Of a DNA stretch of 40,747 nt, positions 1 to 40,747 are shown in pieces. Every line of letters starts with the position of its first letter. Position 1 is the first letter of the stretch. Position numbers and translations under genes: made by a program. Source of the DNA: Halorubrum coriense DSM 10284 (lineage in GTDB: Archaea; Halobacteriota; Halobacteria; Halobacteriales; Haloferacaceae); contig NZ_AOJL01000057.1 of NCBI RefSeq assembly GCF_000337035.1, positions 1-40,747 of the forward strand, written 5' to 3'. The notes under the pieces are model-generated. The model saw only the letters and a program-made list of their open reading frames with translations, ran no database searches and was not told where the DNA came from.

Positions 1-342
1 GGCCTTCGGAGGCGGCCTCGCCGCCGCTAATGAGACAATATCCGAAACACCAACACGGTGAACGCGAATGCCAGAAGCGTTCGTCTGTGCCTGTTCGTCG
101 AGCAAGCCCAAAGGTAACTCCAAGTCCACTGACGTGTCAGCGACTCCCTGCTGGCAAAAACAACAGCTGGGAGTCAACGGCATTGAGGATAGGAGTAACG
201 GCGGTTTGGCACCGCCAGTCAGCCACCGTTTCGTGATGGGTTAAACGAGTTCCCGAAGAAGAAACTGGACTCATGGTTGCGAACCTGAAACTCCCACCGC
301 TCGGGATTCCTCCGCCTTCAGGCGGAGGAGGATGTCAATCTC
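1..342 (+). mobile_element. 3' end of an IS200/IS605 (IS1341/tnpB-type) element, cut by the window edge
   Basis: This stretch is a close relative of the reverse complement of 4689-5013. Shared blocks are a segment reading MRQYPK in one frame, GGCGGTTTGGCACCGCC (a hairpin), a block CTCCCACCGCTCGGGATTCC, and a terminal hairpin at 309-328 (CCTCCGCC-TTCA-GGCGGAGG) followed by GATGTCAA. From family knowledge, this layout fits the right end of tnpB-only haloarchaeal elements, where the end of tnpB overlaps a structured guide-type (omega/sense-overlapping) RNA. No full tnpB frame is visible because the element continues off the left edge. The exact boundary, near 338-342, is inferred from the conserved GTCAA end shared with other copies in the window. 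Confidence 0.6.
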
Positions 343-372
343 TGCTCTATCAGTCAGTCGTTGTCACACACC

Positions 373-885
373 TCACGTTGGCTTCTGGACTTGCCGCGCA
401 ACGTCGCGCATCACAATAATGAGCGTTGCCCCTATTACGACCGTGGAGAACGCGGTCCAGAGGCGCACGTTGATTCCGTTGACACCCGCCCAGAACGGCA
501 CAGTGGGCCGCTGTTGCGCCGCAACGAACGGCCACAGCAGGTCCGATGGAATCTGGCCGGCGAACAGGCGCCGGTACGTGTCGCCAAGCAGGTGTGACAG
601 GTACGCAACCACGAACGCGCCAGCAACGCGTGGTCGCTCTGTGTACAACCCGTACGCGAGTACGCCACCAGCAATCGGGAGCGCGAACGGCAGCGAATGG
701 ATGAAGACGCGACCGCTGGGGAGGACGCCGAACTGGTGTGCGAGCGGTTTGTCCACAAGGTCCGGAAATTGACTGCCAACCACGGTCACAAACATCACCG
801 CGCGTGTTGGTAGGCGTCGGTCGCGAACCGCGACGTACGCCACTACTGGGAGGAGGGCAACGAGCAGATGCTCGTGGGGGAACAC
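373..885 (-). CDS. membrane-bound metal-dependent hydrolase-like protein (DUF457/YdjM type)
   Basis: The 170-residue product has several hydrophobic helices and conserved polar positions of the DUF457/YdjM-like family: HEH near the N-terminus, PDLVDKP around residues 40-46, HS near residue 64 and SHLLGD near residue 96. Those His/Asp positions are thought to bind metal; the family's substrate is not known. The start is GTG, chosen because family members commonly begin with a (M/V)(F/W)PHEH motif. It ends only about 30 bp from the IS right end at 338-342, so the element inserted just downstream. It may form a loose group with the sulfur-nucleotide and phosphodiesterase genes to its right, which would suggest a role in envelope or glycan metabolism, but that is inference. 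Confidence 0.72.
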   Translation of the reverse strand: MFPHEHLLVALLPVVAYVAVRDRRLPTRAVMFVTVVGSQFPDLVDKPLAHQFGVLPSGRVFIHSLPFALPIAGGVLAYGLYTERPRVAGAFVVAYLSHLLGDTYRRLFAGQIPSDLLWPFVAAQQRPTVPFWAGVNGINVRLWTAFSTVVIGATLIIVMRDVARQVQKPT

Positions 886-1039
886 GTTCGTATTTCGTGG
901 ACAGGACCAAAGAACGTTCTCACCATCAATCTCGTAGTCACCAGTAGAAGATACCAGGCCGTCAACCTGTGCTAGACCGCTCTACTGGGTACAATAGCGT
1001 CAGAATATTATCAGTGAAGAGTGAGAGGCGGACGCTCGC

Positions 1040-2011
1040 CTACATATACCCGAGGTCGCGCAGCCGCTCCATCAGGTCCTCTTTGTCTTGAGCACGCCCG
1101 GCACGCTCGGTCGTTCCCTCAAGATCCTGAAGCCACGCGGGCTCCTCGGTCGTCTTGTCCGTACTCACTTCACTCCCGAGCGAGCGGAACCCGGCGAAGT
1201 ACTTCGGCGAGATCGGAACGTCCTCTTGGGTGACCCCCTCGGGGAGGTCGTCGTCGGCCTGTGGGACGTACCCCTCCTCCGGGAACGCCTCGATGGTGTC
1301 AGGAACGACAAAGTTCCAGAAGGCATCCCAGACATCCGCCTCAGCAAACTGGAGGATGGGTTGAATACGGTCGTGCGGCGGGAACAGATCCGGATCATGC
1401 CGCGGCGAGAAGAACGTCTCGTCGGCACGGGCCTCCTGTTCGTCCCACCGCACACCCGAAATCACGCCGTCAATATCGTACTCTTCGAGGGCGTCGTTGA
1501 GCGCGACCGTCTTGAGCAGGTGGTTGCCGACGTACGTATCTAACAGGAACGGGAACGAATCCTCCTCGAACTCGAGGATCTCTCGGATATGGTGCTGGTT
1601 GTGCTCAGAGAGCGCGTCGACGGGGATGTCATCGCCCGGTTCGAGCCCATGCGCATCAACGTAGTCACCCACGTCCTCGTTGCGTGCGTACACCAGCTCA
1701 ATGTCCCACTCGTCGGCCCAGTGTTCGACGAAGTCGGTAATCGAATCGAAGTGCTGGAAGTGGTCAATGAACACCGCAGTGGGCTTCTCGTAGTCGTACT
1801 TTTCGGCAACCTGATTAATGAAGTACAGCGTCAGCGTGGAGTCTTTGCCGCCCGTCCACATCACCGCCGGATTGTCGTACTCCTCTAACCCCTTGCGGGT
1901 AACCTCGACCGCCTTCTCGAGTTTGTGCTGGATCGACGGGTAGTCGTCCGGGTCTTCGCCTTCGCCGTCAGTGTAGTCGACGTCGACGCTCGCCGGGAAG
2001 TTATCGCTCAT
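1040..2011 (-). CDS. PAPS reductase-family protein (adenine nucleotide alpha hydrolase/PP-loop fold)
   Basis: The 323-residue protein has the PP-loop TGGKDS at residues 53-58, which binds the ATP/adenylyl phosphates in PAPS reductase and ATP sulfurylase CysD-like enzymes, followed by a Rossmann-like region (AVFIDHFQHFDSI). An acidic, poorly conserved C-terminus ends in RLRDLGYM. It lacks an obvious C-terminal ECGIH-type catalytic Cys motif, so a true assimilatory reductase is unlikely. Many haloarchaeal paralogues of this family sit in surface-glycan clusters and may handle sulfur-activated nucleotides. It is transcribed divergently from the phosphodiesterase gene at 2147, with about 135 bp between them, which suggests a shared regulatory region. 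The start is ATG with a CATATTAG box about 29 nt upstream. Confidence 0.78.
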   Translation of the reverse strand: MSDNFPASVDVDYTDGEGEDPDDYPSIQHKLEKAVEVTRKGLEEYDNPAVMWTGGKDSTLTLYFINQVAEKYDYEKPTAVFIDHFQHFDSITDFVEHWADEWDIELVYARNEDVGDYVDAHGLEPGDDIPVDALSEHNQHHIREILEFEEDSFPFLLDTYVGNHLLKTVALNDALEEYDIDGVISGVRWDEQEARADETFFSPRHDPDLFPPHDRIQPILQFAEADVWDAFWNFVVPDTIEAFPEEGYVPQADDDLPEGVTQEDVPISPKYFAGFRSLGSEVSTDKTTEEPAWLQDLEGTTERAGRAQDKEDLMERLRDLGYM

Positions 2012-2035
2012 ACATCGAAATTGTCTGTGAACGAA

Positions 2036-2043
2036 CTAATATG
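2036..2043 (-). promoter_or_regulatory. TATA-like box of the PAPS reductase-family gene
   Basis: CATATTAG, read on the minus strand, is centred about 29 nt before the ATG at 2011. That is the spacing expected for a leaderless haloarchaeal transcript. Confidence 0.4.
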
Positions 2044-2146
2044 GCTTCTGAATTTCGTCTCCGGAATTCGACATGCGTTAACACGCATCGTACCAGTAGA
2101 CACGTTAGAACACAACCGATATGTCGGCAGATACACATCCACAGGT

Positions 2147-3490
2147 ATGGGCCTGTTCGATCGGTTACGCGGCGATGACGATGAGCGTGTTGTGTTCCTT
2201 GGGATTGATGGTGTTCCATTGAATCTCGTCCAGGATCATCCTGACGTCTTCGAGAACCTAACTGACATCAAAAACACTGGCTCAGGCGGCCGCTTAGAGA
2301 GCATTGTGCCACCCGAGTCTAGTGCGTGTTGGCCGAGTCTCACCACCGGCGTGAATCCTGGCGCCACCGGTGTGTACGGCTTTCAAGACCGCGAGGTTGA
2401 CTCGTATGAGACGTACGTCCCCCTTGGCCGCCACGTGAAGGCGACACGGTTGTGGGATCGTGTTACTGACGCCGGCCGGGATGCGACCGTACTCAACGTG
2501 CCTGTCACGTTCCCGCCATCAACCCGGATCCAGCGGATGGCGTCTGGCTTTCTCTCCCCTGATCTGGAGTCGGCCACCAGCGATGAGTCACTTCGCCGCA
2601 CACTCGAGGAGTTCGACTACCAGACCGACGTCAACGCGAAACTCGGCCATGACGACGATAAAACCGAGTTTATCGAGAACGCCCACGCTACCCTCGACGC
2701 TCGGTACGAGGCGTTTGTCCACTACCTCGAGCAGGATGACTGGGATCTCTTCTTCGGTGTCTTCATGAGTACTGACCGGGTGAACCACTTCCTGTTCGGT
2801 GACTACGCGACGGACGGCGAGTACAACGCAGAGTTCCTCGAGTTCTACCGAACCCTCGACGAATACATCGGCGAGATCCGTGACTCACTCGACGACAACA
2901 CCACGCTGATTGTCGCTTCCGATCACGGGTTCACCCACCTGGAGTGGGAAGTGAACTGTAACCAGTTCCTCGCCGAGGAAGGGTGGCTCTCGTATGAAGC
3001 CGATGACCATGATGCCCTTACCGATATCGGCGAAGACGCCCGAGCGTACTCGCTGATCCCCGGCCGCTTCTATCTCAACCTCGAGGGGCGCGAGCCAAAC
3101 GGGGTTGTGTCCCAGTCGGAGTACGAGGCGACACGCGAGGAGCTCATCGCCGATCTCGAGTCGCTCACTGGTCCGGGCGGACAGCAGGTGTGTAAGCGAA
3201 TCGTGAAAGGTGAAGACGCCTTTGATGGCCCGCACGACGACATCGCGCCCGATCTCGTCGTCATCCCCGCAAATGGCTTCGATTTGAAGTCTGGGTTCTC
3301 CGGGAAAGAAGCGGTGTTTACCGAGGGGCCGCGCAACGGGATGCACAAGTTCGAGAACTCGCTGCTGTACACCACAGAACCCGGCCTCAACTTGGATGGC
3401 GCGAACCTGTTTGATGTGACGCCAACTATTCTGGACCTTCTGGATGTCGATACAGACGTCACGTTCGACGGGACGAGCCTACTGGGGTAA
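2147..3490 (+). CDS. alkaline phosphatase superfamily protein (type I phosphodiesterase/nucleotide pyrophosphatase)
   Basis: The 447-residue protein starts at ATG (MGLFDRLRGD); the open frame extends further upstream but that part has no family-like sequence. Expected metal-site elements are visible: FLGIDG at 18-22 (Asp21), the nucleophile region SACWPSLTTG at 59-68, STDRVNHFLFG at 208-218 (Asp210, His214), and ASDHGFTH at 257-264 (Asp259, His260). It probably hydrolyses phosphate or phosphodiester bonds in nucleotide-sugar or glycan metabolism. A paralogue about 88% identical in the stretch I compared lies at 9463-10558 in the same direction, but that copy has lost the first 87 residues. 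No signal peptide is visible, so it is likely cytoplasmic. Confidence 0.85.
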   Translation: MGLFDRLRGDDDERVVFLGIDGVPLNLVQDHPDVFENLTDIKNTGSGGRLESIVPPESSACWPSLTTGVNPGATGVYGFQDREVDSYETYVPLGRHVKATRLWDRVTDAGRDATVLNVPVTFPPSTRIQRMASGFLSPDLESATSDESLRRTLEEFDYQTDVNAKLGHDDDKTEFIENAHATLDARYEAFVHYLEQDDWDLFFGVFMSTDRVNHFLFGDYATDGEYNAEFLEFYRTLDEYIGEIRDSLDDNTTLIVASDHGFTHLEWEVNCNQFLAEEGWLSYEADDHDALTDIGEDARAYSLIPGRFYLNLEGREPNGVVSQSEYEATREELIADLESLTGPGGQQVCKRIVKGEDAFDGPHDDIAPDLVVIPANGFDLKSGFSGKEAVFTEGPRNGMHKFENSLLYTTEPGLNLDGANLFDVTPTILDLLDVDTDVTFDGTSLLG

Positions 3491-3844
3491 CCCTATTACC
3501 TGCCTTGCGGTCGCTGTTGTCTGGCACTCTTCGTTTGGTTGTCTCCACGCTGCTAACTGTGAGTGCGAGTGTTTAGAATTGTGACTATGGCACGAGTAAA
3601 CGTTGTCGACCTCTGATTTGATGGTTTCCCATAGCGGCGGCGTGATGTTGTTGGCCGGGTTTCGGGTCGGGAGAGCCGTGTACCCCCACGGATCATCCCG
3701 GCGATTGTCGGGTAACTTCCTCTCGGCTTCTCTGTACCGACGTGAAATCTCCCCCTTCTGCTCCACCGCTCGTGGATTTCACCCTTCGACTCGGGATCTC
3801 GGTCGGTGTCATCATCTTTCTCCTTCGCCACAGTTTGTCACCAC
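3491..3844. other. intergenic region without a convincing gene
   Basis: This 354-bp gap separates the phosphodiesterase stop codon from the toxin gene stop codon. Two overlapping minus-strand frames of about 92-95 codons cross it. One contains WGYTALPTRNPANNITPPLWETI, the other is rich in Arg and Ser; neither has a recognisable domain, start context or promoter. It may be eroded mobile-element sequence, but I cannot name a family. Confidence 0.3.
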
Positions 3845-4144
3845 CTACGCATCGTCTCTCCACGAGCCCCACACCTCTCGATACTTCCCGAGTTCACGGT
3901 ACTCCTTCTTCCGTTCGAAGGCGTCGATGGCGTACATCACCTCGTTGTCCTTGTCCCAGTCGATCAGGACGCGGAAGTCACCAACACGAAGCTTGTAGCC
4001 GGGGTGGTTCTTCAGCCGGTCAAGAAAGTGGTCGGGGAAGTCGCCGATGTCCTCCAACTTGTTGATGATCCGCTCGGCGTCCTCGGTCTCAAGTTGCTCC
4101 AACGTTTCGACCAACGTCTCCGTCAGAACGACTTCGTGGGCCAC
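3845..4144 (-). CDS. RelE/ParE-superfamily toxin
   Basis: This 99-residue protein fits the RelE fold: helix LVETLEQLETEDAERIINKLEDI, then the strand-rich core YKLRVGDFRVLIDWDKDNEVMYAIDAFERKKEY. The pattern K-L-R-VGD-[FY]-R-[VL] is the RelE/ParE signature, and the trailing HR/R-x-YR-like segment (ERKKEYRELGKYRE) is where ribosome-dependent mRNA interferases carry basic residues. It starts with GTG 10 nt after the antitoxin stop, so the two genes form an operon with the antitoxin first. From family knowledge, it would cleave mRNA at the ribosome or poison gyrase; the sequence alone does not decide which. Confidence 0.85.
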   Translation of the reverse strand: MAHEVVLTETLVETLEQLETEDAERIINKLEDIGDFPDHFLDRLKNHPGYKLRVGDFRVLIDWDKDNEVMYAIDAFERKKEYRELGKYREVWGSWRDDA

Positions 4145-4154
4145 CGTTCAGCCC

Positions 4155-4427
4155 TCAGTCGTCGATATCGAGGCGTTCACGGGCCTCGTCCGCGGACATC
4201 GTCCGACCCGCTGCGACGTCCGCGTAGCCCTCTGAAACGCTTTCCTGTGCGCCGGGCGTCAGAATCGGCTCCGTGGTGTCGCGCAGCACCTCACGGATGA
4301 ACTCCGAACGGTTGGTGTACTCCAACTCCTCGGCCAGTTCGTCGATTTCTTCGAGAAGTCGCTTCGGCACCTTCACGTTGAGTTTGACCATGTCCCCATC
4401 GCCGTTGTCTTCCGTGTCCGTGCTCAT
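4155..4427 (-). CDS. ribbon-helix-helix antitoxin of the RelE-type toxin
   Basis: From the ATG at 4427 the protein has 90 residues. MVKLNVKVPKRLLEEIDELAEEL followed by YTNRSEFIREVLRD is a ribbon-helix-helix DNA-binding domain (basic beta strand plus two helices). The C-terminal stretch SEGYADVAAGRTMSADEARERLD resembles the toxin-wrapping tail of RelB/Phd-type antitoxins. A TTG at 4454 and an internal ATG at 4391 are alternative starts. I prefer 4427 because the GTACCAC repeats just upstream would then lie between the promoter and the gene, as in autoregulated TA operons. The next gene upstream (4466-4688) is a broken winged-helix gene. Confidence 0.85.
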   Translation of the reverse strand: MSTDTEDNGDGDMVKLNVKVPKRLLEEIDELAEELEYTNRSEFIREVLRDTTEPILTPGAQESVSEGYADVAAGRTMSADEARERLDIDD

Positions 4428-4432
4428 ACTGT

Positions 4433-4450
4433 GTGGTACGTGGGTGGTAC
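4433..4450 (-). promoter_or_regulatory. candidate antitoxin operator: two GTACCAC direct repeats
   Basis: On the minus strand GTACCAC occurs twice (4439-4433 and 4450-4444), exactly 11 bp apart, one helical turn, 6-23 bp before the antitoxin ATG. RHH proteins bind tandem short sites with about 10-12 bp spacing, so this is a plausible autoregulatory operator. A weak TTCTTTG box precedes it. Confidence 0.5.
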
Positions 4451-4465
4451 TCAAAGAACTGTCGC

Positions 4466-4688
4466 TCAGTCGTTTCGCGCATTGCCAACCAGTTCGTAGA
4501 GACCACTCTCATGAATCTTTTCGACGTGTCCGGCAGCGACAAGAACGTTCAGACGGTTGTGGATTGTCTGTTTCGACAGACCCGTCTAATCCACGAGAAC
4601 GGCAGGCGTACACCGCCCCCTTTTGAGTTCATCGAGGATCTCTCGGTCGCTCTCTATCAATTCGTCCGCCTCGATCTTTGTTGCGGTC
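4466..4688 (-). pseudogene. truncated winged-helix DNA-binding protein with in-frame stop
   Basis: The frame reads IEADELIESDREILDEL, then RGRCTPAVLVD, a TAG at 4586-4588, TGLSKQTIHNRLNVLVAAGHV, and EKIHESGLYELVGNARND before a final TGA at 4466-4468. This is a winged helix-turn-helix typical of small haloarchaeal regulators. The TAG replaces a codon that is probably Glu (GAG) in relatives, and the 5' end is cut by an IS right end (GTCAA at 4693-4689). It would have been the first gene of an HTH/RHH/RelE operon, 38 bp before the antitoxin. Both lesions indicate it is dead. Confidence 0.65.
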
Positions 4689-5190
4689 TTGACATTCTCC
4701 TGCGCCTGAAGACGCAGGAATCCCGAGCGGTGGGAGTTTCAGGTTCGCAACCATATCTCTGCCACTTAACGGGAACCCGTTTAACCCAGCCGTCGTGAAC
4801 AGCGGCTGACTGGCGGTGCCAAACCGCCGTTACTCCTATCCTCGGCGTCATTCGACTCCCATCTGTTGTTTTTGCCAGCAGGGGGCTAAACGTCGCTTCG
4901 ACGGACTCAGAGTTACCTTAGTGCTTGCTCAACCAACAGGCACAAGCCGAACGTTTCAGCGTTCGTGTTCACCGTGTTGGCGTTTCGGATACTGTCTCAT
5001 TAGTGGCGGATAGACCGCCTCCAAAGGCCGCTCGGAATCGCTCCGTTCTGACCTGACCTTACCCTCTGCTACGAAGTGACAAGACTTGAAACTACGGATT
5101 GGAAACTCTGTAATTCCACCGAACGTGGTTAGTTTAGCGTAGTGTCGGATTCATCCTGCGGCTAAAGCCGCAGGTATTCTCCTTGATTTC
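4689..5190 (-). mobile_element. internally deleted IS200/IS605 (tnpB-type) element, MITE-like
   Basis: Read on the minus strand, the segment begins with a perfect hairpin at 5155-5174 (CCTGCGGC-TAAA-GCCGCAGG on plus). After about 130 bp it enters sequence homologous to the first 340 bp of the window, then ends in a hairpin at 4699-4718 and GTCAA at 4693-4689. Only the left tip, the extreme 3' end of tnpB and the guide-RNA-like right end remain, so it is a roughly 500-bp nonautonomous derivative. Its right end abuts and truncates the winged-helix pseudogene. There is no intact transposase in the window to mobilise it. Confidence 0.55.
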
Positions 5191-5247
5191 GTACAACAGT
5201 TGTTATAAATACGATTTCTTCATTCATCATATTAGTTGTGAGAGAAG

Positions 5248-8200
5248 TCAGAAGCTGACAAACGGAAGTATTGCTTTCGCGTTTTCATCGTAGGAAAGCG
5301 CTTCAGCTTGACTCACACCCACGGGAGTGATCAAGTCGATCACCCGTGGAGCGTTGCCGGAGGCCCCCTCACGGGCTCCACCGAAAGTGAACGCCCCAGG
5401 ATTCCCCACTTGTACGTCGCGGAATGAGCCGAAGTTCTCAGAGCCAACTACTGGAATAACTTCTGTGTTTGTGAGATCAATATCCAGACTGTCTTTGTCC
5501 ACGATTAGTGTAACCGTGTTGGCAGTGCGATCGACCGCAATTTCCGGGGTGCCGAGGTTTGACCCCTCGGCGTTTATGACATCCCGCTTGAAGAAGTCAG
5601 ATGCCCTCCCGAGGCCGCTAGCAGCGACTCGGTAATGCCACTCGTCGGCGAACTCTACGTTTACTCCCAAGTCGTCGCGTGAAGTTTTGCTTCCGTTAGC
5701 GAGTGACGGGTCGCGGAGCCATAGGGTGAAGATCTGCGGCGAGAAGTACTCTACGTCGAAGCCATTCTGTAAGCTTTCAACCTCAAAGGTGAACTCATAA
5801 CTACTATCCGACTCGGTCAGCGTGAACTGCCGCAGGTCGAAGGCGCCATCGTTGAACGCGCTGTCAGTCGGGTACGTGTATGAACCGGGGCCGTAATCAT
5901 CACCCACCGGATCGTCGAACTCAGTCTCGATGCCACTCGGGGGATCAGCGGGTCGGATACGCATCGCAGTCCCGCCGCTGGCTCCCATCGAGATAGCGAC
6001 TGTGTCACCTGCTGAGACGCGATAATTGCTAATGTCGATTTCTGTCGGATTACGCTCCACGCCGGTCCCGGCGGCGTCGGCATACTCCGTCACCATCCAC
6101 CCATTCTCCCGGCTGGTGAGGAATTCTTCGAGCGAGACTGTCAACTCTCGCGCGTTCTCGTCAGTCATCGCACCGAGGAACCATTCCTCACCACTGCGTC
6201 TAGCGACGATAATATACTCCCCGATGGCGGCGTCTACGACAGTCGTCTCGTCCCAGTTCGTGGGGACCTGTTTAATGAATTCAAACTCTGGTTCGGTATC
6301 GTAATTTTCTTTTTCAGTGTCCTTGCTCTCGAAGTCCGTGTACGCCGCAGGGAACGGGGGAGCACTACCCTGCTCGGTGACACCGATGGTGTTGAGATTG
6401 AGACCCCCAACATCGTCTGCGCCGAGTTTTATCGCTACCGTGTTGTCACCGGCTTCGAGATCGACCGAAACCGTGTGAATAGCCCAGTCATCCCAGTACT
6501 CAGTGAATGCCGGTGTGAGTTGTTGTTCGGATCCGCTGACCTCCAGTGTGAGTTCCGGATTCCCGTTCCTGGTAACTACGTCCCGGTTATCCTCTTCATC
6601 ACTCGCGTATCGAAGGTGGAGATCGTAGGTTCCAGCCTCAGCGACATTCTTTATCCTGAACGCTACTGTCGCGCCTCGTGGTTCGCGGTTGGGATCTATG
6701 GGGACATAATGAGCACCGTAGGCATTGCGCCACTGATCAGCGGTGATCATACCGTTTAGGGCTCCGGCCTGTGCCTGAACAAACTCGCCGATCTCGAACG
6801 TGTTATCGATATACGCTTCGATGCGATCGGCAGCCATCTGGAGACCGGCTAGATACGCCGGATACATCGCTAACTGCTTCGCTCGAGTTGTCTGGATCTG
6901 CCCACCTTCGTCATCGTTGAATGTAATGTCAAAGATACCGGGCTGGTAACTCGTGGGGCCGGCGAGCATCCGGGTGAACGGAAGGGTAACGTGATGATCT
7001 CGTCCGACGTCCGCACCGAGCGCGCCGAACCCGTCATACTCCTGTGCTTTCACGACTTCCCGCGCAGCGACGTTGGGGTACGTCCGGATTTCACCAGTTG
7101 GTTTGATCCCCTCGTGGATCTCCAACATCTGGCGGTTCGCAGCGGCGGCTTGGATAACACTCCGGTGGTGGTTCACCGCACGCTGAGAGTGGTGGGTATA
7201 CGTCGCCTCCTCATCGGCTTCTTCATCGTACAAGCCCGGGTCGTTGACATAGCCGTTCTTGATCGACCGAATCCCAGCCGCCTCGTACTCTGCGAATATG
7301 TTTTTATTTTCGATCTCGTCTTCGTAGTTGCCGAGATTCCCCGACGTCTCATTGTGCATGGTCATCTCGACAGCGTTCGAGAGATCGGCTCCGAACTGAG
7401 TGACCTCGTTCACATCAAAGTCCGGATACGAGTCATCAACACCAAGCTCGAGCGCTGCTCCATCGGCACCGGCACCATAGGTACTCCACCCCTCATTCCA
7501 TCCTTCCGCGAGAACACTGTCGATGCCGTGCTCGCTCGCGAATCGCATATACCGTTTCATCCGCTCCGTCCGCGCGCCGTGGATGTACGAAGCAGGATTG
7601 TTACCATTGCCGGATATCTCACCATCGCTCTTATACTCCCAGTTGGCGCTTCCAGCGATCATCGTCCACCAGATACCGACGTACTTCCGACCGTCTTCAA
7701 GCCACGACGTGTCACCACCACTCGGGAACGCTGCCTTGTCGAGGGGGTCTGCTAGCAAGGGGATGAGTTGAGACTCTACAAGGTCTCCCGGCGTGTCCCC
7801 GATCTGGAGCGTTCGCCATGGGGTCACGTGGGGAGCCGAAGCCTTCACTGATGACCCGTCTGGAAGCGGCGCGAGCTCCGCCGCAAATCGTGGACTCCCT
7901 GCGCTAGATTGAGACGCCAGCGACAGGGACGCGTAATCGGTGAGATTCGATTCGTGAACGCTCAGATACGGCCCATCACCGCCAGTATCGATCGTCAGCG
8001 GCGTGTGTGCACCGCGTTGCACTGAGTTCCCAAGCGGCCGCGTAGATCCGGCTCCTGACGGAATGTCACTCAACGAGCTCGTCTCGTACTCCTGTTCGAA
8101 CCTCGGATTTACCCACTCGTTTTCGATCCACCACGCGTCATAATCACCGGCGAAATTAAACTCCGTGTTCTCTGAGTTAATAATGAAGTCCCCAAATTCG

Positions 8201-9150
8201 TCACCCAACAGCACGCGGAACCCAAGCCCGCTGTTGAAGACACGCATCTCAAGGCTCGCTGTGCGGCCGTCTTCTGTTGTCTCCTCGTCTGTTATCTCTT
8301 GTAGATTGAGCGTGAGATAATTGTACTCCTCCTCGACAGAGGCGAAATCGCCCCACTCTGGTGTCCACGATTCTGTTGCAGTCCCACGCTCACCGCCAAT
8401 AACAGCAATATCTGGTCCACTGCCGCTAATGTCTGTCCCGAACGCCTCTTGATCATTGAAGTTGAACCCAATTGGCGACGACTCCAGGTACGTCGTTCCT
8501 TCATAGCTGACAGTATAGCTGGGGACTCCCGAAGAGACCTCGACAGACATATCGATAGATCCGTCCGGGGAACTGACCGTCTGCGTATCGAGATCTCCTT
8601 CAATCGCGTTCGCATCGTCCGGCTTCTCGACATCAGCGTGAATGGTCACCGGAAGCGTCTGCTCGGCCGTAACGGATTCTGTATCGATATAGACGCCAAT
8701 TGATTGGCTTTCGCCGACAGCTAACGTGGGCACGTCGCCCTCGCTGTTACGAAGCCGCTCATCCTGATTGCCTCCTCGATAAAAGTAGATGGAATCTGAA
8801 TCAAAGGGTGTGTCACTGAAATCGAGAGTCCCCCAGGTGTAGATCGTCTGTGTTCCTTGATTTGTGATCTCAAAGACGTCATCAAACACGTACACGGAGT
8901 CGGGGCCTAACCCTTGACCACCAGAATCTGTGTCACTGAAATCAAGTCCAAGCTGACCGGTATCTGTTACTGTTGCGTATTCACCGTTCGGCCCGCTAGA
9001 CGGTGCCAATCTGAGGAATGCATCCGCATCCCCCGCAACTTGAACACTAACATCTCGATTTGCTGTGACACTACTGAATGCACCAGTCCCGACGGCACTA
9101 GCGCCAGCGGCGCCGCCGAGCAACATGAGGAGTTGGCGTCGGTTCACCAT
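5248..9150 (-). CDS. exported glycoside hydrolase family 97 enzyme with DUF1102-like N-terminal domain
   Basis: The 1300-residue multidomain protein has a Tat signal (MVNRRQLLML, residues 1-30), a DUF1102-like beta domain (about 31-175) closely matching the beta-helix protein at 38316, then a GH97 N-terminal sandwich (about 190-470) and catalytic barrel (about 480-780). GH97 hallmarks are EGWNEGW at 549-555, HNETSGN at 599-605, KNGYV at 631-635, HEGIKPTG at 679-686 with RTYPN at 689-693, and REVVKAQEY at 697-705. The Glu pattern (549, 680, 698/704) matches the inverting alpha-glucosidase type (SusB-like) rather than the retaining Asp type. A CBM35-like sandwich (about 790-935) is inserted before the GH97 C-domain (about 945-1065), and a glucodextranase-C/DOMON-like module (about 1070-1290) ends the protein. 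It probably cleaves alpha-glucans or alpha-glucosides outside the cell. Confidence 0.88.
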   Translation of the reverse strand: MVNRRQLLMLLGGAAGASAVGTGAFSSVTANRDVSVQVAGDADAFLRLAPSSGPNGEYATVTDTGQLGLDFSDTDSGGQGLGPDSVYVFDDVFEITNQGTQTIYTWGTLDFSDTPFDSDSIYFYRGGNQDERLRNSEGDVPTLAVGESQSIGVYIDTESVTAEQTLPVTIHADVEKPDDANAIEGDLDTQTVSSPDGSIDMSVEVSSGVPSYTVSYEGTTYLESSPIGFNFNDQEAFGTDISGSGPDIAVIGGERGTATESWTPEWGDFASVEEEYNYLTLNLQEITDEETTEDGRTASLEMRVFNSGLGFRVLLGDEFGDFIINSENTEFNFAGDYDAWWIENEWVNPRFEQEYETSSLSDIPSGAGSTRPLGNSVQRGAHTPLTIDTGGDGPYLSVHESNLTDYASLSLASQSSAGSPRFAAELAPLPDGSSVKASAPHVTPWRTLQIGDTPGDLVESQLIPLLADPLDKAAFPSGGDTSWLEDGRKYVGIWWTMIAGSANWEYKSDGEISGNGNNPASYIHGARTERMKRYMRFASEHGIDSVLAEGWNEGWSTYGAGADGAALELGVDDSYPDFDVNEVTQFGADLSNAVEMTMHNETSGNLGNYEDEIENKNIFAEYEAAGIRSIKNGYVNDPGLYDEEADEEATYTHHSQRAVNHHRSVIQAAAANRQMLEIHEGIKPTGEIRTYPNVAAREVVKAQEYDGFGALGADVGRDHHVTLPFTRMLAGPTSYQPGIFDITFNDDEGGQIQTTRAKQLAMYPAYLAGLQMAADRIEAYIDNTFEIGEFVQAQAGALNGMITADQWRNAYGAHYVPIDPNREPRGATVAFRIKNVAEAGTYDLHLRYASDEEDNRDVVTRNGNPELTLEVSGSEQQLTPAFTEYWDDWAIHTVSVDLEAGDNTVAIKLGADDVGGLNLNTIGVTEQGSAPPFPAAYTDFESKDTEKENYDTEPEFEFIKQVPTNWDETTVVDAAIGEYIIVARRSGEEWFLGAMTDENARELTVSLEEFLTSRENGWMVTEYADAAGTGVERNPTEIDISNYRVSAGDTVAISMGASGGTAMRIRPADPPSGIETEFDDPVGDDYGPGSYTYPTDSAFNDGAFDLRQFTLTESDSSYEFTFEVESLQNGFDVEYFSPQIFTLWLRDPSLANGSKTSRDDLGVNVEFADEWHYRVAASGLGRASDFFKRDVINAEGSNLGTPEIAVDRTANTVTLIVDKDSLDIDLTNTEVIPVVGSENFGSFRDVQVGNPGAFTFGGAREGASGNAPRVIDLITPVGVSQAEALSYDENAKAILPFVSF

Positions 9151-9164
9151 GGTTGTTCAACCGA

Positions 9165-9210
9165 TGCCCAATGACGGAATCGAACCGTCGGATCGTGGCT
9201 GAGAACCACA
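9165..9210 (-). other. tRNA 3'-half-like sequence (possible attachment site or tRNA remnant)
   Basis: On the minus strand an anticodon-arm-like stem-loop (TGTGG-TTCTCAG-CCACG, 9210-9194) is followed by a 4-nt variable loop, a perfect T-arm (GACGG-TTCGATT-CCGTC, 9189-9173) and ATTGGGC plus A as an acceptor 3' strand. The anticodon would read CTC (Glu). No D-arm or matching 5' acceptor strand (GCCCAAT) precedes it, so this is not a functional tRNA. Haloarchaeal integrases often use tRNA 3' halves as att sites. It lies directly upstream of the GH97 start codon, so it could also be a chance hairpin in that leader. Confidence 0.35.
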
Positions 9211-9364
9211 GACCACACCTGTGTGGGTGATACGCCATCGTGAAAATGTAACTGACTACACATCTGAGATGATAACTGAGCTATTTTTCCTCTCGTATCG
9301 CGTAAAGAGCCTTACTTATATGATCTTTGAAACTATATCATGTAGAACCCGGTGGGTTGACTAT

Positions 9365-10558
9365 AAGTTCGAGAACTCGCTGCTGTACACCACAAAACCC
9401 GACCTTGATCTGAACGATGCGAACCTCTTCGATGTGACGCCGACGCTTCTCGACCTGATGGATGTCGACACCTATGAGACGTACGTCCCGCTCGGCCGCC
9501 ACGTGAAGGCGACGCGGCTATGGGATCGTGTTACTGACGCCGGCCGGGATGCGACCGTACTCAACGTCCCTGTCACGTTCCCGCCGTCGAGCTGGATCCA
9601 GCGGATGGCCTCCGGCTTCCTCTCGCCGGACCTGAAGTCCGCGGCGAGCGACGAGTCGCTTCGCGAGACGCTCGACGGCTTCGACTACCGCATCGATGTC
9701 AACGCAAAACCCGGTCACGACGACGACAAAACAGAATTCATCGAGAACGCTCACGCAACACTGGACGCCCGGTATGAGACGTTCTCGCACTATCTTGAGC
9801 AAGACGATTGGGACCTCTTCTTCGGCGTCTTCATGAGTACGGATCGGGTGAACCACTTCCTGTTTGGCGACTACGCAACGGACGGTGAGTACGCCGATGA
9901 GTTCCTCGAGTTCTACCGGACGCTTTATCAGTACATCGGCGAGGTCCGTAACTCCCTCGACGACAACACGACGCTGATCGTCGCCTCCGATCATGGGTTC
10001 ACCCACCTAGAATGGGAAGTGAACTGTAACCAGTTCCTCGCTGAGGAGGGGTGGCTCTCCTACGAAACTGCGGATCACGACTCCCTCACAGACATCGACA
10101 ACGAGGCGCGCGCATACTCACTTATTCCCGGGCGCTTTTATCTCAACATGGAGGGTCGCGAACGCAATGGTGTTGTGCCCCAGTCCGAGTACGAAGCGAC
10201 ACGCGAGGAGCTCATCGCCGATCTCGAGTCGCTTACTGGTCCGGACGGCCAGCAGGTGTGTAAGCGAATCGTGAAAGGTGAAGACGCCTTTGACGGCCCA
10301 CACGACGATATTGCGCCTGACCTTGTCGTCATCCCTGCGAACGGCTTCGATCTGAAGTCTGGATTCTCGAGCAAAGAGCCAGTGCTCACCAAGGGCCCGC
10401 GCAACGGGATACACAAGTTCGAAAACTCACTGTTGTACACCACGGAACCGGGCCTCAATTTACGTGAGGCCAACCTCTTCGATGTGACGCCAACTATTCT
10501 GGATCTCCTCGACGTCGACGCTGATGCCGCCTTCGACGGCGCAAGCCTTCTCGGATGA
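9365..10558 (+). pseudogene. chimeric, N-terminally deleted alkaline phosphatase-superfamily paralogue
   Basis: From 9365 the frame reads KFENSLLYTT...NLFDVTPTLLDLMDVDT, which is the C-terminal tail of one phosphodiesterase copy. It then jumps at 9463 to YETYVPLGRHVKATRLWDRV, residue 88 of the intact gene at 2147, and continues to the normal C-terminus. The first 87 residues, including the metal-binding Asp of FLGIDG and the nucleophile region WPSLTTG, are missing, so it should be catalytically dead. The frame stays open from 9221, but residues before 9365 have no family similarity. The join at V-D-(S/T)-Y-E-T-Y suggests recombination between tandem paralogues through short homology. Confidence 0.8.
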
Positions 10559-10629
10559 CTGTGCGTCAAAGCTGACTGCTGCTGCTCTCGTGACTACCCA
10601 ACATGAATCGCTGGGCGTTTGTTGTCCCT

Positions 10630-10673
10630 ACAGGCGGAGCAGGCCGAGCCTCAAGGCTTGATTTTGAGACAGT
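10630..10673 (+). repeat. decayed IS end-like hairpin
   Basis: TACAGGCGG then GCCTCAAGGCTTGATTTTGAG resembles the better-preserved end at 16619-16665 (TACAGGCGG ... CCTCGGGG-CTTGA-CCCCGAGG), with the stem eroded. It lies between the chimeric paralogue and the small membrane protein gene. Confidence 0.3.
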
Positions 10674-10931
10674 TCAGGGTGATTCATTATCTCCCATAAT
10701 CCCATAGAACTGTGCAACACGGTAGGCTGTAAAGGCGATGAACACGATTGGTGTCGAAATAAAGAATAGCAAAATCACCTCTTCACGGGTGAGCAATCCT
10801 GTGACCGCATTTCTGTTGAGACCCGGCAATCCCGCGAGGACGATTGGGACTAATAACAATATACTGAACATTAACGCAGCCGTCAATCGTGTGTACGGCC
10901 ACGGTTTGTCGTCACCATCTGTCGATGACAT
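10674..10931 (-). CDS. small two-helix membrane protein
   Basis: The 85-residue product has two predicted transmembrane helices (about 18-37, LTAALMFSILLLVPIVLAGL, and about 50-72, VILLFFISTPIVFIAFTAYRVA) and short charged ends. Its ATG overlaps the stop codon of the upstream ATP-grasp gene by one base (TAATG), so the two are translationally coupled and probably work together at the membrane. I do not recognise a named family. Confidence 0.7.
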   Translation of the reverse strand: MSSTDGDDKPWPYTRLTAALMFSILLLVPIVLAGLPGLNRNAVTGLLTREEVILLFFISTPIVFIAFTAYRVAQFYGIMGDNESP

Positions 10932-12628
10932 TAGGCCTTCACCTCCTGACGGATGTCGCTATCTGCCGAGGAATGGCTAACTGTATCCCAATCTTGGATC
11001 GCCCACCGCTGAGCGCGCTGGACGCGGCCGGCCGCAGATTGGAATTGGCCGGGCTCGCCGTGTGCTTCGGCGTAGCGAAGGCGGCGGAGCAGGCCGTCCA
11101 TATTCGCGTTTTGGATGCCCAAGCCAGGGCGTCGATTCACCTCAAGAACCATCGGGCCATTACTTTCATCAAACACAATATCAACGCCAGCGAATCCAAG
11201 CCCGCTGGAAATCGCTGCGCGAGAGGCCATTGTGAGGACAGCGTCCCAGTCTGGAATGGCGAATTCAAGATCAGCCCCGGTATCGGGATGCGACTCGATG
11301 AATGTCCCGCGAGTCTGCTGATAGCCACCGGAGGCTTCACCGGTTACAATGTCGATCGCGACAGCAATCGCACCGGTATGGATGTTGGCGGTCCCGTTTG
11401 ACTCTTCCGTGGGAAGCCGAACCATCGACATCACAGGGAACCCTTGAAGCGTGATGACGCGAAGGTCGGGCACTCCACCCGTTGTTCGGTCCGCAAGCAT
11501 CCCATCGGGTGTAATAAAGCCCTCTACAAGCGCCTCTCGCCGAGCACCGTAGTCACCAACGCCACCAACACAGATATTCCGCGCATGAGCCACAACCTCA
11601 TCAGCGGTCAACTGTCCACGGTTCGTGAGAAATGTATCTGTCGCGTCGTCTCGCCCCCGAACAATCAGGATGTCGCGGCCGCCATACCCATCAAGTGGCT
11701 TGATAGCGAATTTTTCTTTGGTTTCCATCAGCGTCCGTAGCTCAGCAAAATCGGATTCATCTTGCGCGATGAGATAGGTTGCCGTTGTAGGGATTGACAG
11801 CCCGTGGAGCGTCTTCTTCATATCTCCTTTGTTGAACTGACTCATGATCGATGACGGATTGTACTTGTGAATGAACTCTCGATTTCGGACCCGCATCGTC
11901 AGGATGTCACTGGTGTTTCCGTTCCCAAGCGAGCGCCGGAGCTCTCTGAATCGGAGGTATTCGCCAAGCCGGGTGTCTGTGAGGGTTCCGAGGGCAATAT
12001 TGACAGCAACGAGTGCGACCCAAAGCTCTGGTGAGTGAATGATGAGCCTGATGAGCGGTTCGAAGGTAATGATCATGAACGCAGCAGTGATTCCAACAAG
12101 GGTCGCAGCAAGACGCCGTGTCGCGGGTACCCACCCAGTTTCGGTGAGACTCCCAACAAACCGCTCGGCGTACCACGTTGTCAACACGACCGGGAAGAGA
12201 ATGATCGCTTGAAGCGACGGGATGTCTTGGAGTTGCCCAGCAGCCTCGATAACGAACAAGCCAATCGCTGCGACGACAAGCAGTGACGCCACACGGTGAG
12301 GCGTTCCAAGATTCAAATCACTAATCGCAATACGAGCAAGGGTCGTGAGAATAAATATATACGCGATAACGAGAAATCCCCAAAATGGTCCAACAACGAT
12401 CCAAGAAAAAGCCAGAATGACTGGCCCGAATACACCAAACGTACTCATTCCAATTTCATTCCGAAGGACAGCAATGACTGTCCCAGCAATCATCAATTGG
12501 AAGGCAAAGTCGAGATCTTCGGCTACGGGAACAAACAATGCTGAATTGCTTCGTAGAAACACGGCAACAACAGCTAATCCGAACAGCAGCACCAAGCTTG
12601 GAAGGTGCTGTTTAAAATTCAGATCCAT
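10931..12628 (-). CDS. 7TM membrane domain fused to an ATP-grasp ligase (alpha-L-glutamate ligase-like)
   Basis: The protein has 565 residues from the ATG at 12628; a GTG at 12652 would add eight. The first 220 or so residues hold about seven hydrophobic helices (for example SLVLLFGLAVVAVFL and VALVAVNIALGTL). After a basic linker an ATP-grasp domain follows: KFAIKPLDGYGGRDILIV is the first ATP-binding lysine region, and GFAGVDIVFDESNGPMVLEVNRRPGLG carries the Mg-binding E-x-N motif. From family knowledge, such ATP-grasp proteins join amino acids or peptides to a carboxylate acceptor and are often encoded beside 7TM/transglutaminase-like proteins; here the 7TM part is fused. It may build or transfer a peptide at the inner membrane face. 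The acceptor is unknown. Confidence 0.78.
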   Translation of the reverse strand: MDLNFKQHLPSLVLLFGLAVVAVFLRSNSALFVPVAEDLDFAFQLMIAGTVIAVLRNEIGMSTFGVFGPVILAFSWIVVGPFWGFLVIAYIFILTTLARIAISDLNLGTPHRVASLLVVAAIGLFVIEAAGQLQDIPSLQAIILFPVVLTTWYAERFVGSLTETGWVPATRRLAATLVGITAAFMIITFEPLIRLIIHSPELWVALVAVNIALGTLTDTRLGEYLRFRELRRSLGNGNTSDILTMRVRNREFIHKYNPSSIMSQFNKGDMKKTLHGLSIPTTATYLIAQDESDFAELRTLMETKEKFAIKPLDGYGGRDILIVRGRDDATDTFLTNRGQLTADEVVAHARNICVGGVGDYGARREALVEGFITPDGMLADRTTGGVPDLRVITLQGFPVMSMVRLPTEESNGTANIHTGAIAVAIDIVTGEASGGYQQTRGTFIESHPDTGADLEFAIPDWDAVLTMASRAAISSGLGFAGVDIVFDESNGPMVLEVNRRPGLGIQNANMDGLLRRLRYAEAHGEPGQFQSAAGRVQRAQRWAIQDWDTVSHSSADSDIRQEVKA

Positions 12629-12887
12629 GCGTTCTCTCCAAATGGCTTCCACAGTATTCTCTGGCTACTTTCTCTACCGTCAGATGACACGGCAGGCAAA
12701 AAGCAGTCACTTTGAGTCCACGTAATATACATTCCTTACTGTCATGACACGCCCGAGAATCTTAAACTAACCTCTTATATACACTTGATTTGGAGGAGCT
12801 TACCAGCAGCTTCGACTCTGTTAGTGTCTGAAAACTGCGGCTTCTGGTTCTTCTCGCGGGGCGTCTACAGGCGACCCAGATACTCCC
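12629..12887. other. promoter-containing gap between the ATP-grasp operon and the replication module
   Basis: This 259-bp stretch has an AT-rich core near 12770-12785 (CTTATATACAC) that could be a promoter, and a TCTACAGGCG motif near 12864 also seen at the IS-like ends at 10630 and 16619. No coding frame is convincing. Confidence 0.3.
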
Positions 12888-12907
12888 ACCCCACTGCTTC
12901 CGCTGTT
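12888..12907 (-). repeat. ORB-like origin repeat, inverted copy downstream of the initiator gene
   Basis: Read on the minus strand it is AACAGCGGAAGCAGTGGGGT, differing by one base from the plus-strand copy at 14472-14491. The GGAA core followed by a G-run is the archaeal origin recognition box pattern. Its orientation is opposite to the 14301-14612 cluster, so the initiator gene is bracketed by convergent boxes. Confidence 0.7.
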
Positions 12908-12951
12908 AGCACAGAGCGACCTATACTCAACTCCCCCTCGCGGTCGATAGT

Positions 12952-14136
12952 TCACGCCGATTCTAACAACGTTGACAATCCGCTTCGAACCGCCGACACG
13001 GACTGCGCTAGTTCATGTTCGTTGTACTTGCCACCGCCTTTTCCACGATTGTACTCCGTCACCTCGGTGATCCCCAGTTGTGCTAATTCGCCCAAGTAGT
13101 CACGGACCGATCGCTCTGAGACCGGACTCACCCCTTCCGAATGGGCCATTGTCCGGTACGTCTCGACAACTTCGCGCGTTCGGACCGGCGTCTCGCCGCG
13201 TTCGTGGAGGCGTGTGAGCGCATATAAGACGAGTTGGCCGTGCTGAGAGTAGTTCTGGATCCCTTCGACAACCTGATCAGTCTGAACGCGCTCACGAGCC
13301 TGTTGAACGTGTGATTCTGTTACGATGTCGGACCCGCTCTCGCGGGCGACGTCACCGGCCTCCAAGAGGAGATCCAAGGCTTTCCGTGCGTCACCAGAGT
13401 CTTTTGCGCCGTAGGCCGCACACATCGCAATCACGCCATCTTCGAGCACACCATCCTGAAATGCGACGCGCTCGCGCTGTTCGAGGACAAGTCGGAGTTC
13501 GTCGGCATCGTACGCGCTGAAAGAGACCTCCTTTTCACAGAGCGACGACTGAACCTTAGAGGACAACTGTGTCCGGAAGTCTAGGTCGTTTGAGATACCG
13601 ATGACACCAAGCTTCGCCTCACTCACGTCTCCATTTGAACGCGCACGCGATAGCTTATACAACAGTGAGTCGTCACCAATGTGGTCGACTTCGTCGAGAA
13701 CAATGAGTACTGTTCCCTCACGTGAATCAAGCTCGTCAAAGAGGAACTCGTAGACACTCGCCTGTGGATAGCCTGTGTTAGATATCTGGCGTCCTGGTTC
13801 ACGAAGCTCATTGACCAACTTGACAGCGGCTTGGTATGACGTGTTGAGCCCGTCACAGTTGATCTCAATTGTTGTGAGCTTGAGTTCCGATACGTCAGTT
13901 GCGTCCCGCTCAAGCGTACGGAGCAGATAGCGCGTAGCCGCAGTCTTGCCCACACCGCTCTTTCCTTAGAGAAAGACGTTTGAGGGAGTCTCGTTGTTGA
14001 TGACCGGCTGGAGGGCTGCGTGGTACCGAGTCAGCTCTTTGTCGCGCCCGACAAGGCTATTTGGCGTCCACTCTTCAAGGAGCGCTTCTCGGTTCTCAAA
14101 GATAGAGTCGTTTGGAGTAAACGAGAAGTCATCCAT
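12952..14136 (-). pseudogene. orc/cdc6: Orc1/Cdc6 replication initiator with an in-frame stop before Walker A
   Basis: From ATG at 14136 the frame is continuous for 394 codons apart from a TAA at 13968-13966 (codon 57), sitting in NVFL-stop-GKSGVGKT. Relatives usually have Tyr or another residue there, so one base change (TAT/TAC to TAA) explains it. The N-terminus (FSFTPNDSIFENREALLEEWTPNSLVGRDKEL) is typical of haloarchaeal Orc1/Cdc6. Later parts are intact: Walker B VLIVLDEVDHI, sensor 1 GISNDLDF, sensor 2 GDARKALDLL, and a C-terminal winged helix (SERSVRDYLGELAQLGI). Restart at the GTG of GVGKT would lose part of the P-loop. It is either recently inactivated, read through, or a sequencing error. 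ORB-like repeats flank it, so it belonged to this origin. Confidence 0.85.
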
Positions 14137-14154
14137 ACATTTGGCATTCGCTAC

Positions 14155-14165
14155 TTATATATAAA
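14155..14165 (-). promoter_or_regulatory. TATA box of the orc1/cdc6 gene
   Basis: TTTATATATAAG on the minus strand is centred about 24-26 nt before the ATG at 14136, fitting a leaderless transcript. The same AT-rich tract adjoins the ORB cluster and could also serve as a DNA-unwinding element. Confidence 0.65.
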
Positions 14166-14172
14166 ACAATCA

Positions 14173-14612
14173 CTTCCGTTGTTTCCGCTGTTTGGTGTCT
14201 ACACCGTTCGCTCTTGACTCCGCCGTCTATTTTCCGTGTTGGAGCCGTGCTCTGTTAGCGCATTCTGGGTAACAAGGTGCTAGACCCGGTGTTCTGTACT
14301 AACAGCGGAACCGACGGGGTAGATGGAGTGAGTAAACCACCCTGTCTGGTGTCGTATAACAGCGGAACCGACGGGGTGGGTGGGGTGAGTAAACCACCCT
14401 GTCTGGTGTCGTATAACAGCGGAACCGACGGGGTGGGTGGGATGAGTAACCCTTTCTCCGTACTGTGTGTGAACAGCGGAAGCGGTGGGGTAATAGCTCA
14501 CATGATATCACGCGTATCGAGCACGATGGATGCCATACGGCTGCTCGTTGCTCCCCCGAGATAGGATGTACAACGCGTGCTCATTCTACACTAACAGCGG
14601 AACCACCGGGGA
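14173..14612. other. replication origin region with ORB-like repeats
   Basis: Plus-strand boxes AACAGCGGAACCGACGGGGT start at 14301, 14358 and 14415. A variant AACAGCGGAAGCGGTGGGGT starts at 14472, and AACAGCGGAACCACCGGGGA at 14593. A more divergent inverted copy (TTCCGTTGTTTCCGCTGTT) lies at 14174-14192. The spacing among the first four is exactly 57 bp, with spacers partly repeated (GAGTAAACCACCCTGTCTGG twice). Each box has the GGAA core and trailing G-run of archaeal origin recognition boxes. With the adjacent Orc1/Cdc6 gene and the AT-rich tract at 14151-14170 this is a standard haloarchaeal origin layout. The 57-bp repeats are not CRISPR, since spacers are near-identical. Confidence 0.8.
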
Positions 14613-14654
14613 GAGTGCTCTCTGCTATTCTCGGGCCTCGGCATCTATCTTACC

Positions 14655-14699
14655 GAAGTGCGAGGAGAAAGCCCCGTGCTTTAGCGCTGGGAGGATGTC
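14655..14699 (+). repeat. solo tnpB-type IS right-end hairpin
   Basis: CGAGGAGAAAGCCCCGTGCT, TTAGCGCTGGG and GAGGATGTC match, with few differences, the minus-strand sequence at 23494-23452. The element end consensus GATGTC(A) is kept, but no transposase sequence precedes it. It lies between the ORB cluster and the PCNA-like gene. Confidence 0.5.
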
Positions 14700-14730
14700 G
14701 ACAAACGATCGAACGCCCAGCACCGATCGA

Positions 14731-14740
14731 TTTATTAAAT
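14731..14740 (+). promoter_or_regulatory. TATA box of the PCNA-like gene
   Basis: TTTATTAAAT is centred about 25 nt before the ATG at 14760, which supports a leaderless transcript and that start codon. Confidence 0.6.
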
Positions 14741-14759
14741 ACGCTGACAGGTACTGCGT

Positions 14760-15641
14760 ATGCGCTCGTGGTTGTCGACGGAGTCCTCACAGGATTCTTT
14801 TGAACTGACGCTTTCCCAGCAGCAACTATCCAACCTAATTTCGCCACTGACGGCAGCTGCTGAGACGGCTGTCCTTGAGGTGCGCAATGATGAGCTCACA
14901 GTCCATGCGATCGATACAAAACGGGTTCGGGCAGTCACAACCACGCTTCCTGCTGCGTCCTGTCACCAGTATACAGGTACTCCCTGCCAGTTGGCGTTCG
15001 ACCCCACAGTAATGGACGCCGCAATGAGCGGTGCGACAGCAAGCTCTCCGGGGTCGGCTGAGGTGACACTGTCATATCCCGGTGATGAGGGGGCGCTCAG
15101 CATTGTTTCGCAGTCGATCACCCAAACACAGCCTGTCGAACCAGACCCCGAACAAGCGCTGCCAACACAAACGGCGTGGCCGGAAAGTGCTACTGTTCAC
15201 CACCAATCGAACACACTTGCTGCTGTGTGTGAGTATTTCACAACAGTTACCGAAATGGTCTCGATTGCGTATGATGTCTCCGAATCCGCGTTCCGGATTG
15301 AGAGTGTTCCCCGTTCAGCCGAGGAGAGTACAACTGAAACCGCAACAGCAGTGTATGAACGCTCGGCTACCGATTTACCTGGAGAAACAACCGCAGTATC
15401 CGCCAGCGCGACGTTCTACACGTCAGTACTACATGAGGCCGTTGCTACCATTCCTGAAAATATCCGCGTCAGTATCGATATTGTCCCGGATCATCCGCTC
15501 CGGCTGAGGTGGGTGCCCTCAGCGACGGCCCAGACGGAAGTTGATGTGGAGGCGGCGACGCTGATTGCGCCGTGTGACGTTACTGCGGAGGAAGAAGCGG
15601 AGGCCACATTCGGCTGGATCCGTCGCAGTTTGTTGAGTTAA
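14760..15641 (+). CDS. divergent PCNA-like sliding clamp paralogue
   Basis: The 293-residue protein resembles archaeal PCNA in layout and scattered motifs. The N-terminal FELTLSQQQLSNLISPLTAAAETAVLEVRNDELTVHAIDTKRV matches the clamp's first beta-alpha-beta unit (haloarchaeal PCNA has a comparable DECKIRLDEDGLSIRAVDPANV). The C-terminal FYTSVLHEAVATIPENIRVSIDIVPDHPLRLRWVP followed by ATLIAPCDV corresponds to [30 protein letters not shown] and the final FMLAPRI-like strand. It is longer than canonical PCNA (about 247 residues), mainly through a PETTxx-like central loop and an acidic tail. Its position 150 bp from an origin strengthens the call. Whether it forms a ring or loads on DNA cannot be told here; remote homology is my reading, not a search. 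Confidence 0.6.
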   Translation: MRSWLSTESSQDSFELTLSQQQLSNLISPLTAAAETAVLEVRNDELTVHAIDTKRVRAVTTTLPAASCHQYTGTPCQLAFDPTVMDAAMSGATASSPGSAEVTLSYPGDEGALSIVSQSITQTQPVEPDPEQALPTQTAWPESATVHHQSNTLAAVCEYFTTVTEMVSIAYDVSESAFRIESVPRSAEESTTETATAVYERSATDLPGETTAVSASATFYTSVLHEAVATIPENIRVSIDIVPDHPLRLRWVPSATAQTEVDVEAATLIAPCDVTAEEEAEATFGWIRRSLLS

Positions 15642-15673
15642 TGTGACAAATATTAACAGTTATGTGAGTCGAC

Positions 15674-16498
15674 GTGAACCAACGTGGCATGGTCCCTGTA
15701 TTCGCCCACGCCCTCTGTGGAGCAGCGCTGCTTCTCGTTTTTGTCTGGCCAGTGATGTTCCGGTATGAACTCGGTCCACGCACCATCCTTTGGCTCATCC
15801 CAATCGGTGGTATCTGGGGAAGCCTGCCAGAGCTGTACGCGCTTGGTTCACGCGCAGTTGGCAGTACACCAACCGTACACGACTCCCGATGGATGGAGCT
15901 GTTTGGACTCTACTATACCGTTGATCAGATGCTCGCACGTATTCACGTGTGGATCGTTATTGGCCTGGCGTTTGTCGCTCTTCTGGTAGCTGTGGCTGGC
16001 GTATGGATAGCGACGTATCTCGCTCAGATTGATGGTGTCGCAAAACATCCCATTGAACGCCTCTGCGTGGTTTGTCCCGCGGCACTCTGCTGTGCTGTAT
16101 TGGCAACCGCCGCGTTGATGATTGTCCTCCGGATCCAACAAGGGTTCTTTACGGTGGGCAGCTTGATCGGAGTGCCAACCCAGTTCGCTGGTTGGGCAGT
16201 TGTTGGCGCTATCGGCATTGGTGCTGGTCCCTTACTCGCGGGTGGGATTGAGCTCACTATCCCCTCTTCATGCTGGCGGACATGGCGGCCGGCCGCGGCG
16301 GTCGGTGCTACAAGTGGTACCGCCGTGTGGGCTGGCATTGTTGTGGTCGCAGTTCCAGTTGTTACTCGGCAAACAGTCCCATCACTGTACGCTGGGTCAC
16401 TTACTGGATGGGTCCTGTATGGTGTAGTCTTCGGTGGGTACTACTGGCTGATGCGATCGCCGTTCACGGCGGTTGCGAATGTGGGCCACCCCGGCTGA
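15674..16498 (+). CDS. polytopic membrane protein of unknown function
   Basis: The 274-residue product has about seven hydrophobic segments (for example HALCGAALLLVFVWPVMF, IHVWIVIGLAFVALLVAVAGVWIA, and GTAVWAGIVVVAVPVVT) with few charged residues. The frame can start at GTG 15674 or at ATG 15689 (MVPVFAHALCGA); the second better matches a membrane-protein N-terminus. It follows the PCNA-like gene by about 32 bp and may be co-transcribed. I recognise no domain. Confidence 0.65.
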   Translation: MNQRGMVPVFAHALCGAALLLVFVWPVMFRYELGPRTILWLIPIGGIWGSLPELYALGSRAVGSTPTVHDSRWMELFGLYYTVDQMLARIHVWIVIGLAFVALLVAVAGVWIATYLAQIDGVAKHPIERLCVVCPAALCCAVLATAALMIVLRIQQGFFTVGSLIGVPTQFAGWAVVGAIGIGAGPLLAGGIELTIPSSCWRTWRPAAAVGATSGTAVWAGIVVVAVPVVTRQTVPSLYAGSLTGWVLYGVVFGGYYWLMRSPFTAVANVGHPG

Positions 16499-17194
16499 TG
16501 TATTCACAAAAACACTGTTGTGGTGTCAGACGGCGGTTGCGTGGAGGCTGAGGATAATCTGTTGTTGTCTGCGACGTTGTTGTACTGACCCAAAGTTCCT
16601 CCCGGATCATTGAGCGGGTCTACAGGCGGTTCAAGACGAGTGCCTCGGGGCTTGACCCCGAGGGTGAAGCCGACCAATAGTTTTACACACACCGGCCTTG
16701 GAATAATTGATACAGTCACAGAACCCTCAAATACAGATTAAAGATCTTAATCTAATGCTGACTGAGACAGTTATGGAAATGTGGTACCTCTCAAAACTCG
16801 CGTCTCCGACGCAGTGAGACAGGTACTATCGGGCGGGGTGGAGCCGCCGACCCTCACGGACGCAATCGGGCTTTCGGGTGTTACTTCCAGCCGACCTCGA
16901 AAGAGGGAGGTCGAGGGGAATTAAATTCGCCTGCGGGTGTAGTGCTGAACCCTAAACGGTGAAGCCTCGGGACTTGTCCCCGAGGTACTTCACTCTGCTT
17001 TTGTTGTACGTCAGTGTCACAGCGGTCAGGTCCAAACTGTTTGACGAGTCACCGAGTTTGACCTCGGCGCGTTCACTGTCTCTCCGGGTTCTCTCAATAC
17101 GAGGTTTCCGCTGCTTAGAGCAGAAATACCGCGTCCTCACGGGCAGAGAGAAGTTGGCGATAGAAATAAACCGTACGTACTTCACGACCCCACC
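16499..17194. mobile_element. region of decayed IS200/IS605-type ends, no intact gene
   Basis: Two strong hairpins are present: 16643-16663 (CCTCGGGG-CTTGA-CCCCGAGG), preceded by TCTACAGGCGG, and 16959-16993 (GTGAAG-CCTCGGG ... CCCGAGG-TA-CTTCAC). A GC-rich block between them (16810-16950) contains GGCGGGGTGGAGCCGCC and a GACCTC/GAGGTC stem. A minus-strand frame of 77 codons (17185-16952) ends inside the second hairpin and may be the last part of a tnpB-like gene (LGDSSNSLDLTAVTLTYNKS). Similar hairpin ends occur in haloarchaeal tnpB-type elements. The arrangement suggests one element end and the 3' tail of another, both decayed. Confidence 0.45.
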
Positions 17195-18244
17195 ATGTCA
17201 AGAAACTTTGACGCAGAAGATGAGAAAAATCTCATTGAATATATTGCCACACTGTGTGGCTTCTCTCGTCTCTCAACAACTCTCCCTGGACGGGATATTT
17301 ACCCACCGTATCTCTTCGTTGGGGCGTTCAGTGTCTTGGATCTGGCCGTTCTCCAAGTCTACGTACACCTTACCGGTGGAACGCATATCCTGCTTGAAAC
17401 TCCAAACACCGCCGCCGGGTATGTGGCAGTATTCTTAGGAGTGGTTGGAGTTCAGTACATGTCTCGTGGCTACGAGAACGCACTTGCTGCGCTCCGGGCA
17501 CAGGATCGCATTGATCGGACCGAAATCGACCAGTTTCGGCGGATATTCAGTTGGCGAACAAAGGTTATTGTCTATATCTGCGCTGTTGTCGTGTTGTACG
17601 CAAATACGGTTTTTAACGTCGGCGTCCCAAACCGAGTAACAGCGATCAATTTTCTCTTCACTTGGGAGTTCGTGTTCCTCCCGGTCATCGTTGAGTTCGC
17701 GTTCACCTATTACGGCATCCACTTTCTATTACCACGGCGGATCAAAACGACCGATTTCAATCTGTTCTTTTATGATCCGCGCAATATGGGTGGGTTTGCC
17801 GCGGTTGGTCAGTTGCTGAAGCGGTCGTACTATATCTATACCGCTGGGCTGCTCCTCTTTTTCTTGCTCGTTTACGGGCCAGTACTGCTTTCGGTGGACG
17901 GATACGTGCCTGGCCTGTTTGAGTTGGCCTTCTTTTCAACAGCGTGGCTTGTTGGCCTGCTTTCGATTGGGTATTCAATGTACACTATTCACCAGCTGAT
18001 GTCTGACAAAAAAGAGCGGCGTATTCGTGAAATTGAAACTGAGATCCATCAAGCAATTGAGAATCCGTACGACATTAACAACTCGAACGTCGTCAACCCA
18101 GACAAATTAGACGACGCGCGGCGACGCCTCAAGCAAGTCCGAAACACGCGGGTGTACCCAGCAACGTTCACAATGTGGAGCCAAATTGCGATCAGCGTGC
18201 TCCTCCCGCAACTCCTCCAGCTCACGGTTCAACTGGCGCTGTAG
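17195..18244 (+). CDS. membrane protein of unknown function
   Basis: The 349-residue product has about eight hydrophobic helices, among them YLFVGAFSVLDLAVLQVYVHL, VIVYICAVVVLYANTVFNVG, YIYTAGLLLFFLLVYGPVLL, and a C-terminal ISVLLPQLLQLTVQLAL. A distinctive cytoplasmic motif is NLFFYDPRNMGGFAAVGQLLKRSYY (written here as DPRNMGG-F-AAVGQLLKRSYY). A charged, likely helical stretch (KKERRIREIETEIHQAIENP) lies before the last segment. It starts at ATG right after the decayed IS region and ends 106 bp before the convergent DUF4129 gene. I recognise no named family; the pattern resembles haloarchaeal-specific membrane proteins. Confidence 0.7.
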   Translation: MSRNFDAEDEKNLIEYIATLCGFSRLSTTLPGRDIYPPYLFVGAFSVLDLAVLQVYVHLTGGTHILLETPNTAAGYVAVFLGVVGVQYMSRGYENALAALRAQDRIDRTEIDQFRRIFSWRTKVIVYICAVVVLYANTVFNVGVPNRVTAINFLFTWEFVFLPVIVEFAFTYYGIHFLLPRRIKTTDFNLFFYDPRNMGGFAAVGQLLKRSYYIYTAGLLLFFLLVYGPVLLSVDGYVPGLFELAFFSTAWLVGLLSIGYSMYTIHQLMSDKKERRIREIETEIHQAIENPYDINNSNVVNPDKLDDARRRLKQVRNTRVYPATFTMWSQIAISVLLPQLLQLTVQLAL

Positions 18245-18349
18245 CACACTTTACGTCGGTTTCCAGACATCCTAGTGTACATCACCTGCTAGGTGTCAGA
18301 TCTGCCTGGCTGCTCTGTGAGTTAGGCACACGTTCCACCCTCAGCCGAA

Positions 18350-20419
18350 CTACGTATCGGAATCGCCAGCAAGAGATGGTAACATCTCGACGACCGTGCG
18401 GGCGGTTTCTGTAGATACCGACTCGGGCGCGAACATCGCTTGCTCGTAGGCTGTCGTCAGTTGATACACCTGTGAGGAATCAGAACGATCCAGTGCTTCC
18501 CATCGATCGTATACCTCCCAGTGTGTCTCCGGGAGATCTGCGTCGGGTGGTGTGGCTCGAGCCCTGAACGCAGCGTACGCAAACCGGACCGCAGCATCCG
18601 GATTCCCCGCGTCAAGCGTAGTCCGGGCACGCTCGATAAAATCACTCGATGTACTGTCCGACGCGCTAGCCACAGCGGCTGCGGGGGCCCCTGTCGAGGA
18701 GCCTTCTCTCGGTGTGGCTGCGGGCTGTGCCGAACTGTTTCCGCCTGTCACCCGACTCCAGAGTTGTCCCCAGACCGTTCCGTTTCGCCACCAGACCAGC
18801 GTGAGCCCGCTGATAACCAACAGCGTAACTGCCCCACCGACGAGTGTTGAGCGACCAAACGGACTCATCGACGAGACAGGGAGGGTCTGTTCTGCGGTAC
18901 TTGCTTCGAGGCTACTCCCAGTAGGCGCAAACTGAACGGTGAGTGTTCGAGCCTCCTCAGGGATGGTAGCACGATCGAGAGTCGTCCGGTATGCGCCCGT
19001 CGCGTCTGTCTCGACGGTCGCAACCGGTGTATCCGCGAATTGAAGTTGTACTGACCGGTCAGCAAGCGGCTCGCCGCCCTCGGTTGTGAGTGTGCCAGCA
19101 ATCGAAACGTTCTGGTCGTCGGCCTCGGTTTGGTCCAGCTCAACTGTCAGCACAGTCGGCGTTGACGTAACGGAGAATGGAATCGTTGTGGTGGACGATT
19201 CAAGAATGAACTGGTCAGCCGCAAGCCCAACGCGGAGCTCCCGCTCGCCGGCAGAAACCTGTTCGGGAAGCGGTGTGTGAAGCGTAAAACTCCCATTGGC
19301 TGTTGTCTCTGTCCGTGCCAGTTGCGCTCCAGCAATCTGTAGCGTGACCGGCACGCCGGCAGGCAACCGAGCCTCCCCCGCGGTGGTGGTGACGTACCCA
19401 GCGACGTGGACTGGATCTGTAAAGCCAGCTCTTGTGGTTGCGTTCGTCACCGTAATCGAGGTGGCTGGCTGCCCACGGATAGCGACGTTTGCTATCGCCG
19501 TACTCGATAGATATGGGGAAGCCGGAGCTGGCGTGTATGTTGCCGTGAGCGTTGACGCATTTGGCGCCACGACAAGCGGCTGATACGCGGCCGTATACAT
19601 GCCATTTGCGTCAGTTTGGGTTGTGATTGTATCTGCCCCAACCCCAACGCGGATCGTGGCGTTTGTGATCGCTGTTCCGTTAGCAGCCGTTAGCTGGCCA
19701 CTTACTGTTGTTTGCTCTGTGGCTGACAGGTTTGATCGTGCTGGTCGAACGGTCAGGTTTGTGTTGGTGAACTCACGGCTCGCGACGGCACCCGCTGCTC
19801 GCGCGAGACGTTGTTGACTCGTGTTGAGCGCGTCTTGTGCGGCGGCAAAATCTAGATTGGTTTGTGTTTCGAGTGCGTTGTACTGCTGGGTGAGCGTTGT
19901 CGTGCTCTGATTCAACTCGCTCGCGTTCTGGACAATGTTTCTGGCGAGTGCCCGCGCTTGCTCCTCATTCCCGTTTTCAACGGCCGCCTGATAAGCGGCG
20001 GCCGTCTGGTTGAGTTGCTCAGCTGACGCAATGATCTCCAGTTGCTGTTCGCGTGTAAGATTAAACTGTTCTGCGGCCTCTGCTAATTCAGTCTCGTCCG
20101 CGACAGCGGCATACTGTTCTAAGAGGACATCATACTCGTCGCCGATGAGCGCACGGCCCTGCTCATAGTCTTCGTTGCTGGTGGCAAGCGCACTGGCGTT
20201 AAGTCGAGACCCAAGCTGCCGGGCAAGGTAGATACCAACCTGCCGGCTGTCGCCGCTTTCTGTGACTTCTGTTGGGTTCTGATGTGATGGCGTCGTATTT
20301 GTGGCCGTCGAATTGAGTGGCTCTGGAGCGGGTGTTGTCGCACTTACACCCATTGTAACGCCACTCACAAGGATGATTGCGGCTACGACAAGTGCGAGAC
20401 GACGCGTACGAGCCGACAC
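18350..20419 (-). CDS. exported membrane protein with Ig-like repeats and C-terminal DUF4129
   Basis: I start this at GTG 20419 (SARTRRLALVVAAIILVSGV) because a CTTTTATTATC box lies 26 nt upstream; the frame opens earlier at 20506 but that part lacks a signal. It has 689 residues. After the signal peptide come a long helical, Gln/Asn-rich region (about 30-210), several carboxypeptidase-regulatory/Ig-like beta domains with TDANGMYTAAYQ-type repeats (about 215-520), one TM helix (TLVGGAVTLLVISGLTLVWW), and a cytoplasmic DUF4129 domain (FIERARTTLDAGNPDAAVRFAYAAFRAR ... THWEVYDRW). DUF4129 proteins usually occur with MoxR and DUF58 genes, as here. The gene is divergent from the DUF58 gene. Confidence 0.85.
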   Translation of the reverse strand: MSARTRRLALVVAAIILVSGVTMGVSATTPAPEPLNSTATNTTPSHQNPTEVTESGDSRQVGIYLARQLGSRLNASALATSNEDYEQGRALIGDEYDVLLEQYAAVADETELAEAAEQFNLTREQQLEIIASAEQLNQTAAAYQAAVENGNEEQARALARNIVQNASELNQSTTTLTQQYNALETQTNLDFAAAQDALNTSQQRLARAAGAVASREFTNTNLTVRPARSNLSATEQTTVSGQLTAANGTAITNATIRVGVGADTITTQTDANGMYTAAYQPLVVAPNASTLTATYTPAPASPYLSSTAIANVAIRGQPATSITVTNATTRAGFTDPVHVAGYVTTTAGEARLPAGVPVTLQIAGAQLARTETTANGSFTLHTPLPEQVSAGERELRVGLAADQFILESSTTTIPFSVTSTPTVLTVELDQTEADDQNVSIAGTLTTEGGEPLADRSVQLQFADTPVATVETDATGAYRTTLDRATIPEEARTLTVQFAPTGSSLEASTAEQTLPVSSMSPFGRSTLVGGAVTLLVISGLTLVWWRNGTVWGQLWSRVTGGNSSAQPAATPREGSSTGAPAAAVASASDSTSSDFIERARTTLDAGNPDAAVRFAYAAFRARATPPDADLPETHWEVYDRWEALDRSDSSQVYQLTTAYEQAMFAPESVSTETARTVVEMLPSLAGDSDT

Positions 20420-20439
20420 AGTTGGTGTCTGATGGGGAC

Positions 20440-20450
20440 GATAATAAAAA
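20440..20450 (-). promoter_or_regulatory. TATA box of the DUF4129 gene
   Basis: TTTTTATTATC on the minus strand is about 26 nt before GTG 20419 and is the reason for choosing that start. Confidence 0.55.
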
Positions 20451-20571
20451 GCGCGACGACAGCCGCTCAACAGGCAGCCGACAACGAGACTGGATTTTAG
20501 AGTCACGGAGAGCCGCGATCTAGCACACGGAGTCTCCCACGAGCGAATCCGGAATAGGTGGAGAAGCCAAG

Positions 20572-20581
20572 TTTCAATTTA
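20572..20581 (+). promoter_or_regulatory. TATA-like box of the DUF58 gene
   Basis: TTTCAATTTA is centred about 26 nt before the ATG at 20603, fitting a leaderless start there. Confidence 0.45.
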
Positions 20582-20602
20582 CCCCGCGCTGAGACAGAAG
20601 TA

Positions 20603-22027
20603 ATGGAGGTCACGGAGCAGTGGTGGACGCTTGCGAGCGCCGGCCTGCTGCTAGTCGGCCTCGGGTTCATCGCAGACCAACTTGTGTTTCTCCTTGCTGC
20701 GGCGGGCCTTGGAGCGTGGTTGGTTGGGGGGGCAATCGCTGCCAGTCAATCATTTACTACACAGCAGCGCCAGCTATCCGTTTCGTATACACTTGACACC
20801 ACAACAATATTAATCGACACAGCAGCCGAGCTCACACTTCGGGTCTCTCGCCCCTCGGCTGCGGCACAGGTGCCGGTTGTCATCACCGTTGAGATGCCAC
20901 CTGGCATCTCGGCTGTAACTGGCAACCCAGCTGTCGTACTCGGGTCAGGAGAGACATCACAAACAACGACGTGGACCATCTCCCCGTCAGTTGTTGGGCA
21001 GTTCGACTTTCCGCCCGCAGCAATCATGATTGGTGATCGGTACCAGCTGTATAACGTAACGCTCCCGGACACAGAGACTCCGACACTCACAGTCCAACCA
21101 CAGACACCAGAGCTACATGTCGGCCAAGGTGGGACCGGTGTCCAAAATGCATATGGCCAGCACCGGTCAGATCGCCCTGGCCCTGGGGTGACAACGCGGG
21201 AGTTACGAGAGTACGTGCCGGGCGACGATGTCCAACAGATCGACTGGAACGCGACGGCTCGGCTTGGAGAAACGTACGTGCGCGAAACAGAGGGCGAAAC
21301 AGATCGGCAGACACTCCTCATTGTCGACCACCGTCATCGCATGACCGCTGGGGTTGATGGCGGTACAATGCTTGAATACGCGCGTGAGGTGGCTGGTGGA
21401 ATCGCTCAGACGGCCGCAGACAACGGTGATCCACTCGCGTTCTCTGCCGTCGGTTCTGAGGGAATTACTACCCAAATCACCGCCGGGACGACACCCCAAA
21501 CATACACCAACATTAAATCAGCACTGTATGATCTTCAGCCAACGGCTGAGGCCAGTACACAAGGAAGTCGGTCGGCACCGCAGGCACGCCAGCTTGCCGA
21601 CCGCCTTCGTGGCGATACAAGCCCCTTTGGCACCGCGCTCAGCGCGTACGTTGAGGATCAAACGCAGTACGTCCAGCGTTTTCAGACTGACCCGCTTGTC
21701 AGTACCGTTCGCCAAGCCCAGTCGACCCGTGGCAGTGATGGAATCATTGTACTCGTGACCAGCGACAGAGACCGGGCCAAACTCCGTGAAGCGGTCAAGA
21801 CGGCTGTCCAAGGCGACAGCCAGATTTTGGTGTTCCTGATGCCACACTGTCTGTTTGAGCCGCCAGCCCTCTCAAAGCTTGATGAGCTGTATGACCACTA
21901 TCGTGCGTTTGAGGAGTTCCGACGCGAGCTTGAGCGGCACCCCCGAGTCAGCGCGTTTGAGGTGGCGCCTGAATCACGCATCCAACGGGTGCTGGCTCAT
22001 CGCCAAGCAACAGGGGTGACACAGTGA
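20603..22027 (+). CDS. DUF58 domain protein (MoxR partner)
   Basis: Starting at ATG 20603 (MEVTEQWWTLASAGLLLVG) the protein has 474 residues; a GTG at 20558 is in frame but lacks the spacing to the TATA-like box. Two N-terminal TM helices (about 9-55) precede a beta-rich domain, then the DUF58 signature REYVPGDDVQQIDWNATARLGETYVRETEGE. A von Willebrand A-like region follows (TLLIVDHRHRM ... IIVLVTSDRDRAKL), whose metal-site residues look degenerate. From family knowledge, DUF58 proteins pair with MoxR AAA ATPases in complex assembly or envelope stress functions. The stop TGA overlaps the next gene's ATG by one base. Confidence 0.88.
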   Translation: MEVTEQWWTLASAGLLLVGLGFIADQLVFLLAAAGLGAWLVGGAIAASQSFTTQQRQLSVSYTLDTTTILIDTAAELTLRVSRPSAAAQVPVVITVEMPPGISAVTGNPAVVLGSGETSQTTTWTISPSVVGQFDFPPAAIMIGDRYQLYNVTLPDTETPTLTVQPQTPELHVGQGGTGVQNAYGQHRSDRPGPGVTTRELREYVPGDDVQQIDWNATARLGETYVRETEGETDRQTLLIVDHRHRMTAGVDGGTMLEYAREVAGGIAQTAADNGDPLAFSAVGSEGITTQITAGTTPQTYTNIKSALYDLQPTAEASTQGSRSAPQARQLADRLRGDTSPFGTALSAYVEDQTQYVQRFQTDPLVSTVRQAQSTRGSDGIIVLVTSDRDRAKLREAVKTAVQGDSQILVFLMPHCLFEPPALSKLDELYDHYRAFEEFRRELERHPRVSAFEVAPESRIQRVLAHRQATGVTQ

Positions 22028-22545
22028 TGCCACAGTCCACGCCAGAGCTACCCACTTCGGACGATCCCGTCTTTGATTTGAACGCCCGCGACTGGGGAAG
22101 CGCGCTTGGGCTGGGGGTTGTCGCAGTTACGCTAGTACTGATGTCGCCATCGGTGCCGATCGCGTCACTAGTCGTCCTTGGGGCTGCGGCAGTAGTTCAT
22201 TCGGCACCGCTGGGGTTTGTCATCGGGCAGATCGCGTGTATCCCCGTCGTGAGTGGAATTTCACCGCTCACAGGCGTCGTCCAGCTTGGCCTCCTAGCTG
22301 TATTGACAGAGCCGACCCGTTCTCCTCGTGATACAACCACACTCGGGTTGAGTATCATCGCTTGGGTCGTCCTTATCGCTCTCGTGGTGGGGACAACTGA
22401 CCAAGGACTCCTCGTGACAGGCGGACTGGTGTGTCTCGCTGTCGGGGGTAGCGTGTACGTCACGTACCGCGTCACGCTTGTCCGTCTTGATCTCGTCACA
22501 GTCGGTGCGCCCGATGACGATAGCAACCTGAACACAAAGGGGTAA
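22027..22545 (+). CDS. small membrane protein of the MoxR island
   Basis: This 172-residue product begins MPQSTPELPTSDD at an ATG overlapping the DUF58 stop codon (TGATG); a GTG three bases earlier is an alternative. It has about five hydrophobic segments (SALGLGVVAVTLVLM, PIASLVVLGAAAVVH, GVVQLGLLAVL, LSIIAWVVLIALVVG, LLVTGGLVCLAVGGSVYV). I see no domain of known function. The overlap shows translational coupling, so it is probably a membrane subunit of the MoxR/DUF58 system. Confidence 0.75.
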   Translation: MPQSTPELPTSDDPVFDLNARDWGSALGLGVVAVTLVLMSPSVPIASLVVLGAAAVVHSAPLGFVIGQIACIPVVSGISPLTGVVQLGLLAVLTEPTRSPRDTTTLGLSIIAWVVLIALVVGTTDQGLLVTGGLVCLAVGGSVYVTYRVTLVRLDLVTVGAPDDDSNLNTKG

Positions 22546-22576
22546 GTGAGGCTGGCATGAATCGGAGAATATCGTA

Positions 22577-23455
22577 ATGGCCCACTCCGGTGGAACCGAA
22601 CCCGCAGGCGGACCCGCAACCGACGAGTCTGCGTCCACGGCCGAGGCTGTGTCCGAGAGTGACACGCCGGCACTTCAGACGCGTGTCGCAGTGCTCGAAG
22701 CTGAAAACCGGCAACTTCGCGAGGAGTACGCTCGGGCCCGTCAAACCACGTACCGTCGGACCGCGGTGAGCCTGCTTGTCGTGGGGCTGTTCGGCATCGC
22801 TGGCGGTCTTGTGTTCCCTGACGCGCGTACCATCCTCTTTGCGCTTGGTGGCACTGGCATTTTTGCGGGTGTGCTCACCTACTTCATCACCCCAGAGCGA
22901 TTTATCTCGGCGCAGATTGGTGGGCGAATCTTTGAGGCGGTTCGTGCCGATCGTGAGGCAACGATCGACGAGTTAGGACTGCGAGGCGAGCCAGTGTACG
23001 TCCCGGGAGATACGGTCCGGCTGTTTGTCCCGCGCGAAGCGAACGCACCACTTCCTGAGCCGATATCTGATCTCGATCTGTTTGTCGTCCCCGAGGATCC
23101 CACAACCGGTGGGGTTGCGTTTCATCCGACCGGGGTCCCACTGTTTGAGGAATTCTCAGACACACTGGATCAGTCGCCCGGGACGGCGCCACAGTCGGTG
23201 GCGCCGGTCATCGCTGATGCGCTGGTCAATGTCTTTGAACTTGCTGATGGTGTTGAGTCGGCAGTCGATACCGACACTCAACGCATCACGTTTGAGATCA
23301 GCGGTGCCGGATTAGGTGACCCAACCGCCATCGATCACCCCATCGCCTCATTTCTCGCTGTGACCCTCGTAGAGACACTCACAGAACCGGTTGCGGTTAC
23401 AGTCACAGAAGAGGCACCGCTTACGGTGACGTGTCGTTACGGACGTGAGGATTGA
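22577..23455 (+). CDS. DUF7982-like membrane protein of the MoxR island
   Basis: The 292-residue protein has an acidic, Ser/Thr-rich start, a predicted coiled coil at about 33-58 (LQTRVAVLEAENRQLREEYARA), two TM helices (about 64-82 and 86-106), then a soluble beta-rich domain (PVYVPGDTVRLFVPREANAPLPEP ... VAVTVTEEAPLTVTCRYG). I associate this with a haloarchaeal DUF7982-type family, from memory. It lies 31 bp after the preceding membrane gene and completes the rightward operon. Its stop codon lies inside the end of a solo IS hairpin (23452-23494), so the original C-terminus may have been altered by the insertion. Confidence 0.7.
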   Translation: MAHSGGTEPAGGPATDESASTAEAVSESDTPALQTRVAVLEAENRQLREEYARARQTTYRRTAVSLLVVGLFGIAGGLVFPDARTILFALGGTGIFAGVLTYFITPERFISAQIGGRIFEAVRADREATIDELGLRGEPVYVPGDTVRLFVPREANAPLPEPISDLDLFVVPEDPTTGGVAFHPTGVPLFEEFSDTLDQSPGTAPQSVAPVIADALVNVFELADGVESAVDTDTQRITFEISGAGLGDPTAIDHPIASFLAVTLVETLTEPVAVTVTEEAPLTVTCRYGRED

Positions 23456-23494
23456 CATCCTCCCCGCGCTGAAGCACGGGGCTTTCTCCTCGAA
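23452..23494 (-). repeat. solo tnpB-type IS right-end hairpin at the convergent gene junction
   Basis: On the minus strand it reads CGAGGAGAAAGCCCCGTGCT then TCAGCGCGGGGAGGATGTCAA and is nearly identical to 14659-14699. The conserved GTCAA tip overlaps the stop codon of the DUF7982-like gene. The hairpin could act as a bidirectional transcription barrier between the convergent genes. Confidence 0.5.
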
Positions 23495-23556
23495 TTTCCG
23501 TAAGTACCAGATTAAGACTAGTTGGTCCGCCACCCTCTGAGCACTCCGACTGCTGG

Positions 23557-24546
23557 CTACTCGCTGGGCACTGCCTGCTCGTCTGGCTCGGCAAAGGTTG
23601 TATCAGCACTTGGCGGTGTCACATCATCAAGAATCCCATTGATGATCACCGGGACAGACTCGTCAGCAAGTTCGGCGTCAGTCGTCCGGATCACCCGATG
23701 GTTGAGGACAGGTGCTGCGAGTGCCTTGATATCGTCCGGAATGACGTACTCACGTCCCTGAATCGCAGCGCGGGCCTTGCCAGCACTCAAGAAGGCTAGT
23801 GTGGCCCGTGGGGACCCACCGTGTTGTAACATCGGCGACGCCCGTGTGGCTGCCACGAGATCCAGAATGTACTCTTTGACTGGATCAGCAACGTACACCT
23901 CTGTGACGGCCTCACTTGCACGCTGGAGGGTATCTATATCGATGACCTGCTCGACCGCTGACGGACCGAGCTCAGGTGCTGTATCGAACCGGTCAAGCAC
24001 TTCGCGTTCACCGGTCCGGTCAGGGATATCCACAGTGTATTTCAGCTGGAAGCGGTCGCGTTGCGCTTCTGGCAGTTCAAACACTCCCTCCATTTCAATT
24101 GGGTTCTGTGTCGCAATGACCATGAACGGCACCGGCAACCCAAGCGTGTCACCGTCGATGGTAACCGTCGATTCCTCCATCGCCTCAAGCAGCGCACTCT
24201 GTGTCTTCGGCGTGGCCCGATTGATTTCGTCGGCCACAACGAGATTGGCGAAGACAGGTCCCTTTTTGAGTTCGAACTCGCCGGTCGCCTGCTGATAGAC
24301 GTTTGTCCCGACAACGTCGGCGGGCACCATATCAGGCGTCATCTGAATCCGACTATATGAGAGCCCGGACGCCCGTGCGAACGCGTTAGCAATTGTTGTC
24401 TTTGCGACGCCCGGGACCCCTTCGAGCAGAAGATGCCCATCAGTGAGCAGAGCGATTGTTAATCCTTCAAGAACCTCGTCGTTGCCAACGATAACATCGC
24501 CAACTGCCTCACGAAGTGTCTCGTACAGCGCCTCGGGACTACTCAT
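23557..24546 (-). CDS. moxR: MoxR-family AAA+ ATPase
   Basis: This 329-residue protein has the MoxR version of Walker A (GVPGVAKTT, residues 43-51), Walker B VVADE (102-107) with LLEAMEE after it, sensor 1 VIATQNPIEMEG (143-154), the arginine-rich PEAQRDRFQLKY, and the lid domain. MoxR ATPases remodel or mature protein complexes together with DUF58/VWA partners. Its start overlaps the end of the DUF4350 gene by 8 bp, giving the operon small membrane protein, DUF4350, MoxR. It converges on the DUF58 operon, so partner genes are split across two facing operons. Confidence 0.93.
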   Translation of the reverse strand: MSSPEALYETLREAVGDVIVGNDEVLEGLTIALLTDGHLLLEGVPGVAKTTIANAFARASGLSYSRIQMTPDMVPADVVGTNVYQQATGEFELKKGPVFANLVVADEINRATPKTQSALLEAMEESTVTIDGDTLGLPVPFMVIATQNPIEMEGVFELPEAQRDRFQLKYTVDIPDRTGEREVLDRFDTAPELGPSAVEQVIDIDTLQRASEAVTEVYVADPVKEYILDLVAATRASPMLQHGGSPRATLAFLSAGKARAAIQGREYVIPDDIKALAAPVLNHRVIRTTDAELADESVPVIINGILDDVTPPSADTTFAEPDEQAVPSE

Positions 24547-25648
24547 CTTGTTCGTCTCGTGGCCGCTCAGATAAAACAGCTGTTATCACCTGTTGAACTT
24601 GTGTTTCACCAAGTTCGGGGTACTCTTCGTGAACTGCCGTCCGTAGCGTCTCAGCATCTAGATAATGCGACTGTGTGCTCTCGGATCGGTCCCAGAGCCA
24701 CTGAGGCAGTAGCGACAATGCTCGTACTGGGAGCAGTGTTTCGAGGGCGTCACTCATGGTACCCACACGGATGCGACGCCACACTAGCAGCCACACACCA
24801 AGTGTGGCAAGTCCACCACCAACCTGGAGGAGTGGTGATGCTCGCAGTAGCACTAGCGCTTGTGCTAACGGCGGCTGTGTGCCCGCGTGTGAGTAGTCAA
24901 GCAGGGCTCGGTCGTGGGTTGTGACGAGCTGTGTGGCAAAGAGACGGTTATCCGGTTGAGCCAGCATCGAATTGATAAAGATACTGGGGTCGCTGAGTGT
25001 GATGACTTGGCCATCTTCGATGGACTCAACAGTGACAACAGGATACGCGCCGAGTTCATCACCGGCTGAGAGGTTCCCCGTCGCGTTCCGATCGAGATAG
25101 GCGAGCTCGGAGCTCGTCACAATCGGAGTGGCATTTCCTGGTTCAACCGCGGTGGCACCATTCAGCGTGAGTTGTGAGACACTTTGGGTGTACGGCGTTG
25201 TCGTTACATTTGGCGCCAGTGGGAGCGACGGCCCGCGGTAATACTCCTGTTCATCACGGAGCTGGAGCCGGCTGAATCGGGCGTCTGCTCCAATTGCCGT
25301 CAGGAGTGGATTGCTATGTGGCCCAAAGTCATCGGCGATAACAACGGTCCCACCCCGTTCGACAAAGTTGCGGAGCCGTTGTGATTCGTTAGCTGAATAT
25401 GGCTCTGTGGGTACAAGGATAACCGAAACGGTATTTGTGGCATTTGCTGTCTCGTATGGGGTTGTGTCAAAGACGATTCGGCTATCTGAACGCTCATCGA
25501 CGAGTTCGCGGAGCTCACTCGTCCCGTCCCACTGGGAGTTGTATGCTCCAAACGAGGCTGTTGAGGTACTGGCAGCAAAAATCACTGTGCCAATGAGAAA
25601 GCAGATAAGAACATACAACACAAGCCGGGGGACTGGTGGCGTTCGCAT
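24539..25648 (-). CDS. DUF4350 domain membrane protein
   Basis: The 369-residue protein has an N-terminal TM or signal anchor (LVLYVLICFLIGTVIFAAST, about 10-29), an extracytoplasmic DUF4350/GATase-like fold with SRIVFDTTPYETAN and RLRNFVERGGTVVIADDFGPHSNPLL, and a second TM helix (ALVLLRASPLLQVGGGLATLGVWLLVW, about 265-290). A cytoplasmic tail follows with a short helical DUF4129-like end (YPELGETQVQQVITAVL). DUF4350 proteins are regular members of MoxR operons. The gene abuts the upstream small membrane gene with no gap and overlaps MoxR by 8 bp. Confidence 0.85.
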   Translation of the reverse strand: MRTPPVPRLVLYVLICFLIGTVIFAASTSTASFGAYNSQWDGTSELRELVDERSDSRIVFDTTPYETANATNTVSVILVPTEPYSANESQRLRNFVERGGTVVIADDFGPHSNPLLTAIGADARFSRLQLRDEQEYYRGPSLPLAPNVTTTPYTQSVSQLTLNGATAVEPGNATPIVTSSELAYLDRNATGNLSAGDELGAYPVVTVESIEDGQVITLSDPSIFINSMLAQPDNRLFATQLVTTHDRALLDYSHAGTQPPLAQALVLLRASPLLQVGGGLATLGVWLLVWRRIRVGTMSDALETLLPVRALSLLPQWLWDRSESTQSHYLDAETLRTAVHEEYPELGETQVQQVITAVLSERPRDEQDE

Positions 25649-25924
25649 TTAGAAGGTCCCCTCTGGTAGAATTTCGATAATACGCCGGATGACGATGTAG
25701 CTGAACCCAGCAAGTCCCACAAGAATGATTGGGAGCAGCCGCCGCCGCCAGCGCGGTGTGACATTAAACGGCGCAGTGAGTTCAACAACCACGAGTAAAC
25801 CAATGAGAGACACTACAAAGAACAACTCTAACTCTAATGCGTCGAGTACGCTGAGCAAAAGAATCACGCTCATCATCCACGCCACGAGTGTATACACAAA
25901 TCGCCGCCGTTTTTCCAAAGTCAT
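25649..25924 (-). CDS. small membrane protein, first gene of the DUF4350/MoxR operon
   Basis: The 91-residue protein has three hydrophobic helices (VYTLVAWMMSVILLLSVL, LFFVVSLIGLLVVVELT, LPIILVGLAGFSYIVI) joined by basic linkers. Its stop directly adjoins the DUF4350 start, so the two are co-translated. No family is recognised. The upstream gap (25925-26107) is AT-rich with a GTTTAAATAATC tract that may hold the operon promoter. Confidence 0.72.
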   Translation of the reverse strand: MTLEKRRRFVYTLVAWMMSVILLLSVLDALELELFFVVSLIGLLVVVELTAPFNVTPRWRRRLLPIILVGLAGFSYIVIRRIIEILPEGTF

Positions 25925-26107
25925 TGGTAGTATATCGTTGACACGATTGTTTCTTCCGTTTGAATATTAGATTATTTAAACACGCTCATTCGCTCTATGT
26001 TAGCAGATATTTAATCATCTGTTTCGTATTAGTGACTTCTCTATTTGTTCTAGTACCGTCCCATTAAGTCTTGTAGAACACATCAGTTTACGCAAAACAG
26101 GCGTGGA

Positions 26108-27349
26108 TCACATACTCCCGGCAGCTCGGCGAAGCCCGGCACCAACTACTAACGTAATTAGGATTGCTTGTACCGCATAGAGCGGTACGCTGTCCTCTGA
26201 ACTGTCGGGTGAGGCAGGATCCTCGTTGGGCTCAATTGTCCCATTTGGCTCGCCTGCTTCATCAGCAGTTCCATTCCCATCTGTCGAATCATCGTTTCCT
26301 CCGCTAGTGGAACCGTCGGTGTCAGATGAAGAGTCCGTCTCTCCATCCGTTGAGCTGTCGTCTGTATCTGAATCCGGATTTATGCTGTCTCCGGAAGCAT
26401 CGCTGTTGTCTTCATCGGCGGTGTCGGTTTCATTGGACTGGTCACCACTTGTGTCTCCACTATTACTGCTTCCGTCACTTCCGTCGCCGCCATCGGTTCC
26501 GTCACTTCCGTCGCCGCCATCGGTTCCGTCACTTCCGTCGCCACCATCGGTTCCGTTTTCAGAGCCGCCATCTCCTCCACTCTCTCCACCTGAATTATCA
26601 TCAGTCTGTTCAACGGTTATTGAATAAGCCTCGCTCAATCCGATTAGAGAAGGACGTCCATTGATGTCTTCACCCCCACGAATCCTGACCTGTGTCTGGT
26701 ACTCTCCCTGATTAAGCGATGATATGTTTCCTTCATACTTGTTGTCCGCTGTCTCAGTCAATGTGATGTTTTGACGCTTATCACTATTCCAAACGGTCAG
26801 GGTTACGGATTCTATTGATGTTGGCTCTATTGTTGAGAGTGAAACCTCAACAGGCACGCTCTCAGATGGATGTATAGCTGTATTTTCTGGCGCTGACCCA
26901 TTAATATCCAGAGAATCTACCTCATGTGAGGCAATCACAACTGGTAACACCGACTTAATTAGCCCTTCATCGGTGTCTAGGATGTTAACGCCATAGCTAC
27001 CAGGTGATTCTACACTGTTTGCAAATTCATACGGTGTTTCTGCTCCAGTCGTACTCTTCGAGGAAATTAACGACTCATCTGAGTCGCGGAACTGTATTTC
27101 ATATGATTTGTTCTCTTGATCCGGAACTGTCGCTGTTCCAGTAAGTGGCTCATCTGGAGTGATTACTGCTGTTTTATCGACCTCTAACTCACCATCAATG
27201 AAACCATCAGACACGGTCTGAGACGGAATTGAGACTGTAGAATCCGAGTCTAGTGTAAAATCACTAGTTGATTGACCCCCAACACCCACACTTCCAATGG
27301 TTACTCCAAGACAGAGTAGAACGACAAAGAGGGCTGATCGGCGGTTCAT
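26108..27349 (-). CDS. exported surface protein with Gly/Asp/Ser-rich repeats and C-terminal TM anchor
   Basis: It starts at ATG 27349 (MNRRSALFVVLLCLGVTIGSV), giving 413 residues; the open frame extends ten codons further. A signal peptide is followed by about 220 residues of beta-type ectodomain with many N-x-S/T sites, then a 120-residue linker of S, D, G, T and N with three copies of a 27-bp unit coding GDGSDGTDG (about 26481-26565). It ends with one TM helix (LYAVQAILITLVVGAGL) and basic residues. This is a typical haloarchaeal cell-surface protein with a glycosylated spacer. It is divergent from 27469, a protein with the same overall plan, so the two may form a pair. Confidence 0.72.
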   Translation of the reverse strand: MNRRSALFVVLLCLGVTIGSVGVGGQSTSDFTLDSDSTVSIPSQTVSDGFIDGELEVDKTAVITPDEPLTGTATVPDQENKSYEIQFRDSDESLISSKSTTGAETPYEFANSVESPGSYGVNILDTDEGLIKSVLPVVIASHEVDSLDINGSAPENTAIHPSESVPVEVSLSTIEPTSIESVTLTVWNSDKRQNITLTETADNKYEGNISSLNQGEYQTQVRIRGGEDINGRPSLIGLSEAYSITVEQTDDNSGGESGGDGGSENGTDGGDGSDGTDGGDGSDGTDGGDGSDGSSNSGDTSGDQSNETDTADEDNSDASGDSINPDSDTDDSSTDGETDSSSDTDGSTSGGNDDSTDGNGTADEAGEPNGTIEPNEDPASPDSSEDSVPLYAVQAILITLVVGAGLRRAAGSM

Positions 27350-27438
27350 AGGAGATGTTGGCTTCCAACGCGGTATCACTTTTTTGGTTCTATCACTGTA
27401 TTCTTGACACCTCTGCTCGCAGTCCTCTTGTAAGAAAG

Positions 27439-27446
27439 ATATAAAG
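27439..27446 (+). promoter_or_regulatory. TATA box of the large surface-protein gene
   Basis: GATATAAA is centred about 26 nt before ATG 27469, a good leaderless promoter match. Confidence 0.6.
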
Positions 27447-27468
27447 CGGATGCCAAAAATTAGTATCT

Positions 27469-30003
27469 ATGACACGCTCAGCGAGACAGGTTACACTCGC
27501 TATTCTATTCAGCCTCGTCATGATCGGATCGATGATGGGGCCGTTTGTTGGAGGAGCACTAGCTTCAGTGGATGAGTCCCACTCATCAACGAGCGCGATC
27601 GAACCCACAGGCCAACCAGTTGAATCAAACATTGGAACAATCAATATTACGGATGACCTAGCCGTTTGGGAACGGGCGCCTCTTCGCCCTGTAACTGTTG
27701 ATCGACAAACCGGACCCGATAACCCAGCAACCGCAATCAATAGCCCAGAAGTTACCCTTGAGGGGGTCAATATAGGGACCTCAAAAGAAGTCATTTTCGA
27801 GGAAGGTGATGATGTCAGGTTCAATCTTGACGGCACATCAGACCTCCCCGAGAATGAATTTAGGGTACTTGTCACGCGTATTGACGCGAATCAAGACACG
27901 ACAGAAGTATTCCTTAATTCACAGAATGTGAGTGTTGAGGAAGTTGAGCGTGCGTTCAGAGATGTTAGTGGATACGGCGAGTTCGAGTCAACTGTCCAAG
28001 ATCAAAATGAAGTTCGGTTTGGGACTGTTCGTGACTTCTTTAACGAGACTGACCGATTCGAGACGTTCGCCAAATCGTTCGCAGAAAATCAAACGCTAAC
28101 CACTGAGCGATTTAAGGATGCACTCACATCAGATGAGTTCCTAAAACTCACGAGCTTTAAAACAGTTACCGCTGGAGATATCCGTCCTGATGGTACGCAA
28201 GAAGCCACTGTCAATCTTGATGAGTCGGGTACTTACATCCTAATCGGACATATCGGTGACGAAGTGTATGAGGAAGGCGATGAACGACCTCGGTTCAACA
28301 ATACAACAGCACTCGGAGTTGATGCTGTCACGGCTCAAGAGGGTCCCTCCACGATCAACTTGGACAGCACACAGATTGAACCTGGTGAGAATGTCTCGTT
28401 GACCGCAACAGCTGGGCTTAGCTCTAATGAGAATATCTCACATGCTGTCGCCGTTTTCGATAACAGTACATTCAGTGACAGCAAAACTGAAATTTTAGTC
28501 AGTGGTGGATTCTCCCGTGATGTGCGTGCTGAAGACGTGACTGTCGGATCATCAATCGCAGAGATTCAGGGAGTCGCCAACGTACAACCGAATGTTCAGA
28601 TCTCTGGGACTAATATCGCTTCTGAAGAGTTCTCGGGCACGGTGAGTACAAAAGACCAAGCAGACAGTTTCTTTGACATTCGCAATGCGTTGGTTGATGG
28701 ATTTGACATCCGCGACCAAGCCGGGGACGCAGCCACGTTCAATACCATCGGAACTACGACACTAAACGCCTCGTTGACCGCTATTGGTGACGCCTCTGGT
28801 GAAGAAACAATCAAAGTTGAAACACTGGAGGGGTGGCAGACTGGTGAGTACGCGGTTCTCCACATCGCGGCTGATCAAGAAGACGGGACCATCAGTACGA
28901 GCCGTACTGGTATCCAAATTAACGACAGTACAGGTGGAGGTGACGACAGTGATGACGGTGGCGACGACGACAGTGATGACGGTGGCGACGACGACAGTGA
29001 CGATGGTGGCGACGACGACAGTGACGACGGTGGCGACGACGACAGTGACGACGGTGGCGATGACGACTCGGCTGACGTCCAGCCGCCCGAACCGCCGGCT
29101 GACGTAAACATCGAAGCAGAAGAGACGGCAGATCTCGTCGCCGACGACGAGACGGACACTGCGACGGCCACGTTCAGCGAGGAGAACGCTGTCGAGTCGG
29201 TCAGCTTCGACTTCCGTGCTTCCGGCGGCGTTAACGCTCGAACGCTAAGTCAAGAACCAGCCGAGACTGGACCTGCTCCAGGTTCCTCAGCGTCTGTCGC
29301 CCAGATCACCGTGGGCGATATGCTCAGAGACTCCGAGGCGACAATCCGCAAGCGCGTCACGCGAGAGCGTCTCAGTAACATCAGTGCTGACGCTGAGGAC
29401 CTCACCGCCTTCCGCTTCGCGGACGGAGAGTGGCAGGCCCTCGACACTGAGGTCGCCAATGAGAGCGACCAACGAGTCGTCGTTGAGTTCCAGACGCCCG
29501 GTTTCTCGTACTTCGCCGTGAGCGCGACCGGAGAACCGACCGCCGCGATCGACGCGCCGAGTGAGGTTGAAGCCGGCGACGAAGTCACTCTTGATGCTTC
29601 CGGCTCCGAGAACGAGTTCGGCGAAATCGTCTCGTACAACTGGTCTGTCGACGGCGAGAGTCTCAGCGGCGAGACCGCCACAGCAACCCTCGACGAAGCC
29701 GGTGACGTCAGCGTTGAGCTGACCGTCGAGAACGACGCCGGCGAGACGGACACCGCGTCTGCGACGATCACCGTCGCGCAGGTCGACGACGGCGACAGCA
29801 GCGACGGCGGTGACGACGGCGACGGCAGCGACGACGGCGACGGCAGCGACGGCAGCGACGGCAGCGACGGCAGCGACGGCGGTGATGGTGGTGATGGTGG
29901 TGATGGCGATGATGGTGGAAATCTCGGACTTGCCCTCGTCATCGTCCTCCTTGCCCTCCTGATCGCTGGTGGCTTCATCTACTATCTCAACGTTCAGGAG
30001 TAG
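27469..30003 (+). CDS. large exported surface protein with repeat linker, PKD domain and C-terminal TM anchor
   Basis: This is an 844-residue protein with a signal peptide (about 1-33) and a long N-terminal ectodomain with N-x-S/T sites. A hinge at about 492-536 follows, made of an 8-residue repeat GGDDDSDD (24-bp unit, 28940-29065). Next is a region resembling the PGF-pre-PGF domain (VESVSFDFRASGGVNARTL ... TPGFSYFAVSA), a PKD domain (AAIDAPSEVEAGDEVTLDASGSENEFGEIVSYNWSVDG), a second GDGSDG-rich linker (29788-29915), and a TM helix (LGLALVIVLLALLIAGGFIYYL). The part before the hinge is visibly richer in A+T than the part after it. The neighbouring ABC transporter operon starts 34 bp downstream. 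Confidence 0.8.
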   Translation: MTRSARQVTLAILFSLVMIGSMMGPFVGGALASVDESHSSTSAIEPTGQPVESNIGTINITDDLAVWERAPLRPVTVDRQTGPDNPATAINSPEVTLEGVNIGTSKEVIFEEGDDVRFNLDGTSDLPENEFRVLVTRIDANQDTTEVFLNSQNVSVEEVERAFRDVSGYGEFESTVQDQNEVRFGTVRDFFNETDRFETFAKSFAENQTLTTERFKDALTSDEFLKLTSFKTVTAGDIRPDGTQEATVNLDESGTYILIGHIGDEVYEEGDERPRFNNTTALGVDAVTAQEGPSTINLDSTQIEPGENVSLTATAGLSSNENISHAVAVFDNSTFSDSKTEILVSGGFSRDVRAEDVTVGSSIAEIQGVANVQPNVQISGTNIASEEFSGTVSTKDQADSFFDIRNALVDGFDIRDQAGDAATFNTIGTTTLNASLTAIGDASGEETIKVETLEGWQTGEYAVLHIAADQEDGTISTSRTGIQINDSTGGGDDSDDGGDDDSDDGGDDDSDDGGDDDSDDGGDDDSDDGGDDDSADVQPPEPPADVNIEAEETADLVADDETDTATATFSEENAVESVSFDFRASGGVNARTLSQEPAETGPAPGSSASVAQITVGDMLRDSEATIRKRVTRERLSNISADAEDLTAFRFADGEWQALDTEVANESDQRVVVEFQTPGFSYFAVSATGEPTAAIDAPSEVEAGDEVTLDASGSENEFGEIVSYNWSVDGESLSGETATATLDEAGDVSVELTVENDAGETDTASATITVAQVDDGDSSDGGDDGDGSDDGDGSDGSDGSDGSDGGDGGDGGDGDDGGNLGLALVIVLLALLIAGGFIYYLNVQE
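28940..29065 (+). repeat. 24-bp tandem repeat coding GGDDDSDD
   Basis: About five copies of a unit close to GACGACAGTGACGACGGTGGC with minor GAT/GAC changes. The repeat sits at the base-composition switch of the surface-protein gene and could have promoted domain exchange or length change. Confidence 0.7.
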
Positions 30004-30037
30004 TCGCTAACACACTACCCTCTGAACGGCCCTCCAA

Positions 30038-30742
30038 ATGGCAACTCAGCACAGCTCAACCCCGGTCGTCTGCTCAGACGTGACTCGTCAGTATGCCGGT
30101 TCCACAGACCGACTTGGAACAAGCGGCACTACTGTGACGGCGCTTGATTCCGTCTCATGTGAAATCGCACAGGGATCGGTTGTTGGCGTTGCCGGACCAA
30201 GCGGCAGCGGAAAATCGACACTGCTTCACTTGCTCGCAGGCCTCGATACGCCAACGGCTGGCGAGATTCAGATCTATGGGACCGCACTCGACGAACTTTC
30301 ATCACGAGAGCAAACGGCATTTCGCCGGTCACATATTGGGATGGTGTTCCAACGGTTCCATCTGTTACCCGCGCTTACAGCGGTCGAAAACGTAGCAGTT
30401 CCACTTGTCCAAGCGGGCATGAGCCGTAGTGAACGTCGCAGCCGCGCTACGAAGTTACTTGACGCGGTTGGACTCGGGGCCCGTCACGACCACCGGCCCG
30501 GGTCCTTGAGTGGCGGCGAACAGCAACGGGTAGCGATTGCACGGGCACTTGCTGCGGATCCAGCGGTTGTGATCGCCGATGAACCAACGGGCGAGCTTGA
30601 TCACGAGACTGGCGAACAGGTGCTTGATTTGTTGACTGATATCGCTGCGGACCGTGCTGTCGTGATTGCGTCACACGACGAGTACACTCTTTCTCGGACA
30701 GACCGAGTGATCAAGCTGCGGGATGGACGGCGAAAGTCGTGA
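30038..30742 (+). CDS. ABC transporter ATP-binding protein (MacB/LolD type)
   Basis: The 234-residue protein carries Walker A GPSGSGKST (53-61), a Q-loop region MVFQRFHLL (102-110), the signature LSGGEQQR (157-164), Walker B VVIADEPTGE (177-186) and the switch His in ASHDE (213). The length and motif set fit the LolD/MacB/FtsE class that powers FtsX-fold permeases. GTGA overlap with the next gene shows translational coupling. The transported substrate is unknown; lipoproteins, antimicrobial peptides or surface polymers are typical for the class. Confidence 0.93.
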   Translation: MATQHSSTPVVCSDVTRQYAGSTDRLGTSGTTVTALDSVSCEIAQGSVVGVAGPSGSGKSTLLHLLAGLDTPTAGEIQIYGTALDELSSREQTAFRRSHIGMVFQRFHLLPALTAVENVAVPLVQAGMSRSERRSRATKLLDAVGLGARHDHRPGSLSGGEQQRVAIARALAADPAVVIADEPTGELDHETGEQVLDLLTDIAADRAVVIASHDEYTLSRTDRVIKLRDGRRKS

Positions 30743-31968
30743 GTAGCCGGCTACGCCAGCTGGCGGGGATTGGTGGCCTCGGTGTCCGGCGTGTTATCGG
30801 TCGCCTCTACACCGGTGGACGAGGCCGCACGATTGTCTCAATCACCGGTGTCGCCCTTGCGGTCGCACTGTTGGTCGTTGTGACAAGTTTGTCAGCGGGG
30901 CTCGCCGGCGGGGCAACCGTCCAGAGTGAGGATATCGACTACTGGATCGTTCCCGATGAGTCGGGTGCGGGGAGCGTTCCACTCAACGCAGAAGGGGCCC
31001 AACTGAGTGAGGTACATCGGATTACGGCACAGCTACGCACCGATCCACGGGTTGAATATGCCACTCCTGTTGCGATTACCCCAGTTCAGCTTCGTCACCC
31101 ACCAACCGATGAGCGGATGTATGTCCTCGCGTTAGGCGTCATTCCCGAAACAGGGCGGCATGTTGCTGGACTCAATACGACACCCCTTACAGGCTCATAT
31201 ACACACTATGATAACGGATCGTACGCTGGACCGTGGAGCGGACAACTAGTTGTTTCACCGGCTGTCGCCGCTGACCTCAACGTTACGCCGGGAAACGAGC
31301 TAGCATTCGGTGGGAACGCCCGTAGTAGCACTGTCGCTCACGTGACTGACACCAACATTGAGGCCAGCGTAGGTGAGGTTCCAGCAGTTGTGATGCCGCT
31401 TGCAGAGCTTCAAACCCTCACTGGACAGACCAGCAGTGATGCGGCTAACCAGATTCTGGTGAGCACGTCAGCTCCCAGCGTCAAATCACTCCTCAGCAAT
31501 ATCTATCCGAGAACCAGCGTAGTCTCACGCGCAGGACTCACGGGCGTAGAGACCTCAACAACTAGTTTACCGATCGCAATGGCGCTGGCAGCGACGCTTG
31601 TTGCTGGTGGGATTGGAGTCGCATTTGTCGCCACGATGATGGGGCTAGAACTGACCGCAGGCCGGCAAGAGTTAGCGATTCTCGGTGCGGTCGGGTTTTC
31701 TGTGCGGGCTCGGGTGATTGTTGTGATGGCCGAGACGATTACTGTTGCTGTACTTGGCGGGGTGCTTGGCGTTAGCCTCGGGAGTGTAGGAGTTGTTGGC
31801 CTCAACGTTGCCATCGCAGAGTTTGTCGGTGTCGCGACGCTGGCGACGCTAACACCCGGCATCATCTTGTACGCGCTGGCTACAGCCGTTACAGTGGGCG
31901 TATTGGCGACCCCATACCCGCTTTATTTGGCTACACAGACAGATGTACTGGCCACGCTCACTCGCTAA
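30739..31968 (+). CDS. FtsX-like ABC transporter permease (first)
   Basis: This 409-residue protein has an N-terminal TM helix (VSITGVALAVALLVVVTSLSAGL), a large extracellular MacB-PCD-like domain (about 50-270), and three C-terminal helices (MALAATLVAGGIGVAFVATMM, VAETITVAVLGGVLGVSLGSVG, LATAVTVGVLATPYPLYLA). It starts with GTG inside the previous gene's stop (GTGA) and its TAA overlaps the next ATG. Sequence similarity to the second permease is visible (MxLxELQTLTG in both), so they likely arose by duplication and form a heterodimer. Confidence 0.9.
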   Translation: MSSRLRQLAGIGGLGVRRVIGRLYTGGRGRTIVSITGVALAVALLVVVTSLSAGLAGGATVQSEDIDYWIVPDESGAGSVPLNAEGAQLSEVHRITAQLRTDPRVEYATPVAITPVQLRHPPTDERMYVLALGVIPETGRHVAGLNTTPLTGSYTHYDNGSYAGPWSGQLVVSPAVAADLNVTPGNELAFGGNARSSTVAHVTDTNIEASVGEVPAVVMPLAELQTLTGQTSSDAANQILVSTSAPSVKSLLSNIYPRTSVVSRAGLTGVETSTTSLPIAMALAATLVAGGIGVAFVATMMGLELTAGRQELAILGAVGFSVRARVIVVMAETITVAVLGGVLGVSLGSVGVVGLNVAIAEFVGVATLATLTPGIILYALATAVTVGVLATPYPLYLATQTDVLATLTR

Positions 31969-33200
31969 TGAAAACGCGACTCAGACAGCTCCATGGGCAC
32001 GTATGGATTGCGCTTCGGCAGCTGCGGTGGGATAAAACTCGAACCGTCCTCGCTGTAGTCGGCATTGCGCTTGCCGTCTTATCTGTCACGTTGCTTGCGG
32101 GAGTTGGAACTGGCGTGACAGAAACAGGGAACGAATTAATTAACGAAGCAGATCGCGATCTATGGATCACCGGTGGCCCAATTGAGTTGGCACCCGGCTC
32201 AGTCGGTGGCTTCCAAAATCCAGTTCCAAACGCACACACCACCGCGACAGAGATTGAGCAGCGCGAGGATGTCCGTACTGCCGTCCCACTGGCATTTCAA
32301 GTCGTGTACGTCAGTACTGATGATGACGAATTTGAAACGATTGTCGGCAGCGGAACAACGGGAGTAGGGAGCTTTCGCATCACAACCGGCAGGGGGTTTA
32401 ACAGCCCTACTACACACTACGCTAACGGCACCTACAGCGGAAATTTCACTCATCAAGCGATCATTTCGCCTGATCTTGCCGACCAGCAGAACCTGTCGGT
32501 TGGCGATACTATTCGTGTGGGCGGGACCATTGCGAGCGCACGCGCCAATGAGTTTGAAATTGTCGGGATCTCTTCTACCTTCTCAAATTTCTTGGGGACA
32601 CCTACGGTCACTCTCCCGCTAAGTGAGCTACAGACACTCACTGGCAATGCGTATGATGACAGCGCAACACTGATCACCATCAGAACAGCTGACGGCGCCG
32701 ATCGTGAGGCCGTGAAAGCAGACCTCGCCGAAGCGTACCCAGAGTATACATTCCGCACAAATCAGGAGCAGTTTGTTGAGATACTCCAACAACAGGCGGT
32801 CATACTCGCCGCCGGCACGAGCCTTGTTATTCTCGGGGTCGTTGCCGGCGGCGTACTCGCGTTGAACCTTCTGTTATCATTGGTGTATATTCAGCGCGCA
32901 CCGTTTTCCATGCTCCGCGCGACAGGAGCAACCCAGCGTGGAATCGCGACCATTGCGATCGTCCAGACGGTCAGTATCGCCCTAGGCGGGTATCTCCTCG
33001 GCGCACTACTGACTCCCCTACTTGCGGCTGGGATCGATCAGATTGCGTTTTCCGTGACCGGATTTAAGGGACTCGTTCAGGTGCCACGTGTTGCCTACCT
33101 TGCCGGTGGAGGTGTTGCTGTCGGGTTCGCGCTGATTGGTGGGCTTTTGGGTGTCTGGCGTGTGACCCGAGTGACGTCCGCTCGTGGCCTGATTGAGTGA
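31968..33200 (+). CDS. FtsX-like ABC transporter permease (second)
   Basis: The 410-residue protein has the same layout as the preceding permease: TM1 (TRTVLAVVGIALAVLSVTLLAGV), a MacB-PCD-like ectodomain with glycosylation-type N-x-S/T sites, and three C-terminal TM helices (AAGTSLVILGVVAGGVLALNLLLSLVYI, TIAIVQTVSIALGGYLLGALL, GGGVAVGFALIGGLLGVWRV). It completes a three-gene ATPase/permease/permease exporter. Paralogous ectodomains diverge, which suggests each permease senses or contacts different partners. Confidence 0.9.
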   Translation: MKTRLRQLHGHVWIALRQLRWDKTRTVLAVVGIALAVLSVTLLAGVGTGVTETGNELINEADRDLWITGGPIELAPGSVGGFQNPVPNAHTTATEIEQREDVRTAVPLAFQVVYVSTDDDEFETIVGSGTTGVGSFRITTGRGFNSPTTHYANGTYSGNFTHQAIISPDLADQQNLSVGDTIRVGGTIASARANEFEIVGISSTFSNFLGTPTVTLPLSELQTLTGNAYDDSATLITIRTADGADREAVKADLAEAYPEYTFRTNQEQFVEILQQQAVILAAGTSLVILGVVAGGVLALNLLLSLVYIQRAPFSMLRATGATQRGIATIAIVQTVSIALGGYLLGALLTPLLAAGIDQIAFSVTGFKGLVQVPRVAYLAGGGVAVGFALIGGLLGVWRVTRVTSARGLIE

Positions 33201-33347
33201 ACTCCCCCGCCAAGAGTTCACACCGTCAGGCACGGCGGAATGTCAATTCGGATACCCCTGATCGTTTGCTTTTGATAGCAAGAGGGACACAAGACACCTC
33301 AAAGCACCACTTGTCCGACCACACAGTAGGCCACAGTCTGACAGGAG

Positions 33348-33362
33348 TTATAAATATTAATT
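33348..33362 (+). promoter_or_regulatory. TATA box of the PadR-like gene
   Basis: TTATAAATATTAATT lies about 30 nt before ATG 33389 and is the strongest AT-rich promoter motif in this interval. Confidence 0.5.
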
Positions 33363-33388
33363 TGCTTTGAACAGCAACGGCGAGATGA

Positions 33389-33670
33389 ATGGACGATCTC
33401 ACCGCGTTTCAACGAGATATGTTGTTCGTTATTGCGGGCCATGAGAAGCCGCATGGACTCAAAATAAAGAATATGCTTGAGAACTACTACGAAGATGAAG
33501 TCAATCACGGACGCCTCTATCCGAATCTTGATGACCTTGTTGACGAAGGCCTGATAAACAAGGGTGAAAAAGACAAACGAACCAACTGGTATACACTCTC
33601 AGCACAGGGCATTGAGGTGCTCAATCACCGCCGCAACTGGGAAGATCAGTTCGTCGAGCAGCACTTCTGA
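33389..33670 (+). CDS. PadR-family transcriptional regulator
   Basis: The 93-residue protein is a winged helix matching haloarchaeal PadR regulators: MDDLTAFQRDMLFVIAGHEKPHGLKIKNMLENYY then the recognition helix region EVNHGRLYPNLDDLVDEGLINKGEKDKRTNWYTLSAQGIEVL. The PNLDDL(V)xxGL wing is diagnostic. It follows the ABC exporter operon by about 190 bp in the same direction and has its own promoter; PadR regulators often control neighbouring efflux genes, so it may repress the exporter, but no operator is evident. Confidence 0.9.
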   Translation: MDDLTAFQRDMLFVIAGHEKPHGLKIKNMLENYYEDEVNHGRLYPNLDDLVDEGLINKGEKDKRTNWYTLSAQGIEVLNHRRNWEDQFVEQHF

Positions 33671-34040
33671 CGTCTCTTCTCGCCGGCCACTACGGCACCT
33701 GTTTGCTGCCTAGCAGCACAGTTGATTTCCTCTCACAACAGCCTCATTAAAATGTAATAAGGCAGTAGTATATTTCAGTTGAAACATCTGTGTATCTATG
33801 ATCGCTTCCATGATCGCAGGTGACCGGGCTAGCGTCTTGGCTGTTGGTCGCATCGTTCCCTTAGGGGTACATCGTCGTGTTGACCGCAATCACTGCGAAC
33901 GTGCTTTCACAAATTTCAGTTCTTTGAGTATCGTTGTTATGATTCAAGCAGTACAAACCACTACCACTGAGGTTCGTCCAAGACATAGTTGACAAGCGAA
34001 TAGCTTAATTGACACAAGTGTTGATACACACTCATAAGTA
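33671..34040. other. intergenic region, no supported gene
   Basis: This 370-bp gap contains AT-rich runs, notably around 33740-33790 (TTAAAATGTAATAAGG) and 34000-34040, the latter probably the promoter area for the prenyltransferase. A 64-codon frame at 33798-33992 has no recognisable domain or promoter spacing, so I do not call it. Confidence 0.3.
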
Positions 34041-35009
34041 ATGCTTGAGCGGGTGAAACAGTGGCTTCGTGACGTGTATGTGGGTGAGATCAAGCAGTCT
34101 CTTCATTTGACACCAGACCACGTCGCTGTGATCCAAGATGGGAACCGCCGGTACGCGCGCGAACGGGGGCTCGATCCGTCAGACGGCCATGCTCATGGGG
34201 CAGAGACAACCGAAGAAATGCTCCGTTGGTGTACTGAGTTCGATATTACAGAAGTCACCCTGTACACCTTCTCAACAGAGAATTTTGCACGGCCGGAAGA
34301 AGAGCTCACTGAACTCTTTGATCTTATTGAAGACCGACTGTATTCGTTTGCGGATGCGGATCTTGTTCATGACAACGAGGTCTCTATCCACGGGTTGGGT
34401 GAAATCAAACGACTTCCCGACCGCGTGGGTGAGGCAGTTACGTACGCTGAACAGCGTACATATCAGTACGATACACTCAAGCTTAACATCGCCTTGGCAT
34501 ATGGCGGCCGCAATGAGCTTCTGCGGACAGCACAGCAGCTCACACAGGAGGTTGCTGACGGCGACTTGGACCCAGAAGCCATCACCGCAGACCTGATTGG
34601 CGAGACACTATATCGTAGGCCGGTCCAAGACGTCGACTTAGTCATTCGGACTGGTGGCGATGAACGGACCTCGAACTTTCTCCCGTGGCATGCGAGCGGG
34701 AACGAGGCTGCGGTCTACTTTTGTACGCCGTACTGGCCAGAGTTCAGTAAAGTGGAATTTGCGCGGGCCGTTCGCACGTACGAAGCACGCGAACAGTCGT
34801 GGCAAGAAACCCAACTACGCCGTGCTCTTTCTCTTGTTCATGCGGTCAAACACACGGAGTACCAGCCACGAACGCAACTGATCCAACGACTTCGCGACCA
34901 ACTCACTCGAGAGACCGCGACACGGTTTGTGGATTCGGTTCAGACTGATACCGAGACAACACCTGCGGATGGCGACACGAAACAAGCTCACCCCGTCTCA
35001 AACGACTGA
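34041..35009 (+). CDS. uppS: cis-prenyltransferase (undecaprenyl/polyprenyl diphosphate synthase family)
   Basis: The 322-residue protein has the UppS motifs: VAVIQDGNRRYAR (28-40, Asp33 binds Mg), TLYTFSTENFARPEEE (73-88), LNIALAYGGRNEL (148-160), and DLVIRTGGDERTSNFLPWHA (199-218) followed by YWPEF. These bind isopentenyl diphosphate and the allylic primer. In archaea the product is the polyprenyl/dolichyl diphosphate carrier used for glycosylation. It is longer than typical UppS (about 250-260) because of a C-terminal acidic/Gln-rich tail. It stands alone with its own upstream promoter. Confidence 0.93.
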   Translation: MLERVKQWLRDVYVGEIKQSLHLTPDHVAVIQDGNRRYARERGLDPSDGHAHGAETTEEMLRWCTEFDITEVTLYTFSTENFARPEEELTELFDLIEDRLYSFADADLVHDNEVSIHGLGEIKRLPDRVGEAVTYAEQRTYQYDTLKLNIALAYGGRNELLRTAQQLTQEVADGDLDPEAITADLIGETLYRRPVQDVDLVIRTGGDERTSNFLPWHASGNEAAVYFCTPYWPEFSKVEFARAVRTYEAREQSWQETQLRRALSLVHAVKHTEYQPRTQLIQRLRDQLTRETATRFVDSVQTDTETTPADGDTKQAHPVSND

Positions 35010-35316
35010 GATGCTCCTATCTAGGATTTCACCGATCCGGGACACCACTCTTGATCGACTGTTGAACGGTGGTCTGCCTCTCATTAGGACAGCTCCATCG
35101 CATGACTGAAGCTGGGGCTTCTGCTCTGTTACTCCCGTAATCTAGTAGCCGTAGCGGAACAAATCAATCGGGGCACGTCGGCGCGCAGACGCACGCTGTC
35201 AGTAACGTGGATATAACCTTATCGTACAAGCTGGTACAGTGGTAGTGTCTCTATGACGCGCATTCACAGGAACTGACCCCAGACCAGCTGTACTCATGTC
35301 ACTCTAGCGCACCACA
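35010..35316. other. intergenic region with a possible solo IS end and a TATA-like box
   Basis: At 35100-35132 the minus strand reads GAGCAGAAGCCCCAGCTTCAG, resembling the solo right ends at 14655 and 23452 with an altered stem. A GATATAAC motif near 35211-35218 could be a promoter but is about 100 bp from the next ATG. No other feature is visible. Confidence 0.3.
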
Positions 35317-35553
35317 ATGAATCGTCCTGTAACCCTTCCAAGACTCGTCGCTTTTGCCGTTCTTGTAGTTTCTCTGGTCTCGTTAATCACATTATGGGGT
35401 ATTTTTTGGACGATGTGGGTCCGCGGTGAGACATCAATCGTCCTTGAGTCAGATCGATTTAGTGAGTTTCTCCCAGAGTTTATATTATTGACACTAGCAA
35501 TTGTCTTCCTTCCAGTACTCCTGTATGAGCTCGATCGACTCCTCACCAGCTGA
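35317..35553 (+). CDS. small membrane protein, two TM helices
   Basis: The 78-residue product has helix 1 (LVAFAVLVVSLVSLITLWGIFWTMWV) and helix 2 (FILLTLAIVFLPVLLYELDRLL) joined by a short acidic loop. Composition and helix layout look like a real protein, but there is no family match I recognise. A clear TATA box at leaderless distance is missing. Confidence 0.5.
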   Translation: MNRPVTLPRLVAFAVLVVSLVSLITLWGIFWTMWVRGETSIVLESDRFSEFLPEFILLTLAIVFLPVLLYELDRLLTS

Positions 35554-35716
35554 ATATACTCCTCCCGCTGTCGCCAACACATCTGGTCGCAAGGGAGTCG
35601 TTGACACTAGCAACCAGCCCACGCAACTTCGGTTGTCAATGTGTCTCCACTTGAACTGAGCATCTCTCGTCTACGGGACAAACGATCTCACGAGCCTACA
35701 ATGGGGCCGGGACTGC

Positions 35717-36526
35717 TTACTCAGTTTCGTCACTAAAGGCCTCACCAGCGTTCAAAACGGCTTCCTCTGAGACGAAGCCATCGCTACCTGCCTGTGCCCG
35801 AGTGAACACTCCAATCCCCTCAATGCCGATCCCGATGATCTCGTCCCCGTTATTTTCCCATCCAAAATCCTTCGGACCAAGTTCTGCTCCAGTAGTCTGT
35901 TGACCCGATTTAATTGATCCAACAGATCCACGCCCGCTCTTGCCAGATCCACGAATATAGGCTTTTGCGCTGATGTTTTTATCGTCGTCTATGTGTATTA
36001 TAACATTTCCATTCTTCATGAACTCAACTTGAATTTTCGAAGTGCTTTCAGACGCACTCTCACACCTGAATTTGAACACTCGTTGTTTATTCACCGTCGT
36101 GCCACCGGCGTCACCTGTGAAAGCGAGTGACAGTGAGGTCCTCGCCGTCTCATCTGTCTCACACCTGACTGCGACGAACGCTTGCTCACCCGGGGTAAGA
36201 TCGACCTGCTTCTTTTCACCAACTTCGAGTTGATCACCAACTGTTACCTGATCAACTGCTTCGCCTCGGCCGTTAAGACTTATTGTCAGATTCAGATCGC
36301 TGGTGAATTTATTTGTAATTTGTACGACATTTGTCTCCGTGGCACTCTTTACGACTCTGTCTTCGTTTGTTGTTAGGTTTCTTAACCCCAAGTACGCCTT
36401 TTTATCTTTCACGACATTCACTTCTACGTCGCGCTCGGCCTCGACGCCGCTGAACGCGCTGGTGCCGACGCTCATCGCACCGGAGCTTGCGCCGCCGAGC
36501 AGCAAGATGAGGGTTCGTCGTTTCAT
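35717..36526 (-). CDS. exported DUF1102-like protein
   Basis: The 269-residue protein starts with a Tat-like signal (MKRRTLILLLGGASSGAMSVG) and continues AFSGVEAERDVEVNVVKDKKAYLGL, the characteristic SipW/DUF1102-like entry. The domain continues as a beta-rich region to about residue 155 (VTVGDQLEVGEKKQVDLTPGEQAFVAVRCETDE). The C-terminal part (about 160-269) is distinct and Gly/Ser-rich with a second beta-like segment (ISAKAYIRGSGKSG). The family is exported and may form surface filaments or coats in the manner of TasA/camelysin-like proteins; that link is inference. Convergent with the small membrane gene. Confidence 0.75.
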   Translation of the reverse strand: MKRRTLILLLGGASSGAMSVGTSAFSGVEAERDVEVNVVKDKKAYLGLRNLTTNEDRVVKSATETNVVQITNKFTSDLNLTISLNGRGEAVDQVTVGDQLEVGEKKQVDLTPGEQAFVAVRCETDETARTSLSLAFTGDAGGTTVNKQRVFKFRCESASESTSKIQVEFMKNGNVIIHIDDDKNISAKAYIRGSGKSGRGSVGSIKSGQQTTGAELGPKDFGWENNGDEIIGIGIEGIGVFTRAQAGSDGFVSEEAVLNAGEAFSDETE

Positions 36527-36628
36527 TCGTGATGAGATCGGTCGGTTCGGTTAGTTGACGCAATGCGTCCCTACTCTAAGCTTATGCGGTGCCAGAACCT
36601 CAGTAGATGCTGGTTGAATACTGCTCTT

Positions 36629-37210
36629 TTATGTGAGTCCCGGCGGCTCGTCAGGTTCACCAACTTTCATTTTCGCGGTGTAGTACTTGTGTGTTATCGC
36701 AGAGAACGTGAATGCGACGACGATAGCGGTCATCCACGCCATATTGGGGAGGAGAACGAATGGCCACGCGTCGAGCCATACTGCGCCGGCGAGCGCGAGA
36801 GCGACGCCCGAGAGCCCGAGATAGTAGGTGCTCCACGGTATTTCTCGTCCCTCGACGATGTCCATGTAGAGGTCGACGTCTTGGAGTGCGGACGTTGGCT
36901 CGATGATGCCGCGGTCCTTGTTGAACTCGACGACTCCCGCATCGTCCATCTTCGGGAGATGAGACTGCTGGAGCGCTGTGTACACGCGCTTCCGCTCCGG
37001 CCCCGTGATCTCGGTCGTTTCGATTCCGTTCTCCCACGCCGCGATCTGCTCGGCCATATCGCCAATCCTGAGCGTGTCCTGATCCTCACGTTTCAGCAGA
37101 TGGACCGCGAACCGCCGCCGTTGGTTCGCCAGTACGTCGAACAGTTCGTCTTCGGACACCTCCCCCGCTGGTTCCGATTTCTCTTCGTCGAACTGCTGTA
37201 CCGACGCCAT
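36629..37210 (-). CDS. DUF7344-type winged-helix membrane protein
   Basis: I start at ATG 37210 (MASVQQFDEEK), giving 193 residues; ATG 37225 would lie upstream of the transcription start expected from the ATTTATGT box at 37238-37245. The N-terminal part (EDELFDVLANQRRRFAVHLLKR ... LRIGDMAEQIAAWENG ... VYTALQQSHLPKMDDAGVVEFNKDRGIIE) is a winged helix typical of DUF7344 haloarchaeal regulators. Two TM helices follow (STYYLGLSGVALALAGAVWLD and FVLLPNMAWMTAIVVAFTFSAI). It lies between DUF1102-like genes and may regulate them. Confidence 0.8.
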   Translation of the reverse strand: MASVQQFDEEKSEPAGEVSEDELFDVLANQRRRFAVHLLKREDQDTLRIGDMAEQIAAWENGIETTEITGPERKRVYTALQQSHLPKMDDAGVVEFNKDRGIIEPTSALQDVDLYMDIVEGREIPWSTYYLGLSGVALALAGAVWLDAWPFVLLPNMAWMTAIVVAFTFSAITHKYYTAKMKVGEPDEPPGLT

Positions 37211-37237
37211 TTCTGTCTGACACATATGAGCATGCCA

Positions 37238-37245
37238 ACATAAAT
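37238..37245 (-). promoter_or_regulatory. TATA-like box of the DUF7344-type gene
   Basis: ATTTATGT on the minus strand predicts a start of transcription about 26 nt downstream near 37216, just ahead of ATG 37210. Confidence 0.45.
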
Positions 37246-37665
37246 CCCGTGGTTATGATAATCTGCTAAACTTTTTCTCCGTTCAAACAGCTGTTTATTT
37301 GTGCGCGTGTACAGCCGTTTTGACGGTTCAAACACCAGAAAACCGCATTTATGCGCGCTACATTCACAGCTGCTTCTACGCTATTTATCAAATCCTACCA
37401 GGTTTGACAGTATTTTCTCAGCAATAATTGCTACTTCAGGGTGGTCCTGAACGGGCTCTAAAGGGATCTCAGGCCGGGCCTGAAGCAATCGAACTGGGTT
37501 TCAGGTAGGGTCGGAACGGTGTGGCCGGTACTTCACGCTTGTCCGGAAATGTTTCTGGAGATTCATAACGATATGGGACAGGCGCCATGGGTGTCATAGA
37601 GCGACCCCGAGTGACGCGGGATGTCCCGCATTGGTGGCCCGCGGGTCGCGTGCGGACAAAAAACT
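37246..37665. other. regulatory interval between the DUF7344-type gene and the DUF1102 operon
   Basis: The 420-bp interval holds AT-rich tracts (37270-37400) and a perfect palindrome TCAGGCCGGGCCTGA at 37469-37483. Nearby GGGTTTCAGG and GGTCCTGAAC elements resemble half-sites. No gene is supported; the frame from 37621 lacks a signal or promoter before ATG 37666. Confidence 0.35.
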
Positions 37666-38298
37666 ATGTCAAACCGACGAAAATTTATTGCTGGACTAGG
37701 GGCGCTGGCTACAGGGAGTGCGGCCGCTGTAGGAACCGGCGCATTCACCAGTGTGACGGCGGAACGCACGGTTAACGTACAGGTCGCTGGAGATGCTAGC
37801 GCGTACCTCGGGCTGGCACCAGTCAGTAATAGTCCAAATTCGGACTACGTTGTAGTGAATAATCAAGAGGTATCGTTCGACTTCTCCAGTGGCGACGGCG
37901 ACTCAAGCGGCGGAGGCTCTGTTGACGGGGATGGTTTCAACCCTGACGCGACGACGCGGATCAATGACTTACTACGCGTTACCAACCAAGGGAATCAATC
38001 GGCAAACTTCTGGGTCAATATTGAGAATCTCGGCGCTGGAAGCGACTTTCTCACGATTGAAGCGAGCGGCTATCCCACATACAGCCCTAATATGGGAAGC
38101 AAAACAGGCGCGAGCACACAACTCGCTTATGATGGTGGGAATGATTCCGGAGTTCACCCGTACAAACTAGACACAGGGGAAGACATCTACCTACACTTAG
38201 TCGTTGATGCTACTGCCCGGGGTGGTCAGTCACCAAACAATTTCAGTGGGAATGCCACGTTCGTTGCCGCGAGTGACGACTCACAGCCCCCACTCTAA
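37666..38298 (+). CDS. exported DUF1102-like protein, first gene of a two-gene operon
   Basis: Starting at ATG 37666 the protein (210 residues) begins MSNRRKFIAGLGALATGSAA, a Tat signal, then AFTSVTAERTVNVQVAGDASAYLGL, the shared DUF1102-like entry. A beta-type domain with VTNQGNQSANFWVNI (also seen in the GH97 and beta-helix proteins as ITNQGTQ) follows, and VDATARGGQSPNNFSGNATF closes it. An upstream frame extension (37621) has no signal and is unlikely. The next gene starts 17 nt after the stop with a GAGGT Shine-Dalgarno at 38304-38308, so they are one operon. Confidence 0.82.
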   Translation: MSNRRKFIAGLGALATGSAAAVGTGAFTSVTAERTVNVQVAGDASAYLGLAPVSNSPNSDYVVVNNQEVSFDFSSGDGDSSGGGSVDGDGFNPDATTRINDLLRVTNQGNQSANFWVNIENLGAGSDFLTIEASGYPTYSPNMGSKTGASTQLAYDGGNDSGVHPYKLDTGEDIYLHLVVDATARGGQSPNNFSGNATFVAASDDSQPPL

Positions 38299-38303
38299 CA
38301 ACG

Positions 38304-38308
38304 AGGTA
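38304..38308 (+). promoter_or_regulatory. Shine-Dalgarno of the beta-helix gene
   Basis: GAGGT is 7 nt before the ATG at 38316 in the 17-nt intergenic gap. Unlike the leaderless genes in this window, this internal operon gene uses a leadered ribosome site. Confidence 0.5.
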
Positions 38309-38315
38309 ATACACA

Positions 38316-39923
38316 ATGCAACGACGCAAATTCGTTCTCGGACTCGGATCGCTCACCGCCGCCGGGGCGGCCGCAGTAGGCTCTGGCGCGTTCACAACCG
38401 CAGAAGCCACTCGTGATGTCTCCGTTGAGGTCGCGGACGACAGTACTGGCTACCTTGCGATACAACAGTCCGGCGGACCGAACAGCAAGTTTGCTTCGCA
38501 GGCTGGCAACGGTACCATCGGACTGAACTTCTCTGGAAGTGGCAACAGCGGAGGCGGCGTAGGTACCAACTCGGTGTATAATTTCGATAACGTCTTCTCC
38601 ATTACGAATCAGGGCACTCAAGCGGTCTACGTTTGGGTGAACTTCTCTGGATCGACGTTTGACGACTCCAGTCTCTATCTCTACCCGAACGGGTCGCGAG
38701 ATACGAAGCTTAACGATGGGAGTAACAGTGTTCTCGCGCTATCTCCTGGAGAAGAAGCTAATATTGGAGTCCACGTCGACACAGAGAGCATTACCGCGGA
38801 CGGCTCGCCGACAATGACGATCAAAGCCGACGTGGATAAGCCCGGGACAAGTGAGTCCGTTGGATCAGACGGAGACCAGACGTTGGTCGTCAGCCAGAAT
38901 CCTGACCAAGGTGATTTCTCTTCGATTCAGGCAGCGATCGACGCTTCTGACGGAACAACGATTTATGTTGAACCGGGCCGTTATGAGGAAGACCTCAGTA
39001 TCTCGAAAGATATTACACTGGTAGGCGCACAAGGTGGAGTACCAGCATTCGATCCGAGCAGTGGCACTACCCGAAGCGCTGATGACCTGAGTGGCGAGAC
39101 GGTTCTTGACAGTTCTGGTAGCTTCGATTATGAGGGTGAGGGACCAGCAGCACTCAATATTGGGGGCGGTGCGAGCATCACTGTTGATGGCTTTACGTTA
39201 GCCAACAATGGATACTTCGTAGATAGCGATCACTGGGGAAACCTAGTGATGAAAAACAGTATCCTAACAAACTCCGGCACCGCAGCCAACGGTCATATTG
39301 ATCTTAGTGGATACAAAGGCGGAGTCGGAAGTCTAACCTTTAGAAACAACTACATCACCGAAAATAGTACTTCTAATGGGATCCGAATCCGTAATAGTAC
39401 GGACAGCCCAGCTGTGTTGACAATCGAGGACAACCTTTGGGAGAACAACCGTGCTTGGGCAATGAATCTTAATTACTCTCGTGGGTCCATTAAGAACAAC
39501 ACATTTAGGAACACTACCGAATTCAGTGGAACCACGCTTGAGGGACAGGATGGTGAAAAATACACTTATAAGCAGTGGGGAATTATTGTCGCCGCTGATG
39601 ATAATGACTTGACTATCCAAAACAACACGTTTGACGCGCTGAATGGCCCAGGTGTTAATATCTACGGGAGCTTCACAGGAACGGTGAATATCGATAATAA
39701 TGCGTTCAACGTGATCAAGGATGATTCAATCCTACTGATCGATCGACAGACTCCAGATCAGTATCCGGCTCAGCAGGTCAATATCAACATTACAGACAAT
39801 TCATTTACCATTCCCGAAGATGAGCTAGCCATTAATAACGAAATTCCAAACCAGATCGCAATTGATGTAGTTGGGAGTAGTCTTAGCTTACGTGATGTTT
39901 CCGAAGGTGTGAACCTCAACTAA
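38316..39923 (+). CDS. exported DUF1102-like protein with right-handed beta-helix domain
   Basis: The 535-residue protein has a Tat signal (MQRRKFVLGLGSLTAAGAAAV), a DUF1102-like domain (about 30-175) that closely follows the GH97 protein's domain (SVYNFDNVFSITNQGTQAVYVW versus SVYVFDDVFEITNQGTQTIYTW), and then a parallel beta-helix/pectin-lyase fold (about 190-520). The helix shows regular NN/NxxF coils: FSSIQAAIDASDGTTIYVEPGRYEE, ITVDGFTLANNGY, LTIEDNLWENNRAW, LTIQNNTFDALNG, VNIDNNAF. Such folds often bind or cleave polysaccharides; no catalytic residues can be assigned. It is probably displayed on the cell surface. Confidence 0.85.
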   Translation: MQRRKFVLGLGSLTAAGAAAVGSGAFTTAEATRDVSVEVADDSTGYLAIQQSGGPNSKFASQAGNGTIGLNFSGSGNSGGGVGTNSVYNFDNVFSITNQGTQAVYVWVNFSGSTFDDSSLYLYPNGSRDTKLNDGSNSVLALSPGEEANIGVHVDTESITADGSPTMTIKADVDKPGTSESVGSDGDQTLVVSQNPDQGDFSSIQAAIDASDGTTIYVEPGRYEEDLSISKDITLVGAQGGVPAFDPSSGTTRSADDLSGETVLDSSGSFDYEGEGPAALNIGGGASITVDGFTLANNGYFVDSDHWGNLVMKNSILTNSGTAANGHIDLSGYKGGVGSLTFRNNYITENSTSNGIRIRNSTDSPAVLTIEDNLWENNRAWAMNLNYSRGSIKNNTFRNTTEFSGTTLEGQDGEKYTYKQWGIIVAADDNDLTIQNNTFDALNGPGVNIYGSFTGTVNIDNNAFNVIKDDSILLIDRQTPDQYPAQQVNINITDNSFTIPEDELAINNEIPNQIAIDVVGSSLSLRDVSEGVNLN

Positions 39924-39993
39924 TAACATCTTCAAATATTACTTATATTGATTATAATAGTCATAAGGTAGCGCCATCAAATCTTCAAAATAT

Positions 39994-40747
39994 ATGAAAA
40001 TTCTTTATATTAATACTGCTGCGATTTTGTTAATTATCGTCGTAGGATCGCTCGCCTTTGCGACGGGAGCGGCGGTGGTGAACGACGACGCCGACACGTT
40101 CGCGGACGACGCTCTCGCAGTCCACCCGGCCGACGGACCGAACGGAAAGTACGCGTATCTCAATGACGACGACGAGATCGCGATCGATGTCTCCGCGTCG
40201 AATACGAACATCCGGGACCCTTCCTTTGAGGGCGTCAACGTCGACACGACCGGGACGATCGACAACGTATTCAGGATCACGTACACGGCCGACGAGTACG
40301 CGTACGTGTGGATCGACGACGCGAGCGAGAACGTCACCTTCGTCGCCGATGGCCGGTCGATCGAGGGCGAGGCGAACAACGTCACGCTCGCGCCCAACGA
40401 GACCGTCACGGTTGGACTCGCGCTCGACACGCGCGGCAAGACCGCTGGGACGCAGTTGGGCGCCGACGAGCTCTCGATCAACGCGAGCCTCGCGGAGCCC
40501 CAGGAGACCGGCAGGGATACGACCGGGACCGGCACCTCGACTCAAGAGCTTGACGGCGGTGGCCCCATCGTCACGGTCTCATCGCCGAGCCCGAACCGCC
40601 GCGAGTTCGTCGCGAGCGGGGTCGACGACGGCGAGGCGGTCCGGTTCCGCGCAGAGGGCATGCCACTCGACGGCGACAACCTCTCCGCGGAGGGGATCGA
40701 TCTGGAAGGGGTTCGGAACGAGCGCATCGAGCTGAACGCGGCGGGGG
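39994..40747 (+). CDS. exported DUF1102-like protein, partial at the window edge
   Basis: Reading from ATG 39994, the frame stays open for 251 codons and runs off the window: MKILYINTAAILLIIVVGSLAFATGA is a Sec-type signal without twin Arg, followed by VVNDDADTFADDALAVHPADGPNGKYAYLNDDDEIAIDVS and TGTIDNVFRITYTADEYAYVWIDD, a DUF1102-like pattern. A Thr/Gly/Glu-rich linker and a second segment (PIVTVSSPSPNRREFVASG) follow. It differs from its neighbours in lacking a Tat signal and in a much higher G+C content with GAC/GCG-rich codons. The AT-rich gap upstream (39924-39993) contains TTATAATAG and may hold its promoter. Confidence 0.78.
   Translation, partial: MKILYINTAAILLIIVVGSLAFATGAAVVNDDADTFADDALAVHPADGPNGKYAYLNDDDEIAIDVSASNTNIRDPSFEGVNVDTTGTIDNVFRITYTADEYAYVWIDDASENVTFVADGRSIEGEANNVTLAPNETVTVGLALDTRGKTAGTQLGADELSINASLAEPQETGRDTTGTGTSTQELDGGGPIVTVSSPSPNRREFVASGVDDGEAVRFRAEGMPLDGDNLSAEGIDLEGVRNERIELNAAG

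Follow-up and report, generated by a model that had tools for sequence, protein, structure and literature searches.

Bacillus TasA and the subunits of archaeal bundling pili and threads belong to the donor-strand class of beta-sandwich folds. Tat-fimbriae (Tafi), with the families TafA, TafC and TafE, were reportedly described by Galeva et al. in 2025. The Tafi pilin of Natrinema J7-2 combines a Tat signal ending GTGAFSSV.A.R.VSV with a DUF1102-like beta-sandwich. GH97 enzymes such as SusB (2d73/2jka), the Pseudoalteromonas K8 enzyme (5hq4) and the Flavobacterium johnsoniae glucodextranase (8wg0) contain GH97_N, a catalytic barrel and GH97_C. In mitochondrial transcripts, tRNA structures mark the cuts between coding genes (tRNA punctuation). 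In Haloferax volcanii, a tRNA-like element (t-element), made of an acceptor stem and a T-arm and placed just upstream of the 5S rRNA, is processed by tRNase Z (PMC4326828), and t-elements introduced to flank crRNAs undergo processing in vivo as well (PMC4326828, PMC4946936).

The window (the whole stretch of DNA that we analysed, 40,747 nucleotides from Halorubrum coriense DSM 10284) encodes in a single ORF of 1300 aa a fusion of a Taf-type domain to a GH97 enzyme (5248..9150, minus strand, as for all coordinates of its parts). We consider it fairly probable, if short of firm, that this protein is a Tat-exported GH97 displayed by its Taf domain, and that its transcript carries a tRNA-like leader cut by tRNase Z. 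The protein starts with a Tat-type signal peptide, MVNRRQLLMLLGGAAGASAVGTGAFSS (aa 1-30, 9061..9150), recognised in the sequence by its RR motif and hydrophobic stretch, which aligns with other Taf signals. It is followed by the Tafi-pilin-like domain (aa 31-180, 8611..9060), of which aa 56-158 match Pfam DUF1102 with 29.6 bits (cut-off 22.2). The enzyme then comprises GH97_N (aa 192-469, 7744..8577, 4e-55), the Glyco_hydro_97 barrel (aa 480-791, 6778..7713, 1e-76), a CBM35-fold module (approximately aa 794-931, 6358..6771), GH97_C (aa 965-1065, 5956..6258, 3e-25), and a glucodextranase C-terminal module (aa 1077-1292, 5275..5922) that matches Glucodextran_C above the cut-off (165 bits, 2e-48) and has a structural match in 1ug9. 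The CBM35/CBM6 sequence models are below threshold (E 0.02-0.05; CBM35 14.3 bits for a cut-off of 28), but by structure the module is recognised: aa 793-1300, as modelled by AlphaFold, match the CBM35 structure 2w1w (Foldseek E 1.8e-6, TMt 0.76). The GH97_C domain, which comes after the CBM35 fold in this model, superposes at ~1.5 Å. The original prediction, made from the sequence alone, had thus correctly identified the GH97 glycosidase, its Tat signal, the CBM35-like module splitting the barrel from the C-domain, the terminal glucodextranase-like module, and the relation of the N-terminal domain to DUF1102. Neither outcome that it had named as refuting, a missing GH97 match or an N-terminal domain unlike DUF1102/SipW-like proteins, occurred.

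Five glutamates of the protein (E352, the equivalent of a Ca2+ ligand within GH97_N, and E601, E680, E698 and E704) align with E194, E439, E508, E526 and E532 of SusB, whose catalytic and Ca2+-binding roles we take as given. Since all five are kept, the fusion should be, as judged from its residues, a GH97 of the inverting alpha-glucosidase type. Among solved structures, inverting alpha-glucosidases and the F. johnsoniae GH97 glucodextranase are closest to it. We infer that the product is a secreted, Ca2+-dependent, inverting exo-alpha-glucosidase or glucodextranase acting on starch or dextran, in which the CBM35 and the glucodextranase module would grip the alpha-glucan. SusB, 5hq4 and 8wg0 share its three GH97 domains, whereas the pilin-like domain, the CBM35 between barrel and C-domain, and the glucodextranase module are additions of the fusion. 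The domain order had been thought undescribed, and this is correct only for the rare N-terminal domain. From GH97_N onwards, we reject the idea of an unusual order: among 95 haloarchaeal GH97 reading frames, 87 have the CBM35 at the junction of barrel and C-domain and 74 the glucodextranase module, so that barrel, CBM35, GH97_C and glucodextranase module is the normal haloarchaeal arrangement. Halorubrum distributum L058/L098 and other haloarchaeal GH97s carry the same series of domains, GH97_N first and the glucodextranase module last, but lack the Taf domain, and many have an extra stretch ahead of the last module. A literature search on haloarchaeal GH97 with CBM35 found nothing relevant.

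The only PDB sequence match of the N-terminal domain is the 'Pilin' 9p0a (E 1e-10), the entry for the Natrinema J7-2 Tafi pilus. The predicted fold of the domain is likewise nearest to 9p0a (VIA Z 9.3 over 129 residues; Foldseek E 6.6e-4); the bundling pilus of P. calidifontis comes next, and the S. acidocaldarius thread and FimA also score high. The fusion shares with the Natrinema pilin the end of the Tat signal and the fold, but it carries an enzyme of ~1100 aa at its C-terminus and scores under the curated Taf cut-offs: 37.9 bits for TafE (cut-off 155), 29 for TafA (190), and 17 for TafC (410). Scores so far under the cut-offs of TafA and TafE mark the domain as a relative, not an orthologue, which counts against our main reading. 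It has the fold class of TasA and of the archaeal bundling pili and threads; unlike TasA, the fusion has no match to the SipW-type signal domain model TIGR04088 in the NCBIfam scan. Confidence in the model of the domain is high in the core and low at residues 11-43, which fits a donor strand needing a partner. This conserved N-terminal stretch, also found in the Tat-fimbria subunit, would become the donor strand once the signal is cleaved, and its retention suggests that the domain can plug into, or terminate, a Taf filament. The docking of the enzyme onto a filament, as originally proposed, is therefore plausible from the pilin match in sequence and predicted fold, and we infer incorporation into the fibre on the same basis. 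Fused to a pilus building block, an enzyme exported pre-folded by the Tat pathway would probably be displayed on surface fibres. We know of no pilus containing this Taf-like domain. If displayed, the enzyme would provide a natural example of polysaccharides being degraded by archaea on their fibres, and a ready scaffold for enzyme display in high salt.

Taf domains also head other large haloarchaeal surface proteins, with beta-helix, SNase-LTD, laminin-G or GLUG regions. The window contains further Taf-type genes: a Taf-like gene of 269 aa (35717..36526, minus strand) and, on the plus strand, a short pilin-like gene of 210 aa (37666..38298; TafE 72 bits, cut-off 155), a Taf domain followed by a beta-helix in a protein of 535 aa (38316..39923), and a Taf/DUF1102 gene running off the contig end (40144..40747). 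The N-terminal domain of the enzyme is clearly related to that of the beta-helix protein, as first noticed, but 'almost matching' overstates 45% identity over 184 aa. Apart from this gene, we found the Taf-GH97 fusion only in a paralogue, which lies inside a Taf cluster on a different contig, and in one other genus. These fusions form a single clade (SH-aLRT 100). The Halorubrum GH97s without Taf domain are ~55% identical to the fusion and form a separate clade within the genus.

The leader of the gene, beyond the span covered by the original prediction, contains a somewhat degenerate t-element (9165..9228, minus strand). Its T-arm, GACGG-TTCGATT-CCGTC (9173-9189), has the 5-bp stem and 7-nt TTCGAYT loop that a haloarchaeal t-element requires, and is followed by the 3' acceptor strand ATTGGGC (9166-9172) and the discriminator A (9165). 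The 5' acceptor strand ACCCAC (9223-9228), ahead of a variable insert, was placed by eye from comparison with the paralogue, which conserves both blocks around a diverged insert. With this strand 4 of the 5 inner acceptor pairs form, where a haloarchaeal t-element calls for an acceptor stem of at least 5 bp; the covariance model picks another 5' strand. The model (R1) gives the element 21.2 bits; its E-value is 0.0014 when the window is searched and 0.12 genome-wide. The lost pair and the genome-wide E-value count against our main reading. The t-element pattern occurs four times in the genome, each time ahead of a Taf gene. The leader folded as a single sequence is no more stable than its shuffles (z -0.5), so the case rests on comparison and not on energy. 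We rejected an intact tRNA in the leader: ARAGORN found none in the window or at the paralogue loci, and Rfam none at gathering thresholds. A scan for sigma-70-type promoters carries no information for an archaeon.

The covariance model found t-elements in 206 of 292 haloarchaeal genomes and 64 of 77 genera. Across 101 distinct sequences, 99.9% of the pair cells are paired and 7 of 10 pairs have changed on both sides, in an alignment that was fitted to the structure and hence leans towards it. Among the 60 top-ranked hits, whose context was checked, 28 precede 5S rRNA; of the 31 others with a downstream reading frame, 22 precede Taf/TasA-type filament genes (binomial p ~2e-41). The distance to the start codon is 15-26 nt in 16 of these 22 cases. 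In one cluster, each of six Taf genes has its t-element. CCC..GGG hairpins come after 42 of 67 non-5S elements, where shuffles lead to expect ~3. The elements resemble the H. volcanii 5S t-element in structure and placement, but they precede protein genes, usually with a GC hairpin next and the AUG 15-26 nt on. They also differ from mitochondrial punctuation in being minimal tRNA-like elements, not functional tRNAs, and their cleavage is putative. Our literature search, which covered sources other than the key 2012 survey, found no report tying t-elements to Taf/TasA genes. In that survey of H. volcanii tRNA-like elements, the other candidates tested reportedly showed no cleavage in vitro, which counts against cleavage.

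Could the Taf-like segment be just a Tat signal and a spacer on an ordinary secreted haloarchaeal GH97 that never enters a filament? Outside this segment the protein follows the standard order, the Taf models are below cut-off, and the closest Taf genes on the contig are ~26 kb away. Yet the fusions retain a complete folded pilin domain with its conserved N-terminal stretch, the paralogue is located in a Taf cluster, and the domain heads many unrelated surface proteins, all of which makes such a spacer improbable. The domain could also be a monomeric anchor that fixes the enzyme at the surface, on the S-layer or on another Taf-headed protein, outside any pilus. The majority of large proteins with a Taf head (beta-helix, SNase-LTD) may act singly at the surface, and the nearest model, TafE, carries the name fimbrial adapter; but the top fold matches are polymerising pilins, and we regard an anchor as rather unlikely.

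For the leader, our main reading is a transcript that starts with the t-element and is probably cleaved by tRNase Z just behind the discriminator base, so that the mRNA keeps a short leader (14 nt at the enzyme gene). In tandem Taf/TasA clusters, t-elements in the short intergenic gaps would act as tRNA-like punctuation yielding separate mRNAs. The elements of the window and of the paralogue lead their genes instead of separating tandem ones, which counts against punctuation, and the model found none at the G124 orthologue of the fusion, so the element is dispensable for a Taf-GH97. We give roughly even chances to the class-wide version, in which t-elements lead or punctuate Taf/TasA transcripts and tRNase Z, by cutting there, defines where the mRNAs for pili, biofilm fibres and fibre-displayed enzymes like this GH97 start, and perhaps how abundant they are relative to each other. 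An uncleaved tRNA mimic regulating translation or mRNA stability would account for the near-constant spacing to the start codon, and the CCC..GGG hairpin could mask a G-rich Shine-Dalgarno-like stretch. It seems doubtful to us, because tRNase Z is known to process an element of this kind ahead of 5S rRNA (PMC4326828) and because between tandem genes separate mRNAs are the simplest outcome. Remnants of att-site integration at tRNA genes, or of Taf-gene recombination, are very improbable: the homology of two Taf genes with different passengers (C68 and C63) does start near the T-arm, but the covariation of both stems over the 101 sequences and the spread through 64 genera and ahead of 5S led us to discard an att origin, and the genome yielded no source tRNA with a matching 3' end. 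Integrases and direct repeats, which such an origin would require, were not noticed at the loci. If cleavage by tRNase Z is correct, t-elements would tie tRNA maturation to the expression of surface structures, and the tRNA-like leaders suggest an RNA signal common to the genes for extracellular fibres throughout most of the class. After the cut, the mRNA of the enzyme is predicted to begin with a small hairpin, not present at the paralogue, between the t-element and the AUG (GGUU-GAAC-AACC, 9151..9162, minus strand).

The reading frame at 5248-9150 (minus strand, 1300 aa) is intact, and Pfam recovers in it DUF1102, GH97_N, GH97, GH97_C and Glucodextran_C, with the CBM35/CBM6 sequence models falling below threshold. 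The original prediction had parsed the protein into these parts and an inserted CBM module. Pfam and the predicted structure of aa 793-1300 (mean pLDDT 83) bear this out, because the model resembles the CBM35 2w1w, superposes on the GH97_C domains of solved GH97s at ~1.5 Å and also matches the glucodextranase 1ug9. Among GH97s of solved structure, inverting alpha-glucosidases and the glucodextranase of F. johnsoniae come nearest. Residues E194, E439, E508, E526 and E532 of SusB, a known inverting GH97 alpha-glucosidase, align with E352, E601, E680, E698 and E704, respectively. We infer an inverting exo-acting alpha-glucosidase, for which alpha-1,6-glucan is one possible substrate.

GH97 is present in 114 of the 391 genomes of the class. 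The window's segments were mapped on 95 extracted GH97-bearing frames, which include some genes twice, once from each of two collections. The domain order, thought unlike any described, is common as regards the position of the CBM35 segment between barrel and C-domain (87/95) and the glucodextranase module (74/95). What stands apart is the Tafi-pilin-like (Taf) N-domain, found among the complete frames of this set in only one besides the window's, L115, from a genome of another genus (G124). The window's own genome has a second Taf-GH97 on contig C68, from L074:16354, broken by assembly joins only; its C-terminal part appears to lie at the start of contig C69. The joins, each a single N with a repeated overlap, are at L074 and L077 (C68 and C69), and the end of C68 and the start of C69 probably belong together. 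When aa 2-470 were searched against 170 genomes of the family, full-length fusions came back from the window and G124 only, besides the interrupted copy on C68. The three fusions group as a single clade (SH-aLRT 100) in a tree of 88 GH97 cores, and the window's genus has its ordinary GH97s elsewhere in the tree. This fits a single fusion event followed by transfer in either direction.

NCBIfam matches the N-domain to TafE, TafA and TafC, which are Tat-fimbria proteins of haloarchaea, at scores well below the cut-offs; the domain is related to Taf pilins without being orthologous to them. Tat-fimbriae (Tafi) are known as Tat-dependent fimbriae of haloarchaea (PMC12687288, which cites Galeva et al. 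2025). The single PDB match by phmmer is 9p0a, labelled 'Pilin'. The predicted structure has a confident core (pLDDT mostly 80-95) and low confidence at residues 11-43. Its closest folds are 9p0a ('Structure of Natrinema sp. J7-2 Tafi pilus') and the bundling pilus of P. calidifontis; the S. acidocaldarius thread and FimA also rank high. Other Ig-like beta-sandwiches match below Z 8, and we therefore put weight on the first two fold matches and on the sequence match. Incorporation of the predicted enzyme into a pilus is a plausible but putative role. The window's genome has 18 TafE-like and 6 SipW/TasA-like matches. Long proteins that begin with a Taf domain occur in several genomes, carrying as passengers a beta-helix, SNase plus lamin-tail, laminin-G or GLUG. 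The Taf domain appears to be a display module of general use, with GH97 as one of its passengers. The gene at L077:7584-10445, with relatives in several genomes, joins a Taf domain to thermonuclease-like SNase, DUF4350-like and lamin-tail domains; its product is possibly a fibre-displayed nuclease.

A sequence resembling the 3' half of a tRNA lies upstream of the C68 paralogue. All four genomic matches to the pattern GGTTCGATTCCGTCGCTGGGCA, with at most two mismatches allowed, lie just upstream of a same-strand Taf gene: the window's GH97, the paralogue, a Taf-beta-helix gene and a Taf gene of 823 aa. No complete tRNA was found at the element loci of the window's GH97 or the paralogue. The element comprises an acceptor stem and a T-arm, with a variable insert behind the 5' acceptor strand; the two blocks on either side of the insert are kept in the diverged paralogue, and the insert itself is unconserved. 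The window's copy (9165-9228, minus strand) is weaker than most, having lost one inner acceptor pair, and the covariance model assigns its 5' strand elsewhere. Genes of the type I phosphodiesterase family lie on either side of the GH97 region (1925-3490 and 9221-10558, both plus strand). The listed start of the latter overlaps the GH97 leader on the opposite strand and was probably called too early. Two Taf genes, L074:11306-12793 and L075:6606-9077 (both minus strand), are nearly identical from the element through the end of the Taf domain, and their passengers beyond it are unrelated (beta-helix and GLUG), an apparent sign of passenger or cassette exchange.

A family-wide pattern search placed such elements ahead of genes of the Taf and TasA/SipW types and also immediately before 5S rRNA. 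The covariance model, built on 16 short elements, none from 5S, nonetheless recovered the 5S elements and matches 206 of 292 genomes and 64 of 77 genera, with rough E-values; it found no element at the G124 Taf-GH97. Acceptor and T-stem pairs covary among the matches (CCCAC/GTGGG, CCGAC/GTCGG, CCGAT/ATCGG and others), with 134 double-change cells vs 34 in shuffles, and an RNAalifold prediction on the alignment agrees with the structure. In the alignment 99.9% of cells are paired, a figure biased upward since the alignment was fitted to the structure.

To study gene context, we took 60 high-scoring matches in rank order, for the most part a single one from each genome, blind to context. The element precedes 5S rRNA in 28 and a reading frame in 31. 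Of these frames, 22 are related to Taf/TasA seeds (E<1e-3; binomial p ~2e-41 given ~24 in an assumed 3650 genes, a guide only, the genomes being related), and among the others several seem to be exported proteins. NCBIfam, applied to a wider set of 64 downstream proteins, identifies 28 as SipW-type and 15 as TafE-like. The start codon comes 15-26 nt downstream of the element in 16 of the 22, and a CCC..GGG hairpin follows within 24 nt in 42 of 67 elements (~3 expected from shuffling). G124 has an element at each of six consecutive Taf genes. For genes flanked by two elements, the distance between the stop codon and the element that follows is mostly <100 nt (eleven values, two to be disregarded as coming from wrongly chosen frames).

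In H. volcanii, tRNase Z processes the t-element before 5S, and processing in vivo has been found for t-elements placed on either side of crRNAs (PMC4326828, PMC4946936). By analogy, a tRNase Z cut after the discriminator would leave a short leader, of 14 nt for the window's GH97. In mitochondria, tRNAs punctuate transcripts, and haloarchaeal elements between tandem genes may have a similar role. We provisionally regard the tRNA-like leader as novel.

Three tandem elements with strongly covarying stems precede small genes at L215 / L183 (G174:C4, ~26500-27750); these genes are not Taf/TasA-like, and the elements are therefore not exclusive to filament genes. Finally, a DUF7344 gene adjoins Taf genes in the window (36629-37225, minus strand), and a frame similar by eye lies beside Taf genes on C68 (L074:14670-15251, plus strand), making the DUF7344 gene a candidate regulator of Taf clusters.
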